From: Dioscorea cayenensis subsp. rotundata
Taxonomy: Eukaryota > Streptophyta > Magnoliopsida > Dioscoreales > Dioscoreaceae
Assembly: GCF_009730915.1 (NCBI RefSeq)
Contig: NC_052490.1
Span: forward strand, 32,860,625-32,924,624
Length of the DNA stretch: 64,000 bases
Direction: 5' to 3'
The notes under the pieces are model-generated. The model did no database searches and was not told the DNA's origin. It was given only the letters and a program-made list of their open reading frames with translations. How positions within the stretch are numbered: the stretch's first letter is position 1; each line of letters opens with the position of its first letter. Shown in pieces: positions 1 through 64,000 of the stretch. Both the position numbers and the translations under genes were made by a program.

Positions 1-86
1 CAAATATTGGCTATGGCATGAAAGAAATGGAAAGGAAAACAGAGACATGTTATCAATGTGATGAGTCCTTAAACATTGCTACCTAC

Positions 87-3000
87 CTTAAATTCAGTTC
101 TGACTTTCATTGCAGCTCGATGATTTCCCGTGCTAATACAAGTGCGAATTGTATCACTGATGCTCGAATCAATGAATATTGCTTGTTTTGTTGAAACCTC
201 TAACTCATGTTGGATTCTGTAAGAATGCCAAATTAAGTGAGAGTTTACTTTTCTAGTAGAACATAGGAAAACAACATGAAGATGCCCTTATACGGGCATT
301 AGATCATCAAAGAATGTTATTTCACACTTCTAACGGTAATTTATCATTCATGGAGAGGTTCCAGGCTTCAAGTTTCTTCCTATATAGCATACAGGAGAGC
401 CAAGAAAGACAACAAGGCCATAAATTTCATTGCACTCCATGAAATCCGTTATACATGTACGGTGTCAGCTTTTGTTTCACTTTACCTCAACAACTTTGCA
501 TGCTCTTCAGCAGCTTTTGATTCAAAACATGTGTTCTTTGGTTTCAGCAAAGAGATTTTGTGCCTTCTCAATAAGTTTTATGCGTGGACCGTGAAGAGGT
601 GTTCCTTTGCTTGCCATGGGATTCTTCTCAATTTCCCATGATTCCTTCAACAAAAGAAAAGCAACATCCTGCAAAACCAACTTTTAGTGCACCAAGTCCA
701 GCAATCCATGTATAAATTAGCATGTAAGTTCTTAAAAATACTGATAATCCCAATCCAATAACTCAGTTGATAAGATACTTTGAAAGGTATTCAGTTTGAA
801 TTGTCTGTAAGGTGGAGCCTCAAGGCTTCCTATAATTCTATGAAAATCATCCTCCATAATTGCCAGAAGTTTCTTCTTCCATTGCAATATTCTATTCCAA
901 ACCTGTTGTCTGATTTTTCCAAAAAAGGTATCAATTACATCTTTGTCCCAATAGGTTAACATGCCAAAAAGGGCTTTATTTTTCTCTAATCATCTTAAAA
1001 TTATCTGAAATAATAACTTCGAAGAATGGCTTCCAATGTTGCTGTGAAAATCTGCAGCTAATTTGGGGGTATGAAGTAAAAATATGATAAATAGTTCATA
1101 CAGCAAGATATGGTACTCATGTCCTGCACTAAAAAGGTTCAATTGGTGAAGTGATCCGACATTTATTGTGTTGTTTTCTTTCTCACAGACAACTTCTCAT
1201 ATCATCTTTAAACTAAAAGTGTCCCTGGACCATGATGTTTACAACATGAAAAATTATAGGAAAATACAGATAGACGGGCGGAAATAATAACCAGCATCCA
1301 TCTCATGTATTCACACATTGAGAGATAGGGTTTCAGATTTTTCCATTAAAGAATTGAAAGATGCATCTTAGAGCAAGTGCGTATTATATTGTGAGGGTTC
1401 ACATGAGATCATAATAATATTGTCAAAATAAACAGAGGACAGTGGACCAAACTTGAATAAACTACAAACTCTATAAATCCTTGTTAGCATGTGATTCTCC
1501 AATGAAATGAGATTGTCAATGTGCATCCTTTCAGATGGAAGTATAATCCAGATAGATTCTAACACAACCACTGAAAAAGTTGAGTCCAAGACCACTGTGG
1601 ATTGCAATTAACAAGTTATCTCTGAAGTTGCCATGTACTAGTATGAGAACAGAATATGGAATATAGGTATCAATTTGAAGCCATTTAGAAAAAGACTAGC
1701 AAGCTAACGGAGTGAACAAAACTTAATCGTTTATATGGCTTCATAACTTAAACTTACTTGAAGTTGCCCAGTTGACAGAAAGAAGTCCTTCAAAAATTCA
1801 TGTTTATAACACCTGTTAAAGGGTAAAATAAAAATTTACACAATCAGAATGCTTATTTTATGAAAGAGACAAAATCACTGCATAAGGTACATGGACAACT
1901 ACCTAACATATTTGATAAATAAATCACGAGCCAAGGGCCTTGCATTGATTGTTCCAAAAAAATCTAAAGGAGGCCTCTGCAATACAAAAATATAAGTTTG
2001 AGAAGTAAAAGTTTACTGTTGCATATAGAATGGAGACTTCAATCTACAACAAGAATCTATAGATAATCCAAATTGTGCAAAATACCCAACATCAATACCT
2101 TCTGCCATATGTGGAAAAGAACAAGATAGACAAGGTCAGTATCACCACTTTCAGTTGCCTTTACCAAAGCTGTGTCTTCTTCTGCTATGCTTAACAACAA
2201 AGGGACCTAATCCATATAAAGCAATATCAGAATCAATCTGAATCAAACTTAATGAGCAAAACACCAAAAACAAATCACCAGCATAAGTTCAGGTCCTGTT
2301 CAAGTGAGTAAAATATTAATTCACCAAAAGAAAGGTGCAGTCATTCCCACAAGGAAAAAGTATTTATGCATGGTCTGCTTTTGAATTTTTGGGTAGGGAA
2401 TAAAAGAATGATAAAGCATTCATTCCTTATAATAGCATCCAAACATCATAATCACACAAGAATTGAGAAATAGATACTGTATTAATACCGAGAATAGATA
2501 GTATGTGCTTAAACTATAACTATTCCAAGAATAAATTTCAAGTTTTCACAGACACTATTCCGCATGTCGAAGTATAAATTTGTTCAGTTATTAATGCTGT
2601 AGAAATCCACTATTTAAAAATTAACAATTACTTAAAGCCCCCATTCATTGTACAACATTCCATAATAGATAGTTTTATAATGTTAAACTAAAGGCTTTTT
2701 ACTCTTCACTTTTAGATATGTCCCAAACTTATTTATCTTTTAAAGATCATAAATAACTGCCCTCAATTAAGAGCAACCCTGAAATCTTACAGCTAAAATT
2801 ATTCTCTGCATATCCATCCACAGAAAATAATAGCTAATCTGCAAAAATCATGAAAATTCTCAATTAAATGGAAGAAGAAAAAAAATGTTCCATGTGTATT
2901 TCTTTTTTATATAGGTGTTTTTCCTGCAGAAAGTCACATGGCCCTTGTCAGTTATAACATGATCAAGGATCCAGCTATATGATAGTGCAACTGCAAGACA

Positions 3001-6000
3001 GGCCTTCAAAATTCATAAGCAATCTGTATTAATATTAAGCTCTCATGAAGGACAAATTTATACTATCAAATTGCAAAGAAAATCTGAACTAGCCTGCCCA
3101 GAATCTACGAACATTGATTCTTCCAATGTAATAGGCACTATAAAAACTAGTGTGGTATTAACAAATAAAATTAATGCAGACAAAAGAAAGAAAGAATTTC
3201 TTAGCCTGTGCAATAGAACATGCCTGTTTGGAGGAGCGCGGCTCATGATCCACAAGCAATGCAGCCAATTTTCTTCGGCCACAGTTATCTGCATGAGCAG
3301 CAATGGCTGCATAGGATATGCCTTTGCACAATTTTAACTGTAAACAAACATGTTTATTTCAGAATTTGCAGCACACCATGTCATAACAAGACAGAAGATG
3401 TTTCACGCTCCATTTGAACTTGATGGAAGTACAAACCTTATCGAGCAAGGTTTCAAGAAGAGGGGCGTCTTGGATAGCTGCAGAAGCAGTTATCTTTGCA
3501 CATGCCCAATGCATTATAACAACCTCCTGCCAAAAAAAAAGGGAAAAGAAAAGAGGAAGGTAAGCTCATTGCAGCACAAAAGACAAGGCAACTTTTACCA
3601 ACTCATTTCTGGCTAGATATCAGAATCCTTCACCTTAAAGATGGTTCAGATGTCTAAGTCTTTAAAATTTTACCCAAAAACGAGAACTATGATTGCATAA
3701 AGCAGAAAAACTTTGATTATTAACACTTGTAAACAGCTGAAGGTTTTTTTTTTAATTTCAATTTTTTTAATTTTTTAAAAAAAGATAACACAAAAGAACC
3801 TTGTAGAATAGTTACACTCCTATCACACCACACCATTGACATCCAGTTTACGCATGAATGCTAATATAAATGGGAAAGTTTAACCCAAGGAATCACAGGT
3901 ATTTTCTGATCAAGAAACAAAAAATGACATGGGCAGATTTTGTTCTAGATTTACTACTATGAAACCTTACTGGATTTAGGTTGATGTACTCAGAAATCCG
4001 AAGAGCCACAAGATGATGATTTGCATTGATCAAACGGTCAATGAGAACTGGTGCTGTTAGCACCTGTAAGGAATATTGGATGTTGAATGATTACTACAAA
4101 TAAAACAAAAAAAAGAAATTAAAGTTTAAATAAATTATTATGGTTAATAATGACCTTGTATTGTTGGATGCTTAAGGAAATACCGATCTCATAGTTCCGA
4201 ACAGCATTTAACACGCGCAAAATTTTGCACATTTCTTGAAATCGCTCACGAGGAAACTGACTGCCAAAGCCAACTGGATATCATTACCAAGATCTCAATC
4301 AGGAAATAGTTGCTCTTTTAAAACCTAACAAACAACAGGAATAGTTACACATTGAATTTAGCATAACAACCTTCACTATCAAATAGGGTTCTATAACCTA
4401 AGGCACCATGTTCCACACTATGTTGTGTATCAGACAAAGGAGGTGTCATTGCTGGGTTCAGGACAACTGACCCTAAGTACAAACCTGTTTCATGGACCTT
4501 ACAATTAAAATCTCGGATAAGAATCACCAACACAAACTGATCATGATGTGAAATTTCTAGCATTAGACAGTGGTAGAAAAATAATTTTTTAAACTGATTA
4601 TGATCCAGGAGTTTTTTTGTGAACAAATAAATACTGCAGATTACACACGCGCGTACACACAAACAAGGAAAAACAAAATAAAAAAATAAAGGGAATGCAT
4701 ACAATCAGATCAAATTTTAGGTTAATTATCGTAGACCCTATGTGACTTAATTTTTGCAAGTTTATAAATACAACTTTTTGTTAAAAGACAAATATACAAA
4801 GTTTTTAGGATTGAAAGCATACAAAATTTTATAGGGTTTTCTTGTATAGAAGGCAGTTCAACATTGGATTGGCACCCACCATGTATTATCTCAAAGCACG
4901 CATTATTATTGAGATAACTTCAAATATATCCTATTAAATAAATCACATACAGCTTCTCATATTTTCCCCCGATCTGAAAGCAGGCCAGTAGAAGTTTCCA
5001 GGGGTAGATCATTAATTAGTATTGCCACAAATCAATATACCCACACTTTAGAGGCACCTGCACTTCCCACATATGCAAGATGCCCTCAATGGGTTGGATT
5101 TTCCATGCAAATTATAATCAAACAACATAATTAACTTTGACCAATTGTCCACTGAGATAATAGGGTGGCAAATTATCTACAAAAGAATTAGATTCAGCAA
5201 CAAGGATCAATGGCAGTTGTTGAAGGAATTGAAGGAAATGCTATCAAATAATGAAACTAAATTGAGTAAAAATCTAAACAGGGTGATGAGAGAAATGTAC
5301 AATCATAATTTCAAGAATGAAAGAAAGTAATTAGTATTCATAAGCAGGAAATTAAATAACTTTTCCAGAAAAGACAATTCCCTACAACAATTCCAAACGA
5401 ACGAACAAACAAACAAACCTGCAAAATGCTCGACCATAACTCGCAGCCCTTAGCAGGGTTCTCTGGCGTGAAACATCAAATTCATGTCCAGCGGCATCTA
5501 TACAGGCCTCAACTGCCTCAGGCAATGAGGAACGAATTAATCGTAAGTTTTCATCAGCCTGTGAAATATCAACAGATTTATCATGGTTACAGCAATTTAT
5601 GGCTAATCAAGGCAAGAGTTAAAAGGTAATGTTGCAAATTCTATGGCAATTAGTGACTGAACTTACCAGATCATGGCCTCTTAATATAAACTGTCATCTG
5701 GAAAGGAAATAGGAATTTGCCAATAAAAAAAAATTATCATCAAAGAAAGGAGATGAAGGCAAGTAATTGGTGTGCTCCATATAAGATTTATATTTTAAAC
5801 ATTTGATCAACTCAAGTCTTCTGGCATTTGATGCCACTGCAAATCATTCTCAAATATATCAGAAGAATAGCCATTCAGTGAAGAAAGGACCCAAAGAAAA
5901 GTAATTGGGAGGAGTGATTATAAGAGAGGTTTCTATTACTTCCTAAACTGAAAATCCTCTTAGAAATTGCCAAAGATGTCTGAAACACCAAACTGCTTGG

Positions 6001-8102
6001 AGTAATTGAGAAGTATAAATACTTCATTGGACTACTTCACGTTCCTTTGACCATATATGACTTCCTAAAATAGAAATCTCTTAGAAATTGCAAAAGAAGT
6101 TCAAAATAACAACTCCTCGGTCAAAATGTAATATTGACTATAGTTAAAGTTGGGTGCAACCACAGTTTTACCACCAATAGGCCATATGTGGGCTTATTCT
6201 ACTAGTTTCAATGAAACTCAGAAGCAGATTTCACAAAATAATATATTATAGACTTTTTGTAAAATTCAGTAACACGCAAAGAGATAAAACTTAAGGCTGT
6301 TAAAAGACACAAGGAGCAACTTTTTTGAAATTAGACGTAAAAGAAAATACCTTGGCACTACGCCGGTCAAAGTGATCCAAAGCATCATACAGTAAAGCAG
6401 CTGGAGATGTACTTCCTATTTGAAAGATGGAAACAGTAGAATCTGGCACTCGATGCAGAAACTCCATACTTGAATTTGAAAGAATCCTCACTCCATCACA
6501 CTCTGGAATGAGTAAGATTGGTTCGTCATATGAATACCGCACAGGATCACCATTTGGCCCCACCATCAGTAGTAGTTCATCCCAATAAAGCAGCACAGTG
6601 TCCATCCCACACCAGGCTAACTGGTCAGGCGGCAGGGCAGACTACAAGAGCAATAAAATTGTCAATGGAGTAACCTACACATGACGTGTTTTTTTGTTGG
6701 TTAACATGAAAACCACAAGGTGGAAAAGTGTGAGAATCTTCACAGTTAGATTACTGAAAGGTTTAAATCAAAAGCAAAAAATTGTTAACATGAAACAAGG
6801 GTTCAATGTTCAGGGTTATATGACCATAAGTTTCTTAAAGATGTTTTTGTAATTTGAGGGTGGAAAGGAAAAAAGAAAGATAGAGCGTAAATCTTAATCA
6901 ATTAATTTCCTTTCATTGTGCTCACCAACCTTATTTTTCTCATCCCACAAACAAACACACACTTTTCCTCAAATTTTATTCAAACCATGTGCATCCCCTA
7001 GTGATGTAGAAGCATAATCAAGATGAACTGTCGAACAAAATGGCTAAAAATGGGAAGTTACTAAAGTGCATTGCATTGCTTCACAAGTTTATCATTACAT
7101 TTCTTGTCAATTGCTAATCTAACATATTTTTTCATTTAATCACATACTCAAAATACATAAACTAACACTCCAATAACAGAACAGTAACAAATTTCCCTTG
7201 CCAGACTTTTAGGTGATGAAATGAAAAACAAAATGGCGAGAAAATAAATTCACAAAGAGCAATTGCATTAGTTCACAATGAAAGCGATCACACAAGCAAT
7301 AACCAAGTCAATTATGAGCACAACTAACCTCACAAGTGAATTCGAAAATAATCCTGGAGAAATCCGTGGGAATAACAAGAAGCCTCCCATCGTGCGTGAA
7401 CGTCGCGAGAAGCTTCCCATTCTGCGAAACAGCCATCTTCTGCAGCGGTCCAATTCCAGCCCCGAGCGGCTGCACCCCATCCTCATCCACAAGCAAGACG
7501 TAATCCCCAACACCCAGCAACACTTCCACGTTCCCCGACATCGTGTACTGCGGCTCGATCACGGCGACGCATAGCGGGTACTCCTCCAGCCCCGGATCAG
7601 CCAGTTTGCACGGTCTAGGGTTCTTGAGATCGGGGACGCAAAAGATCTGGTAGTTCTCAGTGATGCAAACTATGCCGTTGCCCCAGAAGACACAATCAAT
7701 GATGCCTTGCTCGAAGCATTCACTGCCCATGGAGAACTGGCCGACGAGCTCAGCGCGGATGTCGAAGCGATATACGGTACCATCCTGGACGACGCAAAGC
7801 AAAAACAGGTCATCGTCCCACGCCATGCCGACGAGTCGGCCGCCGGGTCGATCCCAGAGGTAAGAGGCAAGGGGTTGGCCGGAGGAAGAGAAGATGAGAA
7901 GCTTCCGACGGGCCGACTCAGCGAGGAGCTGCACGATCTTGGAGTCATCGCGGATGGCGGCAACAGGGCCACCGAAGGGGGCGCAGGCGACGCGGTGTCG
8001 AGAGAGGTCCATGCGGCCCCAACGCATGGAGTAGATCTCCGGCTTGCGGTAGTACCGATTGTAGAGGAGCTCCCACTCCGCCGCCACGGACACCGCCGCC
8101 AT
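87..8102 (-). CDS. VPS16: VPS16 / VACUOLELESS1, HOPS-CORVET core subunit (partial, frameshifted)
   Basis: Core subunit of the HOPS and CORVET tethering complexes, which act in endosome-to-vacuole fusion; the Arabidopsis homologue is VACUOLELESS1. I assembled 12 exons: 7329-8102, 6351-6641, 5419-5558, 4155-4260, 3971-4063, 3437-3526, 3224-3337, 2099-2206, 1903-1976, 1758-1812, 486-668 and 87-216. Phases agree at every junction except after exon 11. Exon 1 starts MAAVSVAAEWELLYNRYYRK and encodes the start of the Vps16 N-terminal beta-propeller. Later exons carry the family blocks LLYDALDHFDRRSAK, ATESGDTDLVYLV and KHEFLKDFFLSTGQ. About 719 codons lie in the window; the last ~120 of the family are beyond its left edge. 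Exon 11 has one extra T (plus strand 524-527), giving TGA at 522-524. Intron 2207-3223 has a GC donor. Either a damaged allele or an assembly indel. Confidence 0.93.
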
Positions 8103-8298
8103 GGCCGTCGATCTGCTTCTCCGACGCCGATGAGGTGGTTCTAGTCTTAGATCTCGGAAAAGGGAAAAGAAGAGATGGGGATGGATCGTTTATTTTCAGA
8201 AATCGAAGGGTCCATGTGAAAAAAAACCAAAGAGAGTGATCTAATGATAGAAATCAAGATGATAAACAGAGTTCGGTTATTGGGTTTTAGTAATTCAT

Positions 8299-8320
8299 TG
8301 GGCCTTCATACTTTTGGGCC
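8299..8320. promoter_or_regulatory. two site II (TGGGCC) motifs upstream of VPS16
   Basis: TGGGCC occurs at 8299-8304 and again at 8315-8320, about 200 bases upstream of the VPS16 start codon. Paired site II elements are typical of plant housekeeping promoters (TCP-type binding sites). They lie between VPS16 and the 3' end of the predicted ncRNA, so assignment to VPS16 is an inference from position. Confidence 0.4.
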
Positions 8321-8569
8321 TTGGATTAAATTTAAAACTTAATTAATATCTTCATATTTAGGGCTAATTATTAGAATTTAATTTATTAAAATAAACTGAT
8401 ATTTTTTTGCCAATAAGTAGCTAACTAAATACTCCAAATTAAAAATAAATACTCTTGAAAAATTGATATTTATACATAAATATAAAATTGGAAAATCCAA
8501 ATTGTTATTAAGAGGGCCATTTTTTTTCGAAAATACACTAATAATAATTAAGCAATTATAATTATAATG

Positions 8570-8861
8570 AAAAAGAAAAGGAGAGGGCTAGAAAGCGAGG
8601 GAATCGGCCAACCGCAAAGCACCAAGCTACGTGGAACCGCAGTTGGCCCCCTACTAGCCTCCGTGGCAAGATCAACGGCCAGGATGTGTCCGCGCAAGGC
8701 GTCGATGTTTTTTAAAGGAATAAACACCGGTGAAATTACCTCCCCTATATCTAATTACCGTGAAGCCCTTTTGTACAGGGCTTGGGGTTTAGGGTTTAAA
8801 ACCCAAAGCCACGAACGTGGTGGGAATGCGAGGACGCCACCTGGCACCACTTCACCCTCGT
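8570..8861 (-). ncRNA. candidate telomerase RNA (Pol III transcript, about 290 nt)
   Basis: A GC-rich island with no convincing ORF, preceded by a plant Pol III snRNA-type promoter. Counting from the TATA box as in Arabidopsis U6 genes puts the start near 8861 (an A). T runs at 8579-8576 and 8574-8570 would end an RNA of 283-292 nt. Nucleotides about 65-78 (8797-8784) read AAACCCTAAACCCC, which can template TTTAGGG plant telomere repeats. GUGAAG (8855-8850) can pair with CUUCAC (8765-8760), enclosing the template. AAGCCC/GGGCUU forms a hairpin just after the template (8783-8763). A 3' domain has a 10-bp stem, GGCCAACTGC (8648-8639) with GCGGTTGGCC (8615-8606), closed by GGCTAG/CTAGCC (8659-8654 with 8591-8586). 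Land-plant telomerase RNAs are known to be Pol III transcripts of about this size with USE/TATA promoters. Identity is inferred; another Pol III RNA carrying a telo-box by chance is the alternative. Confidence 0.6.
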
Positions 8862-8882
8862 GATGACGTGTTGCGTCACTAC

Positions 8883-8927
8883 TTTATATAAAGTTCGTTG
8901 CTGCTGTAAAAATGGCCGATGTGGGAC
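8883..8927 (-). promoter_or_regulatory. USE + TATA, Pol III-type snRNA promoter
   Basis: On the minus strand, GTCCCACATCG (8927-8917) is an exact match to the plant snRNA upstream sequence element RTCCCACATCG. A TATATAAA box starts at 8890. The 26-nt gap between them equals the gap I count in the remembered Arabidopsis U6-26 promoter. Pol II snRNA genes have about one helical turn more. This predicts a Pol III transcript starting about 30 nt downstream, near 8861. Confidence 0.75.
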
Positions 8928-9101
8928 TATCTTGTAGTTGTGGTAAAATTAAAAAAGTGAAAACTTGTGAGGGGGATCGAGGACATGATGGTTTTGATGA
9001 ACTAGTAATGCACTTTTTATGGTAAAATAAGGTTATTGATTCCAATTATATTTTTAGCTTGCAGTGAAGGATGCTCTTTTAAAATACCTTAATTATTTAA
9101 A

Positions 9102-9137
<36 letters not shown>

Positions 9138-9586
9138 AGAATGACTAGTGTCATAAAAAAATTGACAGATGCAACGGTGTAATCATTGGGATAAATTTTC
9201 TTGTCATGCGATCTTGTCAAGAATAAAATATTTTCTCTTATAATCGAACTAATAAACTCTGTGTGAGTTATTACTTCATTAACAATGGAGTGGTTTTGTG
9301 CTCTTAAATTTTATTAGAATTTTTTTATTTTATCATAAATTTAAAATTTAAACTGCAATTATTTCATTTTCTTCAATTTAATTTTATAAAATCAAATAAT
9401 TAATTTAATCAACAGAGAGTTGTGAATTTGACGAGAAAAAGAAAGGGTTCATGTTAAAAAAAAATTACAAAAATTACATTTCTTTTTTTAATATAATAGA
9501 GATTAAAAAAAAAAAAGTAGGATGAGGTTTACTGTTTGTCCGGTGAGTTTTCTCCTTCCTGAAACCGAAGAAGAAGAAGAGGGTTT
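8928..9586. other. AT-rich upstream region of the thioredoxin z gene
   Basis: No gene seen. It holds an (AT)n microsatellite around 9104-9132 and homopolymer A/T runs. The promoter of the plus-strand thioredoxin gene must lie here, but no specific element stands out. Confidence 0.5.
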
Positions 9587-12054
9587 ATGGCCGGAGCTCT
9601 CCATTGTTCGCCATCTTTGGCACTCTCGTTCTCCCACTGCCGCCTTCCACCCTCCTCGCTATCTCTCCCTCGTTGTCCCCGTCTTGGCCTCGCTGGTAGC
9701 CGCAGCTGGAGACGGGCCTCGGTGACCACTTCGGCCAAGTATATCCGGGAAGACTACCTCGTGGTATCTCTCTAGATCCCCAAGTCGTGGTTTTTCAAGT
9801 TTGCTTCTTGTTCTGCTCTTTGTTCTCATTGTTTTGTGAGCTTTGTTGTTGGGGTGTTGCAGAAGAAGCTGACTGCCAAGGAGGTGCAGGAGCTTGTCAA
9901 GGGGGAGAGGACTGTGCCTCTTATTGTGGATTTCTATGCTACTTGGTGTGGACCTTGCATTCTCATGGCGCAGGAACTCGAGATGGTAATTTTTGTTTGG
10001 ATTTTTAAATGCTTATCTTTGCAATTGTTTCTGTTTTCATATTGTTGAAGTTGGCGAAAATGGTGTTTGTCATTGTTGGTTTACTTGTGATTTTCTCTGT
10101 TTAAAGGCATGTTGTTGAACTTGAGTTGTTTGTGCATGGTAGACACTTTGAATTTGTCCCTTTTATTGAGAATTATGATGCAGAATTTAGTTTTCATTTG
10201 TTTTTGAATGGAAACTTCTTGTTCGAAGATCTGAGTAGGTCTGGTCGAGGATTGTTGTTTATAGTGTTTTAATATTATGTTTTACATTGCTACTGAAAAC
10301 ACAGTCAAAGGTGCTTTTGGTGTTGTTCTCATATTCTTATGAAAATGAAGGTAGTGTTACGGGTTTATGAGTTACTAGTGTGGCCTATCCATCTTAGAGC
10401 ATCTCCTGTTAGAGTTTTAGTAAATTTTTAGCTTGAACAAATTTTGTGTGGAAAATTGATGTATTATATTTTGTTATAATGTTGTGGTGGAAACAGCTAT
10501 ATAATACATTCTATTGGTATGTGTATGATGTGGATGATTTAGCAGGGCATTTTGTATTTTTCTTTATAATTGATCATTACCAGTGGGGAACTTTTTATGC
10601 ATGGTTTGATTTTGTTGGTATAGGCCAATTACATGGTTAGATGTTTAAATCAGCCTATATTAAAATATTAATGTATCCCCAATTTTCTAGAATGAAGAGG
10701 GTTTCTGGCATATTTTTATAGGAATCTGAGAACATCAATCAAGCCCATACGTTCTGCAGTAGCCCTATGCATGACAGATTTTCTTAGTGGTTGGTATAGG
10801 AAATAACTGCAATGAATAACTTTTCTTGAATACTTTTTGTTTACAATGTATATTTGGGTAGATATTTGAAAAGAAAAACTCATTTGGATGCTATGACACT
10901 AAACTTTTCTGTGTGCCTATGCAACAATTGAAGAATGCATTCTGAAGGCATACCAAGGGTTACTGCCTTCAACTATCGCACAGACAACGTTAATATGATG
11001 GTAGGCTACACCTGAGGCACTGAGGTCTGGGTACAATATTTGGACCCTTGGGGCACATGGATCACCTGCTAAACAAGTCTCACATTGTATGATGATGCTT
11101 GTAATTGGGAATTGTTGTTCTTGACTCCTCAGTCAAACTGTGGGTTGAGGACCTAGCATAATTGCTCTTCAGGAGGTTTTTGATATTTTAGTGTCCAGGC
11201 TTTGTGTTTCATTTTCCATCAAATTGCTGATGTAGAGGATGCCAAATTACAAGTCTTGTTCTGTACCAAGTACTTTTTTAATCTAGTGGATATTTCATTT
11301 CCACAACCTTTTTACTAGATCAAGAGCTCTGAAGTTGTCAGTGTTCTGAATTCAATTGATTATTTTTAAAAGCCATTCCTTTATATTCTTCATTTCTCAT
11401 TTTTCTGTTGTGTTGCCGAATACACCTCCAGAAGTTTTACCTTTTCGAGTGGTGATCTTTCATCTGAATATCCATCTTTGAGCACTGCCTTTTTAAAGCA
11501 ATTCTTTTCATGCTCAACAGAATATTTGAATTTCTGTCAACCTTATTTTTTCTAACTAATCGCTGTCTTTGTTTTCCATTACGTCATGTACTGATGCAAT
11601 TTGAACAATCACCTTTCTTCTTCTTTGTGATAATTTCTTCTTCTGACTTGTGCAAATCTAATGTTAATATTTTGGTAGATATCAAAAAGTAATTTTTTAT
11701 TATATATTAAGTGCTGCTTCCTGTTCCTAGATCCTAAGTTGTCATATGTCTTGCAGCTTGCTGTTGAGTACGAGAACAATGCGCTATTTGTCAAGGTAGA
11801 TACTGATGATGAGTATGAATTTGCACGGGATATGCAGGTACTACACTACTACTTACGCTCTTACAGCAATAGAGCATTTTGGTTTAACTACAGTTAAGAA
11901 GGGGTTGGAAATTTAAATTCTTTGTGCACTGTGCCAGGTTCGGGGTTTGCCCACATTGTATTTCATCAGCCCTGACCCAAATAAGGATGCCATCCGAACT
12001 GAGGGACTTGTCCCACCAGAGATGATCAAGAACATTATAGATAATGAGATGTGA
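9587..12054 (+). CDS. TRXz: thioredoxin z / CITRX, chloroplast
   Basis: Plastid thioredoxin z (CITRX), known as a component associated with the plastid-encoded RNA polymerase and as a partner of fructokinase-like proteins. Four exons: 9587-9763, 9863-9985, 11757-11837 and 11938-12054, all with GT/AG borders and phase 0, giving 165 residues. Residues 1 to about 50 are Ser/Arg/Pro-rich without acidic residues, as expected for a plastid transit peptide. The mature protein begins around YIREDYLVKKLTAKEVQELV. The redox motif WCGPC is in exon 2, followed by MAQELEMLAVEYE. Exon 3 carries VKVDTDDEYEFARDMQ and exon 4 the cis-Pro loop RGLPTLYFISPDP and ends IIDNEM, as in the family. The start at 9587 gives the only frame joining a transit peptide to exon 2. 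Intron 2 is long (9986-11756) and AT-rich. Confidence 0.95.
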
Positions 12055-15000
12055 GTAATATGCTCAAGAAATCAATCTATCTTGCCTCAGATCATCGCAC
12101 TGAGACTCTACTTAGGATGTTGTTGGAACATGAGTTGTTTATGGAGTTGTAGGATTCAAGTTCCCTCCTGATTATGCTGTTGTATGCAACTCTAACAATT
12201 CAGTGGCTTTTTTTGTTGAAATTCAAATTTTGTCATATGTTTACTTAATGGCAGAGTAATACATGATTGTTGCTATATCACACAGCACCACTTTTCCAAT
12301 TTTTTCCCACTCCTTTATTTAATATATGTACAAACCCATATATGATGATGGAAGGAACACTGAAATTGGTGTCAGGGATCCAAGGATTACTTACTTTGGA
12401 GTTTAATCCTTCATTCTTAAGAGGTAACAAAGTCAGGATTGCTTCGCCTGTTGTTGAGGTGGATTATTTAAATTAGTGTTTATTTTAAGATGATTTTTTT
12501 ACTTCACTTTTTTTTAAATTCTTTGAGCACCATGATCTCATTAATACGCAAGGTGTATGTATATATAATAAGATATTAGAGTTATTGTTTTTCTGAATGA
12601 GACTTCAATTATTCTTCAATCCATCATATTGATGTAACTCCAGGTATAAAGCATCAGATCTCAACCAAGATTCATGAGGTACAGAGCATCAATCCCCAAA
12701 CTTCATTGTCTGTTTTCTGCTACCATGTTCCTTTATTTTTAAGAACTTTTTGTTTTAGGTACTCTGATCTCAAGTTAGTTAATATATTTCAATCAATTTC
12801 AATTATTCAGTTGCCCATATTTGAATGCAAGGAGTTGCATTACACAATGCCAAGTTGAATGAAAAGTTTTCAACGTTACTTTATTCTCTTCTTTTGACAA
12901 ATACTTGGGTTGTTTTCTTAAGTGATGAGCCTGAAACTGGACAAGTTGACATGAACACCTCCTCTGATGGCTTTTCCAAAGGAGAAAAACAAAAGAGAAA
13001 AAGGAAAGCAAAGGTCTAGATGATGATTGTGTAGCACCACCAGCCTCCATTGGAGATAACCATGTATGTTATCTAAACTATTCTGTGATTTAAAATAAAT
13101 TTCTATTATAACTCTATTGATTGGAGTTGTTAGGACTTAACATCAGGGATGCACTTTTGATCTTTCACTAGGACATCACCAGCATCATTATTCTTGGAAC
13201 AAACTTTATGCTTTATTATGATTACTTTATGATGGATTACATGGTTTTTATCAATTGCTATTCTTGAAACCTTTACTTTTTTTTTTCCTTCTTCTTTTTA
13301 TTTTGGAAGATGCATTAAAATTAGTTACAAATCTCTACTTAAAAGGGTTTAGTAGTGATTGATTAGCTTGAAAACTCAAACTCTGTTGATACCAAACTAT
13401 GTGGAAGGTAGGAAAATGAAATCACTTGAGTGTGTGTTGAAAGTTGAAACTATGAAAACTGTTGAAAGGCTAATATTTTAGAGAAGAGGTTATGACTTTG
13501 AAGTGAGACTGACATGCTTCCCACTATGTCACCACAATGGAAGCAGATATGGCCAAAACCTGAAAAGAAGTTGTGGATTGATAGCTGTGTTCCTTCTACC
13601 TCCTCATCAATGAGTTGTTTCAGATATCATTTTTGAATTTTATGAATGTTTGCAGTAGGTTGACATGGAGCAAAATCCTGCATTGGACCACCATTGTCTC
13701 CTCTTCATCATTTCAAAGTGTTTGTTTTGACTTTTTATATTTGAAAAACTAGTACACCTTACCTTACTAAACCAATCTTAATTATTGTTTAATAGTAATA
13801 TAAATTTTATTTTGCTACATGTATAATTATGATAGTATATATTATTTGTATTCTATGAATTTTTTTATTTTTGAGTTGTATTGTATATAAATTAAATCAA
13901 CGATAGAGATCATTAAATTGAGATATGATTTTTTTTTTAGTAGTAGAATTTTTTTTTTGCCTATTTGTTTTGCAAATATAGTAGAAGTACAAGTAAAAAA
14001 AAAGTAATTTGATATAGTACAAGTTTATGAATTTTTTGGACCACAAAAATCATGGTTAAAATTTTTTTCAAGGTAAAGCATAATAGAAGACAAACCTATT
14101 TTTGAAAAAGAAATTCTGATTTCCTACGTTAGATATTTTTGGAAATTAATATTAATTAATATATTTTGAAAATTAAAAATATAATTATGAATTAATATTT
14201 TTTTTTATCAATTTTAAAAATATTCAAAGGGCATTACATTAATTTTGCAGTTTTTTATCCTTGTGTTAATTAAACAAAAAAAAAATTTGTAGTTTACTAA
14301 GCATCAAATATTAAACAATACAAGCTGTAATTCAATCATATGTACTATATTGATTGTATTGTCCTCATCAGCAAATCAAATGGATTCAAAATATTTATTA
14401 TTTATCACATATTGTACTGTTATATGTGATGGATTGGTATGTTTTAATCACTAGTATAAAAACTTTTAATAATATTGTGTATTTATAATTGATAAATATT
14501 AAATTGAACAATTACTTTTAAACCAAACATTTCTTATTCGCTAAGGGTGTTATGATATTTTATATATAAATTATATTATTTTATTGTAATCAACCTGTGA
14601 CATTTAATCGAAGACTATATAGATTATATAACGAATACATAAAGATTTGTGATAATCTAAGATAAGATTTATCACTCATATTGTAGGAGTGAGAAAATAT
14701 TTTTACGTTGGGATATATTCTTGTGTGTTGAATGAAAAACCTTTTATATAAAAGGATATGTTATTATAATTGTTTTTTAAAATTGTTTTATCTCCAACAC
14801 AATTTGAATTTTGGAGACACACATATGAATGAGGATTAACAGTAGCATAGATGTCTTATTATATATACTTAAAGAATATTTATTGATAGAAATATGTAAA
14901 ATATTACATCGGCACCTCACACATAAATATCTTTAATATTTGGATATAAGTGCAATTTATTGGCGAGTATAATTGTGATCATTAAGATTAATAAGGATCA

Positions 15001-17008
15001 ATAAACTAAAATGTAAGATCCTAACCGCTCCTTGTTAAATAATCTAACCAGATATAAGATCAGAGTTGTTATCTAATTGCACTATTATTTAATACAAATT
15101 TTTAAATAAATCACATTCATTAAACTAATTGATCTATTAAATTAAAAGAAAACTACAAGAAATTACTTGAAGCAAGAGAACCCATGCGTTGGAGGATTTC
15201 ATGCTTGTGAAATTTTTGTGAGGTAATCTTGATTATTCACTTATATTAATGTGTTCATCTGATTAATTTTCAATAATTTAAAATTATTATGTCCAAACTA
15301 CTAACCCTATTTCGATTAGGGAGATTTCCAGTAATATTATATCAATCATGCATTTCATTTGCATTATACTAAGTTAATTCTTATGCAAATGTATCTCGAT
15401 TTAGGGTTAAGTATCCATTTATCTAATCTGGTCTATATCTCTATTCTTTGTTTATATTTTTTACTATATGTGACAATCCCGCTATTATATTTGCTCATTT
15501 TATAAATAAGTGTTTTTTTAAAATAAATAAATAAACCACTAATTTATTAAAAGAAACATGTTATAAATAAAGTAGATATTATATTTGTTCAAGTTAATTC
15601 TTGTGTAATTTTTTTTTCTTTTGTGTGTCAAAATTAAACTCATTTGAGTGAAAAATTAGTTAATCATATGCTATATTTATAAGCAAGTGACATCCACCTC
15701 GATTCTTTTTAAAAAGACGAAGAAACGAACAAAATTAAAAATAAACAATAAAAAGTTTATAGACTTAAAAGCTTAAATAATGGCTTCAAACAACCTAAAA
15801 AGAAAAATGCATTACCTTAATAAAGTAGTGAGATTATCATTGATATGAAGGCCAAAACAAGGCTGGAAAGCTAATAAATTAATTTCATCTCAACCTTAAG
15901 CTCTTGATAATGATCATAGCCACTCTTGGGTCATCTAATGTCATCATGTTTCCAAGACTAACTCATGCTTCTACTTATCTGAAAACAAGTGTCAAGTAGC
16001 TATTGCAATCAATTCAATCACCATGCATGCATCTACCTTCTCAAACTAACATTTAAATAATTTAATGAATTAAATAACCATGAACTATACTTCTTCTGAC
16101 TTATTAATTTATATATACATAAGCATAACCAAAGCAACTAGAATTATTGACCACCTTTGATGTGATGTGGTGAACAAAGAGATGATATGATATGCACCTC
16201 ACTTGAGAATCAAAATGCATCACAAAATGAACAAAAAGAGACAACCATTCATTCTCATTTTGCAACTTTCCATTACAGAATGTACAACAGAGTGGGGGAC
16301 TGTATCACATGCTCCTTCTGTTAATGCCTTTCTTACACTACTCCTCCACTTCACACCTTCTTATCCATTTCCACCAATACCACAACTCCTACACCTCATC
16401 ATTGCATCACCACCAATTAACAAACTTTGTGATGAAAGAGAGTTCCTGAGGAACAACTTAAACAACATTGCCAACTTTGCGACCTTTTTACTGCAATGAG
16501 GTTCAAAGTAGTATTTCATGCTTTCCTCTGTTCTCTTTGTTCCATATTCCAGCATGACTTGCTTTACAGTCTGAAAGAATGGCCGGCCATTTTCTCTTTT
16601 GTGCTCTCTCAAACCCCACCAACCCTCCCATTGAAACAAAAAGCTGATAAAGTCTGGACAAACAGGTCCACTTAGCTTCTTCATATTATATATATTCATG
16701 CCATTCAAGTAGAGATTCCTTTATTAGCAAACAAGCTAGATTTTGCTTCACTAAACAATGAATTATATAATACAACAATGCCAGTGACTTTCTTCCTTTG
16801 ATTGTTTTTGGTTTCTCTTTTAGTTTAGAATTACATTGCATATACATTTCAATGGTGCTTGCTTTACTAACATAAGCAAAGTTGGCATGGTTTGTATAAT
16901 GAAAGGGAAGAGAAGGAAGGTATAAGAAGCTTGTTTTCCATCATTGTCTTGAGTTTCCATGCTTCTCAACAATATAGTCAAGCTATGTACTGATACTTCT
17001 TCTAAAAA
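12055..17008. other. intergenic, AT-rich, no gene supported
   Basis: About 5 kb between thioredoxin z and cytochrome b561. It contains only short ORFs. A lysine/arginine-rich stretch at about 12930-13018 looks faintly coding but has no family I recognise and no clear splice context. From 13740 to 16100 the DNA is strongly AT-rich with poly-A/T runs. I see no RNA gene or intact transposon. Confidence 0.45.
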
Positions 17009-18197
17009 ATGCTAGCTTTTGTGAGGAAAGAGATGTCTGTGATGCTTGCAAGCTTTATGGTACTTTTACTGCCTTCTTTGGCTGCTTCATCTGTGCATAA
17101 TAACCACACAAACATTCAGCAGAATCCTCTAAAGGTATTGTACAAGTTATCAGAAAATGTTGTTTGTTTTTTATTTTTTGCAATGCAGTCTTTCTTTGGT
17201 TTCTTAGTCTTCATATTGTTTGCAGTTGAATTCACAACTCTCCTTCCAAATCATATTCCATGCTTTTCTACTTTGGGCTTCATTGGGATTCTTGATGCCT
17301 GTTGGAACACTTGTGATCAGAATGTCTAACACAGTGAAATGTGGGAAAAAGCTCAAGGCTCTGTACTATTGCCATGTTATTTTGCAGGTATTTTTCTTGT
17401 TTTATCTCTCACTCCCTGTCAATCAAATCTATTGATGAACATTCTATAACCATTTTCTCAAGGACTTTGAACAATCACTGATCTATTTATTAATCAGAGT
17501 CATCAGACCAATGAATGAACTTGATTCTGTTTAATCAATTGACAGATTACTGCAGTATTGCTTGGTCTTGTCATTTTAGAAGATAAAACAGAACTGGCAG
17601 ATCATGATTCATCTAGAGAAACAATTAGTGACAATTGATAATTGCCTTTATTCAATTGACAGATTACTGCTGTATTTCTAGCTCTTGCTGCGGTGATTTT
17701 ATCGATAATTCACTTCGAGAACTTTTTCAACAACACTCATCAGAGAATAGGCTTAGCACTCTATGTCCTCATAGTGATCCAACCTTTGGTTGGCTTCTTT
17801 AGACCTCAAAGGTATCATCATCATCATCATCATCATCATCTAAACTCTCTTAAAACCATTGTTTATCACTAATCAAGCTTGTTGTTTTCTCAGAGGAGTG
17901 AAGTTTAGGAGATTGTGGTACTTTGTACACTGGATTCTTGGCAATGGGGTTTGTATTGTGGGAATCATAAACATCTACATTGGCTTGCATGCTTTTCATG
18001 CAAGAGCTTCAAAAAATGTGAGGCTTTGGACAATTCTATTCACTGTTGAAGTATGCATAATTGCATTCATTTATCTGCTGCAAGACAGATGGAATTATAT
18101 GCAGAAACAAGGAGTGATTCTGGGAAATGAGCAAATCACACCAACTGATCATTCACCTCAAAATATTCAGAAAGATCATGAAGCTGAGATTCCTTAA
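17009..18197 (+). CDS. cytochrome b561 domain protein (no DOMON domain)
   Basis: Predicted transmembrane di-heme electron-transfer protein of the cytochrome b561 family, which moves electrons from ascorbate across a membrane. Four exons: 17009-17134, 17226-17387, 17663-17811 and 17894-18197, giving 246 residues. Residues 1-27 form a signal peptide (MSVMLASFMVLLLPSLAASS core). Hydrophobic spans follow around residues 50-70, 88-112, 124-142, 155-178 and 188-204. Histidines suited to heme ligation are H54 (IIFHAFLLW), H92 (YYCHVIL), H122 (NNTHQRIG; H113 is an alternative) and H158 (YFVHWILG). There is no N-terminal DOMON domain, so it resembles the one-domain plant subgroup (At2g30890 type). The first ATG (17009) and one at 17033 are both in frame; the first is used. 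A decayed copy of the exon 3 acceptor lies upstream of exon 3. Confidence 0.9.
17540..17700 (+). repeat. tandem partial duplication of intron 2 end and exon 3 start
   Basis: CAATTGACAGATTACTGC is present at 17536-17553 and again at 17653-17670, about 117 bases apart, and similarity continues for about 35 bases. The second copy is the splice acceptor and start of exon 3. The first copy also has an AG acceptor, but its frame reaches a stop after about 30 codons. Confidence 0.7.
17812..17841. repeat. (ATC)n microsatellite in intron 3 of the b561 gene
   Basis: A run of about nine ATC/CAT units directly follows the exon 3 donor site. Confidence 0.85.
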
Positions 18198-18682
18198 TGA
18201 TTAATTCATCCAAAACTAACATTGTTTGGTTTTCATTGGATATAAAATACAGATTGGATTTTTGATATCCTTTTATATATATATATATATATATATACAT
18301 ATAGATGGTGAAGGTAGAGATTTTAGTTGGAGTGGCTTGAGTTGGTTTGTATTTTATATATATATATATATATATATATTGATATATGTAGTTTAGATTT
18401 TAATTTTGATGAAGGATGATTATATAAGAATACATTGCCAGTTTATTTTTTTAAATGTGGACAGTCTACAGGATGGATTCTAATTATTGACTTTGGACAG
18501 GAATGAAATGAAATACTAGTTGTTCTTAGAATGTAGAATTATTGGAATTAACCAAAGCCACTTCCACTTGGTTCAAATGGTTAAAAATATTAATATAAGT
18601 TTTTTAATGCGGGCAAAATGATGAAGGTTGGAATTCTCGTTTAAGGAATTATCTAATGAGTGATGTTTCACTCCCTTTCATA

Positions 18683-18738
<56 letters not shown>

Positions 18739-19405
18739 TGAGGCAATATTTTTTGTGTAATAATTTATTTATTGTTTTTGTAAAATGAAAAAATATAAAA
18801 AAATTAATTTTGAAATTAGTGCTATATATATCTATTTGTTTATTATTTTTAAAAATATAGAGAAACAAGCAGATTTGCACTCTATTATTCTTAAAATAAT
18901 CAAGGATGTATACACCAAATGTTTTTTTATATAAAAATAAATAAGCTAAATTAATTTAAAATAATGTGAAGAGAAAATGAGATGGGTCAGTTCACAATGG
19001 AAAGAAAGGCAGGGATAAATCAAGAAATATTAAACAAAATTGATCTTTCACAATATTTTAAATATTTATTTCCCTCCTTTAATTATCTAAAGAAATATTT
19101 TTAATTATTTATTTTTATTATATTTGATCATTTGCTCATAAAATGACCTATTTTAATTTTCTAATTCAATTCAAATCTTAAAAAAAAATTAATGAAGTTA
19201 AATAAGTTAAAGTCAGAATAAAAATAAACAATTATATAATCATCAAGGGACCGAAGTGAATATGTTAGGGATACAAAAAACATTTAGTTACAGTTCAGGG
19301 ACCAATCGTGAATTTTCAAATTCATTTTTCTCGACGAAGTCCCCGAGAATTCCCAGCGATTCAGAGAAGAGAGAAGGAGAAGGAGAAGAAGAGAGGAAGG
19401 CAGCG
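18198..19405. other. intergenic with three (TA)n tracts
   Basis: AT dinucleotide tracts lie at about 18273-18297, 18355-18380 and 18688-18735. Between them, 18550-18660 includes a tRNA-like box B remnant (GGTTGGAATTC) that may be an old SINE piece. No gene is seen. The 5' UTR of the following gene probably starts after about 19300, where GA-rich sequence begins. Confidence 0.5.
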
Positions 19406-19726
19406 ATGGTGGGAGAGGGGAAGAGGGTGGAGTCGCTCGGATGGCTCACCGAGTCGTCGGTGATGCCGAAGAAGCACAAGGCCATCGAGGGCGTCGGCGC
19501 CTCCTCCATCGTCGAGCTCAAGGCCCAGCTGTATCGCACTCAGGAGGAGACACGTAAGTCCAAAGACTCCGACGCTGAGTTCCTCCGCGCCAAGAAGAAG
19601 CCCCTCTCCAATGATCTCTTTTCTCACAAGAACACCGGTGTTGATGCCCGTGCTCATCGGTCCCCTCTCTTTCTCTTTGATTTTTGCTATGATTTCTTGT
19701 TTTCTTCATGGATGTTTTTAATTTAG

Positions 19727-19773
<47 letters not shown>

Positions 19774-21596
19774 CTTGCCTTTTTTCCTCTCAATTCTGTT
19801 CTAGGGTTTGTAAAGTTGATATCTTGTTGATTGGCCTTATCTATCTCTTGTGTCTGCATTGTATTGTTGTGAACTCTTTAATCTAATTTTTTATGTTCCA
19901 TTGTTCTTGTATTAGAGAAAAATAAAATCTTGCTCTGATTGATTTTTATCAACAGTGAAATGAGATAAATTAGTATAAAGATTGAATTTGATCCATGTTA
20001 GAATGATGGATGCCACTCCTGAGTTATGTCATGCTAGTTTCTGGTTGATAGAGTATAGTCATGGAGATGAACTGAAATCATGCATAAACTTGCATTGTAT
20101 AGCAACACTGACCTGACGGATCATTGTAATATTCAATTAATATCGACATTGTCATGATAATTTTGTTTTATTTTCACGTTCAATTGTTCAATATCGCTAT
20201 AATATGTTTTTCTACCCCAAATTTTCTCTATGTTTTCTTTTCCATGGTAACACAAATGATTTATGGAATCCGATCCTTGTTTTGTTGTCTAAAATATTTG
20301 TTATTCCTTTACTTCAGTGATAAAATGGAGCTGAAAGCTGTAAATGATGGTTCGGTTAGTTATGCGGCATTGGAGAGGAAGGCTGAGTTGTATGATAAGC
20401 TAGCTAGAGGTGAGCTTCCTGATGAAGAAGACAAGGAGAAATATTGTGTGGATTTTTTCCAGAAGAGTCTTGTTGAAGATCAACCTCAGCTGTCAGAATC
20501 AGATAACACCTCTAATAGCATGCCACAAGAAAATAAAGATAGTGATGCAGATGATATGCTGCCAAATTCAAGACCAGTGGTGTCTGACCAGGCAAACTTC
20601 AAATTAGACCATGAGGAACATAAACGCTTTGTAAGGTATGGCTTGGAATGTATAATTTATCTAAATATCAAAATTCTTTCTTGTTTTATTAACTGAGTCA
20701 TATGTTAGTTATCTATGTTTATTCCTGTTCATGCAGTCTTTCTAGATAAAAATTATTTGCAATCGAAAGGATTATGAAAGATACCTTGCAATTAGTTTTT
20801 ATGAATAAACCAATGACAAGCATTATCCAATGTATAATGTGCTATTTATATTCAATATACAAGCTAGTTTGTTGTTGCCCAATTTATCTTTGTATCTACT
20901 GCCAATTTGCTACCTCGTGCTTTTCCTCAAAGTCATTATTTGTATATTTGTAATTACATTCACTGATTTTGCTTATAGTCAAAGCAAATCTTTATGTTCA
21001 TGATGCAAATCAATGTCTGACCCACTACCCACCTATATACTCTTAACCCCATCTGTATATAGTAAAGGTGCTTGCCACCTCAAATATGCATGCAAAAAGT
21101 CTCTTCCCTTTTTTTTTCCTGAGTATTGGGGATCTAAAATTATTATTCCTCTTTGCATGTAAATTGTTTCTTCAATTTAACCTTATAAATCCTTTGCAAG
21201 TTTCTCAGTCTTTCCAACTGATTCTTCATTCTAACCTTTCAACTTCCTATTTGGTGTTCCTTGTTGCTTCTGTTAAATAAACATGTGAATATTTGTGTGC
21301 ATTCATGTATGCTATATGCACATATGGATGGATGTAGGACTAATTAGCCTATCATGGTTCTTGAACTACTTAAATTGAGATATGATACAAGTCACTAGTT
21401 TTTTGTTGTTGGTGGTGATGCATTTGACATGTTCAATTTTTTTACCATCAGGGAAGTTCATGAGGAAGCAACTCAAGAAAGAGAGAAGGCAACGTCAATC
21501 AAGTTGCGGCGACAAGAGCAGTTGGCTGCTCGCAGAGAGAAACTGAGGCAGGCTTATTTGAGGAAACAACTGGAGAAACTCACATCTGAAAAATAG
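19406..21596 (+). CDS. CCDC174-like coiled-coil protein
   Basis: Homologue of animal CCDC174, a nuclear coiled-coil protein linked to RNA processing complexes. Three coding exons: 19406-19659, 20318-20635 and 21452-21596, giving 238 residues. Landmarks shared with the family are ASSIVELKAQLYRTQEE (about residues 32-48), KNTGVDARAHRDK across junction 1, and LERKAELYDKLARGELPDEE followed by YCVDFFQKSL. The acidic middle is followed by a basic coiled-coil tail (EREKATSIKLRRQEQLAARR) ending LEKLTSEK. Animal CCDC174 is about twice as long; the shorter form may be normal in plants (At3g52220 seems similar, from memory). The start at 19406 follows GCAGCG; an upstream in-frame ATG at 19256 would add 50 residues. 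The donor at 19660 (CG|GTCCCC) is weak but is the only one that keeps the frame and restores the family sequence. Confidence 0.82.
19729..19770. repeat. (TA)n microsatellite in intron 1 of the CCDC174-like gene
   Basis: An uninterrupted TA dinucleotide tract of about 42 bases. Confidence 0.9.
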
Positions 21597-21871
21597 AAAT
21601 GTTGCAAAATGGTGCTTGCGCTCACACTGTCGATTCTTGACAATATGCCTGGCCAATTTCAAATAGCCAGTATGTTATATTGTATAATTTAATCAATCCT
21701 GCTAGGAAATTTTCATAGAAATAATGTCAGATGCTCTTCCAAGATTGTTCATCTCCTATCAGGCTGTAATGATTACCAAAAAAAAATAGAGCTGTGATGC
21801 TTCTGTGTGGTCTTTTTATGCTTGATTTTAAATTCTTAAAAGTAAAAAAACATATATATATATATATAGAG

Positions 21872-21944
21872 CGACTCCACTGGGGATCGAACCCAGAATC
21901 TCTGGTTCCGTAGACCAGCGCCTTATCCATTGGGCCATGGAGTC
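21872..21944 (-). tRNA. tRNA-Arg (anticodon ACG)
   Basis: A 73-nt cloverleaf on the minus strand. The acceptor arms are GACTCCA/TGGAGTC with discriminator G. The anticodon stem is CTGGT/ACCAG with loop CTACGGA, so the anticodon is ACG (arginine CGN codons). The T arm is CTGGG-TTCGATC-CCCAG. Internal promoter boxes A (TGGCCCAATGG) and B (GGTTCGATCC) are intact. There is no intron and CCA is not encoded. A run of seven Ts on the minus strand at 21850-21844 can serve as the Pol III terminator. Confidence 0.97.
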
Positions 21945-22338
21945 ATTTACCTTATAATTTGTTAAAGAACACTAAGACTAAAAATTAAATCATCCCTTCA
22001 CTTTCTTTCTACCCTTTAGATCAATATCTATCCAAATCAAATTTTAGTTTTGTTGTTAGAAAACTAATTATATATTTTGTAACACTTATATATATAATAT
22101 TTAAATTTTTCTGAAAAAATATGATGGCTAATTGCCATATATTTCATAAAAATTACACAAAATAAAAATTCCTAAGTTGTGAATATTGCACTTGAACTGC
22201 CCACACTGTGAACTTGACCAATCAAGGTGAGTTGAGAAAATGATAAAATACAATGATTAAATAGTAAATTTAATTTTTTTAAAAAATAGAGATTTTCTAC
22301 ATAATACCATATTTATTTCTCTAAAAATTATATTTGTT

Positions 22339-22535
22339 TATATAGCCAATGTTCAATCACAATTGAGGCATTCATTTCCATACGAGGGGTTGGAGGTTCA
22401 ATTCTCACCCAATGCATAATAAACATGGTCTCCTATGCTGCTATGTATAAAGTGGTGAAAGCGCGTGGTATATTCAAAACAGATCTGTAAATACCCCTGG
22501 TAGTCACTAATCTATTTTGTCAAAATAAATAAAAT
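22339..22535 (+). mobile_element. SINE-like element
   Basis: A tRNA-like head with a box A-like TAGCCAATGTTC near 22343 and a box B-like GAGGTTCAATTCTC near 22390 is followed by a body of about 130 bases and an A-rich tail (AAATAAAATAAA). No clear target-site duplication was found. It lies in the gap between the tRNA gene and the HMG-box gene, which otherwise holds only AT-rich sequence. Confidence 0.4.
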
Positions 22536-22908
22536 AAAATAAAATAAATATAAATATAAATAATTCACCTTTATATTATTAATTTCATATAAATAATATA
22601 TATCCATTATTTTATATTTTTCTTAAAAAACTACACCTAATTAGTTTGTTTGTGCTTGGGCAAATTCTGAAACATAGATAGATGGCTTTCTGGGTCTGTC
22701 TAATGTCTGCTCGAACATCCGCACCAAACCACGTTGGTTGTCTCACGCGCGCGGTCGACCCTCTCTCTCTTCTCAGTCAGGCATAACCACAAACACTTTG
22801 AAGGCATGAAAAATCCAAAACCCTTCTTCTCTGCCGCCGCTTTTTGTACCCCTCCTTCCTTCTCAGCCCCTCCCTCTCTCGCCTGCGGCTCCGATCAAGA
22901 CGCCGGCG

Positions 22909-25261
22909 ATGCGAGCCAAGCCCCTCCAGAAGCGGAAGCCCCAGGCTCGGAGGAGGCTCGCAGTCAAGGTCGACACCAAGAAGCCCAAAAAGCCACCCAC
23001 GGCCTTCTTCTACTTCCTGTAAGCTATCATCTGTTGTTATCTTGTGGTGATTCACTTTTAGCTTTTCCTTAAAAACTCGGTCTTGATTGGTCTTGCATAT
23101 GCTTGATGTAATGCTTCAGTGAAATATTTTTGGTTTGTTTGTCATTTGATTGGCACTCATGAAAGGAAGGCCACTAAAATTCAGATTTTGGTAATTGTGA
23201 TGATTTGATAAGCTTGCTTTTGACGATGGCTTAAAGGGTTTAATGATATCATAGCAGCCCTGAGGCAAAAATGACCATATTATGATTTGGTTGATGTTTG
23301 TTCCTATTTTCCAGTAGGTGTTGCGGATTCAGGAACAAACTTCAATTTTATGAGCTAAAGTTTGAATTTTTAATTGAGGTGGTTTATTTCCATAGATTGA
23401 AGTGTGATTGATTGTTGGATTATCTCCTATATGTGTGCTATCCTTTCTTGTTAATATCTGTCGCTTTTCTATGTGTCAATGCATATTGCGGATGGTTGAT
23501 GCTCTGCCTTTTAGTTTACCCAGTCATTCATTATATGCAGGCAATGTTCCATTTTCCTACTGTTAGGCTTTATAATAGAACTTGTACTCTGTACTTCAAT
23601 TCCTTACATAATTTCTTGTTCCTCTTTTTTACTGCTGAACACATATTTTCTATACTTCTACTTCTTTTATTTGAACAAGTTTCTGACATTTTCTTTCTCA
23701 TGCACACTGACCAACACCTCTCTCCTGCTTTAAAGGGAAGATTTTCGGAAAACCTTCAAAGAAGAAAATCCAAATGTTAAATCAATGCGTGAGGTATTGT
23801 TTATCCCTATGTGATATCATCCCTAGTTTATGTTCCTTGGTATGTAACCTCTGCCACATTGGTCTTCCAGATTGGTAAAGCATGTGGGGAGAAGTGGAAA
23901 ACAATGCCATTTGGGGTTAGTTGTCTTCTTCTTTTATTTGAGACAGAAGGAAACTCTATAATTTTGCTGTACTTCTTAATTCTTTTCATTTTTTGTGTGA
24001 TGCATATCTTTGGTTTGTGTGTGTTTGTAATTTCGTATGTGTATTATAATTGTATATGGCTCACTTAAAAACCTCATTAGTTGTTGTTTATATATAATTC
24101 TTTAGAGACCGGAAAGAATTTTTTTTTGACACTAGGCGATAAGAACCTCCATTTAAGATTTAAAGTTAGGAACGTGCACCGATGTAGAGCGCATCCGCAA
24201 GCTCAACAACACCGTGCTTACACCTTGCATAGGTTTTCGAACTCAGGTTTCCCCCAAAACGAGAATCTTACACAACGGACCGGTACTAATGGGGCAAGAG
24301 GCCATTGGTACTGGAGAGAAATTTTGACTAAAAAAGTTTGTTAAATTGGCTAGGCAATAAAAATTGAGTTTTTTCTTTTTTTTGTTATGTTGATTTTGCA
24401 TTGTATTGCTGTAGGATTTATGATGTGCCAAATCTCTATATGTTAGTTATAATGAAGACACTTTTATGAGTTGCATCACCTGAATCCCCAGAGTCAAAAA
24501 TTAAATGAATAGACAGATGACTACTTCTATGCAATATTTGCTAATATGAATAATGGTTAGTGATTGATAACTGTTTGGTGTGATTCCAAGTCTAATATGC
24601 ACTTACACGGCTTTGCATTAATTTAGTTTGTCATGTGGCTAGGCTGAGCTCTTGTTAACTACCACATCAAAATCTGATGGCATGATACTCCAAAACCAGT
24701 ATAATTTAGGATTACTGAGTTCTGATCATGATTAAGTCCTTTTCCACCTGTGGAGAGAATATAAACTTACATTATATTATTGTGCAAACGGGGATTGAAA
24801 CAAGACTGACTTAATATTTGTCATCCAAAATATTGACGCATGATTTACTTTGCTCCACGAGGACAAGGCTTAACTCTATAGGCTCCCACACCTTGCAAAT
24901 CGTTGAATATACTGTATGTTTCTGGGAATGGCTTGAATCCTAAAATAATGTGATAAAAATGAAACAAGAAAGAGTGATGCGATTGCAAGGAATGTTTTTG
25001 TACCTTGTTGAAAATGTTTTATCTTTTTCCTTCATTTATAGGAGAAAGTCAAATACTATGATATTGCTACCGAGAAAAGAGCTGAATTTGAAAAGGCTAT
25101 GGCTGAATTTATCAGGAGAAAGGTACCTAATTTTCATCTTGGAATCATCCCTTCGTTCTATATTTATTTATCTAGTTATTTTCAGTTTCTCATTTGACTC
25201 TATTGTTTTGTTCAAGGAAAATGGAGAGGAGTCTGAGGAATCAGAGGATGAATATAAGTGA
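22909..25261 (+). CDS. small HMG-box (HMGB-type) protein
   Basis: A DNA-bending chromatin protein with one HMG box. Five exons: 22909-23018, 23736-23793, 23871-23915, 25042-25122 and 25217-25261, giving 112 residues. Residues 1-23 are strongly basic (MRAKPLQKRKPQARRRL). The HMG box spans about 24-98: KKPKKPPTAFFYFLEDFRK, then NPNVKSMREIGKACGEKWK, then EKVKYYDIATEKRAEFEKAM. The tail is short and acidic (ENGEESEESEDEYK), as usual for plant HMGBs. The start at 22909 follows GCCGGCG and is the first ATG in this frame that reads into exon 1. It resembles the HMGB14-like plant branch more than the classical HMGB1-5 set, but exact orthology is not established. Intron 3 (23916-25041) contains a SINE. 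Confidence 0.9.
24117..24320 (-). mobile_element. SINE inserted in intron 3 of the HMG-box gene
   Basis: On the minus strand a tRNA-like head contains GAGTTCGAAAACC (box B-like, near 24243), followed by a GC-richer body that ends CTAGTGTC plus nine As at 24126-24118. The flanks TTTCTCTCCAGTA (5') and TTCTTTCCGGTC (3') look like a degraded target-site duplication. The base composition stands out from the AT-rich intron. Confidence 0.5.
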
Positions 25262-27478
25262 ATCAGAGTGTAGAAGTGGATTATGTACAAATTAAGCAAC
25301 AAATTGGTGCAGAAACTAATTTGATGTAGGCATAGTACCTTGTTTAATGCTGACTTTATTTTTTAATAAGAAAAAGTTTGATATAGGCATCACTTTTGTA
25401 CCTCTGGTTTGGTTTCTTCTGCTTTTCTGAATGCTTGTAATTTTTCAAAGACTCATTGTTAATTGTCAAGTATATATTCTGTGATAATTCATCTGTTGTC
25501 TCTCTTAGCAACAACTTATTATTATTATTATTTTTTTTTGGTTGAAAATTTAGAAGAATTACAGAGGTTTATTTTTCTTGAGTAAATTTCAGGCTGAGGT
25601 AATTCAATTGAAGCTAAAAATTTTAAATTCATTTTTTTTTAAAATTTCTCCATCCATACATCAATGCAAATTTGAAAATAAAAATGTGATGTATTATGTA
25701 TATATATATATATAGTCCGTAATAATTATTGAATATTAATTAAATGAATAAATAAATTTTATTAATTAATACTAAAATTATTAAATTTGTAAAAAACCTC
25801 AACTCCACGGTCTATAAAAATTTATAATTTCCTATTTTCACAGGGTACATATGTAAAAACAAAAAATGTACCTTTGACGAGAAGTGGGAAGTTACAGGGA
25901 CTTATATGCAAAAAGTAACATAGAAAACCCTTTGATCATCACTTCGTCTTGCTCCTCAGTCCTCTCAGCGATCCCGCGTTGCCTGCCTCTTCTCTCGTTC
26001 TCGCTCTTAGGGTTTCAATATCTCCGATCTCTTCTTGTAAGCCATTCCTACAATCTATCCTCTTCTTTCCCTTCTGATTTCTGTTTATTTATTTATTTTT
26101 TAGCGTTTTTTTCTGAGCAATTTTTATAGCAATGTCTTGTGATTTGTTGATTTCGTATAAATTGCAATTTTTCTGCGATTTGAAATTGTGCAATTGTTGC
26201 CATATCACTGCGGTTAATGCAATTACAGTCTATTTCTTTTCATTGATCTGTTTATTTTCAGTGATCTTTGATTATTTTCTGTGTAATATCTATTGAAGCA
26301 GTTCAATTTTCAATTTTTAGTTTATTAATTTAGTTATACTTTGGTTCTTAGAGCGCATGTTGTTTCAAAGAGATATTAGTTAGTGATGTTATATGAGGTC
26401 CTTGATTCTTCGAAATTAGAGTCTTGTTCTGTCTGTTATTTGCAATTTAATTAGGGATCTTGGGAATCCTCCAAATTCTGAAATTTTCTACAGTTTATTT
26501 GGAACATTTTGAAATTCTTTGAAAAAATATAAATGGAAATCCTGACTCGCATTGTCACCTGAATAAACTCCGTCCACCTGTGCCACAATTATCTGCAATC
26601 TCCTTATTAGGAAATGGGCAAGACAAATGTGGGAAGTAAAATGATGTTTAAAATGAAGTTATGATAATCACAAAGTTTAGGTTTCTAAAAGATGGAGCTC
26701 TTGGAGAAATTTTAGATCAAGCAAAACACCTGAATCTTAACACATGCTAGTTAGTCAGCCAAAGATTTCTTTTTTGTTCTCTTTTGTAGTTAAAATCTTT
26801 GATTCAATTCCTCTGGGCTTATGTATGCTGTTTATGTGGTGTCTTGATCTGCAAGTGCATTAACACAAAACTTTGTAAAAGCAGTAGTCTTTACATCATG
26901 TCATTTAACGAGGAAATGAGTTGTGGTGGAATGGACAAGAGGATCATTTACTACATGAAAAGATGGAGGAGGATTTAATTCATGCCCTTCATGCAAATAA
27001 TGAAAAGTTGCATGATTCTGTTGTTCAGATGCACACCATATATATACTACTCCAAGGACCAGATGTTAGTCTTAGAACTCACTTTATAACTATCCCTCTA
27101 CCTGGCAATGAGCTTTTGTATAGAACTTGTTTCTTTTTCTTCTTCCATAAAGATATATATCAAGACATGAAGCTCATAGATATGGCTTGTGGCTACCCAC
27201 AAATTGAGATTATGGTGGAACATAGTCGAAGTCCATTTTTGAGTTTGATAGAGAAAACACGTGATAAAGGCATCCTTAATCTTATTTATAAATTTCTCTT
27301 GCTATAGTCTCCTGTTTTTAATGTAATTAACCCACTGGCATACAAGTAACAGTCTCTGAGATCAAGTTCAGCTCATCTGATGGCCATCCTTTTTCTTTCT
27401 AAATTTTAAACAGACACAAGTCACTCAGGCTGTTAAAGACTTGAAGTTGACCACAAGCTGTTGTCCATATAAGCATTG
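25262..27478. other. intergenic plus 5' UTR of the SAM-domain gene
   Basis: From 25262 to about 25880 is AT-rich spacer. About 25940-26036 looks like a 5' UTR (pyrimidine-rich, TTAGGGTTTC) ending in the donor CTT|GTAAGCC. A plausible acceptor is at 27412-27413 (TTAAACAG), which would make a 5' UTR intron of about 1.4 kb. An open frame within that intron (about 26921-27307) shows no family resemblance and no ATG at its head. Confidence 0.4.
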
Positions 27479-28201
27479 ATGGATGTTGCACCCTCTTCTG
27501 TCTTAACTGATACTCCAAACTTGTTCACCGATCATGAACCAGCAGATGAGGGGGATGATTGGGTGGTAGTTAAAAAGCAAAGGATCATTTTTCTGGTTCC
27601 TCCACCATCACCATCTGTACTTCCTCGGTCTATTCCAGAAAACAGCCACCAAATAGATATTTTAAAGAAGAGAAGGCGTCGCAGAAGCTCTGGCAAGAAG
27701 CACAAAACACCCACTGAAGAAGTTCTGAAGGATGACACTCAAATGGAACATGAAGTCCACAACTCTACCGTAGTTCAGCTTAAAGACAAGCCTGAAGTTC
27801 ATGAATCTCATCAGATCCCTGTGGCAAATGTTTTACCTGCCCCAACCGGTGCTATGGAAAATAGCAATGTCCATCACAAAAGCAGGAAATTAAGACTCAG
27901 GAGTGCTTGTAGATCGACAATTGGCGCAGCCAATGTTGTGAACATTCGAGTGCGAGCATCAAACTTCGAGAAGAAGATCAGGAGACTTGGTGGCCTAAGA
28001 AAGTGGTTGGTCTCTCAGGGGCTTACTAGATTTTCAACAGTTTTTGACAGGGAAAAGTTCAGTTTGTATCAATTAGTCACTCTTACAATGAGCAAACTCA
28101 AAGATGTTGGTGTAGATGCTGTTGGACCAAGGAGAAAGTTAATTCATGCCATTGACTCTCTCTGTCAACCTTACTTCATCAAGCCCTTACAAGTGAGATG
28201 A
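27479..28201 (+). CDS. SAM-domain protein
   Basis: A single coding exon of 240 residues with a C-terminal sterile alpha motif, a helical domain used for protein-protein or RNA contacts. The N-terminal part is low-complexity: an acidic segment EPADEGDDWVVVKKQR (about 20-35), a Pro-rich stretch, and a basic cluster KKRRRRRSSGKKHK (about 63-76) that could be a nuclear localisation signal. The SAM domain is at about 169-229: LRKWLVSQGLTRFSTVFDRE, then LYQLVTLTMSKLKDVGVDA, then GPRRKLIHAIDSL, matching the family pattern of WL, F, L-LT, DL-LG and G-R-KI. The ATG at 27479 is the first in frame. No catalytic residues are expected. The specific role is unknown; nuclear location is an inference from the basic cluster. 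Confidence 0.82.
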   Translation: MDVAPSSVLTDTPNLFTDHEPADEGDDWVVVKKQRIIFLVPPPSPSVLPRSIPENSHQIDILKKRRRRRSSGKKHKTPTEEVLKDDTQMEHEVHNSTVVQLKDKPEVHESHQIPVANVLPAPTGAMENSNVHHKSRKLRLRSACRSTIGAANVVNIRVRASNFEKKIRRLGGLRKWLVSQGLTRFSTVFDREKFSLYQLVTLTMSKLKDVGVDAVGPRRKLIHAIDSLCQPYFIKPLQVR

Positions 28202-29156
28202 TTGTGGCATTCATGCATTCTGAGCTTGTATATGTTTGCTTTGTTTGAACATAAATGAAATGTACAAAGTGGTAGATTTGATATTGAAACTTGCATTTGT
28301 ATGGCTGTAAAAGTTGATAGTTGTGTATGTACATTCATAAAATCTTAATGTTTTTGGGCCAAAATATGGAAACATATTTAAATGGTGTGTAGAAATATAC
28401 ACAGAAAATATCATAATTTCTCTTTGAGAAATAAATAAGCATTTGACATTGTGTACTGTAGTAATTTATTAAGTGAATTAATGGATGCTTGACAATTGGA
28501 AATTGAATAATATAAAGTAGAAGAATATGTAATAATATAAGAAAAAGAGGCAACCACATTCTCTTTGTTTTCCTTTATATCTACTTGAATTAAGTAAAGC
28601 TCTCCACTGCCATCATATTCTCTTGATAAATGTCTTCATCATCCACCACACCACAATTTGTCAGTAATGTGCACAATCCCATTTTGCTTTGTCTTCCTCA
28701 TGTAGATGTAGCCCACAAAATGGTACTCTCAAAACTTAGAAAAGTAAGAAAAAAACATATTTATTTATTTATTTATTTAATGATGTGTCTCAATCTTTGA
28801 TTTTAAGAGTTGGAATTTTGAATGTTGTGAGAATTGAAATTGAAGAAAAAAACAACCAATAATGATACTAAAATTATAATCCAAAGAAGAAAAACAAGAA
28901 CAAATATTTATAAAATTTGAATCCTGCTGAAATTTAAATTTTAAATACATCATTGATGAGCAATGAGAATATATTTATTTATATATATAAAATGGACAAT
29001 ACTTTTTTAAAGGATGTGATGTGATGTGCAAACAATATGTTTGAGACATTAGACTTAAAAATGATCTTTGAAGGAAAGCAACAATTAATATTGTTCAGAT
29101 AAACACAGAAAGAATAATAAAGACATCATGAAATTAAAGCTTTGTTAATTATCATG
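28202..29156. other. AT-rich spacer between convergent genes
   Basis: Apart from the likely 3' UTR of the SAM-domain gene (to about 28340), I see only AT-rich sequence with short ATTT repeats near 28760. No gene or RNA is supported. Confidence 0.45.
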
Positions 29157-29316
29157 ATTCTCTCCTTCATGAAAACAAAAACAAGAAAACTTATTCACAT
29201 ATTTCTTGAGAGAAAGAGAGAAAACATAATTAAAAATACTTTTATTCTCTCCTTCATGAAAACAAAAACAAGAAACTTATTCACATAAGTCTTGAGAGAA
29301 AGAGAAACAGCATAAT
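29157..29316. repeat. tandem duplication, period 87
   Basis: A block beginning ATTCTCTCCTTCATGAAAAC occurs at 29157-29230 and again at 29244-29316 with a few differences. It lies just downstream of the stop codon of the minus-strand small gene, so it is probably within its 3' UTR. Confidence 0.85.
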
Positions 29317-29324
29317 GACAAACA

Positions 29325-29753
29325 CTAACAAGCCTTAACTTGGCACTCAAACTCACCAAAGCTCCTTCTCAAAGAACATGATGATGATGATGAAGATGAA
29401 GATGAAGATGATGAAGTAGAAGATGAAGAAGAAGGATTTGGAGCTGGTTCTTTCCAGGATCCATCATCAAAGTTCTTGGAATAACTCACAGCATCATATC
29501 CAAAAGTAAGAGGTTTGGATGAGTAGAAGCTTTTGCCATCTTTGAGAAGCCTCTTGAGAGCTTCTCTCCAGCTCCTGCCCCTGCTGCCATTGTTGGAAGC
29601 TTGATCATTCCGGAGAAGATGGAACTTTGTGAGCTGTTGTTGTTTGCTTGATGGAAACCATGATGGTGAGCCCATGCAGGCATACAAGGATGATTGGCGC
29701 TGTGGGAATGAATCCTTTTCCATTTTCATTTTCATTTTCATTTTCATTTTCAT
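29325..29753 (-). CDS. small plant-specific Ser-rich protein, uncharacterised
   Basis: A single-exon ORF of 142 codons. The core [17 protein letters not shown] followed by [19 protein letters not shown] (about residues 61-97) matches a family of small uncharacterised plant proteins (At1g35210/At1g72240 type, from memory). A poly-Ser tract of about 20 residues, encoded mainly by a TCA/TCT trinucleotide repeat, follows at about 108-127. The C-terminus is [12 protein letters not shown]. The N-terminus is unusual: five ATGAAA units precede ATGGAA, giving six in-frame start codons spaced six bases apart (29753-29721). Without those repeats the protein would be 132 residues, starting [10 protein letters not shown]. 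There is no signal peptide and no catalytic domain. Function is unknown. Confidence 0.8.
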
Positions 29754-31966
29754 TTGCTAAGGAAAACAAGTTATTGGTTTGGAATTGGATCTAGGCAGTA
29801 GTACTTCTTGGCTTTGTATGGATGTTTCTTTGTGTTCTCTTTTATAAGAGAGGATTACTTCATTGGACAGTGATGAGAATTTTATGTTTTTATTTATTTT
29901 ATTTAAAATAAAACTTTTAAATATTAATGTTTCTTTGTGTTCTCTTGTGTCTTTTTAATATTAGGGTTTTTATTTATATTTAATATTTTATTTTATTTTT
30001 AATAAAATAAAATAAATCATAATTTATTGGAAGCTAAATTTTAACTGAAATAAGTGTGTATATATATTATGTAGTTTATTTTATGTTAGATGTTTTTATG
30101 TAAAATCTTTTTGGGTTTATTAAAAAGAGAATGAGATTTTAACTTTGTTTTATTACATGTTGAGTGAAAATGAGAAATGACCATGTGTGTGGAATTCTTC
30201 AACTTTTTTTATTTTAAAAAAAAAAATTCTCCATTAACCATATTGACTAAAAAATAAGAGATATTAATAATAACAATAATAATAATAGTAATAGTAAGAG
30301 TGATGAAGATGTTTATTATTGCAGAGCAGAGTGTGTAGTGTAGACAAATAAAGACGAAGGGCATGTATGACACATGTCAGACTCTAATTGGTCACTTTGG
30401 ATTTTTGAAGGACTTTCCTCTTCAAAGTTCAAACTCTACTTTAGTTATTTTTGAGCTCATGAGCTGGTTTGCCATGTGCTTTCCGTACATGTTTAAGTGT
30501 TTGGAATGGTTGCACTTGCACCAACTTCAATGACCTTTTTTTTTTTTGTGTACCTTTTCGGGTCGGGTTCAATCTACAAGCCCGTTTTAGGATAAATTAT
30601 AATATTCTTGATTTTAACAAAGCTCTAATAAGTAATAACTAAAGTAGATACAAATATTTATTTTATTTTACTTCATCAGGGTGAGTTTCCAGAGATAAAA
30701 GATAAGTTTAATAGCCAACACTTGTTTAGTAGAGTGATAAATAGAAAAATCATTTTAAATCTTACATCATACTAATATTTATAATGTGTTTTTATTAAAA
30801 ATATAAGTATTTTTATTTTGTGGTAACATGAAAAAAATGATAAGTGTTGTTTGCCAATAAATAACTATATTGCATACAGATAAATTCTCTATCACACAAT
30901 TCTGAAGAGAAAGTAGAGTGCTCCTCATACAAACTTTTCAGGCTTTCATATTGAATTTTGCGTATTGCTAGTTAAAGAATTTGAACTCAAAACCTCTCAA
31001 ATCTTATGAAAAATAGATACCGTTAAACCACGTCCCTAGCACTTATGTTTTTTTGTAGTGATGATTGAAAACACTAGCATGAATAATTTATTTTTAAAAA
31101 TAAAATAAAATAAAATAAATCAGGTCAGGTTAAGGGTTGGGTTCATGGGTCCATTGCAAGGGCTACTTGAGAGCCAAATTGGGACCCAAATTTGTCTGAA
31201 TTGATGCAGAAGCATGTGACTTGTGAGTGTCAGAAAATAAGAGAAATAGTGGAGGGCCAATCCTCTACTCTGCAAACTAGTCTCTCTTATTAATTCCTAG
31301 TGAAATATGAGGCATCCCATGCCATCACTGTCATTCTCTGTTTCTATGAATGAATGGAGCATTATTATGAAGAGCAGGTACATTGGTTTTCTTTTTTTAC
31401 TCACCAAATAAGTAAATATTTTTGTCAACTTTGGGATTAATTGTCAATGAATTTTATTTGATTCGCGGAGGAGTCTTTTAAATTAAATTAAATTAAATCC
31501 AGTTCATAATATCTACACATGAAATTGAGACTGCATGAGAGTACATACACTTCATAAACCACCTCTGTGCATATATAATGATAACAGATTTTTTTTTAAA
31601 TAGTATTTTAATTATTTGTTTGACATTTCAAGACAACTATTTTGCTTTATTTAAAATAATAATAATAATAATAATAATAAAAAGATAAGAAGCAAGAGAT
31701 GGCTTTATAGAGCCCAATGAAATGAATATGAATGAAGGGGCATGATTTGGGCTAGACAAGCGTGTTGGAACGCTGAATGATGATGAATGATCAATCATGT
31801 CCGGCGCTCAACGCGCGCACGGTCGGCCAAAATATGAAGCAGATCCGGTGTGCAACCGAGTCCCAACGCGCGCGCAACGCACCGCTTTTCTTGCGTCTTC
31901 TCTCCCCGTGCATAACACCATATGCTTACTTATTTTTATATATATATATTTTATAAAGAATTTACA
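29754..31966. other. intergenic, AT-rich
   Basis: No gene seen. Minor contents are a GC-rich patch with repeated CGCGCG at about 31800-31905, poly-T runs near 30538, and an (ATA)n run near 31655-31680. Confidence 0.45.
30900..31045 (-). mobile_element. SINE-like remnant
   Basis: On the minus strand TAGGGACGTGGT (31038-31027) resembles box A, and GAGTTCAAATTC (30988-30977) resembles box B at a tRNA-like distance. The 3' boundary is unclear and no target-site duplication was seen. Confidence 0.3.
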
Positions 31967-31967
31967 T

Positions 31968-32185
31968 CCCCTATGGATGTTCATAGATAAGAAATCTATA
32001 GACGTCCAATTATCAGTCATTGGATCATGATCCAACGGATGACATTGATAAACACTATCACTGTTCATTATACTGTTCTGAAGAAACTGTAGTATCTACT
32101 GTTCATCAATGTTAGCCGTTGGATCGAGATCCAACGGCTGATAATAGACATCCATAGATTTCTTATCTATGGACGTCCATAGAGG
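31968..32185. mobile_element. MITE with very long terminal inverted repeats
   Basis: The left end (CCTATGGATGTTCATAGATA...) and the reverse complement of the right end (CCTCTATGGACGTCCATAGA...) match over about 100 bases with scattered differences. Each arm contains a shorter palindrome of the form CCAACGG/CCGTTGGATC. The whole element is about 218 bp and folds into a near-complete hairpin. It has no coding capacity. Target-site duplication is not obvious. Confidence 0.75.
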
Positions 32186-33314
32186 ATTGACCCTTTTTTA
32201 TAAATATTGATAAATTATATATCACTCCTGTCACACAAGCTCTCGTGCAAACTAAAATTTGAACATGTCTTCTTAACATAACACGAGCTTAACACGAGCT
32301 TATGATATTAATAGATCAAATGATCATTGATTTATATATATCTATATATATCCAGAATTGCAAAGAAAGTGGTTTTTTTTTTAAATCCATATTTATTTAA
32401 AAAAATAACCAAAATTTTTTTGGAATTTTGGATATTTGAACTAATAAAAGTTGACTTATTGATAATCTAAAATGAAAATTTTATTACGGTGTGATTGTTT
32501 CAGTGGGAGGACATAGAAAAGGTTGGGATTTGTTACATTTATTTTTAAAAAAAAAATAAATAAATCATAATAATTTTATTAAACTAATAAGAGAGCAAAT
32601 ACAAGCACCGTGATAAACCATCCCACCAATGAAAAAAAATAGAATTTTTTTTTAAAAAAAAATATAAAACTCCAAGTGATGACAACTAAAGTAGTCTACA
32701 ATCTGGCGTGATTAATAGCTAACTTTTGTTGTTGTTGTTGTTGTTATTGTTGTAATTTATAAAAAACCAAAATGAGTATTAGCTTTTGGAAACATCCTCC
32801 ATAGTAAAGGGAAACATGACCTCAAATCATTACACAAGACTCACAAATATGGAGGACGATGATGAGCGTCTAAATTGTTTATTTAATTATTTATTTAATT
32901 ATTTATTCTGTCCACCATCTTGTTTTGCTAAATAAATTACTCAATAATCCAAAAGAGAATGATAAGAACAGGCACATAGCATTAGATATTAGTAATTTAA
33001 GAAGAACAAATGGCAAGCCAAGTCAAACATATTAGCATTAGAAATTTATATTGGCAGAACATCAAAATTACACAGATTATAATTAGAGATACACTAGAGA
33101 CTCACATGTTCTTCCTGTCGATTTCTGATTATTTATATGCATAAAAAAACCAAAGACATGCTGCTTCATTTCATCATTATAATCAGGCATTTTTACTGAA
33201 ATAGTGAGTTGTCATACCATAACATCAAGGGATGCTTCAACTCCCGGTTCAAACGGTTGTCGATGAATTGGAAGCTCTTCTCAGCTTGTACATTAGTATG
33301 GAGATGTCAAATGG
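32186..33314. other. AT-rich spacer before the TOM1-like gene 3' end
   Basis: Short AT-rich repeats, including (GTT)n near 32728 and ATTTATTTA blocks near 32880. Sequence from about 33160 to 33314 probably includes the 3' UTR of the minus-strand gene that follows. Confidence 0.4.
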
Positions 33315-36300
33315 TTATATGGGGCTAGCTTTCAGAGCCTGCATTATGTTTTAAGTTAATACAAGCGGAAATTAAGACTTCTAAACAAAAAAAAAACAAA
33401 AACAAAAAAACTTGTTTGGAAGATGGAATGTGCATCGGTCGCTGGTTTTCATGTTCGTTTAATACAATACAAAATGATATGGTTGCTCAAATTCTTTCTG
33501 TGTGCCAAAGATTGATCAGGAATTTCAAAATGCAAATGAAATTGATTAGGATTTTATTAAATGGGAAGATGAGTTTTGCAAACAGACCTTGTTCTGAGAA
33601 CTTGTTACAGCAGCTCTCCATTGAGGATTCTGCGAAGCTGTTGGCCTGTCACGAATGATAGTCACCACGCTAGACTGTATCGGTCTTTCAACTACGAGTC
33701 GAGGTGGCATTTCTCTCATTACCCATAGTACAAAGCCCGATGGGACCGATGAACCTGAAATATTTCCATAGTGAAGTCTGGTTCAGGAGCAATATGGTTG
33801 CTTTCAGAAACTAATAAATGAGGACTGTGCTCAATTATTTCATATAGATAGCATTTGATGTGTTATGAGACATTATAGAGACAACTATCATATAATCGCA
33901 AACAGTCTTCTTTGTTATAGCTACCTAAGCAAATATGTGAACACATCCCTAAGTTGTGTTACAAGGTAGCAGCAAGAAAGATGGTAAACATAACCAATTA
34001 AAAGTAGCATTCATATGATTTCTAGTTAATTTTGTGGATCAACTAACCAAGCAAGGCATCATTGTATATATTATTAACAAGTAATGAAATAAAAATCTTC
34101 AAAGGCATATAATGGTAAAATCAGAAATTACACATGCAGGAAGATTCCCAAAGAAGATCCTAGAGTGATCTGGGATCTAACAGATGCAATAAGATAAAAA
34201 GCATTCACTTTGGACAACACAGACAATCTTCATCTCCTATGAAGCAACTTGTAACTGGTTCACAAAGAGATGAACAAACATGTGGGCAAGCTCAGCTTAA
34301 TTTCATTCATATGACATAGCTTGCTGGTTTGATTTCTAAAATTATAGCAAAAGGCAATGAGGGTACCTATGAAGTAATACAGAAATAAGAAAACCGAACT
34401 ATCTATACTGTTTGGTTGATCTGGCAGCCAGTAGGAGAGCACCTGCAACTATAACCATCATTGAGAGTTTAAAAGACAGTAGTGCAGTCTTCACTATTGC
34501 AAAATGTAGTCCAAAATAGACCAGTAATTGGAACATACAGGTATATTTGTAACGAGGGCCAATATGGAAGATGACACAAAGCACAGGAGAGAGAGAGCTG
34601 CCAAACCTGCAACCTGACAATGGAATCAAATAATCAATAAAATCAAAATTCCTGAAGGTTAAATATATATGGTTTTCAAAATTCAAAGTAGTTTCTCTGG
34701 TGAAGTCATATGAATTCTTTTATATAATTTGAATCGCATTGAAACTAATCATGATAAATACTTCAACTTAAAAATACCTTCCACATTTCTGTTGAGACCA
34801 TTTCCGATCTTACTTTCTTCATCTTTAAGAATAGCAGTATTCCTGAACATAATCAAATAGCAAAAGTAAAACACTGTAGAAAGGTGTCTCAAGTTCGAAC
34901 GACAGTTTCTTTATACAGGTAAAAATTCTAGCTTATGTATAACATATATAGACAATTGACCAAAGTAATCAAATACCTACAAAGTAAAACGTTGGATTTA
35001 ATAAAAACAAATTAAAATTACCCTTGAATTCAGTAATTGATATCCGAGTTATAATTACGTATCCCGATATTATCTATCAAACCACTGGAGATGCATCATT
35101 GTTCTCTTCAAAACAAAATACAACAGAGTAATTACTCACCGTAACAAGCCAAAGCTCCTCCTAATAAAAGAAACACTGCTGAAAAGATATCCAGATAAAC
35201 CTGCATCACATTGGAGGTCAACATTGGCAAGAAGTGCATATTTCCAAAGGTAAGTTTCTGAGAAATTAAAAAAGAAAAAAATCAAATATTCTTCTCTATT
35301 TGTAGTAAGCAGTTTGGAACATGATTTCAACCTTGTGACTGAGAATTAATTGATGTAAGAAAATAAGAGCACCATAAGTTACTTGACAAGACAATCCTAC
35401 TAGGTTAATTCAACTGAACTCAAACTTCATACCTGAGCCATGACTGAAGCATCAATAGGATTTCTGCCTTTTCCAGCCCATATTAGAAGTGTGAATGCTA
35501 CCACACATATAAATGTCAGCACAATTACCTACAGAATAGAAGCAGAGACCTGAATTTGCAATACATTATACCACTTATTTTTGAACTGAGTACCATATCA
35601 AGAGAAACTGGTTCAAAACACGAGGATAGAAAAATAAGTTGATGTCCAAGGTTATTGAAATATATGATTGTTCCAGGCAATGAATTACCATGATTACAAA
35701 TTTTTGTCGGCTTCCGACATGAATGGTTTGAAATGGGCAACATCTTCTGCGCCCAACTGCTTGGTGGGAACCTGGTTTAACCTTTGATTTTTCCAGCAAT
35801 GTTTCGTTATAACCCTGCCCATCATCTTCTTCATCTTCATCATTAGGCTGATGGCAGAGATCGACCCTACAAGCAAAGCTCTGAGCAGAATGTCATAAAT
35901 GTAAACATGAAGGTCTATATCAGATCGCCAAAGAGGCTTATCTAAAAATATAACAAAAAATAATGAGGTATATATAAACACAAAATGACACAAATGCCTA
36001 TAAGGAAACTAGGAACAAATGGTAAGGAAGAAAATTGGCATGTACTTGATATCTTCAAAAGACAACTCAATAGACTTTTCCAAAGAACACATTAATGTGA
36101 AAGACATGGAGGTCAACTTTATCCCAAAGAATTTCATTAACCAGCACAGCTGGCAAATGGTTGGTTATTATAGCTCAAAAATATCAAAAGGGCATCAGGC
36201 AGACTGCAAAGAAACAGAAAGGTTGGATATCTTAGGGAAAAAACATCCTTAGGAACTGTCCACTAGTATCTTATCTGTTGACACGGAGTATTCCAGTGAT

Positions 36301-39300
36301 CCCCACGATCCGAGTCCGGGCCGTTGGAATTGAAATTGGTTTGGCAGCAGATCACGAAATCTTGGTGATCTTCTCTATCTTATTAATGAGAAGTCCATTT
36401 TAGGGATTGACAACTTACCCATTCAGTGACTTTGGCACTGGACGTTCCAAAAATGGGTACTATCGGGTTGGGTGAATTAGAGAATAGACCAACTGCTTTG
36501 AGACAAGACTTGCAAAAGAAAATGAAACAACAGTAATATCCAACAAAGGAGCACAAATTGGAGCTACAGCCATAAATATGTAAGAATATTTATAAAATGG
36601 TCCAATCTTATATGATAAGTAATATGTACCAATAAAATATAGCAGAACAGCAACTATAAACACACAATCAATGTTAGACTGAGGGTTAAAAGTCTATAAT
36701 AACCTAATCATCCCATGAGGAATTAACTTTAGTAAGGCTACCCCCTTATGAATGCACAAGATAAGTGAACCAATTTAAGTGAATGTTTTTAAAGCTAACG
36801 TATGCAATAATTACCCATATATCTATGTATGTATACTCCTGGCTGAATGGACTGAAAACTTACCAGAATGACAAAAGCAGAAGAAATGCAGCCAGAAACA
36901 ATATTTGGGGACAAGCTGCGGGGGCAAAATAATAAATTTGAACAGTGAGATCAACTTCAAATCCAAATTTCAGTAGGAAGATCGTGTGTGACCAAAACAA
37001 CAGATTATACTAGGAGAGCAAACGACAGAAGAGAGCATACCCATGAGGATGAATCCACAACCACCTGACCAACATAACCAATCCTCACAAGTAGCAACAA
37101 GAGTGGTTATAAAATAGATCAAGTAGCCTGCAATAGAATAAACATACTCAATCTTATTATATCATTCTGTGAAAAGAACAAAAAAAATCTTCAACAATTG
37201 AACTTTAAACTAGTTAATCATATACAACGTGAAGACTATAATCCAGAAAGTTCTGGTTATAACTTATAACTCCCAAAACTCTAATATGAAAACAAACACA
37301 AGATAATTATCACGTTCACCTTACATTCAATACAAGCATGAATTAGAAAACTAAGACAATGCAGCTAATCCATTTATATTACAGTTAGTCAGAACTATTT
37401 CATAACATATTATGACAGTATGTTTTCTACATCTTGGCAAAGCTTCCTCAGCATCTCAAATTTTCTATAATTTCCCATAGATTCTGTGTTTGTATAATGA
37501 ATTATGGTCTATTTTAAATTGTTAACATAAAAAGATAAACATAAATAGTAGATGAAATGCCCAGAGATATCAAACTGAAAGGACTAGTTCAATTGCAGTC
37601 TAGAATAAAAGTAAAACTTAGCAATTTAAAATATTGCTCAAGTAAATACTAAATATATGATGCACATTGACAAGGGAAATCACCATTAGCCATTTAACAT
37701 TGCATTTCATTGTCCTTTCTGAAAGAGAGACAAAGTACATGATGATAAGCATTTGGCTACCTAACTAACAGCACTGCAGAGAAGATCTTGAAAAAAAAAA
37801 ATGAAATAAATGACCATGTACTGAACGAAATATTAAGGAACTTAGGAGTTTAAGCTAATGGCAGGTTTACACTTAAGAGAATATAATATCCTCACAAGTA
37901 GCATGACAACAACAGTAAGTAGAAGTTCTGATACATTTTAGGTAATTGCAATAACAAGTATGGGCAGGAAAAAATATTCTTAACAAGCTAAATTAATAAT
38001 TTCAAGACTCCAAAATATGAAAAGATAGAATTACCTATGTTTGAAGAGCCAATCATGAGATGAAAAATCTGTGCCATCATAAATATTTTCATCAAAAATA
38101 ATGTGATTGTGTGCGTAAAAGCAGGCATCTATAATGTTACAAGAAATGCAACAGAAATAGTCTTACTGCTAGCCAGAAACTTTATCAATGCAATTTGGTT
38201 AGGAAAATACAAGGCATAAAAAAGCAGAGCACCTTCAAAGCCTGAAGGTGAAAAATATCACCCTAATAAATATAAAAGGAATGCTGGCAGCCATTAATAA
38301 GATAATTATTGAAGATCTATTGCATAAATAATGCAATGGACACACAAAAGCAAGTCCATGTTAGGATATACATTTATAAAACAATTTACTAAACAATAGA
38401 ATTTGTAAACCTAAAGAAAATCACCACAGATCATATTTTGGTTAAGAAAAAGAGCATCTTTAAAACTCCAAGTATTCCATGGACATTTTAAAAAGTGTAG
38501 CCATCAAAAAAATAGCGAGGCAAGTTACCAATGCTCATAACCACTAGACATTAAAACCCATGTATGATAACAACAGCAAAAAAGAACAAACCTCTCTAGT
38601 TCTTTCTTTTATAGGAGTTGTTTATTCAAGCAGGTGGTACATAAAACTAAAACACTTTTACGTGGAAGCATGATGAAAAGTTGCTTTTAGAAAATGATAT
38701 AACAACAACAACCTCATTTCAGTTAAAAGTCAAAACAGAGAGACAAAAGAAGTCCAAGTGAACATATTCTATTTTGTGAAAAAATCCCATACCTTTTGAC
38801 GAGTCCAGCCAAGTTGTTGATTCCGAAAGTGCATCCTTAATAACTGGCATCAAAGCATCACAATTAAAAAAAAAATGAATATCTATAATTTTTTCACTAA
38901 TTAATCATCCATGTCTAAAGTTTGCTCAATAAAATAACATACTCATCAACAATAATATAATGATAACTAATAGCATACTGCACATAAAAACTATTAAAAT
39001 AAAATTAAGCAATATTTTCCGATGAAAAATAAGTGCTGCCAGGATGTCATCATGCAATTTGGAAATCATAATCACTTGAAATGTCACTTCATTATTTCTA
39101 ACATTATGAATCTTTATTTCCACCATAACGGAACAGAGCATTTGAATCACTCAATTACCTCCACCAAAAACGAGGTGACACTTATGCAAGTAGATAAATT
39201 TACAGCTTGCAAAACTTGTAGAAACAACAAGACGCTAATACCTCAGAGTGTTGAATATATGCTCCAAATAGGTTTATCATATTTTGTAATTGACCTCAGG

Positions 39301-41108
39301 GCATATTTTATTGCCAGTTTTAAAAGAAAGCATCTTATTATAAATTTAAGTTTCAATAAATCAAGTAATTGGGTTTTACATTTTTAACAAAGAATGGAAA
39401 GCAGATCTTGCCATGTTTGTTTTCTTCGTTATTAGTCCCTATTCCCTAGAAATGGAAAGCAGTAGTGTTCATCCTTTTTTAGTCTTTTTTCCTCTAATAT
39501 TTGCATATGGGGAGAAGTTGAGTGGTGGCGGGGGAAGGCTGTTGCTGGCCACTAACCAAAGCCACATGCAAGAAACAGAAAAATAGGAAATTGGCTATTT
39601 ACTACTGCATTGGGATTGTTTGATTTTTTATTTTATTTTCGAATTTCTCCTCTATTAAAAATTTAAAAAGAAAGGAGAATCTTAACAGATATAAATCTAC
39701 CAACACGGAAATAAAGAAATTGGTTTGAAGTTATAAGGAAAAATAAACGATTGAATGGACTACAGAACGAAAGTTCCACCAAAGACCTTTCACCACTTCT
39801 CTTGTGGCCAATCAAGAACTCACGGTGAATTTGCCCACAGACATTTAATCTCATAATGCTAAGATATTAGCAGTATGCACACAATCTGTATCCCAACCCA
39901 CAACATTTAACTTTAATCTTGAACTATAATTAATATAATATATCCTTTCCTAAATGCGACAAACAAGACTAGGAATGTACATTTCCAGCTCAAACATTGA
40001 TTGTCATGTAATGCACAATAGGAAGACAAGATTGTTATTCACATTTCAAGAAACAAATGTCTTCCAATTGAAACACGTGTCCAAGTTTCCAGGAGATCAA
40101 ATGAAAGGTTTGATCAAAGTAAACCATTAAAATGTCATATCAACCAGAAGGTGAGGAAGAGTAAAGACAGAGACATGTATACTGATGTTTTGCGATCTTT
40201 AACACCTAAGCGATATAGATAACATGTCCTGGTTAAAAGGCCCAGATACAGGCATCACTCAGAGGATGCAAAGGGCATGTGGCAACAGCAGATACAAACC
40301 TGAGGAGGAGGGTATGTTCCATCGTTCCCGCCTAACTGCACATTAAAAAGTTTAAAAAGTAGTTTAATTGGCACTATACTAATCCCATTTTACTAGTCTT
40401 GACCCGTTGCTTCCTATATCTAATCCTACTTTCTCAGCATTTTTTGAGATACCCCATGCCAATATAATTAAACGTGGTGGTCATGTATGGTTCCCTCTTT
40501 CTGAACTCAGCTTCAGAGAAACTAGTCATACTAGAAAACCAATGCCAAACGCTGCAAAATTCCTTTAATGCAAGTAAGGTAAGGTAAATCCAGAACTCCT
40601 AAAACCACTTCAATATCACAGTTCTCTTCAGAGTTCAGACCCAAGTTTGCCTATTGCATTGAAAATTCAGAAAGGAAAAAAAAAAACAATTTTTTTTTTC
40701 TATCAACTATCTACTTCTAATTAAAATTCATAAACCCCAAGTAAACACACAAAATGTAATCTTCCCAAACTCATAACTTCCAAGCATAACAAGCACCAAT
40801 CTTCCATAAGTACAACACTAACAGTCATTGCTATATCAATAATCAATCACATTACCGAAGCATGACATGCCCGAATTCGGAAGCACAATCGCATCAATGA
40901 AACAGAAAACCAAGCACAAAGGCTTCGATTACCAAGATCAGCAAATCACAAACACTAAGAGACAAATGCGGGAGCAAAAAACCTGAAATACAGCGACGGA
41001 GGCGATAGCCCCATCAACGCAGGCAAGTAAGACCTCAGCGGCAACAAGCGCAGGTGGGAGGCATCTCCGGCCAGCCCAACCCCCTGTCCCCCCCAAGAGC
41101 ACCACCAT
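33315..41108 (-). CDS. THH1/TOM1/TOM3-family multi-pass membrane protein
   Basis: A plant multi-pass membrane protein of the DUF1084 (THH1/TOM1/TOM3) family; family members TOM1 and TOM3 are tonoplast host factors for tobamoviruses, but the normal role is unclear. Thirteen exons: 40983-41108, 38793-38843, 38035-38068, 37041-37127, 36864-36915, 35689-35866, 35433-35528, 35140-35200, 34778-34842, 34539-34613, 34367-34442, 33588-33754 and 33315-33338, all GT/AG and phase-consistent, giving 363 residues. Family marks are RNQQLGWTRQKIFHLMIGSS, WVDLCHQ followed by an acidic loop, about seven hydrophobic spans, and FVLWVMREMPPRLV near the C-terminus. The start at 41108 was preferred over an upstream in-frame ATG at 41192. 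The acidic/basic loop (exon 6) makes it longer than TOM1. Intron 1 (38844-40982) is over 2 kb. The family call rests on motifs, not on an alignment. Confidence 0.85.
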
Positions 41109-41429
41109 CTGGCCGCCGAGAAACCGATACGGCGCGCATATACGGGCACTTCGATGGAGTTCTCGGAGCTCCGATGCGATGGCGAAGTTCAATGAAGATG
41201 AGGAAATCGGGAAGGACGCGAAGCCGAGTCAACCTGTGGAGATGAATAGCTTGTTGTTTAACACGAAACACCCGCACCATGAGGGTGTGATATTAGCCGT
41301 TGATTTAACTTTGAGATCTGTGGTTTAAGATTGGACGGTGGATGATGCACTAGGGTTGATGGTTTGCGTGTGGGCCCTCTCTTGCCTTGCTGGCATTTGA
41401 CTACATTAGAAATCCAACACTGACACGGC

Positions 41430-41435
41430 CACGTG
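41430..41435. promoter_or_regulatory. G-box/ABRE upstream of the TOM1-like gene
   Basis: CACGTG within GGCCACGTGTC, about 320 bases upstream of the chosen start codon. This is a perfect core for bZIP/bHLH binding. Its use is not shown by sequence alone. Confidence 0.4.
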
Positions 41436-42255
41436 TCCATAGACCAGACAAACAGACTTGTGTTTAAGGGAACACAAATGTGACATTTGTTAAGTTATAT
41501 ATATATATATATTTATTTATTTATTTATTTTGGAATTATTTTATTTTATTTTTTATTGATAATTTGGTTTAGAATTTTCTTCAATTTTAAGTAACATTTT
41601 TTTTTCATATATTTCCATAAAAATTAAAAACAGTAAAAAATTTTAGTTTTGGCACAAAACTTCCTATTTATTAATTAACTGTGTACGTATATCTTAAAAA
41701 AAATTACATTTAAAGCTCATAGAATGTATAATCTTGATGTAGGTGACTACACAGACTAGATGTTCAATTTTTTGGCTTGTACAGACTTCTGATAACACTC
41801 ATTATATTTAAAAAAAATTGTATATTTCTATTATTTTTTATGTAAGGAACACTTCTTAACTAGAGAGCAAAACAATTTCAACAATGTAAAATATAAACGA
41901 CAACTAAAAAATGTTAATAATTTATGATGAATGTGATGCACATGCCTATAATACAATTTGATACAAAATAAGTTTATCACATTGATGATAATTCATTGAT
42001 ACAAATAACATTACTCATATTATACATGACAACCACAACAACAAAAGAAGAAACCAAGTATCGAAACAAGTACAACTGACTCGACATGATAGAGTACGAA
42101 GAAGAGGATATCGTTGAGGAGGATGATCGGTCGCCACCGCCACCGCCATCGCCATCGCCATGGCCATTGTGTTGGCAAATGAAGATCTTTATATATCTTC
42201 TTAAAGAACCATAACCTTCTTCTTGCTCCCATGAACACTAGATCCACACAAGAGA

Positions 42256-42292
<37 letters not shown>

Positions 42293-44293
42293 GAAGGTTT
42301 TAAGGTGTGTATATGTTCATAAGTTGATGTTGTTGTTTGAGTGTGTGTATTTATGATGTTGTGAATGTGAGTGGGCTTTTAATTAAGATGCTTTCTCTTC
42401 ACACGCGGTTTGGCTGGCATGACAGAAGTGCAAGGCTAGCTTTCTAAATCAAAAGAAATTCCCTACTCGATTAAAAGAAAAATTCTTAATTAGTATTACT
42501 TAATTTTGGGTTTTGGTATTTATTTTTATCTTTTTAATTATATTTCTATAAATACTTCTAGTTTCACTAAATTTGAGAATATATAAGTTTTTACAATATA
42601 TATTGTTGAGGTTAAACTAAAAAACTAAGTCCAAAAAATTAGGAGAACCAACTATAAAAAGAATTGTTATTCAATCACTTCACTCTATGTGGTTGTTGCC
42701 CAACATGCATAAGAAATAATAAATTATAATTAATTAACCCAAATAATCACCAAAATCAAACCTAATTACTAATCTATTCTTCATTCTTTAATAAAAAAAA
42801 TTCTAAATGTAAAAGTAGTGATGATCATGTCTACTAAGCAACAACCCACGTATTCTCAACAAATCAAAAGAAAACACTAGACTTTTTTCTGTTCTTTTTC
42901 TTTTTTTAAGTAGTAAGAATCTCTTTTGACAACCTTTTTAGAAAAGGAATCCAATACTTCCTTGTTTCCCATTGCCTTTTTCAAAGTTGGTGATTAAAAG
43001 ATAACTAATGAATTAAATGGGAATTAGATTGTTCCAAAAGCGCCAAGGATAGTGTCACTTTTATTTAAAAATTACTTTTGTTGTTTTGATTTCTTGATTA
43101 ATTATCTTATATTAACTAATTAAACTATAGTGGTGCTTTTTGTTGTTGATGAATCATTGGAGGTCCATCTTATTTTATATAGGTTGTTTTGAGATAATAT
43201 ATTTATTAAATAAAATGTTTTAACTTGTTGACACAATTTAATTTACTACGCTAGAATGATATTTAGTGTATTGAAGGATGAAAACTTAAAATTTTGATAG
43301 TCTGTTGTTTATGGTCCTTATGGAACATATTTTTTGTACTTTGAACGAAAAATCTTTTTGAAAGACAGTACTTTTTGACATGCATAAGATTTTAGTTTGT
43401 TAATTTTAATTAAAATAGCATTAACTTTTTCTAAATGTTAAAGTTAAAGATTTGAATAAAATGTGGAATCAGGTTCTTCCCTTTCTCATTTCTTTCAAGC
43501 TTTGATTTTCAAAGGAAGATGGCATGCTTTATTCCTTAATTATAATAATTTTTTTGAAAGAGATTTTGGTTACTGCATGTGTGTGTGTATATATATATAT
43601 ATAAATTAATCTTCCTCTCTTTTAGTTTGTTCTCTTATAAATTTATAATATAATTAATATAAATTTATAATTAATATTCCTTAATGTAAATATTTCCTTC
43701 TACTTAATTCATAGTATCAAAGCACATATAAACTGATACTTTTCCACAACTTTGACATTAAGAATTAACTAAGAATTAAAACTAATGATGGTTGCATGTG
43801 TTAGTAAACCTAGTAATTAATATATACATGCCAACATAGAAAAAGAGGTTGTCTTTGTATTCTACGACAATCTCCTATTAATTAATTATAAGCTTGATAA
43901 TTATAATAGTTAACTAAAGCATTAAACTTTAAAACATTATATATTATGGAGGCATGTTTGTCTTTTAAACACTCTTTTTAATCTTGATTTCAGTCAAACT
44001 CATTTCATTATAATCCCCATGCATGCAACATTCCGACATTATCATTAACCTGCACCTTCTTCACCAAAATTTCTTCTTGTTAGGCCAAAAGGAAGCATTG
44101 TTTTTTATTAAGATTAGATAAACAATGATCATTGTTTCATGAAACGTTCGAACATTGTTTAAATAATTCAAGATATTTAATTGGACTTGCATAAAAACAA
44201 ATAATGATGATAATAATATACTCCATATATATTATTTCTATGCTGGAGAAGTAATTGAGAGGTAACTCACGAACTTATTGCGTTCGACTTATA
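41436..44293. other. gene-poor AT-rich region
   Basis: Holds (TG)n/(TA)n microsatellites near 42255-42293 and 43577-43605. A minus-strand ORF at 42020-42247 has a GGC/GAT-type repeat that encodes alternating Trp-Arg. It could be a small peptide gene, but neither of its two open frames resembles a known family. Nothing else is seen. Confidence 0.4.
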
Positions 44294-44675
44294 TACTCCT
44301 CTATTCTGAAATACAAGTCATTTAAAGATGTTGGATAAGAATTAAAAATGACACTAATTTTTTAAAATTAGAAAAAAAAATGAACTAAATAACTAAAATA
44401 CCCACCATACTTTTGTTTAAACTGAAAATTATCTTTTCATTTACATAACTTAGAAAATTAGGAATAGTAAAATTAAAAATAAATAAATAAATAAGTAATG
44501 CCTTGGTATGTATATTATACAATGGCAACTATATATAAAGTGGATAACCACAAATGCATTAAGAAGAAGAACAGTACAAAGTAATCAAAACAAAAGAGGG
44601 GGAGGGGCAATGGCATCTATTTTAAAACAAAACTTTTGTACTCAAAATAACTCATATTTAATAATGGAGAGAGTA
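44294..44675. mobile_element. Stowaway-like MITE
   Basis: Ends TACTCCTCTATTCTGAAATA and, at the right, ATAATGGAGAGAGTA, which are imperfect inverted repeats of the TACTCCCTCC type typical of plant Tc1/mariner Stowaway elements. The outermost TA would be the target-site duplication. About 382 bp, no ORF. Confidence 0.6.
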
Positions 44676-45198
44676 TTTAATAAATAAATAAAAACTAAAC
44701 CTATGTCGAGGTAGAGTATAGGTTTCGTTTACTAAACTTTAGTTTTGAGGATGTATTATATGTTAAAGTAATTAATTTTATTTAATAAGACATAAACTAA
44801 TTAATGATTCATTTAATAGTATAAAAATCCTTAATTTTGTTCTTCCTTTTTAGTTTGTTTTTTTATTGAAATTAATGATCAGTGTGCCTTCTTATTAAAC
44901 AAGAAGGTTTTCTTACATGGATCTTAATGTGCGGCATGTATTAGTGCAATTACTATTAAGCTGGGCTCTTATTGAGCCTCGCTGGCCTCTAAGACAGCCC
45001 ACAACAGAGCCCAATTCTCTAATTTTGTATAATAATAATAATAATAATAATAGAAATTATTTTGTTAAATTTACGATAAATAGAAATTATAAAAAAAATT
45101 GGGGGTTCATCCGTAATGAGTGGAAGAATCCCTTTCTATTTCCAAGTAAAACGGGTATATACCCACATGTTTAAGAATATATTTTAACATATATGGTA

Positions 45199-45467
45199 TA
45201 CTATTCTCTCAGGTGATTTTTATTTGACCATTTTAATTAATTCACATCAATTAAGAAAGTTGATTAAAACTAAAATTTATAAAAATTAATTATATTAACT
45301 TTTCAATATTACTTTTTTAAATAAAGTATGATTTAATAAAATGTGTATTCTTTAATATGGTTTATTGGAAGTTATAAAACTACATTAAATATAAAAAAAA
45401 TTAAAAAATTAAAATTTAATGTTTTATAAGTTTTCTAAATGAACAAGTAAAAAAGACTGGCGGAGTA
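45199..45467. mobile_element. Stowaway-like MITE
   Basis: The left end TACTATTCTCTCAGGTGATT and the right end GACTGGCGGAGTA (reverse complement TACTCCGCCAGTC) fit Stowaway termini flanked by TA. About 269 bp of AT-rich interior. Confidence 0.5.
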
Positions 45468-45659
45468 TGTATGTAAATATATAATTAAATTTAATTAAAT
45501 TTCAAATTTTTAATAAAATGATGATTAATTATAATTATAATCATAATAATTATTTTTTGATAAAAGCTACAAGGACCTGTTAGTATCTGTAACGTGTGTG
45601 AATTATTGTCTCGAAATGGTTTTGTCAAGTTGCATGCACGCTGAAGTTAATTGTCTTGA

Positions 45660-45800
45660 ACACACCCTCACCTCATGGTCGCAAAGTGAGTAAGAGGTGC
45701 AATATCACTCGTGAGTTAATTCCTCTAATGAAAATTCAAACTTTCACCACGCCACACGACGGACCCATTTTAATACATCTAACCACTTGAACCAAGTAAC
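45660..45800 (-). mobile_element. possible SINE-like remnant
   Basis: On the minus strand CTTGGTTCAAGTGGTTAGATG (45795-45775 region) resembles a tRNA-type head, followed downstream by GTTTGAATTTTCATT as a weak box B. The sequence is GC-richer than its surroundings. Evidence is thin. Confidence 0.22.
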
Positions 45801-45886
45801 TTCGATGACGATAAATTATATGTTGTTCGCATGCATGTTCCTTTAATAACATATAGTTTTAAAAAGATAAAAGTTGTACTCCCTCC

Positions 45887-46039
45887 ATCATCAAAGACAA
45901 GTCATTTTTGGAAAAGTTTCTTTTTTCAAAATAATTGTTATTTAATAATACCAAAGCAATAGTTTTTTTAAATTTTTTAATTTTTTTTAATTCTTATACA
46001 AAATCTTTAAACAACATGTATTTCAGAATGGATGGAGTA
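45887..46039. mobile_element. Stowaway MITE (best conserved of three)
   Basis: The left end TACTCCCTCCATCATCAAAG and the right end CAGAATGGATGGAGTA are inverted repeats with the classical plant Stowaway terminus. TA is at both ends. About 153 bp, no coding capacity. Confidence 0.75.
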
Positions 46040-47250
46040 TTAAATACACATGTTTAGACATTACATACAAATATATATATATATACTATGGTGATTTAGT
46101 AGAAATTTCCTCCATATGTTTACATGTGTATTAATAATAATTGAATCAAATTTTAAATTTTTTTCACATACAAAAATTATAATTTTGATATAATTCCATA
46201 AAAACGATCTTATAAAAAGCAAAAAACACTTGTATAGTAGCTATACATACCTTTTAATAAATTGGCAATAATCTCCATTTTTCATCTTAATTATTATTGT
46301 GAAAAAATTGGTCCCTCAATCTCTCAGTTAGTAAATAAAATTTATCATTTTTCTAATATGAAGCTGATTGCCGCCTGTCTGCTTACTCATCGAGAATGGG
46401 TAAGAAATTTATATACTTGTAAAAATTCTAAAATGTTCTATCCACACCCACCAATCAGCAAGTAGGATGACCAAAGGGCGAGTTTGACCCGCTAGTCTTG
46501 TTTTTATTTAATTACAATAGATATCAAATATATATAATGCGGCCAAATATATAAATATATATATATATAATCCTGGCAACCCTACCAAACGTTATCTCGG
46601 AGAGGTGTTGCTGATAAAGCACTATAAATCCAAAGTGGATCTTATTGCAATTCATGAGTGGGGAAAAAGTTACATTTGGTGCTCCTGATTGACATGTGTT
46701 AATTTCACGCCAAGTTGGATCATGAGTACCACCAATCATCAAACTCTTATCATATGACCACATCAATGACCCCAATAATAAAAAAGATTGCATTTCAGAT
46801 TCAATGAATGTTTCTAGTCACACTTTGCCTAAAGAAAAAAGAAAAGTTTATTGTACATTGCTATATGTTCATGGGTTAGTACATTTTAAGATTTTTTTTT
46901 TTTTTGTTTGTTTATCTCATCCAAGATCTCATTCTATTACTTTAGAACATCAAGGACCTTGCTATTTATAATACCACTTTGAGATTCCTATATATATTTT
47001 TTCCAAAATTGAATGGGTATCATTCAACCTCTGTTTATAAAATCTAATTATTTAAATAAATATGTTTCATAATTCAACTAGTTTTGTTTCAAAAAAATAA
47101 AAATTTTACTGTTATTAATTTTATTATATGCATCCTGACTTCTTTTAAATGGACACTTGTCGTCTATTTATAAAAAAAAAATAGTTATATGAACTTAATT
47201 ACATAGTGATGTTTAATATTTGCTCGATAGCCATAATAAAAAACTTGGGT

Positions 47251-47293
<43 letters not shown>

Positions 47294-48621
47294 TGGGATC
47301 ATACAAAAAAAATATGATGAAGCTACTTATAACCTCATACTAAGATTCTCTTCTATTTGACTAAAATTCTTGATATTGATATTTCTCGGAGTATTGTAGT
47401 GCATCTTATGATTGTTGCCATTATTATAGCTCTCGGATCACTATCAGCCAAAAAGGAAATTAAATTGTATAAAATCTATAAAAAAAAATATCACCACAAA
47501 TTCATTGAAACATAAAGTTAGGGCTAGAGTTAGGGTTTAGATCAGAGAAGCATGAAGAGAGAAGAAGCAGAGAAAGCAAACATGATTAGACTTTTGAGTT
47601 AAATCTGATTGACAGTACTGTTTTCCATTCTAGTCATGCGTCATGCTCATAAGATGGCCAATGGCTTTATGATCATCTTCTCTCAACCTTTTTGGGCACT
47701 CTTGTGGCCATCTTCATGGATGAATGAAAATCACAGCACTTGCATCCACTATTTGAGTAGCCCACCAACATAATTTGAAGTGATAGATAAAGATGGAGAC
47801 TACCTCCAAACAAGCTTACAATTCACTGTAGATGAGCATGCCTAGCTAAACCTCATATATCTCATGAGTGTTTGTCACATCATGGTGATGTTATATGTGT
47901 AAGTCTTTTGCACAAACTTTATCTTTTTCTTTGCCTCTCTGCATTGCAGAGTGGGGCATGCATTCATTATTATATTTTAATATTGTAGCTAAACCTTCAT
48001 ATCTACGTTTGCATTAAGGTAAAACTATTGTGATTAAGTCTAGTTAATGTTTCATTAGCAAGCTAGTGAAGTTCATTAATAACAATCAAATGCATGAGCA
48101 ATGTAATTAATAAAGCAGTTTTGAGTTTGATATATCCATTAATTAACCAAGCTGTCAAATGGATATTACTGTGCTTATTAATAAATCATGTTTAGATATA
48201 TATATATATATATTTATATATATTTATTGCATATTGTGAAGAAGTGGCATGCGTGACCCATAAGATTGCATGCATTTGCATGTGAGCCTTGTGCATGCCA
48301 CTGCATGCAGAGGAAGTTCCTTCATGTTAATTATTTGGGAGCCTACCAAATGAGTTCCTGTGTGAAATCAAGGACTTCATAGTGCAATGGTCCAGCGCAA
48401 ACAATAATAAACAAATCCTTGAATCCTCTTTGTGCTCAATGTTATATATATATACACACACACATGTACAGAGGAGGTCAAAAGCCAATAATAATATATA
48501 GGGAATGATGCACCTGCTCTATATTTTATCAAGGAGAACAACACCTTAAAACTTTAGCTATGTTTGACATGCTTAAAAAGCTTTCAGATGAATGAATATT
48601 TAATGGTGCCCCATATGATAT

Positions 48622-48622
<1 letters not shown>

Positions 48623-48652
<30 letters not shown>
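48623..48652. repeat. (CAACAG)5 microsatellite
   Basis: Five perfect CAACAG units. No coding frame around it is supported. Confidence 0.9.
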
Positions 48653-48653
<1 letters not shown>

Positions 48654-49006
48654 CACGCCATTTTATCTGCTTTTTAGTTGAGATGGTTTTTTCTAAGCTT
48701 CAACCACATATATATTCACACTTTGGGAGGGATTCTCTATCTTCTTTGCCTTTAATTTATAAATCATATAATTTTTTATTAATTACATGAACATGTAGTG
48801 GTTAGAGTGTATATATGTGTGTGTGTATAATTTGATTTATGATCCATGAAAAATAAGACACTTTCCCATAGTGATGTTAAAAGGGTTCATTCAAAAGGTT
48901 CTCTTAATTAGTGCTATATCTTTTGTGTACTGTTGGAAAACTACGACCATATCTTTATTTCATTTCCCCTTTACTTGTTGTCTAGCTACTTCATTATTGT
49001 TTTTAG

Positions 49007-49010
<4 letters not shown>

Positions 49011-49056
<46 letters not shown>
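49011..49056. repeat. (TA)n microsatellite
   Basis: An uninterrupted TA tract of about 46 bases. Confidence 0.9.
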
Positions 49057-49060
<4 letters not shown>

Positions 49061-49969
49061 TCTCATAACTTGACCTAGCCTTCGGATTGGGTTTGGAATG
49101 CATTGGGTCCCCCAAAAGACCATGCTAAACTTTTTAAATTGCAAAAAACCATGAAAGCACTCCCTAAGATTTGGTTTCTTCTTTTTATTGATCAGATGTA
49201 GCTTTGAAGTCTTGAAACCGCATAAACCACTTAGACTGCAACTTGCACTTCTTTTTTTAAGCCATTTGCAAAGAAGATATGTCTTTAAATTTTCTAAGGA
49301 GAGGTTTAGACCAAGTCAAGTCATAAGACACTTTCAATTCCAATTCACTTTTTTTTGCAGAAATGAGAGAAGATGACTTCATTGAATGCCCATAAATATA
49401 ATTGACTTTTTCTTTATCTTGCTAAATACCAAATATTGAGTCAACTTTAACCTAGAACATGACTCCTCTGATGTATGCAATACATTATTTTTTTTTTATT
49501 GATATTGTTTAAACTTGGAGAATCAAGTAAACAAACATTAGTTGAGTACAACAAAGGTTTCACAGTGGTCAACCATGAAAAGAGGAGAAAAAGCTTATGT
49601 ACATATATATGTCTAGAAGAAGTACTTAAATATATATATATAGAGAGAGAGAGCTATGACAAGATATTATATATATAGCATCAATGGACATTAGAAGAGT
49701 ATATAAAAAAAAAGAAGAACAAATCTAATTAAGGTCTATAGTTGAAATTATATCTTTTTATTGCTTTAATTTATTGCATTCATTTTGATTATGCCAAACT
49801 GCATTGGACTATGTCTTTGCATATATATCAAAAGACCAGATACAACCTTTATAGATATCATTCTCTCAAGTTTCATTAAGTATATATACATAAAGAGCTT
49901 TGTTAATTAAAAGAAGAAATAAAGGGTGGAAAAAGGGCAAAAAAAAAAGTTGATTCCTTTTGAGTCATA

Positions 49970-50235
49970 TCAAATAAACCTAACAACCAACCAGGCACCT
50001 TTCATCTTTGAAGCACTATTTGATAAGGACTTCAATTCATGAACACAAGTAGCCAAAACTCCCAACATCTTTGTTATCATGCAAAGTGAGACCATGGCCT
50101 CTCCCAAAACTCCAGTCAACAATCTCATGCTCTCACTGTCCATCACCTTCCAAACTTTGTGAAAGTCCTCATTCTCAAGCAACCACTCAATCTCTCTCTT
50201 TCTCTTTCAAAAGTCTTTTCGTTATCTCCACAGTA
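49970..50235 (-). pseudogene. protein-like fragment of unknown family, probably broken
   Basis: On the minus strand, EIEWLLENEDFHKVWKVMDS continues into SMRLLTGVLGEAMVSLCM and ends after GAWLVVRFI. It has the amphipathic look of a real protein rather than chance AT-rich translation. Just upstream another frame reads VEITKRLLKEKER and joins it only after a one-base shift. No ATG suits the start. I do not recognise the family. It could be a decayed exon or the 3' exon of a minus-strand gene whose other exons I did not find. Confidence 0.35.
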
Positions 50236-51173
50236 AATACTTGGCTTGTTATTGGAGCTAGCTAGGTAATTATATGTTCAAAAACGAAGGGTGGCAAGCT
50301 ATATAACATCTTCTGTTAATTTCATGGATTAATACATGATATCCCTTGACTTATGTGCTAGTTGAGGGTGAATAAAAGCAAATTAAGGAAACTTCTATCA
50401 ATACATATATTATTCCTTTTACTCTAATATTTATTTCCCTCAATTCTAGCCTTGATTAGTGATGCAATATTTCATGGCTTTTCTTGGTAATGGGTTGGTT
50501 GGGAGTTTGAACCTCCACAATGACATTAATTTTCAGGCATTGCTGGCCTAATGAAACTTTGTTGAATTGCATATGTATGCATTAAATTTAAATTTCTTGT
50601 GAATGATTGGTAAACATTCTTTATATATATTTTTTCTTATTTGCTGTAATTCCAATGGTGGTGATGATGCTCAGGATGCATGTTGGTTCTTCATTGATTC
50701 AAGCATCATATATATATATATATATATATATGAACAATTAATGAGGGCCCATGGCCTTGATACAAAGTCAAAAGAACAGTAGTCTAATAGAAACAATTAA
50801 TGCTGTTCATGAGGGGCATGAACTATAGTTTATATAAGACATACGGATTAGTTTATATGTCATGAGATGCATGTTGATGCCTGTTGTCCTTTCTTAAAAT
50901 ATTATATATTTAGATCCATTAACATCAAATAATATATCATATAGTTGATCATCTAATTTTTTTATAGAAGTTAAGATGTCAAAGGCAAGCACCAAACACA
51001 ATAACAAGCTTCCTATAACATCTTATTTATATATCAGTGTCTTAAACTTAGTCAAACCAAAATGAAACTTACATTTTACAAATTTGATGAAATATATATT
51101 ATGTTAACTAAGAAGACTCTTGCCTTTGATGTGTTCAACTAATTACACAACTTCTTCTGGAATGCTTTGACAT

Positions 51174-51204
<31 letters not shown>

Positions 51205-51600
51205 GAAAGATTAATTTCCCAGAATTTTATATTATGATTAATTTTTTTCAACAGAAATAATATGATTAATATATTATAGGAAGTTTACATGTATGTACTC
51301 TTGTGATGGTTAGGTTGATGTTTTTTTTCTCATCAATATATATATAATATATTGATATCTCAAATACACCAATAACAAAGTTTATTATTTTCTTTAAATA
51401 ATTTATTAAATTAAAACAACTCTTTCAAGCCATCAAATATTATTCAAAGAAAATGCTGCTAATCACATTTTTATATTTTATAAAAAAAAAGTAATAAATT
51501 GTTTGTTTACTGAGGCAATTCAAGGATGTTCAAATTAAGACATATATGGGATTAATAATTTCCTAATTTTTCATGCAATAAATAGAAACCTCATAAAAAT
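50236..51600. other. AT-rich spacer upstream of the WRKY gene
   Basis: Contains (TA)n near 50708-50732 and (CA)n at 51174-51197. A tRNA-like box B remnant (GGGAGTTTGAACCTCC, about 50500-50515) suggests another SINE piece. No gene seen. Confidence 0.4.
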
Positions 51601-51604
51601 GTCG

Positions 51605-52030
51605 GCTTTGACCACCCAACAAATGCAAAAAATAATTTTCCCACAAACAATAAACGTGTCATGTTATAAATAGTCGGCCATAAAACGCCATCACACACAT
51701 GAATTCACACACCCAAAGAAAGCAGCGCACCAACCACCCAAGTGTCGCACACAATTGGGTCCCATTTCCACCGTCCGATTCCCAAAGCACGAAATTTGAT
51801 GTATCTTCGGATCATGACGCTAAGAACGCGTCACTTTCCACGTGTCAGACTTTCAATGGATTTCCTCGTGCCAGGCTTCCCGCTAAAAATGACGGTGCCT
51901 ATTTCCAGACACGTGTCGGGTAATGTTCGGCTGTGTATTTAAAGTCTGAATGCTTGACCGCCAACTTCAGCACCGGTTATTACCGGTAGTCTTCGCCGTT
52001 CGCTGACTCCTCCCATCTGACCATTGACTT
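51605..52030 (+). promoter_or_regulatory. WRKY gene promoter: G-boxes, W-boxes, TATA-like box
   Basis: Two perfect CACGTG cores, at 51839-51844 and 51910-51915, both in an ACGTGTC (ABRE-like) context. W-box cores TTGAC(C/T) occur near 51608, 51953 and 52024. TATTTAAA at 51936-51943 could be the TATA box. The pattern suggests abscisic-acid or stress input plus auto- or cross-regulation by WRKY proteins; that is an inference. Confidence 0.5.
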
Positions 52031-52222
52031 TTCAACCATTTTTAACTCTTTTGCGCGAACACCCCCTCATTAAACTAATATTAACTAAAGTTCTTTCTTC
52101 CTTTCTATTACCTCACTTCCACACACTCATTCTCTCTTGCACCCCAAAACCTTCACCTCCTATTCCTCTTCATCATCTTCATTTTCTTCTTCTTCTTCCC
52201 TAAATCTGTATAATCACTGATC

Positions 52223-53834
52223 ATGGCAGGGGAGAACAGAGAGATGTATGAAGGTGGTGGAGGGTTTCAGTTCCATGATGATCTCTCCTTGTTCTTCACC
52301 GGACAAAGGAATGGGGGCAGTGGATCAGGGATGCTTGACATGCTTAAAGAAGACCCTGCTACCAGTTTCATGGGCTTCAATGAGTTCTTAGTTGGCACTG
52401 GTGATTACGGTGCATTGCCGAGGTCTTTGGAGTTGTCGTGTTGCTCGCCGGAAAACTTCTTTGGGTTAGGTGATGGGGGGAAGGGGATGGGAGAGGTGGA
52501 GGTGGAGACTAAGTGTGTTGGTGGTGTGAATTCTAATGGTGTGATTAGTGGCGGTGGATTAACTCCAGTGACACCAAACTCTTCGGTATCTTCATCGTCT
52601 ACTGAAGCAGCCGGAGAGGAGGATTCAGTGAGAAGTAAGAAGAATGATCAGCAGCAGAGTGAGAAGGGGTTGGAGATAGGTGGAGTACTTGATGATGGAA
52701 CTGACAAGTCTAAGAAAGTGTAGGTTTTCATCACTCTTTTTGCTGATATTTTTAGGGTTTTCATGTTACAATGAAGTTAAATCTTTTGTTCGATCTCCAT
52801 ACTTAAGTAATCAAGTTGAACATATGGTTTATTTTTTCCTCTGGGTTTTAAGTTTCTCAAGATCACATTGAAGCTAGCTAGAATTTCCTTTTGGTTGGTT
52901 ACTTAGCTTCATTGCAATCAAGCAATATCTTTGTCAGCTAACTAGCTATAGTTAGGTTTGGCTGTGATATCGATCGCTAGCTAGGGTGGTTGTTTACCAA
53001 GGGCGTGGAAGAATAAAAGTAGCCATCATTCAATCTTTGAGAACTTTTCCAATTGATTTGATAGCCGTAAAGGGACTTCTAGCAAGGAAGAAAATAATGG
53101 AAATGGACCAGTCTGAATTGAAGATATGGGAACACATGTTGTACTCTTTTATCAGATCTAGAGCCACAAAAAATTTACTGTTCTAATGGTTGCTCAGGAC
53201 CAAACCAAGAAGAAAGGGAGAGAAGAGACAAAGAGAACCTCGCTTTGCTTTCATGACTAAAAGCGAGGTTGATCATCTGGAAGATGGATATAGATGGAGG
53301 AAATATGGCCAGAAAGCAGTCAAGAACAGCCCTTATCCAAGGTATAATTATGATAATCTTATTCTCATATATGTGAACACTAAAATTTATACATTGCAAG
53401 TAAGTGGAATATTATATTTTTCGGCTTATTTTATCGAAATTATTGTCATTGTTAGGAGCTATTATCGGTGCACGACACAGAAGTGTTCGGTAAAGAAGAG
53501 GGTGGAGAGATCATATCAAGACCCGACGATCGTTATAACAACATATGAAGGGCAACACACTCATCAAAGTCCGGCAACACTACGCAGTAGCTCACATATT
53601 TTATCTTCTCCGAACATGATCCACCCGAGCTTCGCCCATGAGTTCATGATGCGTCAAATGCACCAACCGATGGCCTTTCATCATGCCAATGTAAATGCTG
53701 CTGCGAATGTGAACACTACTATGTATCTTCAAAGCCTAACTTCTCCACTCCAACAACTGCAACAGCTCCCTGCAGACTATGGCCTCCTTCAAGACATCCT
53801 TCCAAACTTCATGGAAAGCAGTCAATTACCATGA
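52223..53834 (+). CDS. WRKY transcription factor, group IIc
   Basis: DNA-binding transcription factor that recognises W-boxes. Three exons: 52223-52719, 53198-53341 and 53456-53834, giving 339 residues. The WRKY domain begins around residue 180 ([20 protein letters not shown]), with WRKYGQK at 199-205. The zinc site is C-X4-C-X23-H-X-H (CTTQKC ... QHTH), which with a single domain defines group IIc (AtWRKY8/28/48/57/71 relatives). The second intron splits the Arg codon of NSPYPR, the conserved R-type position. The N-terminal part is Gly/Ser-rich with a [20 protein letters not shown] motif typical of this subgroup. The C-terminal part is His/Met/Gln-rich. The exon 1 donor was placed after AAAGT (52719) because only that choice gives the domain frame; it puts KKV next to TKPRRK. 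The ATG at 52223 follows ATCATGG context. Confidence 0.94.
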
Positions 53835-54447
53835 TCATATATATATATATATATATATGTTATTTAGGCTAACTAGTATTTAGGCTCAACGATCTCTACT
53901 CATCTTGTACATGCATGTACTTTGAGTCCTAATACTATGAACTTAAATTGGTATTTCAGGCATATATATATATATATATATGCATGGAGAGATGAGTTGA
54001 TGACTAGCTATATAAATAAATATTATTTAAGTTAGAATATTCCTGTTGTTTCTTTGGTAACTTTCATGAGTACTCAAAGTTCAAAAGCAAATCTAGACAG
54101 TGTTTGTCTAGATTTGATAACAATGCATTTATGTTGCAGCTTGGTGTGCTGAGAGAGATGATCAAGTGGCATGGATTTTTCCTTGAGGAATCCATGCTTT
54201 TGTTAGCATTGCATTTAATAGACAGAGGTGACAGAAGCAAGATGAACTACTGGATATGTTTGGTAGGAGTTATTGTGGAAAGGATTCGGGCTATTTATGA
54301 ATAAGAATTTGGAAGTTGTGGTTGTTTTTTTGGTGATGTTGAGCTTCCAAAAGGTACTTCAATTACTACACCTCCATCCCTCTCTTTATGATCCCCCAAA
54401 ACTTTAATTTTCTACTTTTATAAACTCTTTGTTTCAATTATTATATG

Positions 54448-54448
<1 letters not shown>

Positions 54449-54478
<30 letters not shown>
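54449..54478. repeat. (CA)n microsatellite
   Basis: A CA dinucleotide tract of about 30 bases. Confidence 0.9.
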
Positions 54479-54480
<2 letters not shown>

Positions 54481-55275
54481 TATAATATTGCAACTGAAAC
54501 TGCACGTAATTAATATGATATGATTTTGGGTTAGGCTTGTTGGAACTAATAGTTTGTATTTGAGTAAAATAGAATATCTTTTATTAAGGACATTGCAATG
54601 AGTTTGAAGGTTTTCTAAACATGTGGTCATTAACTTTCTGGTTGCTTGTAGGATTTTGATAATATGGTGGAATTGGTCATATGTAGAATGAAAAAGAAAG
54701 GTTCCAAAAGTGATGCCATCTAATTAATTTACCTGAAATACTTCATCTTTCTTTAGAATATTTTGGATTTAATTTATGCATGACTGAGTTTGGTTAATTG
54801 CACAGTACTGGAAGAAACACACATGGCCTTCCCCTTCAGAGAATTCCGCACTAGCATATATGTGAAATTCATGAATATGTGACATTGATTGAGGTGTGTG
54901 TGTGATTGTTTACTTTTATTTTATTTTTTTATTTTTTGAAAGAGTACTTGTGTGTTTTTTGATCAAAATCATGACTTTTCCATTGAATTAAAATTTTAAT
55001 AATTGATGGCGTCTTTTCATCCACGAAATAAAAATATTAGATTTTGATTTTTATGCAGATATTAAAATCTCGAAACATCATGTGAGTCTTATTATAAGTT
55101 TACATATGTAGATATGTGAATAAGTACAATATATATATATATATATATATGTACAGAAATAAGGAATATAGCCCAATATTATTGGAAACCCAGGACACAC
55201 GGGACACAACCTTTCAAACATTCAAAGTCTCTACCAAACCCTTTTATGTATTAAAATATCTCAAATTCTCATCCA

Positions 55276-55314
<39 letters not shown>

Positions 55315-55667
55315 TTTGGGTTTTAGTAATCATTCATAACTCATAAGCACAATATTACTATTTATGATATAGTGTAGAACCGTTGGATCGAAATCCAATG
55401 GTTAATAACAACGTTTATAAATTTAAAATCTACAAACGTTGGAAAGTCTAGTAGAAATAATGTTCGACGCTTCATATTTGTTCAATTACTGTATACAAAT
55501 TGATTGAATGGTTCAGATCAAATCACTGATAAAAAATACATACATAAATATATAAAATATTAACTTCATATCGCTAATCCATATATATATATAAACTCTT
55601 ACAACAATCATTCTTCCGAGCAAATAATATTTCTTTTTAGGTAATTGAATTTAATAAATTCATCATG

Positions 55668-55754
55668 TATAATAAAACAAGTATTCAATATATATTATTG
55701 AACCCACATCATATATATAATAAAACAAGTATTCAATATATATTATTGAACCCA
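55668..55754. repeat. tandem duplication, period 48
   Basis: TATAATAAAACAAGTATTCA begins at 55668 and again at 55716; the copies are identical over about 38 bases, through ATTATTGAACCCA. Confidence 0.85.
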
Positions 55755-55765
55755 TGCAGGGCAAT

Positions 55766-55768
<3 letters not shown>

Positions 55769-55814
<46 letters not shown>
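55769..55814. repeat. (GA)n microsatellite
   Basis: A perfect AG dinucleotide tract of about 46 bases. Confidence 0.9.
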
Positions 55815-55817
<3 letters not shown>

Positions 55818-56718
55818 GAGAAAAGGGGTGAGGAGACAAGGCGTGCAAATGAGGCTTTCATGTGAGATCATCTTGGTTATCATATCAAGGGAGAGCATTG
55901 ATCAGCCATGAAAGCAAAGAAAGAGCATGCATGCAAAGAGGGAACTTGGACTAGCCCTCTGATGTTGATCAGATGGTGATGTTTCTCATTCTTTAGTTTC
56001 AAGGTTTGCAGCTTTGTGGCAAATCAATGGAGTACGGTTTCTGCACGCATGGCCATTATATGTTCAGGGCTCACCCTTTCATGGAACCTCTTTCAAGTCT
56101 CATCTCTCTAACACTTAAATACTGACTCTTACTAGACATGCAGAGGAGAGATCACCATGATCTTTGAATCTAAAGTGAAAAAGCCATGCAAAAAAGTAAT
56201 CCATGCTAGCTCTCCAAGAGTTAGATTACCAGATTCTAATGGCAATGGCAATGCTTAACACAATGGCAAAAAAAAGTTAACAGAGGAATATGATTCCAAA
56301 AGGCAGACAAGCATAACAACAGTTTTGAGATTTTATATTTAGAATGTGCCGATGAAATGTCGAACATCACAAAGGATTCGATAGATTAATAATATCACAC
56401 CAACTTACAAAGAAAGGAAGAAAAAAATTAACACAGTTCTGAAGAGAAGCTACACACCAAAGGCCCACCAGCAAACAACAAAGTATAAAAGCAGAGCCTG
56501 GTTTTTCTACTCTTTTAATAGGGAACACGCCAACATCATCCCCATGATCTAATCATGAAGCATGAAGTAGCAATGGTTTATGGGAAGCACACAGCATGAG
56601 CTATTATAACACATATAATAAGTACGAAAGGTTTGTGTTACGAGAAGAATTCACTTTAGTACCTTTAGTCATTCCCCATCGAAGATCATATGTTGAGGAA
56701 ACAGTTGGCAACAATGCT

Positions 56719-57468
56719 TTACTCCTCGAGATTTTGAATCCCAAGCTTCTTTGCCTCCACTTTGAGAGATTTCAAGTATCTGACAGCTTCATCGAGAACG
56801 GCAGGAGTGTCTAACTGTTCACCGCCAGGTATGATTTGCCTGAGAGCCTTGACCATCTTCTTCATTCTCTCTCTCTTCCTTCCGCTACTGTTGGCACTGC
56901 TCGAGAATGAACCCTGAGCCGAAGAAGGGAAAATTGTTTTCTGAGATGTTGATCTCATTGTCGAGGATAAAGAGTATTGCGGACTGCCTCTCCAGTTGCA
57001 TGGAGTGTGACCGGTGCTTATCACATCATCATCTTCTTCTTCTTCCTCTTCAGAGCACAGCAACGCATCGATCTCTTCTGTATCTTCTTTCATTGAAGAG
57101 GAGAGTTTACCCTGGTTGTCAATAGCACTATCCAGGTTTTTGCCAATCTCATGTGGAAATGAAGGATGGATGTCAAAGCTCGGGTAAGAGAAATTATGGG
57201 CCAATGCAGGGTGAAACATGACCCGGCTTTTGTTATCTGTCTGGTCAAAGATGATGAAATTCTTGGGGCAGGTTTCCATGGGTTGGAACTCAAATCCGTT
57301 CATAAGTGGACCAGGAAAATCTCGGTTCGCCACTGGTACATCGGGAAGAAAGGAAGGTGCAGCATAGGCACCATAATTACCACCATCTCCCAGATGGTTA
57401 TAACCACCCACTTGATACCCATGAGACTGAGATCCGTTCCCCCTTAAGTACATCCAGTCACTCGGCAT
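56719..57468 (-). CDS. SAC51-like bHLH transcription factor
   Basis: Main ORF of 249 codons in one exon, starting MPSDWMYLRGNGSQ. The C-terminal bHLH-like region (about 195-243) reads GRKRERMKKMVKALRQIIPG followed by EQLDTPAVLDEAVRYLKSLK. This is the atypical bHLH of the SAC51/SACL group (AtbHLH142-145), whose basic region lacks the usual E-box contacts. An acidic run of Glu/Asp lies in the middle (LLCSEEEEEEDDD). In Arabidopsis SAC51 acts downstream of thermospermine in limiting xylem differentiation, and its translation is held back by a conserved uORF that thermospermine relieves. A matching uORF is present here in the leader, which strongly supports the family call. The ORF end (NLEE) and start have no competing frame. 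Confidence 0.9.
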   Translation of the reverse strand: MPSDWMYLRGNGSQSHGYQVGGYNHLGDGGNYGAYAAPSFLPDVPVANRDFPGPLMNGFEFQPMETCPKNFIIFDQTDNKSRVMFHPALAHNFSYPSFDIHPSFPHEIGKNLDSAIDNQGKLSSSMKEDTEEIDALLCSEEEEEEDDDVISTGHTPCNWRGSPQYSLSSTMRSTSQKTIFPSSAQGSFSSSANSSGRKRERMKKMVKALRQIIPGGEQLDTPAVLDEAVRYLKSLKVEAKKLGIQNLEE

Positions 57469-57782
57469 AGGTCCCTAACGCTCTGCTCTGCTTGTCGAGT
57501 TCTTAACAGAGTGCCCAAACAGGGGACAGGCTATTGGTGTTGCGTAGGCCAACACTTAAATTATATATCATAAACCCCAAGCAATCCCTAAGCTTAAATT
57601 TGAAGTATAGGCTGTCAAGAGAATCTTGCAATTATGAGATTATGACACGCAGAATGGAGATTAATTATCTATCCCGAAGTTGGCCATCCTCCTAATTTCA
57701 CTACCGAAACCCAATTACCTTCTTATGCTCAAAGACACGAAAAAGAGAAGCTATCTTTCTTAACGCTGAACTATGATTCAAC

Positions 57783-58350
57783 CTACGTAACAGGCTTAAG
57801 CAACTGACGGAAATACTCAGCCTGCCAATTTAAAAAAATAAACAATAAAAAGCTCTCAGCATTGCATATTGACAACTAGAAAATTGAAATATATAAATCA
57901 ACTCAAAGATAAGTTAATGCAACAGTAGTTAAAACACTAAACTGGAACAATAGAACATGAAAACAAATCATATAGCTGATCAGTGACAGGGTGATAAATA
58001 TCTTTAGGCAAAGCCTTCAAATACATCAAATGATCAAATCATGCTTGTGCTCTGCTCTTTGAACAGAAACCATCATATAGTTCATGTCCCAAACTATCCT
58101 TGGATTAGGACTTTGGATATAAATATATATATATATATATATATATGATGAAACTGAAACTAAAACATGAAATTGAATCATTTGTAAGATTAGATTAACA
58201 AAAGGAGATGTAAATGTGTAAGAACAAATGGAAATTCAAATAGAGAAAGAGATCGCGGTAAAGTACCTGGCAAACTTGCATCAATTGGTTATATGCGATG
58301 ATTCTAACATTCATTATGTTTTCGCCTACTCTCTGCACAGCAATGTACAT
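57783..58350 (-). CDS. conserved peptide uORF of the SAC51-like bHLH gene
   Basis: An upstream ORF of 40 codons in the bHLH leader, in two exons: 58267-58350 and 57783-57821, with an intron of 445 bases (GT donor, AG acceptor). It starts MYIAVQRVGENIMNVRIIAY and ends QVCQ|AEYFRQLLKPVT followed by TAG. The C-terminal block CQAEYFR-LLKPVT is, as I recall, the highly conserved end of the Arabidopsis SAC51 uORF. An in-frame TAA upstream shows that 58350 is the first usable ATG. The uORF stop is about 315 bases before the main ATG in the spliced leader. The likely role is translational repression of the bHLH, relieved by thermospermine, by analogy with SAC51. Confidence 0.88.
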
Positions 58351-59611
58351 CCCCACTTTCCTCGAAATAAATGTAACTTAGGCTAAAGAACAGTTGACAA
58401 AGATCAAACCCTAAACTAATTCACCTGCACAACAACAACATAACATAGAAATGAACATCAAACGAATCAAAACAACTAATTAAACTAAAAGAAAAGATAA
58501 ACCATTTCTATCAATCAAACAGAAAAATAAAATAAAATAAAATAAAAATAAAATTTTGAGAGACTCTATAAACAAATAAATCAAAGCTTTTTGGGGGGAG
58601 AATCACAAGTAGAGATCATACACGATAACACGGAAACGAACGCACTTCCTGACGCTGCTAAAATAGTTGGAGAAAGACGACACCCACCGCATGCTGCTCG
58701 ATCAAAACCGCTCCTTTTCTTCAAACCAAATCAAAAGAAAACAATTAGATAAAAACAAAGTATATGAACCAAAAGAGAAAAAGGAACGATCTTTAAGAGG
58801 GAAAACAGGAATATGAAGACAAAAGATGAAAACTTTACTATAAAACAGAGACTGATCGGCAAAAATAAAAAGATTTTAGAGAAAAATGTGGAGCAAACCT
58901 GGATCAAAGGGACTAATTTGTTAAAAAAATTTCTCTTTTTCTTTTGGTTTTTGGTGAAGGGAAGGAAGAGAAGGGACTCTCGAAGGGGATGAGGTTGGAT
59001 TTGCGGAAACTTCGGGGAGCTTTCGGCACGAATTCGGAGGGCGGAGCAGGCGGAGAAGATAACAAAAGAGCACGGGGGAACCGATTGACAAAAGGTATTG
59101 CCTTTTCAAAGAGAGAGAGACAGATAGAGACTCCACTTAACCTTAACTCAAGGGTTGGGTTTAACTAACCTGAGGTTCATATTTAAGACTAATTTTATTT
59201 AATTATAATTATAATTATAATTTATTAATTTTTTCAAACCGAAACAAAATATAATAAAGTATGAGAAACGTGACATAGTTCTGTGGTACTCATCTTGTAT
59301 TAAATTTAAAAGGATTCGAATTCAAGCCCCTCAACTCGTAATTTGTAGTATCTCTTGTAGGAGATATGTGTGAAAATATTTTTTTTCTCCTTTAGTGCTA
59401 ATGACAGAAAAAATTATCTCAAAAAATTTTGCAAATCATCTTAATTAGTGCATTCGGCATGTTTTTGATTAACAACACTTGTGATTTTTGTAAATATATA
59501 AATAATAAAATATGAAAATCAATTCTTTTAATCGGTCACTAACCGAACAACCCCATGATGGGTGATCCTCTCAGGATAGTTTTCAGGGCATCACTTTGTT
59601 TTTTCTTTTTT
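58351..59611. other. bHLH leader/promoter and spacer
   Basis: More 5' leader of the bHLH gene. A possible additional leader intron has an acceptor near 58433 (TTGTGCAG) and a donor near 58897 (CCAG|GTTTGC). The GC-rich stretch at 58930-59090 is probably the first leader exon or promoter. A SINE-like piece follows at about 59273. Confidence 0.45.
59273..59420 (+). mobile_element. SINE-like element
   Basis: CATAGTTCTGTGGTAC (box A-like, 59274) and GGATTCGAATTC (box B-like, 59312-59323) are at tRNA-like spacing. The body contains TCTCTTGTAGGAG, similar to the SINE at 62316 (TCTCTTGTGGGAG), so both may belong to one family. The 3' end is not clear. Confidence 0.4.
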
Positions 59612-59897
59612 GGTTTAATTGCTCTACATGTCCCTGTAATTTTGTACTTTCTGCCTTTTTAGTCCTTGCAATATTTTTAGGTACAATTAAATCCTCATAT
59701 TTAGTCAAGTTGGGTCATTTCAGTCCGTAATGTAGATGAGTAAGTGTAATTTTAAAGACTTAATTGTACCTAAAAATATTAGAGTGGACTAGAACGACAT
59801 AACTCGACCAAATATGAGGACTTAATTGTACCTAAAAATATTAGAAGGACTAAAAGGACAAAAAGTATATAATTATAGGGTGTACTGCAATTAAACC
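59612..59897. mobile_element. MITE with long terminal inverted repeats
   Basis: The left end GGTTTAATTGCTCTACATGT and the reverse complement of the right end GGTTTAATTGCAGTACACCC stay similar for about 80 bases, through TTTTAGTCCTT and ATATTTTTAGGTACAATTAA. Within the right half a block of about 26 bases (ACTTAATTGTACCTAAAAAT) is duplicated at about 59758 and 59820. No ORF. Confidence 0.75.
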
Positions 59898-60217
59898 TTC
59901 TTTTTTTCAATCGGTTTTGTAACTTGTGTTCACATGTAATGGTTTTTTTTTTAACGGTTTGCTTGCTTAATTAAATCTATCGTTTATGTATTTTATCAAA
60001 CAAATAAAATAAAATGGGTAGAAAATTTCTTAACAACAATGTATTTTATTTAATTACTTTTAAAATAAAAATTGGTTTCTTATTAAATTTTTTTTGGAGA
60101 GAATTTTTTGTTTGGTTGTTATGTGTTGGAAAATTTTTTTGTTGAGTTTATAGAGAGGATAAAGAGAGCTAGACAGCTTAAAAAAATAGAAAAAAAACTA
60201 AACACACAAGATACAGC

Positions 60218-62225
60218 TTAGAAGCTAAGCCCATAAGCAGTGGCTGCTCTCAGCAACCACCGTGAACGTCCTTGATGGAACAAGGAAACATCTGGGTGAA
60301 GGCGAGCTTGATTAGCAAGGACATCGGCAACTCCATTAAGGTCTCTAGGGATGTACTCCAGAGTCAAATTGTTGTTGTTGTCCAGTAAATGTTGAATTCT
60401 ACGAAGTTCTTCCTCAAATCTCCAACTAGTGTAGCTATCACCTTGGCTCACCATCTCCACAATTCCAAGACAATCACAAACCACACGGTCTAGCTTCACA
60501 ATCACATGCATTTAGACCATGCTCAAGGGCTGCCAATTCTGCTCGAAAACTAAAATTCAAATTCAAAGTCATAGTGCCTGCCAACAGAATAGTGTTGTTA
60601 TAACCTGTAACTACAAAACCAAGGCCACAAGGTCCAACAGAGTTACTCCAAGATGCATCACAAAACAAAGTAGTGGATCAAAGAAATCTAGAGCTAGAAA
60701 AAATTCCCTGACATTGGCTCTTAAATTCCTAGCATACTTAGTGACTAATTTCACAACTTATGCAGCAGTTTGATGAGTATTAAAACTCCTATTCCTAAAG
60801 ATTTGATCACATCTTGCTTTCCAAATCGCCTAAGCCGTGGTAACAAGCAAAGCCGGCATGGGCCTATTTGCCCCACCAACATCTTGATTATACTTGAGCC
60901 ATGTTCCATCATGAAAGTCCTTGATGCTTTGAAGATGAGTTCTAGTCATGTGCTCAACCAAGAGCAAGCATTGCCTACTTGTCCTACACTGCCTAAAAAG
61001 ATGTTGCATCGATTCCCTTCCCATTCCACACAACGGGCAAAGAAGCTGAGGGCCAATATTGAGGCTATATAAAAATTCATAAATTGGAATACGACCATGT
61101 AGCATCCTACAGATAAACACTTTGACTCTAGGAGCTACAAGAAGCCTTCACAAATTATTCCAGCCTTCCCAAATCTCATCATCTTCCAAACAATTCTGAT
61201 TAACATGATTGTAGACGACCGTGGAGATTTTATTTGAAACAATCATAGGAAATCAGACCTATTGGTTAGGAGTGGAATTATTAAACACCATAGATCTTAA
61301 TATTTCCCAATCCAAATGAGGTCCCAGAAATTCCATCAAGAAGTTATGATGAATGCAATTATTGTGCAGAAAATCCGAAACACCCAAGTCATCCAAAGGA
61401 AAATCCATGTTTATGAAGGTAGGCTTAAAAGCAAGAGGAGTATCAAAAATCCAAGGATCTTTCCAAAATTAGTGGAATCTAGATTGCAATCCTTAATCCA
61501 AAGGGTGGTTTTAAGGCAATCAGCAAGCTTGCAAAGCATGTTAAAAAACCAGGAGGTTTTTTTAATAGAATAACTGTCCTAGATTCTAAAAATACCATAC
61601 TTAAGCTTTAAAATATGAACCCAAAATTTGTTTTCAGAATTCAAAACTTCAAAAATATTCCTTGCCATTAGGGAAATCTTAACATTTCTAAAATTCCTAA
61701 TATCTAAACCTCCCTCAGATTTTGAGTTGTTCCAACCCATGAAATGAAAGCCACTGTGATTGCTACCATTTCCCCACAAGAAATTCCTAGCCACCTAGGA
61801 AATCTCATCAAGGATCGAGTCAGGCACCGGGTAGCAAGATAACATATATGAAGGCATAGACAGAAGGGAACCGTTAATGAGAACAACTCGACCAGCTGTG
61901 GAAATCTTAGAATGATTCCAAGAGTTTACCAAATTATCCACCTTTTCAACTATGTAATGACATTGTTAAACGGACAATCTTTTGGGAGAAATGGGGATCC
62001 CTAAATAATTGAAAAGGGCCCACATTCATCCCAAGACTGGAATTGATAGCAACTCTAAGGTTTTTGTTTAGCCAATTAGGAAAGTGAACAGTGGATTTGC
62101 TATGGTTAACCTTTTGACCAGTTAAATCTCTATAAATATCTAGGCATAGCTTACAGTTTCTAGCAGCAACACGGGTTACCCTAGTGACAATAATGAGATC
62201 ATTGACAAACATTAAGTGATTGAAA
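60218..62225 (-). pseudogene. degenerate LINE (non-LTR retrotransposon), 5'-truncated, with RNase H
   Basis: A minus-strand retroelement broken into several frames. From the 5' side: a reverse transcriptase piece (FVNDLIIVTRVTR, then DLTGQKVNHSKS, about 62212-61950); the RT thumb (LINGSLLSMPSYMLSCYPVP across a frame break, then RNFLWG and GWNNSKSEGGLDIRNF, to about 61580); a zf-RVT zinc-binding region (RMLHGRIPI, CPLCGMGRESMQHLFRQC, about 61120-60900); and an RNase H domain (FCDASWSNSVGPCGLGF, then RAELAALEHG, then YIPRDLNGVADVLANQA, about 60668-60218). The FADD-type catalytic box reads FVND, so one catalytic Asp is lost. Endonuclease and most of the RT are absent, as in 5' truncation. It is dead; the domain order is that of plant RNase H-bearing L1 elements. 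Confidence 0.9.
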
Positions 62226-62315
62226 TTGACAGTAAGGTTTCATTTCATGCTTGTGATTGAGAGGTATCGAGTTTATCGAAAGTTTTGATGGGATAAAATA
62301 GATAAATGCAGGAAC

Positions 62316-62568
62316 CGTGGGCTAGCCTTGGTATAGTAACCACTCGTGCTTGTAATTGAGAGGTCTTGAGTTCGAGTCTCTCATATTACAATTCATTTTC
62401 TGGGTCTCTTGTGGGAGTTTTGTGTGAAGATTACCTCTCGTTCTCCTCTTCAGGATTGCATGACTGGAGGTTTATCTTTAGGAAATCAATCAAGCCACTA
62501 TAACTAGTGGACTTCCATACATGTTTGTCTTTTGTTTTGTCGCTTGTCGACTTCGTAAAAAAAAAAAA
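62316..62568 (+). mobile_element. SINE with poly(A) tail
   Basis: A tRNA-like head with TAGCCTTGGTATA (62323-62335) as box A and GAGTTCGAGTC (62368-62378) as box B, a body of about 180 bases, and 12 As at 62557-62568. A second partial copy of the head (TGCTTGTGATTGAGAGGTAT) lies just upstream at about 62249-62268, next to the truncated LINE end. No convincing target-site duplication. Confidence 0.6.
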
Positions 62569-62959
62569 TAATAAACATTCTTTTAAAACAAATTAATATA
62601 ATTTTGAATTATATGAAAAAATATATTGATCCGAAAAGATATAGCAAGTTGGCCCTTAACATTAAAAGAAAAGCTAATTAAATAAAATTGTAATTTTGGA
62701 TGGATTACATTTCTTGTGTTTAGTTAATAATAAGTATTTAAATCAACAAAAATTAGGCCATATATAAATATAAAATTTAAAATAAAAAAATATCAAAATA
62801 CAAATATTAATATAGAGCCTTTCCTGCTTCCTCTCCTGTTACTGCTCAACTCTCTAGCTGTTTTGTATTAACTCCTGTACTTATATCTGTGAAATGATTT
62901 GATTTGATTTTCATATTGTGGATTATTTTTGTTTAATATAATAATTTTTGTAAAAAAAC

Positions 62960-63165
62960 TCATAGCTCAGTGGTACGGTCATACATGCTTAAGATCAAAA
63001 CATGGGATTTTCATTACTCCAAATTATAATTCTCCCAATAGCAAAGTGGTGGTAATGGGTTCCTGGCATAGGCTTATTACCTGAGCTTCATGTCTCCAAA
63101 TGAGAGTGCAGAGTTGGATGTTCACTTTTCGCTCCGTGCATGCTCCTGACTCCGTTGCTTGTACA
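62960..63165 (+). mobile_element. possible SINE
   Basis: TAGCTCAGTGGTA (62963-62975) is a perfect tRNA box A. The expected box B is poor (AAGATCAAAACATGG). The GC content drops back to AT-rich at about 63165, where (TA)n begins. A tRNA is excluded because no cloverleaf forms. Confidence 0.35.
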
Positions 63166-64000
63166 CTTTATAATATATATATATATATAATATTATATTT
63201 TGGAAAAAAATCAATTGATTTTCAACAGGAGAATATTTAAACATAAATTCAATTTCGTTTTAACAAATATTTTGAACGTCAGAATAAATAAATAATACCT
63301 ATCTGATCTCATGATTCTCATTTGATTATTAATTTAATAGGCAACATATTTCAATTATTTTAATTTTATGAGCATATGAATGCCCACAACTATTTGTTTT
63401 CCAAACACATCAGCAGCTGTTGTTGCGCAAGTCTCTGAGTTCTATTATATTTTATTTTTTAATCTCCTACCCATGTTTCCAGCGGTGGTAGTACTTAATC
63501 TTCATTTCATAATAGTAGAAATTAAATTAAAAGTTTTTAAAGCACTCTAGTTTGCCAATTAATTTTTTTCAAGCAAGTTTAGGCCGACCTAAATTTATCT
63601 ATTATTAAAAAATTAATAGAATACAATTATTATATTAATGCTAATAATAAATAAAAATATAATAGCCATCCTATAACAGTGTAATTGGTATTTTTTTCTT
63701 CCTCACTATTCAAATAACAAAAAATTGTGTTCTATCGGCATCTTACCCATATTTTTTTTATTTAAAAATCATATGTATAATATATAATAAAAATACAAAA
63801 TAACTTATAATATAAATCAACATAAAATAAAACCAAATCCATCAAATTCTTTAAAATTTTTTAACCTGTTAATTTTTTTTGAATAAAATAGATAAATAAC
63901 AACTTTATTAAACAAAGCGGAGGAAAACATGAAAAAAAACACTACAGAAAAGAGTGAAGCAAACTGACACCTGTTAATTTTTTTAAACCACCATATATAC
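63166..64000. other. AT-rich window end, nothing recognised
   Basis: (TA)n at about 63173-63190 and long AT-rich sequence. No gene, RNA or intact element seen up to the window edge. Confidence 0.45.

Follow-up and report, generated by a model that had tools for sequence, protein, structure and literature searches.

Fajkus et al. 2019 (PMC6765143) describe the land-plant family of telomerase RNAs (TRs) and give lengths of 240 nt for A. cepa TR and about 260 nt for Arabidopsis AtTR. According to a second study, the P4 stem of AtTR joins nts 179-187 to nts 241-249 of 262, and the pseudoknot fragment spans nts 25-150 (PMC11093817). Published search logic for plant TRs, as laid out in section 6 of PMC12133305, combines a USE with a template within 200 nt; the same section reports closed and open template conformers for the TR of the moss Physcomitrium patens. 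The plant snRNA USE has the consensus RTCCCACATCG, and in plant U6/U3 promoters the gap between the USE and the TATA box is one helical turn shorter than in those of Pol II (PMC9845283).

We analysed a 64-kb stretch of the white Guinea yam genome (contig C20, 32860625-32924624), called the window below and used as the frame for all positions. We consider it very probable that the minus-strand segment 8927-8570 is the single-copy TR gene of this species. The earlier note on this DNA had proposed the same identity, which is now upheld by the co-occurrence of USE, TATA box and template, by the single copy, by a promoter geometry equal to that of the strong U6 matches and by the presence of both TERT and TTTAGGG repeats in the genome. 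From this best explanation we infer transcription, the RNA ends, the folding into domains and binding by TERT. The locus is very probably a fresh example of an already known kind of gene, the land-plant TR family: membership is supported by the promoter, the template and the agreement with the telomeres, and the predicted 3' domain suggests it as well. The genome of this crop thereby gains a concrete and apparently single-copy TR gene, read from raw sequence, and a member of the Dioscoreales is added for the comparison of plant TRs. Among the literature matches listed for telomerase RNA, Dioscorea, monocot and Dioscoreales there was no paper on a yam TR; such a sequence may be published all the same.

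With Arabidopsis AtTR/AtR8 and the Allium TRs, the yam locus shares a USE and a TATA box at Pol III spacing, G-rich 5' and C-rich 3' ends, a template in CCCTAAA phase, the size class, a predicted closing stem and a T-run terminator. The predicted order of its domains, first that of the template and then a candidate P4-P5-P6-like one, would be the same as well. The predicted yam RNA, of about 283 nt, is somewhat longer than the TR of A. cepa and AtTR, and 14 nt of its template are in phase, as opposed to 9 nt (CTAAACCCT) in AtTR. Its P4-like arms would lie at nts 200-208/271-280 of ~283 and its inner closing-helix domain at nts 36-165, a placing similar to that of the corresponding AtTR elements. 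Two further traits may set the yam locus apart: a template in an inverted repeat able to pair at 11/12 positions, and an internal TTTT.

All features of the gene are on the minus strand. The USE, GTCCCACATCG at 8927-8917, is the sole exact match in the 64 kb, and the consensus RTCCCACATCG, or even CCCACATCG, gives one match on the two strands of the window, at the same positions. The TATA box TATATAAA (8890-8883) follows 26 nt past the USE, and a second TATA register is present at 28. At the other end, TTTTCTTTTT (8579-8570) reads as a Pol III terminator made of TTTT and TTTTT, at 8579-8576 and 8574-8570, or nts 283-286 and 288-292 counted from 8861. The exact plant snRNA USE, the TATA box with 26-nt spacing and the terminal T-runs are all found as had been claimed.

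The yam U6 genes, which encode an unrelated RNA, provide an internal reference for this promoter. The genome holds seven U6 matches, five at 110-113 bits and two weak ones at 52.5 and 44.7 bits. At each of the five strong matches the same 11-mer, GTCCCACATCG, starts 65 nt before +1 and a TATA follows 28 nt after the USE; at the U6 locus L046 the TATA occurs at both 26 and 28, as in the TR candidate. No USE was found at the two weak matches. The geometry of the candidate promoter, common to it and the five strong U6 matches, is therefore that of a type-3 Pol III promoter. Since the U6 distance from USE to +1 (65 nt) was applied, the start is placed at 8862, with the nearest purine at 8861, and the predicted Pol III transcript covers about 283-285 nt (8861-8577). 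The monocot element RGCCCR was absent from 8900-9400; its absence there says little, because 4/5 of the strong yam U6 genes likewise have none in the 400 bp examined on their own strand. Termination is where the candidate departs from the U6 genes: its TTTTCTTTTT is weaker than their T-runs, which have at least seven T in a row. Moreover, an internal TTTT at 8801-8798 (nts 61-64), equal in length to the first T-run of the terminator, is a possible premature terminator that could stop Pol III early, and it counts against full-length transcription.

In the mechanism that we propose, Pol III would be recruited by SNAPc bound to the USE, together with TATA-binding factors placed as in U6 promoters. 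Transcription would run from 8861 or 8862 to TTTTCTTTTT and yield an RNA of ~283-285 nt. This RNA would be bound by TERT via the template/pseudoknot domain and the P4-P5-P6 domain, and part of TAAACCCTAAACCC would serve as the template for the TTTAGGG repeats that TERT adds to chromosome ends.

This template, TAAACCCTAAACCC at 8798-8785, comprises two CCCTAAA repeats and is the only in-phase run of at least 12 nt in the window. The candidate thus has 14 nt in CCCTAAA phase, but not quite as first described: the proposed 14-mer AAACCCTAAACCCC consists of 13 nt in phase plus an extra C, and the in-phase 14-mer begins one base earlier. Under a first-order Markov model of the window (both strands, per 64 kb), 0.012 USE 11-mers and 0.014 telomere runs of 13 nt are expected; for a USE, a telomere run and a correctly spaced TATA together, the expectation drops to about 2e-9.

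We extended the search to the whole assembly of 584,211,761 bases in 2249 contigs. The pattern RTCCCACATCGN{20,30}TATAN{60,90}TAAACCC, whose gaps were set with the TR locus in view so as to include it, gave one match in the 584 Mb, the TR locus itself, and its reversed control gave 0. The telomere string CTAAACCCTAAACCCC alone is unspecific, with 87 genome matches vs 2 in the control; the TR locus is outside these 87 because T precedes TAAACCC there. A DNA search with the 358-bp locus returned no second copy in the genome at E 0.001. By these tests the locus is the best TR candidate in the assembly. The earlier note had named a better one elsewhere as refuting its reading, and the combined-pattern and DNA searches yielded none; a TR with another spacing, or one in an assembly gap, is possible. 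A loosened form of the USE-TATA-TAAACCC pattern also produced 34 matches in viral (8) and prokaryote (26) contigs, which we take as chance, a judgement based on the printed stretches. The full 11-nt USE occurs in 3/34 of them (L014, L017 and L029), none of these with a long telomere run, and one match on a viral contig (L002) has a 13-nt telomere run but a USE with one mismatch.

The genome also contains the expected partners of a TR. The TERT RNA-binding domain has one genome match (contig C18, E 7.5e-32), located in an open frame of 449 codons. Scanning the first and last 3 kb of contigs C1-C20 revealed TTTAGGG arrays in terminal orientation at 2/40 contig ends: that of C3 carries 55 TTTAGGG repeats and none of the 6-nt type, and that of C16 carries 30 TTTAGGG (two reversed), degenerate variants and five repeats of the 6-nt type. 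The remaining 38/40 ends have at most three hits each. Given these arrays, the template of the candidate agrees with the host repeat, at the level of two contig ends. The earlier prediction of a host with ordinary TTTAGGG telomeres, rather than one of the switched Asparagales, also holds, as Dioscorea belongs to the Dioscoreales. At the right end of C16 (L087, 24106377-24109376), TTTAGGG is mixed with TTTTAGGG variants, as in a degenerate telomere or a subtelomere. Separately, contig C4 has internal CCCTAAA arrays at about 22.084-22.088 Mb, ~0.2 Mb from the contig end; the overlapping loci there (L039-L042) hold 227-261 CCCTAAA and 1-2 six-base variants each.

The predicted transcript stands out in composition. 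Its GC content is 0.54 (8577-8861). The flanking stretches tested have 0.18-0.28, the promoter stretch 8862-8927 has 0.44 and the window as a whole 0.33; when a 285-nt frame is slid across the 64 kb, 2.2% of its placements are at least as GC-rich. For the 285-nt RNA the predicted folding energy is -107.3 kcal/mol (z -2.56), and 2/200 shuffles come as low. The fold z-score by itself is modest. The RNA is predicted to be more stable than 35/35 GC-matched 285-nt windows sampled from the 64 kb (best -100.9), some of which overlap it. By domain, nts 12-199 around the template reach z -3.0 with 0/200 shuffles as stable, and the 3' domain (nts 200-283) reaches z -2.1 with 8/300 shuffles as stable.

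A G-rich 5' and a C-rich 3' region, judged by eye, are present along with the terminator, as in a TR, and the two would be joined by an outer closing stem, GAGGGU (8859-8854) with GCCCUC (8588-8583), at a mean pair probability of 0.96. Inside it, P1-like closing helices are predicted at 8845-8840/8683-8678, 8835-8832/8691-8688 and 8830-8827/8696-8693 (mean pair probability 0.92-0.98). A hairpin CCAC/GUGG just 5' of the template (8820-8809; 0.97) is a possible template boundary element. Directly 3' of the template, the hairpin AAGCCCU/AGGGCUU (8783-8763) also has a mean pair probability of 0.97, in line with the earlier proposal of a hairpin at this place. Stem enumeration further yields a candidate P2, CCCUGUA (8780-8774) with UAUAGGG (8749-8743), and a candidate P3, AAAGGG (8771-8766) with UCCUUU (8719-8714), which would cross it. 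The P2/P3 pseudoknot is only a candidate, because its best stems are rivalled by a local hairpin of greater stability and leave a long loop between their strands.

Folded alone, the 3' domain gives a P4-like stem of 9 bp with one bulge (8662-8654/8591-8582), stacked on P5- and P6-like stems in this single-sequence prediction. In the full-length fold the outer stem, which competes for 8588-8583, takes part of P4, and forcing P4 costs 3.5 kcal/mol. The P5-like stem, 8648-8638/8616-8606, has 11 bp, a P6-like tip and a mean pair probability of 0.94. It contains the 10-bp stem noticed before at 8648-8639/8615-8606, which is present but not perfect: nine pairs are Watson-Crick and one is U-G.

We translated the TR gene in antisense and sense frames and compared the products with a protein collection. 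An antisense frame has the relative P0121 (91% over 74%), a sense frame the relative P0123 (85% over 96%). In the simplest reading of the protein letters, as opposed to observed DNA, P0121 is exactly reproduced if the loop that follows the template is shortened by one A and an A-rich stretch gains three bases and has one base changed. P0123 follows from two extra A in the A-rich stretch, bar two residues: the first, where the start codon lies at nt 101, and one past the terminator. Where these relatives overlap the gene, zero edits fall in the P4-like stem, the P5-like stem or the 3' sides of the closing helices, silent changes being invisible. P0121 covers the RNA from nt 64 on and P0123 from nt 101 on, so they say nothing on the promoter or on P1's 5' side. 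As close relatives or alleles, both attest the element in other data, with the length changes in loops; covariation is beyond their reach. One helix of the minimum-energy fold, CGGUGUUU/AAACAUCG (8729-8722/8710-8703), was discounted because the simplest reading of P0121 disrupts it. An antisense coding exon was considered as well. Pfam gives no match for the 103-codon frame at 8552-8863, whose sole relative at E <=1 is P0121. Again in the simplest reading, a length difference of 1 nt puts P0121 out of this frame, which favours an RNA over an antisense protein.

The surroundings of the template offer a more speculative observation. An inverted repeat pairs 8810-8799 (upstream arm, GGCUUUGGGUUU) with 8790-8779 (downstream arm, AAACCCCAAGCC) around the 8-nt loop UAAACCCU. 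The helix said to enclose the template therefore exists, and is longer than had been described, with 11/12 positions paired. Among 200,000 shuffles of the 5' flank (30 nt), 0 reach 11 pairs; any telomere-like G-rich flank would pair, because half of the hairpin's 3' arm is the template. When closed, the hairpin exposes one repeat plus one base (UAAACCCU) in its loop. Without constraints, the predicted fold leaves the template half buried in a smaller hairpin, GGGUU/AACCC, with a mean probability of 0.64. Forcing the closed hairpin costs about 5.8 kcal/mol (-101.5 vs -107.3), and keeping template nts 64-78 unpaired has about the same price (-101.4). If only the core nts 65-74 are opened, the cost is 2.7 (-104.6), so the full closed hairpin is not favoured by the fold model. 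Because both claim AAGCC, the closed hairpin and the downstream AAGCCCU/AGGGCUU are mutually exclusive, and the RNA would therefore alternate between a closed form, in which it is inactive, and an open form used for copying. Tentatively, and with the odds in our opinion clearly against it, the yam TR may hide its own template, the closed/open switch being a regulation built into the TR sequence. The template of Physcomitrium patens TR may likewise be hidden in a closed state; its conformers were probed experimentally, whereas the yam state is predicted from sequence alone. The yam TR would offer a sharp test of TR self-regulation by folding the template away.

Three other explanations of the locus have to be weighed. 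Its internal TTTT and weak terminator would suit a TR pseudogene or minor paralogue, the working TR being at another site of the genome or missing from the assembly because of a gap, and gaps are likely, since 584 Mb are split over 2249 contigs. We nevertheless give this a very small chance: no second copy appears at E 0.001, nor a second USE+TATA+TAAACCC site at the searched spacings, none of the promoter, template, main stems or terminator looks damaged, and the 3' domain is kept in near relatives. Proximity to a protein-coding gene suggests another reading. The N-terminal part of VPS16 lies in an open frame at 8102-7308 on the same strand (Pfam PF04841, E 5e-32), with its ATG about 470 bp past the transcript end, and the segment could be its promoter region, having a telo-box (AAACCCTA) and chance snRNA-like elements, with no separate RNA. 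Such a promoter hardly accounts for a USE and a TATA spaced as in the genome's U6 genes, for a GC-rich structured stretch sitting between the predicted start and the terminator, or for a co-occurrence of elements that is unique in the genome, and we consider it scarcely credible.

The locus could, lastly, produce some different small RNA made by Pol III or Pol II (U3, U6, MRP, SRP, snRNA or snoRNA) and bear a telomere-like motif by chance, for a USE and a TATA drive such genes too (PMC12133305, section 6). This is to our mind extremely improbable. At gathering scores, the Rfam search of the window gives only the tRNA at 21872-21944, and no covariance-model match to U3, U6, MRP or SRP. When 8400-9100 is searched permissively, Rfam has eight matches, all below threshold; the best of them (E 0.045) is on the opposite strand, and one, a snoRNA at E 5.6, is on the TR strand. 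A telomerase family is likewise missing from the Rfam matches (window at gathering; 8400-9100 at E <=10), in a library that may lack a plant TR model. The telomerase RNA thus stays the preferred reading of the segment.

A few further genes can be recognized in the window. The tRNA gene at 21872-21944 (minus strand) scores 60.3 bits and is the only Rfam gathering match. An open frame at 27476-28201 (plus strand) has a SAM domain (PF00536). At 52223-53834 (plus strand) lies a probable WRKY transcription factor gene, with PF03106 matched in two stretches in the open frame 53190-53834. Finally, a bHLH144-like gene occupies 56719-57468 (minus strand), its 249 codons forming one open frame; among the best 120 of 316 hits to its protein, the closest named ones are from Dioscorea, with 69-74% identity.
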